Shown piece by piece: positions 1-37,294 of a DNA stretch of 37,294 nucleotides. Source of the DNA: Bacteroidota bacterium. GTDB taxonomy: Bacteria; Bacteroidota; Bacteroidia; Bacteroidales; B18-G4. Both the position numbers and the translations under genes were made by a program. The notes beneath the pieces were generated by a model, which worked only from the letters and a program-made list of their open reading frames with translations, did not search any database and was not told the DNA's origin. Positions within the stretch are counted from its first letter, which is position 1; each line of letters begins with the position of its first letter. The DNA is taken from assembly GCA_013202965.1 (NCBI GenBank), contig JABMQZ010000145.1:1-37294 (forward strand), written 5' to 3'.

Positions 1-2226
1 AGCGAAGCCATAGGTTATGGAAAATCCATGATGATGTGGCAAATGCTTCGCAGAAAAATAGGTGACGAGAATTTCATTCATGGAGTGCAATTATTTTATG
101 AAAGCAATAAATACAAAACTGCCTCTTATAGCGATATGCAAACGGCTATGGAAGAAGTTTCCGGAATTGATCTGACTTCTTTTTTCGACCAATGGGTAAA
201 TCGAACAGGCGCTCCGGAAATAGGGATAAAAGATATAAGAACCGATATGTTTGCCGGTAAATATCGTATTCATATAAGCCTGGAACAAAAGCAAGATGAG
301 GAAGTGTTTGATATTGATATTCCAATAAATATTGCCACTGATAAGGGAATTGAAACTTTTGTCTTCAATATGGACAAAAAAGAACAGGATTATCAAATTT
401 CCTTAGACAGTAAGCCTCTGAAATTGGCTGTCGATCCTCAATACGATGTTTTCAGAATATTAAATCCCAGCGAAGTTCCTCCGACTTTATCGAAAATATG
501 GGGAAGCAAAAACAATTTGATCATCCTGCCGGGTAATGCAAGTAAAGAACAAAAAGAAATTTATAATACCTTCGCAACACAGTGGCAAGAGTCTGATAAC
601 GATAACTTTACAATTAAATACGATACGGATTTAGAAGAGCTTCCAAAAGATAAAACAGCCTGGATTATTGGTTTTGAGAATAATTTCGCTCAGAAAATCA
701 ATCAACAATTAATAAATTATAATTCAAATTTCACCCTTGATTCTGTGATATTTGAAAATAAAAAACTTGCCAAAAAAGGAAACGATTTTGTATTTACTTT
801 ATTCGATGAAAATGATATAAATAAGCAATGCATATTTATTTCTATTGATAATGAAAGTGCTATTGCAGGCCTGATAAGAAAATTACCGTATTACGGAAAA
901 TACAGTTATTTAGCCTTTAGCGGCAACGAGCCAACAAATATTGCAAAAGGGCAATGGCCGGTATTGAATTCCCCCCTGATAAAAACTTTTAGTGAAGATG
1001 CTCAGGAAATATCGCTTAGCGAGGCAAGGGAAGCATTGGCCATACTTAAGCCGGTTTTTTCTGAAAAAAGAATGATGTCGAGTATAAAATACCTGGCATC
1101 TGAAGAGCTTAAAGGAAGAGGACTGGGAACTCCTGAAATTGATCAGGCAGCCGGGTATATTGCCCAACAATTTGAGGAAGCCGGCTTAATAGCTCTTAAT
1201 GGATCTTATTATCAAAAATTCACGCATACATTTGATGAAAAAGGAGAATTGGATCTTACAAATGTTATTGGCATCATTCCGGGTACTGATCCTGTTTTAA
1301 AGGAAGAAGTTGTTGTAATTTCAGCCCATTACGACCATCTGGGTTTTGGTTGGCCTGATGTTCGTAAAGGCAACACAGGAATGATCCATTATGGCGCCGA
1401 CGATAATGCCAGTGGTGTGGCAATACTTATTGAGCTGGCTCATTCAATGGCAAAAACTGTAAAACCAAAAAGAACCATCGTATTTCTTGCCTGTACTGCC
1501 GAAGAAGCCGGATTAATTGGATCCCGGTATTTTGTAGCCCACAGCAAAGACTATTTTAAGGGAAACATTTTTGCCAATATAAATTTAGATACCGACGGCA
1601 GTTTATTCGATAAAAAGTTATTGGTATTAAATGCCAATTCGGCAAAAGAATGGAAGTTTATCTTTATGGGCACGGAATATACCACAGGTGTAAAATCTGA
1701 AGTTATCGATAAGGATCTGGATGCCAGCGACCAGTTTGCATTTATTGAAAAAGGGATACCTGCTGTTCAGCTGTTTACCGGGGCTACCGAGAATTATCAT
1801 CGTCCTACCGATACATACGAAAAAATTGATGGTAAAGGCCTGGTAAAAGTTGCGATCGTGAGCAAAGAAGTTCTGGAATATCTTGCCAACAGGGAAGACC
1901 CCATGAATTTTACAGGAAAAGCTCCCGGCATTACCAAAGCCCCTGAAAAAAGCAAAGCCAACCGAAGGGTAAGTACAGGTTCAATACCTGACTTCGCTTA
2001 TCAGGGTACAGGCGTAAAAATAGCAAGTGTAATGCCCGGTTCAGCAGGCGAAAAAGCCGGCTTACAAGCCGAAGATATCATCATAGAACTGGATGGGATA
2101 AAAACAGATGATTTAAGATCGTATTCTGATTTATTGAAAAAATATAAACCCAATGATGTGGTAAAGCTCAAGATTTTAAGAGAGAATAAAGAAAAAATTA
2201 TTTCTTTGAAATTGGGTGAGAGGTAG
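1..2226 (+). CDS. M1-like / M28 metallopeptidase with C-terminal PDZ domain, 5' partial
   Basis: The reading frame is open to the first base of the window, so the gene starts upstream; the ATG at 28 is internal. The first ~70 residues (YGKSMMMWQML, then SFFDQWVNRTGAPE) match the C-terminal part of the M1 aminopeptidase catalytic domain; its HEXXH motif would lie outside the window. Counting from the ATG at 28, residues ~345-620 form an M28 zinc aminopeptidase domain with AHYDH (~433), GADDNASG (~456), CTAEEAG (~489), NLDTDG (~519) and YHRPTD (~590), which supply the usual metal ligands and catalytic Glu. Residues ~655-730 are a PDZ domain (GVKIASVMPGSAGEKAGL). It is probably exported and acts on peptides, but the signal peptide is not visible. 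The domains are clear; the M1 part is inferred from a short tail. Confidence 0.88.
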   Translation, partial: SEAIGYGKSMMMWQMLRRKIGDENFIHGVQLFYESNKYKTASYSDMQTAMEEVSGIDLTSFFDQWVNRTGAPEIGIKDIRTDMFAGKYRIHISLEQKQDEEVFDIDIPINIATDKGIETFVFNMDKKEQDYQISLDSKPLKLAVDPQYDVFRILNPSEVPPTLSKIWGSKNNLIILPGNASKEQKEIYNTFATQWQESDNDNFTIKYDTDLEELPKDKTAWIIGFENNFAQKINQQLINYNSNFTLDSVIFENKKLAKKGNDFVFTLFDENDINKQCIFISIDNESAIAGLIRKLPYYGKYSYLAFSGNEPTNIAKGQWPVLNSPLIKTFSEDAQEISLSEAREALAILKPVFSEKRMMSSIKYLASEELKGRGLGTPEIDQAAGYIAQQFEEAGLIALNGSYYQKFTHTFDEKGELDLTNVIGIIPGTDPVLKEEVVVISAHYDHLGFGWPDVRKGNTGMIHYGADDNASGVAILIELAHSMAKTVKPKRTIVFLACTAEEAGLIGSRYFVAHSKDYFKGNIFANINLDTDGSLFDKKLLVLNANSAKEWKFIFMGTEYTTGVKSEVIDKDLDASDQFAFIEKGIPAVQLFTGATENYHRPTDTYEKIDGKGLVKVAIVSKEVLEYLANREDPMNFTGKAPGITKAPEKSKANRRVSTGSIPDFAYQGTGVKIASVMPGSAGEKAGLQAEDIIIELDGIKTDDLRSYSDLLKKYKPNDVVKLKILRENKEKIISLKLGER

Positions 2227-2330
2227 AAGTGGCACCCTAAGGAAGAATTATTTTTTGCTTCGATTTTAAATGGGTGAAAGGCGGGGAAGCTTACAGAATC
2301 TGACTTACTCACCAACGCCCGTAAAAAGAA

Positions 2331-2381
2331 ATTGTCATCCTGATCCCGCCTCGCTTCGCTCAGCGGGATCAGGATGACAAT
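2331..2381. terminator. perfect 19-bp inverted repeat, likely bidirectional terminator
   Basis: The left arm attgtcatcctgatcccgc (2331-2349) is exactly complementary to 2363-2381, with a 13-nt loop (ctcgcttcgctca). The right arm runs into a T-run, and the left flank carries a matching A-run, so it could terminate in both directions after the peptidase gene. The loop and arm words recur at 4024-4072 and 4228-4264, so it is also part of a dispersed repeat family. Confidence 0.6.
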
Positions 2382-2441
2382 TTTTACTTGCTGGCTTGAA
2401 TGACAAACAACAGAAACCTATTACAATCTTTGTTTGCAGAA
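2372..2441 (+). repeat. 70-bp dispersed repeat, copy A
   Basis: The segment from GGATGAC to TTTGTTTGCAGAA can be aligned over its whole length with 4259-4328, at roughly three-quarters identity with one-base shifts. Both copies follow a stretch containing cgcttcgct. Unit boundaries are only defined by this pair. Confidence 0.6.
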
Positions 2442-2564
2442 AGAAGCGTTGGGAGGCAGGTAAGCATATAGTTAAGATTTTTCAGCAATTCGACACATTG
2501 TAATGGAGTATATTTCTCAAGCTCCAGGCTTCGCTTTCAGCCAGCATCACTGAATAATTTGTTA

Positions 2565-2572
2565 TAAATTTG
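2565..2572 (+). promoter_or_regulatory. Bacteroidota -7 box, 5 nt before a start codon
   Basis: TAAATTTG matches the TAnnTTTG -7 consensus of the Bacteroidota primary sigma factor. It ends only 5 nt before the ATG at 2578, which would put transcription start at or beside the start codon and give a leaderless or nearly leaderless mRNA. No convincing -33 TTTG is seen. Confidence 0.45.
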
Positions 2573-2577
2573 CACCC

Positions 2578-3309
2578 ATGACTTTCTACCAAAGCATCTC
2601 CAAATATTACGACCACATCTTTCCCTTAAACAGGATGCAGCTTGATTTTATTAAAACTGCTACAGGACCAGCAGATGATCTGTCAGTTCTTGATATTGGC
2701 TGCGGAAGCGGGAGCCTCTGTATTGAACTGGCCGGCATTTTCAGCAAAGTAACAGGGATCGACCCGGATATAAGTATGTTGAACATAGCGAAGGATAAAG
2801 CCAGGGGCATATACAGCAATCTTCAATTTTATCCCTGCGGGATGCTTGAACTCCAACAGAAATTCAGCGCAGCTTCCTTTGATAGCCTGATATGTTTTGG
2901 CAACACACTGGTACACCTGGATTCGGACGACAACATCCTCAACTTCCTGCAGCAGGCAAAGCATGTTCTTCGTCCAGGTGGCAAACTGATGATACAGATC
3001 ATTCATTATGACCGGATCATTGATCAAAATATTAAAGGATTGCCCGGCATTGAAAATGAGTTTGTGAAGTTTAGCAGGAAATATGCATACCACCCGGAAG
3101 AAAATTTACTGGATTTTGAAACCTTACTTTTCATAAAAGCAGATAAACGGGAGATCAGGAACATGATTCATTTGTATCCCATACGCCAGGCGAAACTGAT
3201 ACAGCTGATCAGGCAATCTGGATTCTCCGACATTAAGGTCTGGGGGAATTTTAAACGTGAAGCCCTGGTTTCGGATAGTATTCCGCTGGTTGTTGAGGGA
3301 GTTGGGTGA
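2578..3309 (+). CDS. class I SAM-dependent methyltransferase
   Basis: This 243-residue protein has the Rossmann-type SAM-binding signature VLDIGCGSGSLCIELA near residue 39, an acidic residue after strand 2 (GIDPD), and the later motif VLRPGGKLMIQIIHYDR. It therefore belongs to the Methyltransf_25/11 group, and its length fits a single-domain enzyme. The substrate cannot be told from sequence. It stands alone between an unrelated peptidase and a convergent membrane-protein gene. The start is supported by the TAnnTTTG box immediately upstream. The last codons (EGVG and stop) lie in a G-rich run with a loose 7-nt rhythm that continues past the stop. Confidence 0.85.
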   Translation: MTFYQSISKYYDHIFPLNRMQLDFIKTATGPADDLSVLDIGCGSGSLCIELAGIFSKVTGIDPDISMLNIAKDKARGIYSNLQFYPCGMLELQQKFSAASFDSLICFGNTLVHLDSDDNILNFLQQAKHVLRPGGKLMIQIIHYDRIIDQNIKGLPGIENEFVKFSRKYAYHPEENLLDFETLLFIKADKREIRNMIHLYPIRQAKLIQLIRQSGFSDIKVWGNFKREALVSDSIPLVVEGVG

Positions 3310-3375
3310 GGAGATGGGAGAGGGGGAGCCTTTGTGAGTAAGAGGTTTTATATAATTCATAAATAAAATTTAGTC

Positions 3376-3813
3376 TCATTGATTCAGCCACTTCTTAAAG
3401 ATAAAGCCGACACTGGCGCCATAAGCCAAAAAGCCGCCAAGTGTATAAATATTCCAGAATAATTGATCTTTCGTTGCGATAGATTCATACATCAAAGGAT
3501 GAGAAATTCCCCAAAGTGAAATAAGTAACCAGAGCAGAAAACCAAATAACAAACCTTTAAGAGTGCCTGCAAAATTCATATACTTTACTAATCTCGAGTA
3601 TATTAAAGTAAATATGATACCAAAAAAACCACCAATAACTAATTTGGTCCAAAAGAAATAAAAGGCATTGATCTGATCAGGATCAAACTTACCTTCCGGT
3701 ACCATTTGTGGGCCATAGACTATCCTTGATGCAATCGCACCGCTTAAAAATAATGCAATGCCCATAATAAGGCCTGAAATAAAACCCACCAGAAGAACTT
3801 TTTTTACGTTCAT
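3376..3813 (-). CDS. small integral membrane protein of unknown function
   Basis: This 145-residue protein is very hydrophobic, with about four predicted membrane segments: residues ~6-28, ~55-73, ~81-103 and ~118-138. It has no signal peptide cleavage site and no catalytic motif that I recognise. A clear Shine-Dalgarno sequence, AAGGAGTG, lies about 5 nt before the ATG, which is unusual in this window and makes the start firm. The gene is convergent with the methyltransferase and separated from it by about 66 bp. The call rests on the good RBS and a coherent transmembrane pattern. I cannot assign a function. Confidence 0.75.
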   Translation of the reverse strand: MNVKKVLLVGFISGLIMGIALFLSGAIASRIVYGPQMVPEGKFDPDQINAFYFFWTKLVIGGFFGIIFTLIYSRLVKYMNFAGTLKGLLFGFLLWLLISLWGISHPLMYESIATKDQLFWNIYTLGGFLAYGASVGFIFKKWLNQ

Positions 3814-4023
3814 AATTTCACTCCTTTATAATTGATGCTTGTATATTGTATTCTCTGAATTTTATCCTTATTGAGTATTTCGGTTAAGGTCCACAGCTAT
3901 GCCGCGTGTCTCTATTTGTTTCTCTAAAAATACAAAAATATCCCATGCGGTATAGCAAGTGTTATCAATGCGGAGGCCAAGCTTGTTTATATCTATTTTA
4001 CTGTTCAACGCCTGTAAATAAAA

Positions 4024-4264
4024 ATTGTCATTCTGATCCCGTTGAGCGAAGCGAAGCGGGAGAAGGACCCCCATCAAGTTGCAGCGACATCTGTTGATAT
4101 TTCCTGTAAGCTGATTGCATAAATGCTGGTAAAATAATTCTACCAGCTAATTGTAAAAAGCCAACAAGTTCATGCTGCCGGCTTGGTGCAGGAAGAGGGC
4201 AAAGTTATTTGCTGGCTGGGTGCAGTAGCCAGGGGGTCCCTCGTCGCTTCGCTTCTCGGGATGA
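4024..4264. repeat. inverted pair of gcgaagcg-type repeats flanking ~155 bp
   Basis: The segment 4024-4072 (attgtcattctgatcccg, then gcgaagcgaagcggg, then ggaccccc) and the segment 4228-4264 (agggggtccc, then cgcttcgctt, then ctcgggatgac) are related in opposite orientation. They share their arm words with the hairpin at 2331-2381. The enclosed DNA holds no gene. It may be a small non-autonomous element or simply two family members. Confidence 0.45.
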
Positions 4265-4328
4265 CCGTCTTTTATCTGCTAAGCTTAATGATAAACACTA
4301 AAAACCGATTATAGCATTGTTTGCAGAA
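4259..4328 (+). repeat. 70-bp dispersed repeat, copy B
   Basis: This is the partner of 2372-2441: it starts GGATGAC and ends TTGTTTGCAGAA, with the same order of blocks in between (TGCT, AATGA, AAAC, ATTA). It lies directly before the 7-bp-period array downstream of the lanthipeptide operon. Confidence 0.6.
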
Positions 4329-4353
4329 GAGGGATGAGGGAGGATGGATCAGG

Positions 4354-4479
4354 AGTGCCTAGTGCCGAGTGCCAAGTGCCGAGTGATGATTTAGAGTGAA
4401 GAGTTTATAGTGAAGAATTCGGCAATTCGCAATTTCTGATTTCTGGTATCTGATTTCTGATTTCTGGTATCTGATTTCA
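4354..4479. repeat. heptamer array, 18 units in one phase, reaching a stop codon
   Basis: Reading in steps of seven from 4354 gives AGTGCCT, AGTGCCG, AGTGCCA, AGTGCCG, then GTGAAGA-type units, then GATTTCT, GGTATCT and GATTTCT units, without a phase break to 4479. The final unit GATTTCA contains the TGA stop of the minus-strand elimination-domain gene. The unit sequence changes along the array but the period does not. Confidence 0.8.
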
Positions 4480-5373
4480 CCCCCTCTTCTGGCCGATTAG
4501 AGCTCTATGCATTTTCTCCTTATAATGCCGGAACAGCAAATCATAGACCACCATCTCATGCATACGCGGGCTGCTCCTGAATATGCGGTTCATCGACATA
4601 TGGATCAGGCTGGACAGGAAGTCTTTCAGGGGGACTTCCGCTTCCCCTCTTCTATAGTGATCCAGGATAGTATTGACATATTTTTGTCCGGATGATGTTC
4701 TTCTTCGGAGAATATCCTTTAAATAAATCTTGTGTTCGGCATCTTCTCCCTCAATCAAAAGGGTATTGATCCTTTCACGAAAGTTCCTGAATTTCTCCGA
4801 CAACTGCCTGGCAAGCTGTTTATCTTTCCCGAATTCTTTCCCGAAACTGCGGTTCAGTTCAAGCAGCAGATCTTTCTTTTCTTCAAGAGAAATATTAAAG
4901 TCTTGAAGAAAAGAATCAATAGCAAGAATGGCAAACAACCATCTTTCATTTTCGTCCTTACTTTCCCGTTGCTCATTAATTAATTCCATAAAGGCAGAGG
5001 TATCGAGATAAAATAGCTGTTCGGCAAGATCCATCGTCATGCTGCCATATCTTTCAATTTCCCGTTGGTAGGTAGCTGTTTCGATTTTCCAGATGAGGCC
5101 TGATCCCAGCATGGCATTCATTTTATCCTTCAGCATGGGCATCACAAGGCCAATATGCCGCTCATCTGTCAGCCTGAGCCTGTAGCGTATATGAAAATCA
5201 GGATCAGCATAGCGAATAAAAAACCAGCGACCTGCTATCTTTTGATCGATCATGGCTTGAGAAACAGGGTGTAATATATCAAGCAGCAAGCTGTCGGCAG
5301 TCTTAACGCCTGTATATATTTTTAAATACAGCCATTCAGTTCCGGGTACAAATGTTCTTTGCTCAGGCCTCAT
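4477..5373 (-). CDS. LanB elimination-domain protein (SpaB_C / thiopeptide-type bacteriocin biosynthesis)
   Basis: This 298-residue protein corresponds to the C-terminal lyase half of class I lanthipeptide dehydratases, which removes glutamate from glutamylated Ser/Thr to give dehydroalanine or dehydrobutyrine. WFFIRYADPDFHIRYRLR (residues ~50-67) is the conserved Arg-rich element, and SLIHMSMNRIF near the C-terminus carries the conserved His. I chose the ATG at 5373 over the upstream ATG at 5475 because homology begins there and it gives an 11-bp overlap with the glutamylation gene (ATGAGGCCTGA); the upstream start would overlap by 113 bp. The split into two proteins resembles thiopeptide and pinensin systems. 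The gene's stop codon lies in a heptamer repeat array. Confidence 0.88.
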   Translation of the reverse strand: MRPEQRTFVPGTEWLYLKIYTGVKTADSLLLDILHPVSQAMIDQKIAGRWFFIRYADPDFHIRYRLRLTDERHIGLVMPMLKDKMNAMLGSGLIWKIETATYQREIERYGSMTMDLAEQLFYLDTSAFMELINEQRESKDENERWLFAILAIDSFLQDFNISLEEKKDLLLELNRSFGKEFGKDKQLARQLSEKFRNFRERINTLLIEGEDAEHKIYLKDILRRRTSSGQKYVNTILDHYRRGEAEVPLKDFLSSLIHMSMNRIFRSSPRMHEMVVYDLLFRHYKEKMHRALIGQKRG

Positions 5374-7645
5374 GCTTATCCGCTGGAGTTTGATGAAAAA
5401 AGAATACAAATTCATTGGCCATAATGCCGTTTTCTCCTGATACAATACCTTCTTTGCTGTCGAAGAGGAATTCACGAAAACTTACTACTTTCCGGTTTTT
5501 GATCTCTCGCTTGAGTAGACGCAGGCAGCTGATATTTTCCATGTCCAGCCAGAGTTCGTTATCGGATTCTGTCAACGTAAGCTGTCGGGGCATGCTGTAT
5601 TTTGCTCTTATTCCGGCAACTGCAGAAAGCAGCTCATCATCATTCCCTGCACGCTGGACCGGGGCCAGGATATCATCCTTCAGGTTCCAGCTGGCAGACT
5701 GAAGCACGATATTTTTGTAGCTTACCCTTGGCAGATAAAGCGTTTCGCTTTCAAGCGGGCCCCACGAAAACCCCAGGTTTGTCATGATATTTTGCGACTG
5801 CATATCGCATAAGAATGTATATATGGACAGTGCCCCAAAAGAAAAATTATGGGCATTTGACAAATGGGGCAGGATGTATTTATTCAAGCGCTTTGAACGG
5901 AGAACTACCATATTGTTTCGGATCGAAACCATGAGGTCTGATACAGGAATAGCAAAATCAGAATCGACTGAGGAACGTCCCAGGAAGGGAATCTCGTATT
6001 CCCTCAGCACAGGCCTCATCAGGACATTACCTGTACGTTGCTGGGGCAGGTGGACAATCTCAGCCAATATGTGGTCTCCTGCAATTTCCTTTTCGATATC
6101 TGCGATATTCCGGATCGTTTGATGTAGTCCTTCATCAATATAGCAGAATCTGCCGGCCAGGTTGGCCGCACTGCTCCCTCCTGCCGACTCGATCTGTATG
6201 ATGTCTCTGGCTGTATTTTTCTTCCATTTCCCGGGAATCTTCACCAGGGCTGAAAAGCTGGCCGGAAACTTCAACTCAGAATCAGGCAGACTTTCAATGT
6301 CTTTAGGTCCGATTTCTATTTCATCCGTTCCAGATATCAGTGTCTCCTGCAGCTTTCTGTACAGCATTTGATCCACTGCATGCCATCGCATATCTGTTGT
6401 ATGGCCTTTTGTTCCGGGAATTCTGAGCCCATCCAATAAAGGCGATGCATTCGCATGTTGATCATCCGGCAGGTACGCCAGGCCTGCCTCCGGATCCAGG
6501 GCCAGGAGCAGCGGAACTTCCTGCATATCGTAACGCCGGATAAAGGCCTCTTTGAATTTTTCCAAAAATGGGTTTTTGTGAGGGCGTGAGAGCTTCATCA
6601 AAACAGGCAGCACGGACTGAAGGTCTTTTCTGATTTGATCCTTCAGTATGCAGCTTTCCGGATTCAGCTGAAGATCAGCCTGAAGCAGCCACTCATCCTT
6701 GTACGGGATCCCTGATGCAGCAGCAGATTCCCTTATAGATTTGAACACTTCAATTCTATGTGCATTCCCATTAATTTTGAGATCCTGCAATTGATCCCAA
6801 AGGAGCTTCAGATGTGTGAGCAGTTTATGCCCGGCCGGCGACCCATTCAGGCGGTTTAACAATGCCTCATGAAAGCCATTTCCCGTCACGACCGGCTCCA
6901 GATCCGACACCAGAACCTGGTTGTCGATGAGGGTGTGAATGTAAGTACGGGCTTCCTCCTCATCTATTTCCTCAGAAAGCAGCGATCTTGTAAGCTCAGC
7001 AATTCCGGCTCCTGCCGACGCCATTTCAAGGATCATTTTCAGGGAAGAACTGCCCGCTGTGCTTTGCAATTTATATTTTCGGATGCCATCCTCATCACTC
7101 GTATACTCAATATACCTGAAGTCATCGCCAATTTCCCCTAAACTGGTATTGGGAGAGTATTCAAGTTTTTCCCTGACATCCGCATCACTACCCAGATGAG
7201 CTGCCAGGGTACACAGGTATTGCATATCAGGGCGAACATGTAATTGATGCTTACCCGGTGGTGAAATCCTGATGTCTGTCCGGTCTCCGAAGCATCCGCT
7301 GCTGATACCGGCAAAAAGCCCGAAGGGCGTACTCCTGCATGCCATCCTGATTAAGTATTTCAGTAATGTATGCCTGAGCCTGGCAGGATCTTTAATCTTT
7401 TCATCAGCATGATTCAGCCATTGTTCACTTAAATTAAAAAGCACCGGTGACGCAAGATAAAGCGACTCAGAGATGACAGGAATATCATAATAATTTCTGA
7501 GCACTAAATCAAGGTCCCCGGTACTGCTAATCTCTTCAAGAACTTTTAATGACAACAGCGGTGCCCTGAGCAAAAAAGTATCAGCGATCCGGTATTGAGG
7601 ACGATCCATATTTTGATTTATTATTATTAGGGCAATAATAAACAT
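5363..7645 (-). CDS. LanB glutamylation-domain protein (lantibiotic dehydratase N-terminus)
   Basis: This 760-residue protein matches the Lant_dehydr_N domain, which uses glutamyl-tRNA to glutamylate Ser/Thr of a precursor peptide. Family marks are YRIADTFLLRAPLL at the N-terminus, RMACRSTPFGLFAG (residues ~100-113, containing the conserved Arg/Thr cluster) and LPRVSYKNIVLQSASWNL near residue 640. The elimination domain is absent and is supplied by the next gene. Two starts are possible: the ATG at 7645, which overlaps lanC by 19 bp, or the ATG at 7609 (MDRPQYRIAD), which fits the usual family N-terminus better and lies 17 bp after lanC. Neither has a strong ribosome binding site. It is the middle gene of the operon lanC, lanB-N, lanB-C. 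Confidence 0.92.
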   Translation of the reverse strand: MFIIALIIINQNMDRPQYRIADTFLLRAPLLSLKVLEEISSTGDLDLVLRNYYDIPVISESLYLASPVLFNLSEQWLNHADEKIKDPARLRHTLLKYLIRMACRSTPFGLFAGISSGCFGDRTDIRISPPGKHQLHVRPDMQYLCTLAAHLGSDADVREKLEYSPNTSLGEIGDDFRYIEYTSDEDGIRKYKLQSTAGSSSLKMILEMASAGAGIAELTRSLLSEEIDEEEARTYIHTLIDNQVLVSDLEPVVTGNGFHEALLNRLNGSPAGHKLLTHLKLLWDQLQDLKINGNAHRIEVFKSIRESAAASGIPYKDEWLLQADLQLNPESCILKDQIRKDLQSVLPVLMKLSRPHKNPFLEKFKEAFIRRYDMQEVPLLLALDPEAGLAYLPDDQHANASPLLDGLRIPGTKGHTTDMRWHAVDQMLYRKLQETLISGTDEIEIGPKDIESLPDSELKFPASFSALVKIPGKWKKNTARDIIQIESAGGSSAANLAGRFCYIDEGLHQTIRNIADIEKEIAGDHILAEIVHLPQQRTGNVLMRPVLREYEIPFLGRSSVDSDFAIPVSDLMVSIRNNMVVLRSKRLNKYILPHLSNAHNFSFGALSIYTFLCDMQSQNIMTNLGFSWGPLESETLYLPRVSYKNIVLQSASWNLKDDILAPVQRAGNDDELLSAVAGIRAKYSMPRQLTLTESDNELWLDMENISCLRLLKREIKNRKVVSFREFLFDSKEGIVSGENGIMANEFVFFFHQTPADKHEA

Positions 7646-8844
7646 TCATCCCAGCCAGCTGTCTTCATTGAAACAAATGATAAGAGCACGAGCCCGATAC
7701 CTGCCACACCTTCCAGCAGGTCTGCACTTTTTCTCCAGCCACCATATTCCTCGCTATACCATGCTTTATAGCCTGCCAGGCCATCTTTATGGAAAGCCAT
7801 ATTCAGGCAAACATCCAGCCAGTGTATGGCTGCACTCTTAAAGACTTCCATGCCGCTTACATGATATAAATTATTATAAATAAGCGCAATTCCGGAAGCC
7901 CCGTGGCAAATTCCGGCATCCACCACATGGTTATCTCCGGGGTCTTTTCTAAATGTTGTTGCACTTAAAATATTCAAGCCCTTTGAATAAATTTTCTCAT
8001 CGGCCAGTGCCTTCCCGGCCGTAAGAAATGCCAGTCCGATGCCCAGATCACCATAGCACCAGGCCAGGCGACTGTTACTTACCTCCTCCGTGCTTTCCAG
8101 TGCCCAGGACGGGAAAAACGAAATATACTGATTCCGGTCAAGCTCTTGCCGTTCCAGGTATTTCAGGCTGCCCCGGATCATGTGCCGGCATTTTCCGGAT
8201 GCAATTCCGGCAGTAAGGATTTTGGATAGCATGATAATAATTGAGGATATCCCATGTGAGAGACTTATATTATACCCCTTTCTCCCCGTTTCAGAATCCA
8301 GTACAGAGATCCACTTTATGCTCCCATCAGTGTCAATTTCAGCATGTTTTTCCAGTTCATGCAGCATGTTTTTCAAATATGAAGGATCAGGAATTAATCC
8401 TTCAGTTCGTAAAAAATACAATGCAATTCCCATCGCTCCATGCAAATAATCATAATGTCCTTCTCTCATATTTGACATCATGGCCTTATAAAGAATTGGA
8501 TCAAGCGTATCATAGATATTGCCCTTTTCTGCTTTCAAAAACTTATGTTCCACCAGGTGGCCGCACATCCATGCAGTGCCTGCAAGTCCATTGGAAAACG
8601 TATATGCCGAGGAATCCCTGACAGCGTGGTTGAGCGCACGCTCAAGCATATCCGCTGCCAGGTCTTCAAATGAAAGCTTTCCTGTCCAGTCAGCATAATA
8701 AGCACAAAAGCAAGCCAGGCCCGCTTTGCCGCCCATCAGGCCAGCGTCATCGGGAATATGATCCAAGACTACTTGCGCAATCTCATGGATCTTATTTTCC
8801 GTCTGCCGTATATAATTGTCCGGAAGAAAAACCTCCCACTCCAT
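7627..8844 (-). CDS. LanC-like lanthionine cyclase
   Basis: This 405-residue protein is a LanC-family cyclase, which catalyses Michael addition of Cys thiols to dehydrated residues. It has the repeated Gly-rich alpha/alpha-barrel motifs (LMGGKAGLACF, FSNGLAGTAW, YLHGAMGIAL, SLSHGISS, WCYGDLGIGL, ICHGASGIAL, LEGVAGIGLV). The zinc ligands are present: C263 in WCYGD, and C313 with H314 in ICHGASG. H197 (SLSHG) matches the catalytic His region. It is the first gene of the minus-strand operon. The 135-bp gap upstream, shared with the divergent AMP nucleosidase gene, holds no precursor peptide, and no transporter or leader peptidase gene is adjacent. The natural substrate is therefore unknown. Confidence 0.93.
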   Translation of the reverse strand: MEWEVFLPDNYIRQTENKIHEIAQVVLDHIPDDAGLMGGKAGLACFCAYYADWTGKLSFEDLAADMLERALNHAVRDSSAYTFSNGLAGTAWMCGHLVEHKFLKAEKGNIYDTLDPILYKAMMSNMREGHYDYLHGAMGIALYFLRTEGLIPDPSYLKNMLHELEKHAEIDTDGSIKWISVLDSETGRKGYNISLSHGISSIIIMLSKILTAGIASGKCRHMIRGSLKYLERQELDRNQYISFFPSWALESTEEVSNSRLAWCYGDLGIGLAFLTAGKALADEKIYSKGLNILSATTFRKDPGDNHVVDAGICHGASGIALIYNNLYHVSGMEVFKSAAIHWLDVCLNMAFHKDGLAGYKAWYSEEYGGWRKSADLLEGVAGIGLVLLSFVSMKTAGWDECLLLP

Positions 8845-8950
8845 ATCTATTAATACCCAAAACGTGAAAATGTCCCCCTTTTTTTTTAACTATTTTTTAT
8901 TGCTGGAGGTTTTTCAGGTCTCAGTCCTTAAGCTATTGGCATAAAAACAG

Positions 8951-8958
8951 TATTTTTG
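8951..8958 (+). promoter_or_regulatory. Bacteroidota -7 box for AMP nucleosidase/holA
   Basis: TATTTTTG matches TAnnTTTG and lies 21 nt before the ATG at 8980, leaving a leader of about 15 nt. No TTTG stands at the usual -33 distance. Confidence 0.4.
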
Positions 8959-8979
8959 TATGAAATCTGAAAGGATGAA

Positions 8980-9783
8980 ATGAGCATGAAAACAAAAGAA
9001 GAAATTGTAAAAAACTGGCTACCGCGCTATACGGGCGAAAAGCTTGAAAACTTCGGGAAGTATATCCTGCTAACCAATTTTCACAAATATGTAGAGTTAT
9101 TTGCCGCATGGAACAAGGTAAAGATCATGGGGGAAAACAGGCCCATGCCCTGTGCCACAGCCAACGATATCACCATTATTAACTTTGGGATAGGAAGCGC
9201 CAATGCCGCCACCATCATGGACCTGCTTAGTGCCACTAAGCCGAAGGCCGTGCTTTTCCTTGGAAAATGCGGTGGGCTGAAAAGGAAAAATGAAGTAGGG
9301 GACCTGATCATACCGATCGCCGCAATCAGGGGTGAAGGTACTTCGGATGATTATATGCATAAATCAGTTCCGGCACTGCCCGCCTTTAATCTTCAAAAAG
9401 CCGTTTCCACTACAATCAGGGATTTCAAAAGAGATTACTGGACAGGAACCGTTTATACTACCAATCGCAGGGTTTGGGAGTATGATGAATATTTCAAGGA
9501 GCATCTGAGAAAGACCCGCAGCATGGCCATCGACATGGAAACAGCGACGATATTCATTGTTGGATTCCAGAATGAGATCCCGTCAGGGGCATTGCTGCTG
9601 GTCTCGGATCAGCCCATGATCTCCAGTGGTGTCAAAACCGAAGAAAGCGATGGCAAGGTTACGGAGGAATTTGCTGAAGACCATCTCAAAATAGGCATTC
9701 ATTCCCTGAAAATGCTTATTAATAAAGGCTTAACAGTAAAACACCTTTATTTTGATTACGAAGAAGAGATGGATGGGATATGA
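8980..9783 (+). CDS. AMP nucleosidase (short Bacteroidota type)
   Basis: This 267-residue protein belongs to the nucleoside phosphorylase/nucleosidase superfamily and would hydrolyse AMP to adenine and ribose 5-phosphate. Motifs include NFGIGSANAATIMDLL, FLGKCGGL (phosphate/ribose loop), DMETATIFIVGF (base and ribose contacts) and LLLVSDQPM. It is about half the size of the enterobacterial Amn enzyme and lacks its N-terminal regulatory domain, as expected for the Bacteroidota type. Two in-frame ATGs occur, at 8980 and 8986. The stop overlaps the holA start by four bases (ATGA), so the two are probably co-transcribed and translationally coupled. It fits the purine genes nearby (purL, purE, hpt). 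Confidence 0.9.
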   Translation: MSMKTKEEIVKNWLPRYTGEKLENFGKYILLTNFHKYVELFAAWNKVKIMGENRPMPCATANDITIINFGIGSANAATIMDLLSATKPKAVLFLGKCGGLKRKNEVGDLIIPIAAIRGEGTSDDYMHKSVPALPAFNLQKAVSTTIRDFKRDYWTGTVYTTNRRVWEYDEYFKEHLRKTRSMAIDMETATIFIVGFQNEIPSGALLLVSDQPMISSGVKTEESDGKVTEEFAEDHLKIGIHSLKMLINKGLTVKHLYFDYEEEMDGI

Positions 9784-10781
9784 AATTTGAAGACATCCTT
9801 AGCGATCTGAAAAACAAGATATACAAGCCCGTATATTTTCTCCACGGTGAAGAAGAATATTACATCGATGTGCTCTGCGATTATATGGCAGAGCATGTAC
9901 TTGATGAGGCAGAGAAGGGATTTAATCAAAGCATTATATACGGCAAGGACACAGATGTTGGCGGTATCATCGATACGGCCAGACGATTTCCTATGATGTC
10001 CAATTATCAGCTTGTCATTGTGAAAGAAGCCCAGACGATCAGGGAGATTGCTGAGCTTATAAAATACACGGACAATCCTGTCACCTCCACCATCCTGGTG
10101 ATCTGTTACAAGCACAAAGCTTTCGATGCCAGGAAAGCCCTGGTCAAAAGCATTGCTAAAAAAGGTGTCGTTTTCAGGTCTGACCGCCTTTATGATAATC
10201 AGATTCCTTCCTGGATAAATACCCAGCTTAAGCTGGAGGGGTATTCCATTACTCCTGATGCGGCCAGGCTGCTCACCGGACATCTTGGGACTAATCTCTC
10301 TAAAATCAAAAATGAGTTGGGCAAGCTGATGATCAACATCAAAACCGGTGATGTGATCGATGAAAATATCATTGAAGAAAATATTGGCATCAGCAAGGAT
10401 TTCAATATTTTTGAACTGCAGAAAGCCATGGGCAATAACGATGCTTATAAGGTAAGCCTGATCTGCCGGCATTTTGCCGCCAATCCAAAAGTCTATCCCT
10501 TTGTGCTGACCATTACACTTTTATACCAGTTCTTTGCCAAACTCCTTATCTTCCATTCACTGAAGGATAAATCCAAAGACAATGTTGTCGGGTCTGAATT
10601 ATCGGTCAATCCCTTTTTTGCCAGGGATTACAGGGCTGCTGCAAGAAAATTTAACAAAAGCATGACGCACAGGGCCATCAGCCTCCTGCGTGAATATGAC
10701 TTGAAATCCAAAGGCCTCAACAATGCATCCGCAACTGACGGAGAACTGCTTCGGGAGATGATTTTCCGGATGATGCATTAG
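9780..10781 (+). CDS. holA: DNA polymerase III delta subunit
   Basis: This 333-residue protein matches HolA, the clamp-loader subunit that opens the beta sliding clamp. The N-terminal ATPase-like fold starts with KPVYFLHGEEEYYID, a typical HolA opening. It continues through RRFPMMSNYQLVIVKEAQ and the helical lid region (AARLLTGHLGTNLSKIKNELGKL), then the C-terminal collar domain containing FNIFELQKAMGNND. The length is normal for the family. The start overlaps the upstream AMP nucleosidase stop in ATGA. The gene ends at a TAG followed within 12 bp by a heptamer repeat array. Confidence 0.93.
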   Translation: MKFEDILSDLKNKIYKPVYFLHGEEEYYIDVLCDYMAEHVLDEAEKGFNQSIIYGKDTDVGGIIDTARRFPMMSNYQLVIVKEAQTIREIAELIKYTDNPVTSTILVICYKHKAFDARKALVKSIAKKGVVFRSDRLYDNQIPSWINTQLKLEGYSITPDAARLLTGHLGTNLSKIKNELGKLMINIKTGDVIDENIIEENIGISKDFNIFELQKAMGNNDAYKVSLICRHFAANPKVYPFVLTITLLYQFFAKLLIFHSLKDKSKDNVVGSELSVNPFFARDYRAAARKFNKSMTHRAISLLREYDLKSKGLNNASATDGELLREMIFRMMH

Positions 10782-10793
10782 TAGATAAAATTC

Positions 10794-10835
10794 AAAAAAC
10801 AAAATACAAAATACAAAGGCCAAAATACGAAGGCC
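10794..10835. repeat. heptamer array after holA
   Basis: Six consecutive 7-bp units, AAAAAAC, AAAATAC, AAAATAC, AAAGGCC, AAAATAC and GAAGGCC, begin 12 bp after the holA stop, in the convergent gap between holA and purL. Confidence 0.7.
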
Positions 10836-10936
10836 AAAGCATTTTCGTCGAGCAAAGTATTGAATGAATTGGAGGATTTTTTACTAATGTAAAATATCGT
10901 TGCACCCCTTAACATAAAAGCATATTTCAGTAGGAT

Positions 10937-13900
10937 TTACTTTTGCTTTTCGCACCATTTACGGGCATTCACGAATGCTTCTATCCAGGGTGATACGAGA
11001 TCATCTTGTCTGTCTTCAGGATAATATGCCCATTGCCAGGGAAAAATAGCTCTTTCGAGATGCGGCATCATGGCAAGATGGCGGCCATCATTGGAACAAA
11101 TGGCTGCTGCATTGAAGTCGGAGCCATTCGGGTTTCCGGGATAGCTTTCATAGGTATATTTCGCAGGGATAATATATTTATCACGATAATACGGGAAACA
11201 GAACCTTCCTTCGCCATGTGCAACCCATATTCCCAGTCTTGAGCCCGACAAGCTTCCAAGCATTACAGAATCATTCTCCTCGATATTTACATTCAGGAAA
11301 GCCGATTCAAATTTCCCTGATTTATTGTGTTTCATCCCGGGTTGTTCCGGATGCTCCGGGTATACAAGACCCAACTCCACCATAAGCTGGCAACCATTGC
11401 AGATTCCCAGGCTGAGGGTATCATTCCTAGAATAATACATATCAAGTGTTTCCTTGGCTTTTGGATTGAACAGGAAAGCTCCTGCCCAGCCTTTTGCAGA
11501 TCCCATCACGTCGGAATTGGAAAACCCACCCACAAATACAATGAAATTGATATCCTCCAATGTTTCTTCACCGGAAATCAGGTCCGTCATATGGACATCC
11601 TTCACATCAAAGCCTGCAAGGTGCATGGAATACGCCATTTCCCGATCGCCATTTACTCCCTTTTCCCTGATAATGGCCGCCTTAATGCCTGTTTTCTTTG
11701 TCCGCCCGGGCTCTATGCCATAGCGGGTAAAAGTTCCTTCGAATGCCTTGCAAAAATTAAAACGAAGGTCCTGCATAACATAATTTTCAAAACGCCTTTT
11801 TGCAAGTGATGGTTCTGTTTGCAATCGATCAAAGAGGTATGATGTTTTATACCATTGTTCCCTGTAATAATTTATATCAAATGAATATTCAACTTCTTCA
11901 TGCCGGATATTCACTTTCAGGTCCTTGATTGTTTTTCCTAAAAGATGATATTCAATGCCATTGTCCTTCAGTATTTTTTCTATTTTCTCTTTTTCCCTGA
12001 CCTGTATCAGCAGCCCGGGATTCTCGCTAAAAAATAATTTAACAGCATCCTTTTCTCCGATGCTGCCAAGGTTCAATTCCATACCCATATCGTTTACGGG
12101 AAATGTCATTTCAAGCAATGCAGTAAGCATTCCTCCGGCTGAAATATCATGTCCGGCAAGGATCAGTCCTTCATTGACACATTGCTGCAAAGTGTTGAAG
12201 GCCCTGACAAAATAGCCGGGATCTTTTACCGTAGGAGTATTTGTTCCCAGCTCATTAAGAAGCTGGGCAAAGCTACTGCCACCCAGGCAAAACTTGTCCT
12301 TTGAAAAATCAATATAAATAATGGAGGCATCGTAATGCAATGCGAGGAAGGGGCTTACTGTTTTTGTCAGATCACTGCATTCTCCCATGGCCGAGATGAT
12401 CACTGTTCCCGGAGCCAAGACTTTTTTGCCATCGGGATATTTTTGTGTCATTGAGAGAGAATCTTTCCCTGTCGGGATGTTAATGCCGAGGCTGATGGCA
12501 AAGTCGCTTACTGCTTTTACAGCATTGTACAGCCGGGCATCCTCACCTTTATTTTTAGCAGGCCACATCCAGTTTGCACTCAAGGAAATGCCCTTCATCC
12601 CATCCTGTATCGGTGCCCAGATGATATTGGTCAATGATTCTGCAATTGCCAATACAGAGCCATTTTCGGCAGAAACCAGGCCGGCGACCGGAGCATGGCC
12701 AATGGCGGTGGCAATGCCTTTTTCACCACGGTAATCGAGGGCGGCAACTGCAACATCATTCAGCGGCAGCTGGATGGGGCCCGTGCATTGCTGTTTGGCA
12801 ACCCTGCCCGTAACTGAACGGTCAACTTTATTGGTCAGCCAGTCTTTGCAAGCCACGGCCTCGATCTGAAGCAGGTCGGCCAGGTAGTTTTCAATATTTT
12901 TTACATCATATTCCGGTTCCTTGAAAACATAATTTGATGTACTGTCAGACATTGTTGTTTTTGGTGGTTTGCCAAACAGATATTCCAGTTTAAGGTCAAC
13001 GGGATTGTTGTCTTTTTCCTCAAACACAAAGTTCATATCACCCGTAACTTCCCCAACCCTGTACATAGGAGCCCTTTCTCTTTCGGCGATATCTTCAAGG
13101 AGGTCAGCATCTTTTCTCTTTATGATCAATCCCATGCGCTCCTGTGATTCATTGCCAATGATCTCTTTGGCGGAAAGGGTAGGATCCCCGATGGGCAATT
13201 TGTTCAGCTGGATCTTTCCACCGGCTTCTTCAACCAGCTCCGATAATGAATTCAGATGCCCTCCGGCACCATGGTCATGGATAGAAACAATAGGATTCTT
13301 CACACTTTCCGACATCGCGCGTATGGCATTCGCTACCCTTTTCTGCATTTCAGGGTTGGCGCGCTGAACAGCATTCAGCTCAATGGCATTCCCAAATTGT
13401 CCGGTATCAACAGAGGAAACTGCACCGCCACCCATGCCGATACGGTAGTTATCACCCCCAAGAACAACGATGATATCTCCGGCTTCCGGGATGTCTTTTT
13501 CACTGTCTTCCAATTTTCCAAAACCAACACCCCCGGCGAGCATGATCACTTTATCATAGCCATAGTTATTATCCTGGCTTTCATGTTCAAAGGTGAGCAG
13601 GCTTCCACATATCAGTGGTTGGCCGAATTTATTTCCGAAGTCACTGGCTCCGTTTGACGCCTTGATAAGGATCTCGGCTGGTGTCTGGTATAACCAGGGC
13701 CGTGATTTAGTGAATGATTCCCATTTACGCTTATCTTCCAGGCGTGGATAAGCAGTCATATAGACCGCTGTTCCCACAAGGGGGATGCTGGCTTTTCCAC
13801 CGGCCAGCCGGTCACGGATCTCTCCACCGGTACCTGTAGAAGCACCGTTAAACGGCTCTACCGTGGTAGGGAAATTATGCGTTTCGGCCTTTAACGACAG

Positions 13901-14623
13901 TACCGTTTCAATGTTCCTGGTTTCAAAATAATCAGCCTTATCCTGTGTTTCCGGGGCAAATTGTTCTACAAGAGGGCCAAGAACAAAAGCCACATTGTCT
14001 TTATAGGCAGAGACCAGTTTGTTGGGATTTACCTTTGAAGTTTTCTTGATCAGGGCAAATAGTGAATCTCTTTTTTCTTTACCATCAATAATGAAAGTAC
14101 CATTAAATATTTTATGCCGGCAGTGTTCTGAGTTGACCTGTGCAAAACCATATACCTCACTGTCGGTGAGTTTTCTTCCGATCTTGCCGCTTATTTCATT
14201 CAGATATCCGATCTCTTCCTCACTCAGTGCAAGTCCCTCGCTATCGTTGTATGCCTTGATATCATGAAGAAATGTCACCGGCTCAGGCCTCCTGTCTACG
14301 GTAAACAACTCCTGGTCGAGATTGTTGTAAGGTGCCTGTAGCATGGGGTCGAAAGCCTCTTCCGGATCATCAGTTTCAACAAAGTGTTCAATTCTTTCAA
14401 TTCCGCTCATTCCCATATTCCGGGTAATCTCAACAGCATTTGTACTCCAGGGGGTGATCATCTCCTTGCGGGGGCCGATAAATGTACCGCTAAGCTCTTC
14501 TCCCGGTACAGGCTCACACTCACCGAACAACCAGTATAGTTTTTCACGGTCGCTGGGCGAAAGAGGTTCCCTCACTTGCAGTGCGTAAAACGATTTAGGT
14601 GATATTTGGTAAAAAAGAATCAT
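10937..14623 (-). CDS. purL: phosphoribosylformylglycinamidine synthase, large single-chain form
   Basis: This 1228-residue enzyme carries out the fourth step of purine synthesis, FGAR to FGAM, using ATP and glutamine. The N-terminal part is the FGAM synthase linker and first ATP-binding half ([48 protein letters not shown]). Then come the second half ([26 protein letters not shown]) and a C-terminal class I glutamine amidotransferase with [10 protein letters not shown] (Cys ~1073) and [10 protein letters not shown] (His of the triad). It is full length and intact. It is transcribed alone, convergent with holA. A TAnnTTTG box at 14669-14676 suggests a leader of about 40 nt; I see no PurR-like or riboswitch structure in that short stretch. 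Confidence 0.96.
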
Positions 14624-14668
14624 AATAAGCCTGATTTACAATGTTTTACACAAAAGATACTTCTGAAG

Positions 14669-14676
14669 CAAAGTTA
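14669..14676 (-). promoter_or_regulatory. Bacteroidota -7 box for purL
   Basis: On the minus strand the sequence reads TAACTTTG, matching TAnnTTTG, about 46 nt before the purL ATG. No clear -33 element is seen. Confidence 0.4.
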
Positions 14677-14737
14677 TACATAATATGTTATCGGAATATG
14701 TAGTCAGCTGTAGTTTTTCATAGAATTATTAACAAGA

Positions 14738-14772
14738 TACCGGGTGAGGGGTGCCGGATACCGGGTACCGGA
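14738..14772. repeat. heptamer array, TACCGGG family
   Basis: Five units in phase: TACCGGG, TGAGGGG, TGCCGGA, TACCGGG and TACCGGA. A degenerate G-rich continuation runs to about 14810. The same unit family forms the larger array at 36112-36174, about 21 kb away. Confidence 0.75.
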
Positions 14773-14862
14773 TAGGGTTCGGGGGACAGGGTGCAGGGGA
14801 TGGGGGGGACAATGATGATTGCCAATTTTCGATTTAACCAGGAATTAAAAAAGGAAACTAAA

Positions 14863-16320
14863 TCAGTTTGACACCAATGCCTTTTTGAAAAACCTTTGAT
14901 CTCCAGATAGAATTTCAATGAAATATAGTCCTGCAGGGACACGGTGACCTTTTTGATCCTTACGATCCCAATTCAAATGTAGTTTAGAATCTTCATAAAA
15001 TGAACGAATAATCATGCCTGAAAAATTATATATATTTACAGTTATATCTTCGTTAATGGACACGGGAAGATGGATATTCAATTGTTCCGAAAAAGGGTTT
15101 GGATAAATGCTGATATCGCATTCCATATCGGGCTGATTGTTCTCATCAATATCAACTTGCATATCCAGTTTCGAGGCCATTAGTTGCCAATGTCCATTAA
15201 TGTATCTTTCCCAGATATCATAAATATGATAGGTCCCGAAGTAATAACCGCCTATGTCGATATAAGGTTTAGTGTCAACTGTCTCACTATTAGAAATATT
15301 ATAGCAATTCTGATAGGCCAGCCAGTCACTGTTAGCAAATATTTCACGAGCCCCGTTTTCACTTTTGCTATATGTTAAATGGGAGACCGAGAGATAGCCA
15401 TCATTCAATATAGGAATATCAATAAACAGCGCTTTTGGATATAATGGTTCATCACTGCTTATTTCCATATCTACAATTACAAGGTCATACAGGTCGGTGC
15501 CAAAAATCGTCCATTCTGAAGCATTAAAGTTTTCCCAAACCAATGTATTCATTGAAAAGGGCTGGTTGTCAGAACCAGTAAAACCAATAGAAGTATTATG
15601 TCCCCTATTATAAAGAGTATCAGGCTCGCCCCACACATAATTGATATCCCTGAGAGCATAATAGATCCTGGAGCTATCATTGATAGTCTTCTCATAAACA
15701 ATTATATTTTCGCCAAGGCAGGGATTCTGGCAGTTTATTGAATCAATGGTAAGTGGTTCTGCAAAATTGCTACCACCCAAATATTCTGATACTTTAATTT
15801 TGCCAGCGTTCTGCCAGGCGATATTACTAAATCCCATTACATCCAAATTAATTTCATCACCATCACTCCCGAAAATCAATTCCGGTGTTGTAAAATTTGC
15901 ATCCTCGGAGTATTTGCTTAAGAATATATCATAGTTACCATTAAGGTTGGATTCAAAGAATACATAAAGCAAAGTATCAGGCGGATAAGGAGAGCCAAAA
16001 AATGTGAAAAAATGTGGATTCCTGAAATGAACTCCTTCCTGATAAAACACTTCCTCAGCTGGGGTCATGTAAGTCAAATTACGCATCCAGATTGCCGTTG
16101 TTGAATCATTGATAAGCCTTTCCCAAAAAACCAGCCCCCCTGAACTGTAAAGTCCTTCATCATAAAAAGCAATCCTTGGATTATGATTATCAGTCAGGGA
16201 ATCTGTCAGCGTGAAGGGCATTGACCAAACTTCTGACTGACAAAAAGCATTTGATGGGTTAAGTATTAATATGTTAATGACTGCTGCCAAGCATATCAAC
16301 TTGAATAGGCGAGCTCTCAT
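14863..16320 (-). CDS. secreted T9SS cargo protein of unknown function
   Basis: This 485-residue protein begins with a signal peptide (KLICLAAVINILIL, then NAFCQSE) and ends with a typical type A T9SS sorting domain: DISIYPNPFSEQLNIHLP, VNIYNFSGMIIRSF, VPAGLYFIEIL and a basic C-terminal tail ending FKKALVSN. It should be exported through Sec and then the type IX system to the cell surface or medium. The middle has many aromatic and Asp/Asn residues and repeated patterns such as VFWERLI, LVWENF and IWERYIN, suggesting a repeat or beta-propeller-like fold, but I do not recognise a catalytic domain. It lies 150 bp downstream of the cation transporter gene on the same strand. Confidence 0.87.
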   Translation of the reverse strand: MRARLFKLICLAAVINILILNPSNAFCQSEVWSMPFTLTDSLTDNHNPRIAFYDEGLYSSGGLVFWERLINDSTTAIWMRNLTYMTPAEEVFYQEGVHFRNPHFFTFFGSPYPPDTLLYVFFESNLNGNYDIFLSKYSEDANFTTPELIFGSDGDEINLDVMGFSNIAWQNAGKIKVSEYLGGSNFAEPLTIDSINCQNPCLGENIIVYEKTINDSSRIYYALRDINYVWGEPDTLYNRGHNTSIGFTGSDNQPFSMNTLVWENFNASEWTIFGTDLYDLVIVDMEISSDEPLYPKALFIDIPILNDGYLSVSHLTYSKSENGAREIFANSDWLAYQNCYNISNSETVDTKPYIDIGGYYFGTYHIYDIWERYINGHWQLMASKLDMQVDIDENNQPDMECDISIYPNPFSEQLNIHLPVSINEDITVNIYNFSGMIIRSFYEDSKLHLNWDRKDQKGHRVPAGLYFIEILSGDQRFFKKALVSN

Positions 16321-16414
16321 TTTTCAGGGATTTGTGGGTTCAAACAATTCTCTTTACACAATATAATGTTTTAATTACTTTTTTTAAGTAGGTGATGGGA
16401 GTTGGGTAGGGTTC

Positions 16415-16468
16415 CCAATTCACCCAATTCAACCAATTCACCCAATTCAACCAATTCAACCAGTTCAC
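16415..16468. repeat. 9-bp tandem array abutting the CDF stop codon
   Basis: Six units of nine bases, alternating CCAATTCAC and CCAATTCAA with the last one CCAGTTCAC, end 3 bp from the TAA stop of the minus-strand transporter gene. Confidence 0.85.
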
Positions 16469-16471
16469 CAA

Positions 16472-17389
16472 TTAAACATCCCTATTTGAAACACCGAACT
16501 TTTCGTCTTTTTCCACATTCCCGTATGGTTCCACGTGTACGATGACATCGTAGACATTTTCAATGCCATTTTTGATTCTCATTTCAACTTCACGGGAGAT
16601 GTCATGTGCCTCAACTACCGTTTTGGATCCGTCCACTTCTATGTCGATATCGACAATAAATTTGCTACCTGTTTTTCGTATCCTGGCTCTGTGCGGATTA
16701 TAAACCCCTTTGATGCTTGTGATCAGTTTAAAAACTTTTTTATACATCTCCTGATCACCCATGCCATCCATCAGGTCACGGTTTGTCTGGAAGAATATTC
16801 TAACACCTGTATACATAATCCATACAGAAACTGCCAGAGCAGTAATAATATCGATTACAGCCAATTCAAATATGAAAGTAAATACCAGGCCAATCAGCAC
16901 AGCCACAGAAATCAGGACATCACTTTGCATATTGCGTGCATTGGCAATGAGCATATCAGAACCTGTTTTCTTCCCAATCCTGAACTGGTACAGGGCAAGG
17001 AAGGCTTTTCCAAAAATTGAGGCAAGGATCACCCATATTGCGAACATGGATGGCACCTCAGTATTGCCTCCTTCGATAAGCCTTGTAACGGTAGATATGG
17101 CCAGTTGTGCCCCGGCGAAGAAGATCACGAAAGATACAGCCTTGGAAGCAATGGTATCAGCACGTTCATACCCATAAGGATACCTGATATCAGGCGGACG
17201 GCTCATAATATGCCCTGTGATGAGGACGATCACTGAGGTCAGGATGTCACTGGCTGAATCAACGCCATCTGCCACCACAGCCATACTTCCGGAGATCAAG
17301 CCAACGGTGATCTTCAGCACCGATAATATTGCATTACCTGCTATGCTAACCCATGAAGCCCTGATGATCTGCTTGTGACGTAATTCCAT
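16472..17389 (-). CDS. cation diffusion facilitator (CDF) metal efflux transporter
   Basis: This 305-residue protein has the six-helix CDF membrane domain (residues ~12-205) and a C-terminal cytoplasmic dimerisation domain (GVYNPHRARIRKTGSKFIVDIDIEVDG, then EAHDISREVEMRI). It would export a divalent cation using the proton gradient. In helix 2 the metal site is D44xxxD48 (VDSASD), as in E. coli YiiP/FieF. In helix 5 the site reads N153-M-Q-S-D157, where YiiP has His153. This swap argues against a plain zinc transporter and recalls manganese-type CDFs, but specificity is an inference. The gene stands apart from other metal genes and ends beside a 9-bp repeat array. Confidence 0.93.
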   Translation of the reverse strand: MELRHKQIIRASWVSIAGNAILSVLKITVGLISGSMAVVADGVDSASDILTSVIVLITGHIMSRPPDIRYPYGYERADTIASKAVSFVIFFAGAQLAISTVTRLIEGGNTEVPSMFAIWVILASIFGKAFLALYQFRIGKKTGSDMLIANARNMQSDVLISVAVLIGLVFTFIFELAVIDIITALAVSVWIMYTGVRIFFQTNRDLMDGMGDQEMYKKVFKLITSIKGVYNPHRARIRKTGSKFIVDIDIEVDGSKTVVEAHDISREVEMRIKNGIENVYDVIVHVEPYGNVEKDEKFGVSNRDV

Positions 17390-17516
17390 ATGGTGACTTT
17401 ATCATAGCAAAGATAGGAGAATTTGAGAATAAGGAATAGGGAATGAGAAATTTGCATTTTCCCCAAATATGTACTACATTTACATCCCTTCAAATCTTAA
17501 CCAAAAAACAAATACT

Positions 17517-18044
17517 ATGAAATGTCCATTATGCGAGCATGAGGGATTGGATGCAAGTGTTAAAAACTGCCCATCCTGCAATGCTGACCTTACAGCCTAT
17601 CATGCCCTTGATTCAATAAAGGCATCAGCAAAAAAACAAAAAACAACAACACTGGTTTTTATTATCTTGTTCATATTGGCCTTGCTGGCCTGTATTGCAA
17701 TATTTTTCGCAGTAAACAGTGGTGTTATTGCTCCTGCGGAAGATCAGGAATTACTCCAAAGCGAAGCTACAGTTCTGGCCTTGCAAGCTGAAAACCAGCA
17801 ACTCAAATCAAAAATTGCTGAATTGCAGACTGAAAATACAAACTTGCTGGCCAGAGAGAAAGAGGTGATAGAAGTAGAGGAATTCAGGCATATCATCATA
17901 GAAGGTGAGACCCTGTATGGCATTGCACAGAAGTATCTCGGCAATGGAGACTTGTATCCCAAAATTGCTTCTGACAATGGGATCAAGGATGTTAACCTCA
18001 TCCAAACAGGCCACGAATTAATTATTTACATTAAAACCATTTAA
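17517..18044 (+). CDS. zinc-ribbon, transmembrane, coiled-coil, LysM protein
   Basis: I place the start at the ATG at 17517 rather than an in-frame ATG at 17469, because the domain begins there with MKCPLCEHEGL. The product has 175 residues: a zinc ribbon with C3/C6 and C18/C21, a single membrane helix at ~44-67, a coiled coil at ~78-118 (LLQSEATVLALQAENQQLKSK) and a LysM domain at ~125-174 (GETLYGIAQKYLGNGDLYPKIASDNGI). By normal topology the zinc ribbon is cytoplasmic, while the coiled coil and LysM face the periplasm and peptidoglycan. It may tether or sense the cell wall. A coiled-coil gene follows 11 bp downstream, suggesting an operon. The function is unproven. Confidence 0.85.
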   Translation: MKCPLCEHEGLDASVKNCPSCNADLTAYHALDSIKASAKKQKTTTLVFIILFILALLACIAIFFAVNSGVIAPAEDQELLQSEATVLALQAENQQLKSKIAELQTENTNLLAREKEVIEVEEFRHIIIEGETLYGIAQKYLGNGDLYPKIASDNGIKDVNLIQTGHELIIYIKTI

Positions 18045-18055
18045 TACCAACTGAA

Positions 18056-18418
18056 ATGGCAATCACGAAAGAATTTGAAATCGTAACAGAAAAAATCACA
18101 GCATATTTATCCAGGATCAATCAACTTGAATCAGACCTGAGCAATTCAAAAAAAGAAACGGCACAGCTAAAAAAAGAATTGATCGATGCACGCAAGGAAA
18201 TAGAGGTTCTCCTGAAGGAGAAAAAAGATTTGTTGATCCTGAAAGCAGAACATGAGGAAGCCCTTAAAAATTTTAAAGTCCTGGGTGAGAAAGATAAAAA
18301 AGAATTGGATAAAAGGAGCCGGGAAATCGAGAAATTGACTGAGGAAAACAAAAACTTGAAAGAAGAAACAGAAGGATTGAAGAAGGATATTGAAGAGCTG
18401 AAAAATCAGGATGGTTAA
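18056..18418 (+). CDS. small coiled-coil protein
   Basis: This 120-residue, highly charged protein is almost wholly heptad-repeat coiled coil (LESDLSNSKKETAQLKKEL, then EIEVLLKEKKDLLILKAEHEEALK, then EIEKLTEENKNLKEETE), with no membrane segment or signal peptide. It starts 11 bp after the LysM gene on the same strand, so the two are probably co-transcribed and may interact through their coiled coils. The composition is too generic to assign a family. It may be a cytoplasmic structural or scaffold partner. Confidence 0.7.
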   Translation: MAITKEFEIVTEKITAYLSRINQLESDLSNSKKETAQLKKELIDARKEIEVLLKEKKDLLILKAEHEEALKNFKVLGEKDKKELDKRSREIEKLTEENKNLKEETEGLKKDIEELKNQDG

Positions 18419-18513
18419 ATCAGTGAGACTTTAATTTTGTGCTTGGATCATCATGTCTTCCGCATTGGGATACCCATAAAGAAAAATCTCAATCTTTAAT
18501 TTACACTTATCAA

Positions 18514-18549
18514 GCACCAAAGGTGCGTAAATCATTAGCCCCTTTGGGG
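18514..18549. repeat. two small palindromes with 3-nt loops
   Basis: GCACC-AAA-GGTGC (18514-18526) and CCCC-TTT-GGGG (18539-18549) lie 12 bp apart in the convergent gap between the coiled-coil gene and the PAP2 gene. Both are perfect. They could form a transcription stop or belong to the same palindrome type as those at 23636 and 36553. Confidence 0.5.
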
Positions 18550-18676
18550 GTAACATTTTAAACCAAATTTACGATAATAATAGCGAGGCATCACAAAGCC
18601 AAAAACCATAATTACTATCGGAATCGGCTTTAGGATTTAATATTAGCAGCTTAAGAAAGAAAAAAACAATAGGAAA

Positions 18677-19261
18677 CTATAACGGAATAGCAGGCTTCCT
18701 CAATACATTCTTCGCAAACCTTGCAATCATCCATCCCAGAAATGAACCTGCCAGTGCTCCGGCCAGTACGTCAGCCGGATAATGTACTCCCAGGTAAATT
18801 CTGCTATAGGATATCAGCGTTGCCCAGATCAGGATCGGGATGATCAGCAGGATATTCCTGTTGCCAAGCATGGAAAGAACAAAAACAGCCACTGCCCATA
18901 TATTGGAGGCGTGTGAGGAATAAAAACCGAAAGAACCTCCGCATTTTCCGTCAACAAGGTGTATCACACCCATGAGTTCAGCTTCATGACAGGGCCGGAG
19001 TCTTTGAAAAATATCCTTGAACAAATGGACAGAGATCTGGTCGCTGAGAAATACAAGCAAAGCTGCAAAAATCATGATAATCCAGATCCTCTCCCTGAAC
19101 TTTTTCCATAAAAGAAAAAGAAAAATCAGATATACCGGGATCCATATGATCTTATCGCTCGCCCAATGCATGACAAAATCCCAGAAGCTGTTATGCGATC
19201 CGTTCAGGCAGAGGAAGAGTTCGGCATCCCACTGACTCAATGTATTTAGGATCTTACTCAT
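18677..19261 (-). CDS. PAP2-family membrane phosphatase
   Basis: This 194-residue protein is a type 2 phosphatidic acid phosphatase family member. It has all three catalytic motifs in order: [11 protein letters not shown] (KxxxxxxRP), YSSHASN (the PSGH equivalent, here SSHA) and [13 protein letters not shown] (SRxxxxxHxxxD). Several hydrophobic helices place it in the membrane with the active site probably facing the periplasm, acting on lipid phosphates or undecaprenyl pyrophosphate. Its start overlaps the obgE stop by 8 bp, so it is the third gene of the hpt, obgE, PAP2 transcription unit. The exact substrate is not determinable. Confidence 0.9.
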
Positions 19262-20243
19262 TCAGTTTGGCCCAGATCAGGTCTTTTAATTCCGTGAGTC
19301 CCAGTTGTGCAACAGAACTGATAAACACATAAGGAACATCCGGCAATTCCTTTTCCATCTCTTCTTGTAGTTCATCATCGATCATATCGGATTTTGTCAC
19401 AGCAAGTATCCTCTGCTTATCAAGCAGTTCCGGATTATATTGCTGCAACTCCCTGAGCAGTATCCGGTATTCATCGGCAATGTCGTTGGCATCGCAGGGC
19501 ACCATAAACAGCAGCAATGAATTTCTTTCTATGTGGCGAAGAAATCGCAGTCCCAGGCCTTTTCCCTCATGTGCACCTTCTATGATCCCGGGTATATCTG
19601 CCATCACGAAAGATTTATGATCACGATAAGAGACAATTCCGAGATTAGGCCTGAGCGTGGTGAAGGGATAATCGGCAATTTCCGGTTTTGCGGCAGAAAC
19701 CACCGACAATAGTGTTGACTTCCCGGCATTGGGAAAACCTACCAGTCCGACATCGGCAAGCAACTTCAGTTCCAATGTGATCCAGGCCTCCTGTCCGGGT
19801 TCTCCGGGTTGTGCATAACGTGGGGTCTGGTTTGTGGGCGATTTAAAATGGTCATTGCCGAGTCCCCCCCGCCCACCTTTTATCAGTGTATGTTTCTCAC
19901 CATCTTCTATAATCTCACATATATATTCTTCTGATTCGGAGAACCTGGCAACTGTTCCCAGGGGCACCTCAATGATCTCATCTTTCCCGCTGGCCCCGGT
20001 GCTTGTCTGCCTGCCACCGGACTCACCGTGTTCAGCCCTTATATGTTTTGTGAACTTAAGGTGCAACAATGTCCAGAGCTGTGCATTGCCTTGAAGGATA
20101 ATATGCCCGCCACGTCCACCATCACCTCCGTCGGGACCGCCCTTGGCTACATACTTTTCCCTCCTGAGATGCGTCGATCCCGGCCCGCCCTTACCTGAGC
20201 GGCAGTTGATTTTCACATAATCCACAAAATTAGAACTACCCAT
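19254..20243 (-). CDS. obgE: Obg-family GTPase
   Basis: This 329-residue protein has the glycine-rich Obg domain (residues 1-158, with [16 protein letters not shown]) followed by the G domain: [11 protein letters not shown] (G1, ~169), [12 protein letters not shown] (G2), [16 protein letters not shown] (G3) and TKSD (G4, ~287). Obg proteins bind the 50S ribosomal subunit late in assembly and help control growth and the stringent response. The C-terminal OCT domain of Gram-positive Obg is absent, as is normal here. It lies 5 bp after hpt. In many Bacteroidota adk lies between these two genes, as I recall; here it does not. Confidence 0.96.
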
Positions 20244-20248
20244 ACTTT

Positions 20249-20785
20249 TTAGTCAATAATCTTATAAATATCAGGATAATTGCGCCCATGGCCATCATAA
20301 TCCAGCCCGTAGCCTACGATGAAATCGTTTGGAATGACAATGCCTACATAATCGATGGCATAGTTCTTTTTAAATGCTTCCGGCTTAAATAAGAGCGTAG
20401 CGATCCTGACATCGGAGGCTCCAAGTTTTCTTAGCTTCTCAAGAGTGTAAGCCATAGTGATCCCTGTATCGATGATATCCTCAACTATGACCACGGTTCT
20501 TCCGGAAAGCATCTGATCGAGGCCTATCAGTTCCCTGACCGTATTGGTTGTTTGGGTTCCCACATAGGAGGAAAGCTTTACAAAGGAGATCTCACAATCA
20601 ACAGTAACTTTCTTGAGCAGATCGGAAGCAAAGATGAAGGCTCCGTTCAGCACACATAAAAATAAGGGATCCCGGCCTTCCATATCCTTATTGATCATTT
20701 CTGCAATGATTTCAACTCCTTTGTCGATGTCTTCGGCACTGAGAAACAGTGAAAACTCTTTGTCCCGGACTGTAATATTGTTCAT
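20249..20785 (-). CDS. hpt: hypoxanthine phosphoribosyltransferase
   Basis: This 178-residue purine salvage enzyme transfers phosphoribose from PRPP to hypoxanthine or guanine. The PRPP-binding loop [13 protein letters not shown] (residues ~96-108), the substrate segment [18 protein letters not shown] and the C-terminal base-contact region [15 protein letters not shown]-type (here [22 protein letters not shown]) are all present. It is the first gene of the hpt, obgE, PAP2 unit and is divergent from purE across 130 bp, each with a TAnnTTTG box. That arrangement pairs purine salvage with de novo synthesis. Confidence 0.95.
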
Positions 20786-20841
20786 CTGTCGGTATATTTT
20801 TATTTCTTAAGCAATGGTATAATAATAAATGTACCATCATA

Positions 20842-20849
20842 CAAATATA
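20842..20849 (-). promoter_or_regulatory. Bacteroidota -7 box for hpt operon
   Basis: The minus strand reads TATATTTG, matching TAnnTTTG, about 57 nt before the hpt ATG. It lies 24 bp from the oppositely oriented box of purE, so the two promoters nearly touch back to back. Confidence 0.45.
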
Positions 20850-20872
20850 ATGGATAAGCGCAAATAATTGGT

Positions 20873-20880
20873 TATTTTTG
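20873..20880 (+). promoter_or_regulatory. Bacteroidota -7 box for purE
   Basis: TATTTTTG matches TAnnTTTG and lies 35 nt before the purE ATG, giving a leader of about 28 nt. Confidence 0.45.
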
Positions 20881-20915
20881 CAGGGCAAATCATCAGGAAA
20901 TAAAAACGATAACAT

Positions 20916-21422
20916 ATGAAAGCCGTAGTCAGTATCATTATGGGCAGCACCTCCGATCTTCCGGTCATGGAAAAAGCAGCTGCCTTTCTCAATGAAATGG
21001 AAATCCCTTTCGAGATGAATGCCCTGTCAGCCCATCGTACGCCGGAAAAAGTTGAAGCATTTGCGAAAAACGCTGTTTCCAGGGGAATAAGAGTGATCAT
21101 TGCCGGTGCCGGCATGGCCGCTCATCTTCCTGGTGTAATCGCCGCCATGACCCCCATTCCTGTGATTGGAGTTCCTATAAAAGCCAGTCTGGATGGGATG
21201 GATGCCCTGCTATCCATCGTTCAGATGCCTCCGGGGATACCGGTAGCCACTGTGGGCATTAATGGCGCATTGAACGCGGGAATCCTTTCCGCCCAGATCC
21301 TTGCTTCCGGGGATGATGAGCTCATGAAAAAAACCATCTCTTACAAAGAAAACCTCAAGGAAAAGATCGTGAAGGCGAATGAAGATTTGAAAGCCGTTCA
21401 GTATAAGTTTAAGACGAACTAA
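20916..21422 (+). CDS. purE: 5-(carboxyamino)imidazole ribonucleotide mutase
   Basis: This 168-residue class I PurE converts N5-CAIR to CAIR in purine synthesis. The N-terminal nucleotide-binding segment MGSTSDLPVMEKAAAFL, the SAHRTPEK catalytic loop (~43-50, with the conserved His) and the IAGAGMAAHLPGVIAAMTPIPVIGVP core are typical, and the length is normal. It is monocistronic and convergent with the O-methyltransferase, with a 14-bp inverted repeat in the gap. purK is not adjacent. Confidence 0.96.
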   Translation: MKAVVSIIMGSTSDLPVMEKAAAFLNEMEIPFEMNALSAHRTPEKVEAFAKNAVSRGIRVIIAGAGMAAHLPGVIAAMTPIPVIGVPIKASLDGMDALLSIVQMPPGIPVATVGINGALNAGILSAQILASGDDELMKKTISYKENLKEKIVKANEDLKAVQYKFKTN

Positions 21423-21457
21423 TTGATATCCGATATTCGAGATTCGAACCTTAACCT

Positions 21458-21513
21458 CAAAGAACACGAAGAGGTAGTCTTTGCGACCTTTGTGAAACCC
21501 TTTGTGTTCTTTG
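21458..21513. terminator. imperfect inverted repeat between convergent genes
   Basis: CAAAGAACACGAAG (21458-21471) pairs with CTTTGTGTTCTTTG (21500-21513) at 13 of 14 positions around a 28-nt spacer that itself contains ctttgcgacctttg. It sits between convergent purE and the O-methyltransferase and may stop transcription from both sides. The ctttgcg words recur at 26104-26170. Confidence 0.4.
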
Positions 21514-21525
21514 CGGTAAAAACAA

Positions 21526-21560
21526 TTCTGATTTCTTATTTCTGATCTCTGATTTCTGAT
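21526..21560. repeat. heptamer array TTCTGAT, running into the O-methyltransferase 3' end
   Basis: Five units: TTCTGAT, TTCTTAT, TTCTGAT, CTCTGAT and TTCTGAT. The TAA stop of the minus-strand gene (21536-21538) is inside the second unit, and the units beyond it encode the last residues (SEIRDQK). The same word family forms part of the array at 4354-4479. Confidence 0.75.
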
Positions 21561-22198
21561 TTCATGCGAATCAAGGTAATCCCATCTCTCAAAGGAAGTA
21601 CAAAACTATCGAGTTCACGATCATTTATGACCATTTTGTTGAATTTCTGGATACCCTGTGTTTCACGATCACCGGACTGCGCTTTGCGTAAAACTTTTCC
21701 ACTCCAAAGCGTATTGTCGGCCATGATAAGCCCGCGAGGGTTTAATTTATCCAGGGCAAGCTCCAGGTAGTCAGGATAGTGTTCCTTATCCGCATCAATA
21801 TAGATAAGATCGAAAGTTTCCTCCATTGTCGGAATAATATCCAGGGCATTCCCTGAATATTGCACGATGACCTCCTGCAAGCCGGCTTCTATGAAATAAC
21901 GTCCGGCAATTTCCTCCACTTCAGGATTCATGTCGATGGTATGCAGCCGGCCTCCTTCTGCCAATCCTTCTGCGAGACAGATGGCCGAGTATCCGGTATA
22001 GGTCCCTATTTCAAGTATGCTGACCGGCATCAGCAGCTTGCTGATAAAAGACAGGAACCTCCCCTGCAGGTGGCCACATAGCATATTCGGGTAAGGGACG
22101 GTGAGGTTTGTTTCCCTGTCGAGCTTGTGGAGTAGTTCGGGCTCCTGCGGACAGTGATCTTCAAGATAAGCGATGAGTTCTTCGTTCAGGAAATTCAT
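21536..22198 (-). CDS. caffeoyl-CoA-type O-methyltransferase
   Basis: This 220-residue protein is a SAM-dependent O-methyltransferase of the Methyltransf_3 family. The SAM motif ILEIGTYTGYSAICLAEGL is at ~60-78, an acidic strand-2 end follows (LHTIDMN), and the metal and substrate loops are YIDADKEHY (~133) and MADNTLWSGKV (~160). Bacterial members methylate catechol-like or unknown small molecules. Its start overlaps the M16 peptidase stop in ATGA, so they form a two-gene operon. The C-terminal tail after IRM is encoded by heptamer repeat DNA and is probably not part of the ancestral protein. Confidence 0.92.
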   Translation of the reverse strand: MNFLNEELIAYLEDHCPQEPELLHKLDRETNLTVPYPNMLCGHLQGRFLSFISKLLMPVSILEIGTYTGYSAICLAEGLAEGGRLHTIDMNPEVEEIAGRYFIEAGLQEVIVQYSGNALDIIPTMEETFDLIYIDADKEHYPDYLELALDKLNPRGLIMADNTLWSGKVLRKAQSGDRETQGIQKFNKMVINDRELDSFVLPLRDGITLIRMKSEIRDQK

Positions 22199-23427
22199 AT
22201 TGATTTATAGATTATAGAACTGAGCAATGCAGGGTCAAAAATTTCATTGGCAACCTCAAGCAGTTCTGAGGAGGTGATCCTTTCAATCTTCTCATTGATA
22301 TTTTTCACGCTAAGTAAGCGATGATCGTGCATACAACTCCTGCCGCCACTCAACATTACGTTTATATTGGAATCGAAGGCTATGGCAATCTGTCCTTTAT
22401 ATTGTTTTTTTGCCTGCGACAGCTGCAGGCTTCCCAGTTTTTCCGTTCGCATCTTCTTCATTTCCTTCATCACCAATGCGGTGGCTTTTTCTGATGTGCC
22501 ATTATCTGTGCCAAGATAGATCCCCCATACACCGGTATCGGAATAAGGGTAGTAAAATGACTCGACACTATATGCATAGCCATGTTTCTCCCTGACCATC
22601 ATGTTGAGTCTGGAATTTAAGCCGGGTCCGCCAAGAATGTTATTTAGCAAGCCAAAAGAAAACTTTTTATGGTCACCACGTGCATAGGCCCTGTTACCTA
22701 TAATGCTATGACTCTGGTATGTACGGCGATTCTCATTGATACTGAAAGCTTTATATTCAATGGGTGGAATTCTTGTTATTCCGTTTTGATTCCGGCAGCT
22801 TTCCTTAAAGTATTTCTCAATGGTATGGATAAACCTTTTGAAGCTTACCCCACCTACCGAGCAGATCACCATGCGATCAGTGCAATAATTGCTCCCGAAG
22901 AATTCCATTATCTGCTTTCTGCTAAATGCCTTTACGTTTTCCGGTTTCCCCAGAATGGAGCGGCCCATGGCATGGCCTGCGAACAATGCACCTTCGAATT
23001 CGTCATAGATCAGGTCTGATGGGGTATCCTTATATGAATTGATCTCTTCGATTATAATGTCCTTTTCCTTTTTCATTTCCCTTTCGGGGAAAACGGAATG
23101 GAAGATGATATCCGATAATAATTCAGCAGCACGCGCATACCAAGTGTTCAGAAAAGAAGTGTATAAACAGGTATATTCTTTGGTTGTAAAGGCATTGAGT
23201 TCACCGCCAACACTCTCCAAACGATTAAGGATATGAAATGCTTTCCTGCGCTCCGTTCCCTTGAAGATCATATGCTCGATAAAATGCGCCATGCCGGTTT
23301 GGCCTTCCGGCTCATCCCTGGTGCCGGTGTTGATGAAGACACCAAGGTGTGCCACCGGGCTTTGGGTTGGGATATGCAGCAGCCTGATGCCGTTCTCAAG
23401 TTCGTAATATTCGGGTTCCATTACCAT
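22195..23427 (-). CDS. M16 family zinc metallopeptidase
   Basis: This 410-residue protein has the inverted zinc motif HFIEH (H48, E51, H52) and the downstream Glu ligand region IIIEEINSYKDTPSDLIYDEFE (~125). It has the two-lobe layout of mitochondrial-processing-peptidase-like enzymes, and the second lobe includes a substrate-binding region around GLNSRLNMMVREKHGYAYSV. No signal peptide is visible, so it is probably cytoplasmic. Starts at 23427 and 23421 are both possible. Two heptamer arrays lie upstream. It is translationally coupled to the O-methyltransferase by a 4-bp overlap. Confidence 0.93.
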   Translation of the reverse strand: MVMEPEYYELENGIRLLHIPTQSPVAHLGVFINTGTRDEPEGQTGMAHFIEHMIFKGTERRKAFHILNRLESVGGELNAFTTKEYTCLYTSFLNTWYARAAELLSDIIFHSVFPEREMKKEKDIIIEEINSYKDTPSDLIYDEFEGALFAGHAMGRSILGKPENVKAFSRKQIMEFFGSNYCTDRMVICSVGGVSFKRFIHTIEKYFKESCRNQNGITRIPPIEYKAFSINENRRTYQSHSIIGNRAYARGDHKKFSFGLLNNILGGPGLNSRLNMMVREKHGYAYSVESFYYPYSDTGVWGIYLGTDNGTSEKATALVMKEMKKMRTEKLGSLQLSQAKKQYKGQIAIAFDSNINVMLSGGRSCMHDHRLLSVKNINEKIERITSSELLEVANEIFDPALLSSIIYKSI

Positions 23428-23453
23428 TGTGACGGCAAAAATAACAATAAAAG

Positions 23454-23546
23454 GTGTTAAGTGTTGGGTGTTGAGTGTTGAGTTGGTTATGAATTATGGA
23501 TGTTGGATGTTGGATGATGGATGATGGATGATGGATGATGGATGCT
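23454..23546. repeat. two heptamer arrays, GTGTTGA then GGATGAT
   Basis: 23454-23481 holds four 7-bp units (GTGTTAA, GTGTTGG, GTGTTGA, GTGTTGA). 23498-23546 holds seven (GGATGTT twice, GGATGAT four times, GGATGCT). They lie between the T9SS gene start-distal end and the M16 gene start, just upstream of M16. Confidence 0.85.
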
Positions 23547-23635
23547 GTGCGAGGGACGGGGGATGTGGAATGGCCAATGTTTCCGGCCCTGTAAGGACCT
23601 GATGTTGGTAGAAACAATTGCCTCAAAGAATTTAA

Positions 23636-23652
23636 GCGCCCCGTAGGGGTGC
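23636..23652. repeat. palindrome with GTA loop
   Basis: GCGCCCC-GTA-GGGGTGC has 7-bp arms with one mismatch. It lies 18 bp beyond the stop of the 738-residue T9SS gene. There is no T-run, so it is not a standard intrinsic terminator. It has the same shape as the palindrome at 36553-36565. Confidence 0.5.
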
Positions 23653-23670
23653 AACCAATCAATATGGAAT

Positions 23671-25887
23671 CTATTGCGCCTTGATAAACTTAGCTGAACT
23701 TATGGGAGTATTATTGTTAAGAAGGCTAATAATATACAGTCCTGCACTTAGATCAGAAACCCTGATGACAGCCTGTGATCCATTAGGTGCAATGGCTCCA
23801 TATTTAACAACTTGCCCATTTGGATTTAGAATCTCGTAGTTGAGACTGTTATCAGAAGCAACAATATTACTTAAATATAAATTTTCATGAACAGGATTGG
23901 GAGCAATATTAATATTGCTCCTATTTATGCTGTTTGATGTTCCCTCTGGGACTCCAACAATAAAATCACCATAAATAAATGCAGGATAGAATGAATATTC
24001 CGACGTGTTACCTGAATAGTCTTCCACTAAAATCCTCACATCATACATGGCAGAATCGTTTAACATGTAATCAGTTAATGTCGACTGGTATTGATATCCA
24101 ATAATTGAATCACTATAAACGATCTGGCAATAAACATCTGACCAATCAGTTTCGCTATGTTCTTTGATTGAAACCACTGTAAGCGAATCGACCACAGGCT
24201 GAAATCCAATCCCAACATGATAAGGATCGTAACCAATAAAATCCGAAGCAGAAAATTTCAGCAAGACCTCTTCCCCTGCTTCAAAGTGGTATTTCATTGT
24301 ATTTTCAGCATTTAACAACTGTATTTCTTTCAGGGGGGGTGGGTTTGGATCTGCTTTTGATTTATCAAAGGAGGCGAACAGTGTTGATGAACCTGTATAG
24401 CCATTAAAATGACAGGAACTGTTTAAAAGTTCAACTGTGTATTTATCAGGTTCAAGGCCATCGACCAATATTTCCAGGCCTGTGCCCTCCTGTATCGTAT
24501 TGCCATTTGCATCTTTAATCACATAAGTGTTGGTGTTTGTAAAAGGGGTGAAATAATTACCCCACATACCCATATTATCGGAAACGCAACTTATCCTGTT
24601 ACTGAAATTACTCCAGTTGCTCCAGTAATACGAAGTCCCATTCCCGAAAAACAAAGTATCATAAGCATTCACATAATATTCATCTGCTTCTGGTAAGAAT
24701 GCCAAAAATCCGGCAATGGAATCATTATATTCATCATAATAGGATTGGATGTAGTTGTAACTTTCTCCATCTTCAATATAATCCATCTTATGTCTCAAAC
24801 AATAACCAAACTTTTCTGAATCCTGCATATCCATATACAAATCACATTCCCAATTAGGATTTGCAGCTTGTTGCATAAAACTTGTCATACCCCATATGCC
24901 ATAGTTACCTGTGAATGCAACCAATTTTAACATTATCCCAATACCAATTTTATTGTAATCACGCTTATCATAATAGGTGTAATTCAAGACTGCATTGGCC
25001 AGATCATCCGGATTATTAGTAAGCGTAACATCTTGTGTAATACTGTCTAACAAAGGGTATTCAATTATGTATGTGGGGTCTCCCGAGTATGGGCTTGTAA
25101 TTGATGATCCAAAAAATAAATCAATCGTCTCTCCATAATAATCAGAAATATAATAATTCGAATTCCCAAGCCAACCCCAGGACGACGGAACAATACCGCC
25201 ATTTGCCAGGTCAAATACCAATGTGAATAGAGCACTAAATGTGCCGGCCTGATTACCTAAAAAATTCCCGTTTTCATCCACCGGGTCAAAGTTAATTTCA
25301 TGGATTGCCTCTGAAGCTGAGAGGAAGATAGTATCCTGTCCTGTAAACTCATAATTTTCTCTGAACACCAGATACATATACGGGCCTATGTCTGACGGCA
25401 ATACTGCAGCAATATTCAATATACCATGTTCCAGGTTTGCCAAATACCCGAATGTATTATTGATCCATGTTGGCACAGCAATTCCTGTATAATTTATTTC
25501 CCGGTCTATAAATACCCGGTGTAGCATTCCACCACCGTATACAGTGTCCAGTACAATAAAAAGTGTATCTGTATCTTTCGTTGGATCAGCAAGCCAGTTA
25601 TCTTCTTTAGCTTTTCCTTCAACTTTGTAAACTGTAATCTCAGATTCTTCATTCCTTCTAATAAATGTTTGATCCAGAAAAGGCACAGCATTATTTATCC
25701 GGTAGTTCTTATAATTGATCAAGCTGCCATCGTGCAAATAAGTGATTGTATCCGCAGTTTTATCAATGCTAATGTCAGGATAGCTGCTGTAAAATGAAAC
25801 ATCTTCAGACAGTTCGATAGTGCTCTGGGCAACAATGTTTGAAAAGAACAAAACTGAAATTACGAAAAGGAGGATAGATGCTTTCAT
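23671..25887 (-). CDS. large secreted T9SS cargo protein of unknown function
   Basis: This 738-residue protein starts with a signal peptide (MKASILLFVISVLFFSNIVAQ) and ends with a type A T9SS sorting domain: INIAPNPVHENLYLSNI, YEILNPNGQVVKYG, LSAGLYIISLL and tail ISSAKFIKAQ. The body is rich in Tyr, Asn and Asp. It has a segment around residues ~460-520 (YYWSNWSNFSNRISCVSDNMGMWGNY, followed by a beta-rich DANGNTIQEGTGLE stretch) that I do not recognise as a known catalytic domain. It is expected at the cell surface or in the medium. It precedes repeat-rich DNA and shares no operon with a recognised pathway. Confidence 0.87.
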   Translation of the reverse strand: MKASILLFVISVLFFSNIVAQSTIELSEDVSFYSSYPDISIDKTADTITYLHDGSLINYKNYRINNAVPFLDQTFIRRNEESEITVYKVEGKAKEDNWLADPTKDTDTLFIVLDTVYGGGMLHRVFIDREINYTGIAVPTWINNTFGYLANLEHGILNIAAVLPSDIGPYMYLVFRENYEFTGQDTIFLSASEAIHEINFDPVDENGNFLGNQAGTFSALFTLVFDLANGGIVPSSWGWLGNSNYYISDYYGETIDLFFGSSITSPYSGDPTYIIEYPLLDSITQDVTLTNNPDDLANAVLNYTYYDKRDYNKIGIGIMLKLVAFTGNYGIWGMTSFMQQAANPNWECDLYMDMQDSEKFGYCLRHKMDYIEDGESYNYIQSYYDEYNDSIAGFLAFLPEADEYYVNAYDTLFFGNGTSYYWSNWSNFSNRISCVSDNMGMWGNYFTPFTNTNTYVIKDANGNTIQEGTGLEILVDGLEPDKYTVELLNSSCHFNGYTGSSTLFASFDKSKADPNPPPLKEIQLLNAENTMKYHFEAGEEVLLKFSASDFIGYDPYHVGIGFQPVVDSLTVVSIKEHSETDWSDVYCQIVYSDSIIGYQYQSTLTDYMLNDSAMYDVRILVEDYSGNTSEYSFYPAFIYGDFIVGVPEGTSNSINRSNINIAPNPVHENLYLSNIVASDNSLNYEILNPNGQVVKYGAIAPNGSQAVIRVSDLSAGLYIISLLNNNTPISSAKFIKAQ

Positions 25888-25999
25888 TGCAGTAATTTGG
25901 TTTGTTTATTATTCGTGAACATACAATAGACAGTTGTAATCAGTGCATGGTTGCATCACCGAGTCGGGCCAGCGGAAAACCAGGGAGTTAGAGATGGGG

Positions 26000-26063
26000 G
26001 ACTATGAGACTGTGAGACTTTGAGACTTTGAGACTTTGAGACTATGAGACTGTGGAACTATGA
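26000..26063. repeat. 8-bp tandem array, GACTTTGA
   Basis: Eight units of eight bases in phase: GACTATGA, GACTGTGA, GACTTTGA three times, GACTATGA, GACTGTGG and AACTATGA. A short array of the same family is at 36459-36482. Confidence 0.85.
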
Positions 26064-26103
26064 GATCAAAGGGTATATCGCTTATTCAAATATTTAATTC
26101 TTT

Positions 26104-26170
26104 CACGCAAAGCATGCAAAGAAGCGCTAAGTCCGCAAAGGTTAAAAATGTTCTTTGCGATCTTTGCGTG
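26104..26170. repeat. 20-bp imperfect inverted repeat of aaagcg words
   Basis: CACGCAAAGCATGCAAAGAA (26104-26123) pairs with TTCTTTGCGATCTTTGCGTG (26151-26170) at 17 of 20 positions around a 27-nt spacer. It lies about 70 bp beyond the stop of the lipoprotein gene and could act as a terminator. It shares words with the inverted repeat at 21458-21513. Confidence 0.5.
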
Positions 26171-26240
26171 TATCTTGGCGGTCTTTGCAAGAACTTTACT
26201 TATATTTCTTTCCCGGGAAGCGATGATCAATAAGCAGTAA

Positions 26241-26783
26241 CTATTTCTTTAGAAAGGATTCATCCGTATAGACCGTAAACAATGGCCTTGTAACCTTCTG
26301 CCCATCGATAATAACCTCCAAAACAGGGCTGATGGCATATATTTTTTTGTCGATCTGAAGAGAGCTTTCATCATACTTCCATTCTTCGAGAAATCTAAGC
26401 ATACTGATATGAGCTGGCTCAATCTTTTTAATAATGGTAGTATCATACTCAGCATAGGGTGGTGTAGTCCTATTCAAAATTTGATGCATAGTATCAACCA
26501 GAATACTTCCAATCTGACCGACAGTGAGCGGTTCATTGAAATAATCATAGGCCTGAATATCACCTGATTGAACTTTTTCAAATATATTATTCAGCAAGGC
26601 CTCACGATCGGAACCTTCAATATTCTTTATCCACCAATCGTAATTTGCATCAGTATTCATTATGGGCACATCATACTGAATCTTTTTAGTGATGATGGTT
26701 CGGGTGTCTTCAACTTTTTGTTCACACTGGGTAAAAATGAGAACAAGGCCAAGAGCCATAAGGGCAATGATTGTTCGTTTCAT
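26241..26783 (-). CDS. putative lipoprotein of unknown function
   Basis: This 180-residue protein has a short signal peptide ending in a lipobox-like LIFTQC, with Cys at residue 20 and a Gln just before it, which departs from the textbook lipobox. It would be lipidated and held in a membrane facing the periplasm. The mature part contains two likely alpha/beta segments (EALLNNIFEKVQSGDIQAYDYFNEPL and IDKKIYAISPVLEVIIDGQKVTRPLFTVY) but no domain I recognise. It is on the same strand as the large T9SS gene but 353 bp upstream of it, so co-transcription is uncertain. Confidence 0.78.
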   Translation of the reverse strand: MKRTIIALMALGLVLIFTQCEQKVEDTRTIITKKIQYDVPIMNTDANYDWWIKNIEGSDREALLNNIFEKVQSGDIQAYDYFNEPLTVGQIGSILVDTMHQILNRTTPPYAEYDTTIIKKIEPAHISMLRFLEEWKYDESSLQIDKKIYAISPVLEVIIDGQKVTRPLFTVYTDESFLKK

Positions 26784-26877
26784 ATCAGGGTTTGTTGGTT
26801 TAATGAGTTAACGAAAAGCTGGTGTAAATATTGGATTAATATACATATAAATAAATGGAGCACTTCTTAATAGCAGG

Positions 26878-26933
26878 TACTGGCTACTAGCAACCAGAAA
26901 CCAGTGACCAGAAACCAGTGACCAGAAACAAGT
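26878..26933. repeat. heptamer array ending at a stop codon
   Basis: Eight 7-bp units: TACTGGC, TACTAGC, AACCAGA, AACCAGT, GACCAGA, AACCAGT, GACCAGA and AACAAGT. The last base of the array is the first base of the TAA stop (26933-26935, minus strand) of the PPDK_N-like gene. Confidence 0.8.
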
Positions 26934-29890
26934 TACGGTTTAAACACAAGCCCCTTCTTTTTCTTCCCATCAATAGCGATCACCACCGGCTTTTCAAATC
27001 TGATATGCCGGATAAACTCATCTTCATAAATAGCTTTTTTCGAAGACAGGTATTGCAGATCGAAAGAACCATCTTTAATAAAGGGGTTGATGGTAAAATA
27101 GCCCACACTGAAAGAAGTGAGGTTCTGGAAGAAATGAGTTCCCTGGCTGGGGTCGATGCGATAATTATCCAGTCCTGATTCAACGATAAGGCGGGCGGCT
27201 GAAATCTGCGGCCATTTCACGGGTATCCCGAGGTGTGGATCGGCAGACCCCCATCGCCCGGGGCCGATCAGGATATAATTTTTCCCTTCCTCCAGGAAGC
27301 GGTCATTAAGACTGCCGATCAGTTCAGCAATTTCAAATGTTCTGGCAGAATCAAAACGATCAGGCATGACATAAACGATATCACAAATATCTCTGACATA
27401 TCCATTCCCAAGAGCAGACTCACTCATCATAATGGTTTGTTCTTCAGAAATGCTGTCGATATCTACCTCCACTGTTTCATCAGTGTCAACGATCGGCCTG
27501 ATTTGCAGCAGATGAAAAGTGTGCGGATTTTTTTTATCCGTGCTTAGCTCAACTGCAAATTCTATTTCAATGGGTTTACCCATCTCCCGTTGTCCGGTTT
27601 CCAGGATAACTTGTAGAATTTCAGCAAGTGGAAAAATATCATGGTTCAGAACGGCAGAAAAAGTGATCAGTTTCTTGCCTTCCTGTTGTATTCCATCGCG
27701 CAGCATCTTGCTCTGATAATCGTAGGTAGACGCTGCAAAACGAATGGAATTATCTTTTTCAGCCTCTGCAATCCGGAGTTTAAGAAGGTTTACCGCATCA
27801 TCGGTGCAAGGCCTGAAGCTGTCTGCCATAAGGTCAAGGGCATAAAACTCACGCTGTGTTTCGCGCAAAGCCATTTCCGGTGTACTTGTCTGTAAGGCTT
27901 TTTTGGGATAGCGCGGACTAAAGCGCAGGGTCATTCCGCCATCCACAATATATTTGCCCAGGCCAAAGGCTATATTTGCAATGCCATCTTCAAGTTTTTC
28001 AGGCTCGATAGGATAAAAGTTAATTGATCTGGCAACACCGGACATCGCAGGATAATACCTGTTGGCATATCTTTTTCCTACCACCTGTTGAAGCACAATG
28101 GCCATCTTTTCCTCGTCGATCACATTTGATGTTGCCGACATGTATGCCTTGCTGTCTTTAAAGTATGCTGAAGCATAAACACTTTTGATCGCCTCGCATA
28201 GCATTTTCAACATCCGCTTTTCATCCGATTCCAGGTTCGGGATCATATAGGTGGAATAAATCCCTGCGAAAGGCTGGTAATAACTATCTTCGAGCAGGCT
28301 GGAAGAACGAACTGCGAGAGGGTTCTTTATATATGAGATCAAAGTATACAGATCCTCCTTTACATTTAAAGGAAGCCTGGCACTCACAAATTTATCCAGG
28401 ATCTTTTCATCCGTAAGTTCAGACATGGCAACATCATAAAGACTATTTTCCTCCATGAACTCATCAAAAACATCTGTTCCCAGCACAACAGTTTTAGGTA
28501 TGCTTATACGTACGCCCTTCCATTTATCAAAAAGCTGATTCCTTTTGATCATAGAATCCAGGAAAGCGAGGCCCCTGGCTTTTCCACCCAGCGATCCCTG
28601 TCCAATCCTTGACAGGGAAAGGTAGTCATCAAAACTGTCGCGCTGGAATTCGGCAATCACCCCACGGGCTTTATTTAACCTGAAATTCGCGATTGAATCA
28701 AACAAATATCCTTTGACTTCCTCAAGGCTATCAAAATCATCAATTCTTACATCCTTAAAGCTTTCAGCAAGCGGGAAGAGTGCCCTGGCACGCAGCCATT
28801 TTGAAAAATGATTTCGTACAAGATGATAAGCAAGAGATTCATCAGTTAACTTGTATATCTTTTTTTGTAATGTTTTGAGGTCCCTGGCCCTGTCAATCTC
28901 TTTCATTGTTTCAGGATCAAGAAATACGAAATCACCAAAAGCAAAGTACTCGCGGATAAACTTTTTCAGCTCAACTGAGATCGTTTTTGACTGCTTATTG
29001 ATAAAACCTACTTTCAGTTCTTTGGCAATGGATTTATTCGCTGTCTCTGAAGATTGCAGCAGGACAGGCATCAGTTTGTCATTTTTCTTAATTTTTTTTG
29101 CCAGCTTGATCCCGGCTTTCTTATCCAATACACCCTGCCGCTTGTAAGCGATATCGGAAATGACACCGAGAAGGTTGTTCTTATATTTTTCATATAAGCC
29201 TATGGCCTCTTCATAATTCGTTGCAAGCAGGATCTTTGGCCTGCCACGCATTCGCATCATTTCCTGATGTTCATTCAGGCCTTCCCTCATGAAGCGCTGG
29301 GACTGCTTAAAAATAATTTTATAGATATGTGGCAGGTAGCTTGAATAGAATCGGACTGAATCTTCTACCAGAATGATGGCCTGCACTCCTACCTCGCCCA
29401 CATCATGTTCAACATTCATCTTATCTTCAATAAGCTTGATGATGGCGAGCAGCAGATCCGCGTTTCCAAGCCAGCTGAATATATAATCTATCGCACCGAG
29501 GTCCTCTTCATCCAGCTTTACGGTCACCTTTCGGGAGAAAGGGGTCAGGACTACAAGGGGAATATCCGCATATTGTTTCTTAATATTCCGGGCAATACCG
29601 AAAGCATTCTCGTCCTCAGCACTTAGCATGGTGATCACCAGATCGATACTCCCTTCTTCCAGTTCTTCAAATGCCTTCTCTTCGTTTGTCACCTGTATAA
29701 ACTGAGGAGGGTAACGCAGGTTCAGCGATACATACTCATTGAATATCTGTTCATCGATCCGACCATCCTCTTCGAGGATAAATGCATCATAAGTACTGGA
29801 TATAAGCAATACATGGTAAATACGCTTCTTCATGAGCGTATCAAAAGAGGTGTCGTGATAGAAATACGTCGATAGGTTCTGTGGCTGCAT
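26933..29890 (-). CDS. double receiver-like protein fused to a PPDK N-terminal (ATP-binding) domain
   Basis: I place the start at the ATG at 29890; an upstream TTG at 29920 overlaps the promoter box. The 985-residue product has a degenerate receiver-like domain (~15-140, where the phospho-Asp position reads VITML), then a second receiver-like domain (~160-305) with IILVEDS, VISDIAYK and FINKQS, which keeps the acidic pair, Asp and Lys. A pyruvate-phosphate-dikinase N-terminal ATP-grasp domain follows (~420-800) with GQGSLGGKARGLAFLD and AVRSSSLLEDS. A C-terminal region carries GPGRWGSADPHLG. The phosphohistidine swivelling domain and PEP/pyruvate barrel of real PPDK or PEP synthase are missing, so it is unlikely to be either enzyme alone. 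Its role is unknown. Confidence 0.85.
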   Translation of the reverse strand: MQPQNLSTYFYHDTSFDTLMKKRIYHVLLISSTYDAFILEEDGRIDEQIFNEYVSLNLRYPPQFIQVTNEEKAFEELEEGSIDLVITMLSAEDENAFGIARNIKKQYADIPLVVLTPFSRKVTVKLDEEDLGAIDYIFSWLGNADLLLAIIKLIEDKMNVEHDVGEVGVQAIILVEDSVRFYSSYLPHIYKIIFKQSQRFMREGLNEHQEMMRMRGRPKILLATNYEEAIGLYEKYKNNLLGVISDIAYKRQGVLDKKAGIKLAKKIKKNDKLMPVLLQSSETANKSIAKELKVGFINKQSKTISVELKKFIREYFAFGDFVFLDPETMKEIDRARDLKTLQKKIYKLTDESLAYHLVRNHFSKWLRARALFPLAESFKDVRIDDFDSLEEVKGYLFDSIANFRLNKARGVIAEFQRDSFDDYLSLSRIGQGSLGGKARGLAFLDSMIKRNQLFDKWKGVRISIPKTVVLGTDVFDEFMEENSLYDVAMSELTDEKILDKFVSARLPLNVKEDLYTLISYIKNPLAVRSSSLLEDSYYQPFAGIYSTYMIPNLESDEKRMLKMLCEAIKSVYASAYFKDSKAYMSATSNVIDEEKMAIVLQQVVGKRYANRYYPAMSGVARSINFYPIEPEKLEDGIANIAFGLGKYIVDGGMTLRFSPRYPKKALQTSTPEMALRETQREFYALDLMADSFRPCTDDAVNLLKLRIAEAEKDNSIRFAASTYDYQSKMLRDGIQQEGKKLITFSAVLNHDIFPLAEILQVILETGQREMGKPIEIEFAVELSTDKKNPHTFHLLQIRPIVDTDETVEVDIDSISEEQTIMMSESALGNGYVRDICDIVYVMPDRFDSARTFEIAELIGSLNDRFLEEGKNYILIGPGRWGSADPHLGIPVKWPQISAARLIVESGLDNYRIDPSQGTHFFQNLTSFSVGYFTINPFIKDGSFDLQYLSSKKAIYEDEFIRHIRFEKPVVIAIDGKKKKGLVFKP

Positions 29891-29917
29891 TTTTCGTATT
29901 CGTAATAAGTGAAGATA

Positions 29918-29925
29918 CAAAGTTA
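29918..29925 (-). promoter_or_regulatory. Bacteroidota -7 box for the PPDK_N-like gene
   Basis: The minus strand reads TAACTTTG, matching TAnnTTTG, 27 nt before the ATG at 29890. It supports that start and suggests this gene has its own promoter despite following the redox operon. Confidence 0.45.
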
Positions 29926-29950
29926 AGAAAAAGGCGGATTCGAGATCAGG

Positions 29951-29999
29951 AGTGCCGAGCGCTTGGTTCCCAACGCCTAACGCTCAGTGCCCAGTGCCT
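29951..29999. repeat. heptamer array overlapping the 3' end of the redox fusion gene
   Basis: Seven units: AGTGCCG, AGCGCTT, GGTTCCC, AACGCCT, AACGCTC, AGTGCCC and AGTGCCT. The TAG stop of the fusion gene (29977-29979) is inside the array, and the units to its right encode the final residues ALGTER. The AGTGCCN word also opens the array at 4354. Confidence 0.7.
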
Positions 30000-32900
30000 G
30001 ATCAAACTCATCATCAAAACGCTTCACAATATAATCACAGCCATGTTCAAACATATGGCAATTGGTTTTTTCCTCAGTAGAAATGAAGCGGTGTTTCTCT
30101 TCAATGGCTTCCGGTGGAAGAAGTGAGATCGCTTCCAGCATCACATCTCCGGGATCGCTTTTCTGTTTGATCCCGAATTGTTTCATCAGGCCGGACAACT
30201 GTTCCAGTGTAGTCAATCCGGAAGCCGGTTTGAAGGCTGCTTCAAATTCCTGTATCACCTTTTGTGTATTGGTGAAGGTACCTCCTGATTCGAAGGGAAA
30301 GCTGGCCGGGAGGATCAGCTCAGCCTGTTTGGCTGTGTCCGTCATAAAATAATCCTGTACCATAACAAAGTCGGCAACAGTAAGCCATCCTGCTACCTTC
30401 ACCTTGTTTGTTGTACATCCCAACGGGTCTTCACCAAAAATGAAGAGGTTCTTCAGCTTTCCTGCTTCAAGAGACTGGTACTGACTAACATTGACTTCTT
30501 TAGGAAGATTCTTGATCTTCCACTTCTTCTTCATCCGGGAAACAAGTCCTTTGTCCCTGATGTCGAGGGCACCCACACCAAGTGTAGGACAAATACCCAT
30601 ATCGAAGATGCCCTGCGCATTGTTTTTCTCTTTGATGCTGATCAGGCCATTTGCATTCTTGCCCAGCTTTCCGGTGATCATTGCCATGTTAAACAGTTCA
30701 CTGCATGCATCTGAGCAAAGTTCCTTTTCAGAAAACACAATGACTGCATTCATCTGATTGTTGTATTCCTTGGCGAATTCGATGACACTGTCCATGTATA
30801 TCACCCCTGATCTCTCGACCAGATCAACGAAGTTTTCTTTGAGTATCTGCTCCTTGTATTCCGCAAAACCCTCACATTGATCTTTAATGAACATCCCGTT
30901 ATGGAAATTATTGGCCACCAGGTAATAGTTCACGGCTTTGATAAAGTGATAATAGGACTTAATCTTCAGCACATTTTCCACCTTATGTTCCATAGGACTG
31001 GAATCCATGATGGTAAGCAGCTCAATCGGAATATTATGTTTTAAACTCGCATTATTAATAGCAAAGCCTGCAACAGCATTATCGCGGTTCACTTCAGCAC
31101 CGATCAAGTAAATTTTACTGGCCTTTTTTAATTGTTCAAAAGGAACATTTTTCTTTGTATTACTAATGTAGCCACGTCCGCGATTCAGATAATGGAAACT
31201 GGTAACATTATTGGTTCCGGCTGCCATCCTGGCAAGCTTCTGTATGAGATACATTTCCTCATTGCTCAGCCTGGCTCCGGCAAAAAATACGTTATCATCC
31301 GGTATAACTTCCTTTATCTTTTCTGCAATAATGCTAAATGCTTCATCAAAGCCGATCTCTTCAAACCTGCCGTTAACCTTCAGCAGTGGTGTGGTGATAC
31401 GGGTTTTGTCATTCAGGTAACGATAGCCGAATTTACCATATTTACATAAATTCCCGTGTTGGTTTACTTTCCCGTCACGGCCCTCAACACGCATCACAAA
31501 TCCACTTTTATGTTCGAAATCGAGTTCGCAGCCAATCGAACAATAGTTACAGATGCTTTGTACCTTTTCGAGTTTCACCGGGCCCGGTTTGAATGGTACA
31601 TTTTCAGTGATGGCACCTGTGGGGCAGGTAGAAATACACATGCCACAACTTTCGCAATTGGTATCCTGAAGCGAATCGCCCATGCTCGGAGCGACATAAG
31701 TTTCAAAACCACGATTTACCAGGCCAAGTGCATTGGCTCCGACCACTTCATGACATATCCTGATGCAACGTGCACAAAGGATACATTTATTATTATCGAT
31801 CTCAATAAAAGGATGTCTGAAATCGACCTCATACTCTTTAAATTCACCTTTAAGGCCTTCTTGTTTGGAATTGTATTCGGTTGAATATTTTTTCAGGTCA
31901 CAGGTATATACTTCCGTACATCCGCATTCCATGCAACGGAGCGACTCATGTTGAGCCACCTCTTCACTGTCATAACCCAGTTCAACCTCTTTGAAATTCT
32001 TTCTGTCGCCGGCTGCAAGGGTAGGCATCTCTTCTCTTTCCTGATCTGCAAAAGTGCCGGCATAATCTTCCTTGATCTGGGTCTTGAAGTTATCTTTCTT
32101 ACTGAAGAACTCTTCTTTCATGGGTTCTACCGTCTTACCTCCCAGGTACAGGTTGCAGCTGTGAGAAGCAATCCTTGCCTGCGCAATGGCCTGGATGAGT
32201 GTAGCAGGCCCCGTCACGCCGTCACCGGCTGCAAATACATTTTCGATTCCTGTTTGCAAGGTCTTGGGATCCGCATCGATATCACCCCAGCGATTGAGTT
32301 TCAATTCTCCTTTCTTCACTGCCTTATTGATATTTTCAGTGAAGTTTACATCCGTCTTCTGCCCTATGGCAGCGAGCACGTATTCCACCTCCAGATCAAA
32401 TTCAGATCCGGGGATCGGTACCGGCCTTCTCCTGCCGGAAGCATCCGCATCACCAAGTTCCATTTTCAGGCAAGTGACTGATTTGACTTTACCCTCTTTA
32501 TCCTTATTGACTTGTGTAGGATTTGTCAGCAATAGGTATTCAACACCTTCAATCTTGGATTCATGGATCTCGATGGGATTGGCCGGCATTTCATTTTCAG
32601 TCCGCCGGTAGATCACAAACACCTTTTCAGCACCGCATCGCACCGCGGTACGGCAGCAGTCCATGGCAGTATTACCCCCACCAACCACGGCAACTTTTTT
32701 CCCGCTAAAATCGTAGGGTTTGCCGGTCATCTCCATATCTTTCAGGAAATCAATTCCTGAAAAAACATTTTCTGCATCATCCCCTACACAACCGATCAAA
32801 GTTCCTGTTTGGGAACCAATGGCCAGCACCACGGCATCATATTTTTTCTGAACTTCCTCATATTTAAGATTATCTCCGAGTCGTGTGTTAAAGTGGATTC

Positions 32901-33684
32901 GCACACCCATTTCAACTACATTGTCAACCTCTTTCTGGAGTATATCATTGGGCAGGCGATATTCCGGGATGCCATACCTCAGCCAGCCACCGGCTTTTGG
33001 AGCGGCTTCATAAACATCGATATCATGGCCTTCCTTGCGCAGGAAGAATGCAGCAGATATGCCACCGGGGCCGGCACCGATAACGGCTATTTTCTTTCCT
33101 GTATCAGGTTTTATTTCAGGCACATATTTATTTTCAGATTCGAGATCAATATCAGAGGCAAAGCGTTTCAGATAATCAATTCCCACGGGAGCGCTTTCAT
33201 CGAGCAGGTTCCTGCGACAAGCCACTTCGCAGGGCCTGACACAAACACGTCCGCAGATCGCAGGTAGAGGATTTGTTTCCTTGATCAGGGCAACGGCATC
33301 ACGATACTGCCCTTTTTCAATATGAGAGATATAACCCTGAACGTCGACACCGGCCGGACAGGTCTGCTGACAGGGTGCGATACAATCGGCATAGTGATTG
33401 CTGAGCATCAGCTCAAGAGCCGTTTTCCTGGACTTATAAATGCGGTCGTTATGTGTTTCTATTCGCATTCCTTCCGAGATTGTGGTAGAGCAGGAAGGTT
33501 GTAATCCCCGCATTCCTTCCACTTCCACTACGCAAACATAACAGGAAGTATAAGGTACAAGGCGCGGATCATTGCAAAGTGTCGGGATTTCGATCCCGTT
33601 TCTTTCCGCCAACTGCAGAATGCTCTCCCCTTTAATTCCTGGAGTGGTCTTTCCGTTCAGTATAAGATTTACCGTTTCACTCAT
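29977..33684 (-). CDS. NfnB/GltD-like flavoprotein fused to NuoG-like iron-sulfur/molybdopterin-type subunit
   Basis: This 1235-residue soluble protein has in order: a 2Fe-2S domain (C37, C48, C51, C65); a GltD/NfnB-type module with Cys clusters at ~101-109 and ~144-156, a FAD site IGAGPGGISAA (~202) and an NAD(P) site VAVVGGGNTAMD (~332); two ferredoxin-type 4Fe-4S motifs (C634-C644 and C677-C687); a molybdopterin-oxidoreductase 4Fe-4S domain (CNYCSIGC, ~712); and a NuoG-like large domain (~780-1200). I see no Cys or Sec-His pair at the formate dehydrogenase catalytic position, so formate oxidation is unlikely. It is the last gene of the operon with NuoE- and NuoF-like subunits. The likely role is an electron-bifurcating or ferredoxin-linked NADH:NADP oxidoreductase. 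The last residues come from repeat DNA. Confidence 0.88.
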   Translation of the reverse strand: MSETVNLILNGKTTPGIKGESILQLAERNGIEIPTLCNDPRLVPYTSCYVCVVEVEGMRGLQPSCSTTISEGMRIETHNDRIYKSRKTALELMLSNHYADCIAPCQQTCPAGVDVQGYISHIEKGQYRDAVALIKETNPLPAICGRVCVRPCEVACRRNLLDESAPVGIDYLKRFASDIDLESENKYVPEIKPDTGKKIAVIGAGPGGISAAFFLRKEGHDIDVYEAAPKAGGWLRYGIPEYRLPNDILQKEVDNVVEMGVRIHFNTRLGDNLKYEEVQKKYDAVVLAIGSQTGTLIGCVGDDAENVFSGIDFLKDMEMTGKPYDFSGKKVAVVGGGNTAMDCCRTAVRCGAEKVFVIYRRTENEMPANPIEIHESKIEGVEYLLLTNPTQVNKDKEGKVKSVTCLKMELGDADASGRRRPVPIPGSEFDLEVEYVLAAIGQKTDVNFTENINKAVKKGELKLNRWGDIDADPKTLQTGIENVFAAGDGVTGPATLIQAIAQARIASHSCNLYLGGKTVEPMKEEFFSKKDNFKTQIKEDYAGTFADQEREEMPTLAAGDRKNFKEVELGYDSEEVAQHESLRCMECGCTEVYTCDLKKYSTEYNSKQEGLKGEFKEYEVDFRHPFIEIDNNKCILCARCIRICHEVVGANALGLVNRGFETYVAPSMGDSLQDTNCESCGMCISTCPTGAITENVPFKPGPVKLEKVQSICNYCSIGCELDFEHKSGFVMRVEGRDGKVNQHGNLCKYGKFGYRYLNDKTRITTPLLKVNGRFEEIGFDEAFSIIAEKIKEVIPDDNVFFAGARLSNEEMYLIQKLARMAAGTNNVTSFHYLNRGRGYISNTKKNVPFEQLKKASKIYLIGAEVNRDNAVAGFAINNASLKHNIPIELLTIMDSSPMEHKVENVLKIKSYYHFIKAVNYYLVANNFHNGMFIKDQCEGFAEYKEQILKENFVDLVERSGVIYMDSVIEFAKEYNNQMNAVIVFSEKELCSDACSELFNMAMITGKLGKNANGLISIKEKNNAQGIFDMGICPTLGVGALDIRDKGLVSRMKKKWKIKNLPKEVNVSQYQSLEAGKLKNLFIFGEDPLGCTTNKVKVAGWLTVADFVMVQDYFMTDTAKQAELILPASFPFESGGTFTNTQKVIQEFEAAFKPASGLTTLEQLSGLMKQFGIKQKSDPGDVMLEAISLLPPEAIEEKHRFISTEEKTNCHMFEHGCDYIVKRFDDEFDQALGTER

Positions 33685-33704
33685 TATGCAGGGTGTTTTT
33701 TTAT

Positions 33705-35480
33705 TTAAGATATTTTGATTGCGTCAAACTTACACTTGGTGAAGCAAACACCACAGTTGATACATACCTCCTGATCGATATGGTGGATTTCTTTACGTGC
33801 ACCGCTGATGGCATCCACCGGGCAGTTTACTGCACAAACTGTACAACCGGTACAATTTGCTTCCACCACTTCATAGGTCAGAAGTTTGGTACACACCAGG
33901 GCCGGACATTTTTTGTCGCGGATATGGGCTTCATACTCATCCCTGAAGTATCTGATGGTGGTGAGTACAGGATTGGGCGCAGTCTGGCCGAGGCCGCAAA
34001 GGGAATTATCCTTGATCTGGTACGACAGCTCTTCCAGTCTTTCAATGTCACCCTCTTCTCCCCTGCCTTCGGTAATGTTGGTAAGTATTTCCAGCATACG
34101 TTTTGTTCCAATACGACAGAAGGTACATTTACCGCAGGATTCTTTCTGGGTGAAATCGAGGAAGAATTTGGCCACATCGATCATGCATGTAGATTCATCC
34201 ATGACCACCATCCCGCCTGAGCCCATAATAGCACCGGTTGCATTCACCGAATCATAATCCACAATGGTGTCGGCAAGGTGTGCAGGGATACAGCCACCGG
34301 ACGGCCCTCCCATCTGCACCGCTTTGAATTTTTTACCATCCTGTATACCTCCGCCAAGCTTAAAGATCACATCCCTGATGCTCATGCCCATCGGGACTTC
34401 CACCAGGCCTGAGCGCCTGATCTTTCCGGCCAGAGCAAAGACTTTGGTCCCTTTACTTTTTTCGGTTCCGTATTTGGCATATTCTGCAGCACCATGTTGA
34501 ATGATCCATGGAATATTGGCCAGGGTTTCAACATTGTTGATGTTGGTAGGTTTTTTCCAGAGTCCCGAGGCAGCAGGAAAGGGAGGACGTTTTCGCGGCA
34601 TCCCGCGCTGGCCTTCTACTGAGGCGATCAGGGCAGTTTCCTCACCGCAAACAAAAGCACCGGCACCTTCTTTAATATAAATATCGAAATTAAAGCCATT
34701 GATACCCAAGATGTTTTCCCCAAGATATCCTTTGGCACGAGCCTGTTCGATGGCAATCTGCAGACGTTTTATGGCCAGGGGGTATTCTGCGCGGCAATAG
34801 ATCACTCCGCCGGTTGCTTCAATAGCGTAAGCACCAATGATCATCCCTTCCAGAACTGTGTGCGGGTCACCTTCAAGCACCGAGCGGTCCATGAATGCAC
34901 CTGGGTCACCCTCATCTGCATTGCAGATGATATATTTCTCGTCTGACTTATTATTATTTGCAAATTTCCATTTCAATCCGGTAGGGAAGCCACCACCGCC
35001 GCGCCCGCGAAGTCCGGATTCGATTACGGTCTGGATCACATCAAGCCTTGACATGCTATAGCCCGCAATCTTTTTGATGGCACGATAGCCGTCTTTCGCC
35101 TCATAATCTTCAATATTTTCAGGATCAATATAACCGCAATTTCTCAGTGTAATCTTTACCTGGTCCCCCGTAAATTCGTTATCTATCGTTTCGAACAGGT
35201 CCGACTGAACCACATATTCTTTCACCGGGCTTTTTTGATTGATATGCTTTTCGATAAGCTCCAGGGCCCGTTCTTCGTCAATCTCTCCATAAAGGTATGT
35301 TCCCGTGTCATCAATGATCTCGACCAGAGGTTCACGGTAGCACATGCCAACACAGCTGGTTTTTTTCAGTTCAAACTGTAGATTTTCCGCCTTTTTGAAG
35401 GCCTCAAGCTTATCATAAACTTTCCTTGCACCTGCAGCGATCCCGCAACTTCCAAGGCCGACGATTACTTTTGTTTCCAT
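33705..35480 (-). CDS. NuoF/HydB-like NADH-binding subunit
   Basis: This 591-residue protein is laid out like HydB of trimeric bifurcating hydrogenases, longer than complex I NuoF. It has an N-terminal thioredoxin-like 2Fe-2S domain (C12, C43, C47), the FMN/NADH site GLRGRGGGGFPTG (~156-168) with GAGAFVCGEETAL (~272), a 4Fe-4S motif CGKCTFCRIG (~449-458, with C495) and a C-terminal two-cluster ferredoxin (C543-C553 and C573-C583). It would exchange electrons with NAD(H) and pass them to the fusion subunit. It follows the NuoE-like gene by 24 bp and precedes the fusion gene by 20 bp, so the three are one operon. No hydrogenase large subunit is present. Confidence 0.92.
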   Translation of the reverse strand: METKVIVGLGSCGIAAGARKVYDKLEAFKKAENLQFELKKTSCVGMCYREPLVEIIDDTGTYLYGEIDEERALELIEKHINQKSPVKEYVVQSDLFETIDNEFTGDQVKITLRNCGYIDPENIEDYEAKDGYRAIKKIAGYSMSRLDVIQTVIESGLRGRGGGGFPTGLKWKFANNNKSDEKYIICNADEGDPGAFMDRSVLEGDPHTVLEGMIIGAYAIEATGGVIYCRAEYPLAIKRLQIAIEQARAKGYLGENILGINGFNFDIYIKEGAGAFVCGEETALIASVEGQRGMPRKRPPFPAASGLWKKPTNINNVETLANIPWIIQHGAAEYAKYGTEKSKGTKVFALAGKIRRSGLVEVPMGMSIRDVIFKLGGGIQDGKKFKAVQMGGPSGGCIPAHLADTIVDYDSVNATGAIMGSGGMVVMDESTCMIDVAKFFLDFTQKESCGKCTFCRIGTKRMLEILTNITEGRGEEGDIERLEELSYQIKDNSLCGLGQTAPNPVLTTIRYFRDEYEAHIRDKKCPALVCTKLLTYEVVEANCTGCTVCAVNCPVDAISGARKEIHHIDQEVCINCGVCFTKCKFDAIKIS

Positions 35481-35504
35481 ATCGCTAATTCAAATAGATA
35501 CAAA

Positions 35505-36023
35505 TCAATTGTTTTCACTGATCCTGATTTTCTTCATGATCTTCACGGCCTGAGAACCGTCGAGTTTTCCATAGGTCTCATTGCCTATCATCATAACCGG
35601 TGCCAGTGAACAGCAGCCCAGACAGGCCACCGACTCCAGGGTAAAAAGGCCATCTTCGGTAGTACCGCCATCATCCACTTTCAGGGCTTCCTTGAGAGAG
35701 GTGGTAAGGGCCCTGGCATTTTGCACATGGCATGCTGTGCCATGGCACACTTTAATAATGTGCTTACCAACAGGGTTCAAACGAAACTGGGCGTAAAAAG
35801 TAACGACACCGTACATATCACTCAGTTCATTACCGGTTTCTGAAGCCAGTTTTTCAAAAGCCAGTCGTGGAATATATCCGTAGATATCCTGTGCTCCCTG
35901 CAGGAGCGGAATCAGGTTTCCTTTTTTGCTCTTATACTTCTCGATCAAGGGATTGAGCAGGTCTAGATCGACCGGTCCCAGATCCTCGATTTCCTGTTTT
36001 ACAGCTATTCTTTCAATCCGCAT
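35505..36023 (-). CDS. NuoE/HydC-like 2Fe-2S subunit
   Basis: This 172-residue thioredoxin-like ferredoxin has the NuoE signature: helical N-terminus with LLQGAQDIYGYIP and YGVVTFYAQF, then the four cluster ligands C93/C98 (CHGTAC) and C134/C138 (CLGCC). It is the first gene of the redox operon. The start is supported by a TAnnTTTG box 24 nt upstream. Such subunits pair with NuoF/HydB proteins, and here no complex I membrane genes are adjacent. Confidence 0.93.
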   Translation of the reverse strand: MRIERIAVKQEIEDLGPVDLDLLNPLIEKYKSKKGNLIPLLQGAQDIYGYIPRLAFEKLASETGNELSDMYGVVTFYAQFRLNPVGKHIIKVCHGTACHVQNARALTTSLKEALKVDDGGTTEDGLFTLESVACLGCCSLAPVMMIGNETYGKLDGSQAVKIMKKIRISENN

Positions 36024-36047
36024 TTTACAATGGTTTTAAGGCGTTGA

Positions 36048-36055
36048 CAAATTTA
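36048..36055 (-). promoter_or_regulatory. Bacteroidota -7 box for the redox operon
   Basis: The minus strand reads TAAATTTG, matching TAnnTTTG, 24 nt before the ATG of the NuoE-like gene. No -33 TTTG is evident. Confidence 0.45.
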
Positions 36056-36111
36056 TTAAATGTTTCATGTCAGGGCATTTAAATGCATAATTTATATGTA
36101 GTCTAAATTGA

Positions 36112-36174
36112 TACCGGGTACCGGGTACCGGGTACCGGATACCGGGTGCCGGGTACCGGGTGCCGGATGCCGGG
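36112..36174. repeat. heptamer array, nine TACCGGG units
   Basis: Nine units in exact 7-bp phase, each TACCGGG, TACCGGA, TGCCGGG or TGCCGGA. The same family is found at 14738-14772. It lies about 60 bp upstream of the redox operon's -7 box. Confidence 0.9.
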
Positions 36175-36303
36175 TATCATGAATGATCAGTTATTAGTGA
36201 ATAATTATTAGTGGAGATTGGGAATTCAGAATGTTAAGGCTTGAATGATTCGAATTTCTTTACTTTAATTCTTCACCCTCCTCAGGCGGGCAGGTTAATC
36301 ATT

Positions 36304-36331
36304 CATAATCCAACATCCCAAATCCATAATC
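36304..36331. repeat. short heptamer array, CATAATC type
   Basis: Four units: CATAATC, CAACATC, CCAAATC and CATAATC. A looser ATC-ended continuation follows. Confidence 0.55.
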
Positions 36332-36405
36332 AAAATCAAACTCCAAACTTTAGGTATTTTAGCTCACTTTAGATACTTTAGCTCACTTTCAGCACTTTTG
36401 TTAAT

Positions 36406-36433
36406 GGATCCTGGATACTAGATGCTTGATACT
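36406..36433. repeat. short heptamer array, GGATACT type
   Basis: Four units: GGATCCT, GGATACT, AGATGCT and TGATACT, in phase. Confidence 0.55.
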
Positions 36434-36458
36434 GACAAGAAGGGGAAAGGGAGAAAAG

Positions 36459-36482
36459 GAGACTATGAGACTGGGAGACGGT
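36459..36482. repeat. short 8-bp array, GAGACTAT type
   Basis: Three units, GAGACTAT, GAGACTGG and GAGACGGT, of the same family as the array at 26000-26063. Confidence 0.55.
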
Positions 36483-36496
36483 GGAATTAGGTGATC

Positions 36497-36565
36497 GAAC
36501 CGCGTAGTGGTTCTTCATCTGTAGTAAGATGTTACGCACAAAATTATAATTTACCGCGTAGCGGT
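36497..36565. repeat. pair of palindromes with GTA loops
   Basis: GAACCGC-GTA-GTGGTTC (36497-36513, one G:T pair) and ACCGC-GTA-GCGGT (36553-36565, perfect) lie 39 bp apart upstream of the 3' end of the acetyltransferase gene. Confidence 0.55.
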
Positions 36566-36622
36566 TATTCAAATATTAATAATGATTGGGAGTTTTGATG
36601 GAAGGCAGATGGCAGATTATTG

Positions 36623-37123
36623 TCATACCTTTCGAAAGGCATAAACTAATTCGTCCAGATATTTTCCGTTTTTAAATATTGTCCTTTCAAACTTTGCTTC
36701 TAGCTTGAATCCGGTTTTTTCTAATACTTTCCGGGAACTAATGTTAGTCCCAAATGGCCTTGCAAAGATTCTATCTATTTCAAAGGTCTTAAACCCATAG
36801 TCCACTATTTGCTTTACAGCCTTTGTCATAATGCCTTTGCCCCAATATATTTCTGCCAACCAATAACCAAGCTCCATATTCTTTATATGTATGTCTGTTT
36901 GCGAGTGAAGACCTATTGCTCCCGAAGCTTCTCCATTTATTTCAATCGCAAATATCCTGGTTGGACTATCTTTTAAAGTCATTTGAATAAAACTTTCCCC
37001 ATTTTCAAATTCGTAGGGGTTAGGGAATTGGTTGGTTAAATTTTCAGCTATTTTAGTGTTATTGGCATGTTTCACCAAACTATTAATATCATCAAAATCC
37101 CAGGGCCTGAGTCTAAAATCCAT
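36623..37123 (-). CDS. GNAT-family N-acetyltransferase, RimJ/RimL type
   Basis: This 166-residue protein matches the RimJ/RimL branch of GNAT acetyltransferases, which move an acetyl group from acetyl-CoA to an amino group on a protein N-terminus or small molecule. The acetyl-CoA loop is WGKGIMTKAV (~94-103), preceded by MELGYWLAEIYW, and the closing motif is NISSRKVLEKTGFKLEAKFE (~125-145). N-terminal LRPWDFDDI is typical of the family. The gene stands alone; the 171 bp to the window end hold no convincing gene. The substrate is unknown. Confidence 0.9.
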   Translation of the reverse strand: MDFRLRPWDFDDINSLVKHANNTKIAENLTNQFPNPYEFENGESFIQMTLKDSPTRIFAIEINGEASGAIGLHSQTDIHIKNMELGYWLAEIYWGKGIMTKAVKQIVDYGFKTFEIDRIFARPFGTNISSRKVLEKTGFKLEAKFERTIFKNGKYLDELVYAFRKV

Positions 37124-37294
37124 TTGAATATTCTTTTGGTTTGCCTTCCAGCTCAGAAGGAGTATAAGGGTAGTGACAAATTACGAGCTTCATTCCTGTC
37201 AGGTTACAAGAGAGATGCAGTGATCTGAATAGTCCTGATGTCCATCTATCCCGGCAATAATTTTTATACATAGTTACAATTCATCAGGGAATTC

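Follow-up and report, generated by a model that had tools for sequence, protein, structure and literature searches.

A split LanB dehydratase, and GG leaders together with C39 proteases, are already known in class I lanthipeptide clusters of Bacteroidetes (PMC7268733). Examples of Bacteroidota class I clusters that combine GG leaders with a C39 exporter are the one on the Spirosoma oryzicola plasmid NZ_CP089546 and those at our loci L199, L206, L207, L213 and L214. They share with the locus described here the LanC cyclase, LanB, a peptidase-containing ABC exporter and HlyD, and in the Bacteroidales clusters LanB is split likewise and the genes follow in identical order. Nevertheless, these clusters carry one to six Cys-rich GG precursors, whereas here none is linked or recognised and the exporter lies on another contig. 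The pinensin cluster of Chitinophaga pinensis also has a split LanB. An earlier note on this DNA had been reminded of pinensins by the split dehydratase; the architecture is indeed pinensin-like, but there is no special link to Chitinophaga, because the layout LanC-LanB-LanB'-C39ABC-HlyD is ordinary in many Bacteroidales relatives.

Homologues of lanthionine synthetases that are kept without a precursor have also been described. The Agr-linked LanM-like protein CA_C0082 of Clostridium occurs without lanthipeptide genes and acts in Agr signalling; it is of class II and its catalytic residues are absent (PMC10301443), whereas the system found here is of class I and complete. In gut Bacteroidales, that is, in the same order, a survey found no LanB and examined stand-alone members of the LanC family without the zinc-ligand motif, to which no lanthipeptide was assigned (PMC10352776). 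In contrast to those proteins, the LanC of our locus has intact zinc ligands and LanB partners.

What is new is that complete class I enzymes are fixed in a family with no recognisable precursor. A whole bacterial family keeps the complete enzymes and the exporter without a neighbouring precursor, and LanB-LanC operons that are predicted to be catalytically complete occur in uncultured Bacteroidales, an order surveyed as LanB-free (PMC10352776). As lanthipeptide mining looks for precursors beside the enzymes, cluster-based mining would call this system an orphan. The paired exporter and a GG peptide linked to a CHAT gene offer concrete candidates.

The enzyme operon and its separated exporter

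The window, i.e. the whole stretch of 37,294 nucleotides analysed, is the entire contig C119 of a draft genome, G000 (3.3 Mb, 93% complete, 284 contigs). The operon, at 4477-8844 on the minus strand, encodes LanC and the two parts of LanB as separate ORFs. LanC (7627-8844, 405 aa) matched PF05147 LANC_like at 1.5e-40 and was aligned to NisC and LANCL. The glutamylation protein, which is the N part of the split dehydratase (5363-7645, 760 aa), matched PF04738 Lant_dehydr_N at 2.2e-141 and was aligned to NisB and MibB. The elimination protein (PF14028/thiopep_ocin; 4477-5373, 298 aa) matched Lant_dehydr_C at 2.8e-65 and TIGR03891 at 2.5e-65. Each of the three Pfam matches lies well outside chance expectation and spans nearly the full profile, and none of the genes has an internal stop. 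We placed the start of the elimination gene at the ATG at 5373 instead of the mechanical GTG at 5475, on account of the resulting 11-bp overlap with the preceding gene. LanC in turn overlaps the glutamylation gene by 19 bp, and overlaps of these lengths make a single operon likely.

Active sites were assigned by alignment with the solved relatives NisB, MibB and NisC, with functional roles taken from the NisB and NisC residues. All the catalytic residues tested are kept. The glutamylation protein has R100, R104, T106, D140, D324 and R499 (R83, R87, T89, D121, D299 and R464 of NisB), the elimination protein has R63, R65, R108 and H258 (R784, R786, R826 and H961 of NisB), and LanC has D132, H197, R259, C263, Y264, C313 and H314, so that both its zinc ligands (C263, C313 and H314) and its catalytic His (H197) are intact. 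The three features of a class I lanthipeptide synthetase, made up of LanB and LanC, are thus present, and the enzymes look active. The earlier note had described LanC and the glutamylation and elimination proteins as one operon with full motifs, and both its coordinates and its motifs were right.

PEARLs are homologues of LanB-N that lack a fused elimination domain. The glutamylation protein resembles them in this general respect and might extend the C-terminus of a peptide by an amino acid, for instance Cys, instead of acting in dehydration. We regard this as extremely improbable, because the same operon encodes LanC and an elimination protein with all four of the residues named above intact, and because the solved structures nearest to the LanB parts are dehydratases or thiopeptide-type proteins. 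An example of a PEARL that adds Trp has been described (PMC10979984).

Regarding the neighbours, LanC is divergent from the AMP nucleosidase (AMN) and holA-like genes (8980-10781, plus strand; NCBIfam AMP nucleosidase, DNA_pol3_delta), which served as a synteny anchor, and a PurL-like gene (10937-14623, minus strand; name inferred from sequence) was the second locus anchor. The other flank of the operon carries a weakly DUF1440-like gene, a methyltransferase (2578-3309, plus strand) and an M28 peptidase with a PDZ domain (28-2226). An M16 peptidase is encoded at 22195-23427, and for neither peptidase did we see a link to the operon; M16B proteases are known lanthipeptide proteases in other systems (PMC8960859).

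No transporter or leader protease adjoins the operon, and contig C119 contains neither a precursor nor an exporter. The claim that no exporter is nearby therefore holds for the contig, but not for the system as a whole. The profile search of the draft found LanC, LanB and a C39-peptidase ABC exporter once each in the entire genome, and this sole exporter is at C232:1190-3379 (C232:1190-4732 together with HlyD). The distant peptidase-containing ABC transporter that the earlier note had suggested looking for thus exists, and the feature of Bacteroidota GG-type clusters, a C39 ABC exporter with HlyD, is present here but unlinked. After the exporter come HlyD, an HsdR_N protein, a 198-aa protein, a DUF3822 protein and an RsmD-like gene. 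In the sister-genus genomes G004 and G006, LanC, LanB-N, LanB-C, C39ABC, HlyD and HsdR_N follow one another uninterrupted, and in G005 all of them except LanC are together, LanC being beside holA on a separate contig. The C39 exporters of the sister genera are 74-76% identical to the one on C232 and orthologous to it. The contiguous operon in the sister genera implies that it broke after the elimination gene in the genus of the window. In G001 the exporter is divergent to a 67% ortholog of the methyltransferase of the window, an adjacency that is probably a remnant of the former neighbourhood.

The side of the operon on which the sister genera have the exporter is here a 663-bp intergenic region with repeat-like DNA (3814-4476). 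A repeat unit, GGTCCCTCGTCGCTTCGCTTCTCGGGATGAC, is found in it at 4235-4265, and a 20-base part of this unit occurs exactly on another contig (L257). The stretch 3376-4476, just 3' of the elimination gene, is wholly different in an 86%-identical relative (L036 and L021 compared), and such a complete mismatch between two close relatives points to a rearrangement-prone spot.

We give a probability of about 60% to the reading that these are functional class I enzymes whose exporter and substrate are in trans, the substrate being one that the leader models do not recognise. According to this reading, the three genes would be the enzyme half of a vertically kept operon made of LanC, the LanB glutamylation and elimination genes, the C39 ABC exporter and HlyD, which would have broken after the elimination gene in this genus and left the exporter half intact on C232. 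The glutamylation protein, with Glu-tRNA, would attach glutamate to Ser/Thr of a precursor whose gene is elsewhere, the elimination protein would remove the glutamate to give Dha/Dhb, and LanC would add Cys thiols and close the (methyl)lanthionine rings. Cutting the leader after GG and exporting the product would be the task of the C39 ABC-HlyD pair. We infer the catalysis, the shared use of the exporter and the substrate in trans; the Cys-rich GG precursors found beside LanC in clusters with the same enzymes and exporter support the same chemistry.

Conservation and selection in the family

LanC was present in all nine genomes of the family, as against 22 of the 393 genomes sampled from the order, and G060, a genome from a different family, had the enzymes too. 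On the LanC side the family genomes have holA, an AMP-ligase-like gene and PurL, with AMN in some of them (the PurL-like gene of the window has matches in G002, G005, G007, G008 and G060); their exporter side carries HsdR_N, the 198-aa protein, DUF3822 and RsmD. G060 has the order LanC-AMN-holA-AMP ligase-PurL as in the family, with no precursor in the gap. This looks like the vertical inheritance of a chromosomal trait; since the LanC tree leaves its deep nodes unresolved, the argument for vertical descent is one of synteny.

The dN/dS values between this genome and G002 were 0.28 for LanC, 0.21 for LanB-N, 0.19 for LanB-C and 0.04 for C39ABC, and those of the neighbouring AMN and holA were 0.09 and 0.20. 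Values of 0.19-0.28 indicate that the enzymes are under purifying selection and are not drifting freely. Furthermore, the catalytic residues of LanC are conserved in G000-G006 and G060, and the tested residues of the operon are intact in G000-G006 where covered, with the exception of an N at the D140 position in G005. Nevertheless, LanC proteins of the other genera are only 25-39% identical to the LanC of the window, versus 74-76% for the exporter. In G007 and G008 the LanC proteins encoded at the same locus (L030 9201-10400 and L031 3389-4606) have P and H in place of the equivalents of R280 and Y285. The fast change of LanC and this loss of residues suggest a possible shift of function in some members of the family. 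The LanC proteins of G007 and G008 have a WCHG motif as in eukaryotic LANCL and keep the zinc ligands.

These data also bear on the idea that the operon is a decaying relic which lost its precursor and survived by chance. It would account for the missing linked precursor, for the separated exporter and for the key LanC residues lost in G007 and G008. However, we consider it very unlikely, given the residues that are intact in the other genomes, the constraint on the enzymes, which is similar to that on holA, their presence throughout the family and the lack of internal stops.

The search for a precursor

The short-ORF listing and the leader-HMM scan gave no GG-leader ORF either in the 135-bp gap between LanC and the AMP nucleosidase gene (8845-8979) or in the 663-bp region, in agreement with the earlier note, which had reported both gaps with their exact lengths as free of a precursor. 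No precursor with an LxLxKx5L leader, GG and a Ser/Thr/Cys core is linked to the operon in these gaps, and the short-ORF listing found none in the LanC-side gap of the nearest relative. We rejected a Cys-rich ORF at 3906-4097 (plus strand), as it has no leader and sits in the repeat-bearing intergenic DNA.

In other families with the same enzymes, short Cys-rich GG-leader genes lie beside LanC, usually upstream (12 of 20 loci, plus G042). The cut-off of NF038153, the class I lanthipeptide leader model, was passed by all 10 of the precursors of this kind that were tested. In the nine family genomes, which are drafts of 75-95% completeness, the same model gave no real match, the two weak matches (G003 and G005) being inside other genes, and two purpose-built leader HMMs found no Cys-containing precursor in any of them. 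In the 93% complete draft of this genome, NF038153 and both leader HMMs likewise found no class I precursor, and scanning about 650 kb of it directly revealed no GG-leader gene besides the peptide on contig C157 that is discussed below. The genome profile search uses a first-look filter, and the positive controls of the precursor search are few, namely one linked (G042) and one unlinked (G030 C59).

Some observations were made along with this search. The LanC of G042 (L026 177-1361) is split into two frames by a stop and adjoins a clear class I precursor. G030 has an unlinked Cys-rich GG-leader peptide (L173 1330-1581) and a stand-alone LanC in the same genome. A second weak match to TIGR04149 (C207, L005) was discarded because there is no GG-leader ORF at the match, and a frame rich in Ser and Cys at the end of C33 (L250 10410-10589) proved to be an out-of-frame reading of a coding sequence rich in Ala, Lys and Pro. 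A Cys peptide with EGKCG repeats on C13 was also set aside, as it is a real RiPP-like precursor of HvfA/HvfB (MNIO) type, encoded next to a maturase of its own. This system, at L230 2171-3389, consists of the MNIO maturase and a 93-aa peptide with KCGEGKCG repeats and represents a different RiPP in the same genome as the lanthipeptide enzymes.

An ordinary Cys-rich precursor could still lie in sequence that the draft lacks, or where a contig breaks off. In favour of this, the genome is 93% complete in 284 contigs, and the contigs of several relatives stop near LanC or within LanB. However, the search would have had to overlook the precursor in nine genomes; nothing interrupts the stretch from the enzymes to the exporter in G004 and G006, and G000, G002, G005, G007 and G008 contain the LanC flank; furthermore, the NF038153 matches in the family are spurious. 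We therefore find this explanation improbable.

The CHAT-linked GG-leader peptide

The only GG-leader gene that the two leader HMMs found in this genome is at C157:10709-10825 and encodes a Cys-free peptide of 39 aa, MKILTEDLRNITVLSEIEMNKIFGG-DNTGTTTEDDEAWL. A TPR-CHAT gene (PF12770, 4.3e-52) follows it directly downstream. The peptide is kept in all four members of the genus and has a counterpart in G007; its dN/dS of 0.12, from a short alignment, makes it appear to be under selection. Its core is Thr-rich in this genus (TGTTTEDDEAWL). In G030 the GG peptide of the CHAT pair is directly upstream of a C39 ABC-HlyD exporter, which makes the C157 peptide a likely cargo of the exporter of this genome.

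It is conceivable that the enzymes act on this peptide, LanB dehydrating its Thr residues and LanC doing something else or using a second partner. In favour of this are its standing as the only GG-leader gene found, its conservation, its Thr-rich core and the position of its equivalent in G030. However, without Cys no internal lanthionine is possible. In addition, the leader fits the exporter half of class I leaders but not the LanB half. Its exporter half (C-half) scored 5.6 bits, compared with 2.4-22 for 18 canonical class I leaders, and its LanB half (N-half) scored -0.7 bits, compared with 18-30 for the canonical leaders and with a random 99th percentile of -1.5. The ranges obtained were 5.6-8.3 bits for the C-half and -1.2 to 4.1 bits for the N-half. 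Furthermore, pairs of CHAT and GG peptide are also present in three genomes without a LanC match (G015, G022 and G046). Judged from these features, the C157 peptide is a weak candidate for the LanB/LanC substrate, and we hold that the enzymes are unlikely to act on it in this manner.

A related idea, which we consider quite unlikely, is that a domesticated synthetase at a housekeeping locus modifies the Cys-free, CHAT-linked and signal-like peptide, which would be exported by the same C39 ABC-HlyD; its products would be dehydrated and unbridged, or LanC would have a new use. The two options raised in the earlier note, a substrate encoded elsewhere or a non-standard peptide, both fit these results. 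The genome search for class I leaders was empty and the sole GG peptide has no Cys; the genome check for short GG-leader peptides that had been proposed thus yielded one peptide but no class I leader. We prefer the reading in which the class I enzymes are functional and both their exporter and their substrate are encoded in trans.

We found no published description of systems made of CHAT and a GG-leader peptide in the literature searched. A PADLOC scan of the CHAT and HsdR_N proteins returned generic matches only. The pair recurs in Bacteroidales as a very small GG-leader peptide, in most cases acidic and without Cys, adjoining a TPR-CHAT gene. Besides the C157 pair of this genome (L033 10709-13714), the loci are L122, L140 (412-3785), L141 (1474-5145), L142 (1483-4657), L149 (1221-4209), L143 (824-4104) and L170 (1429-1536).
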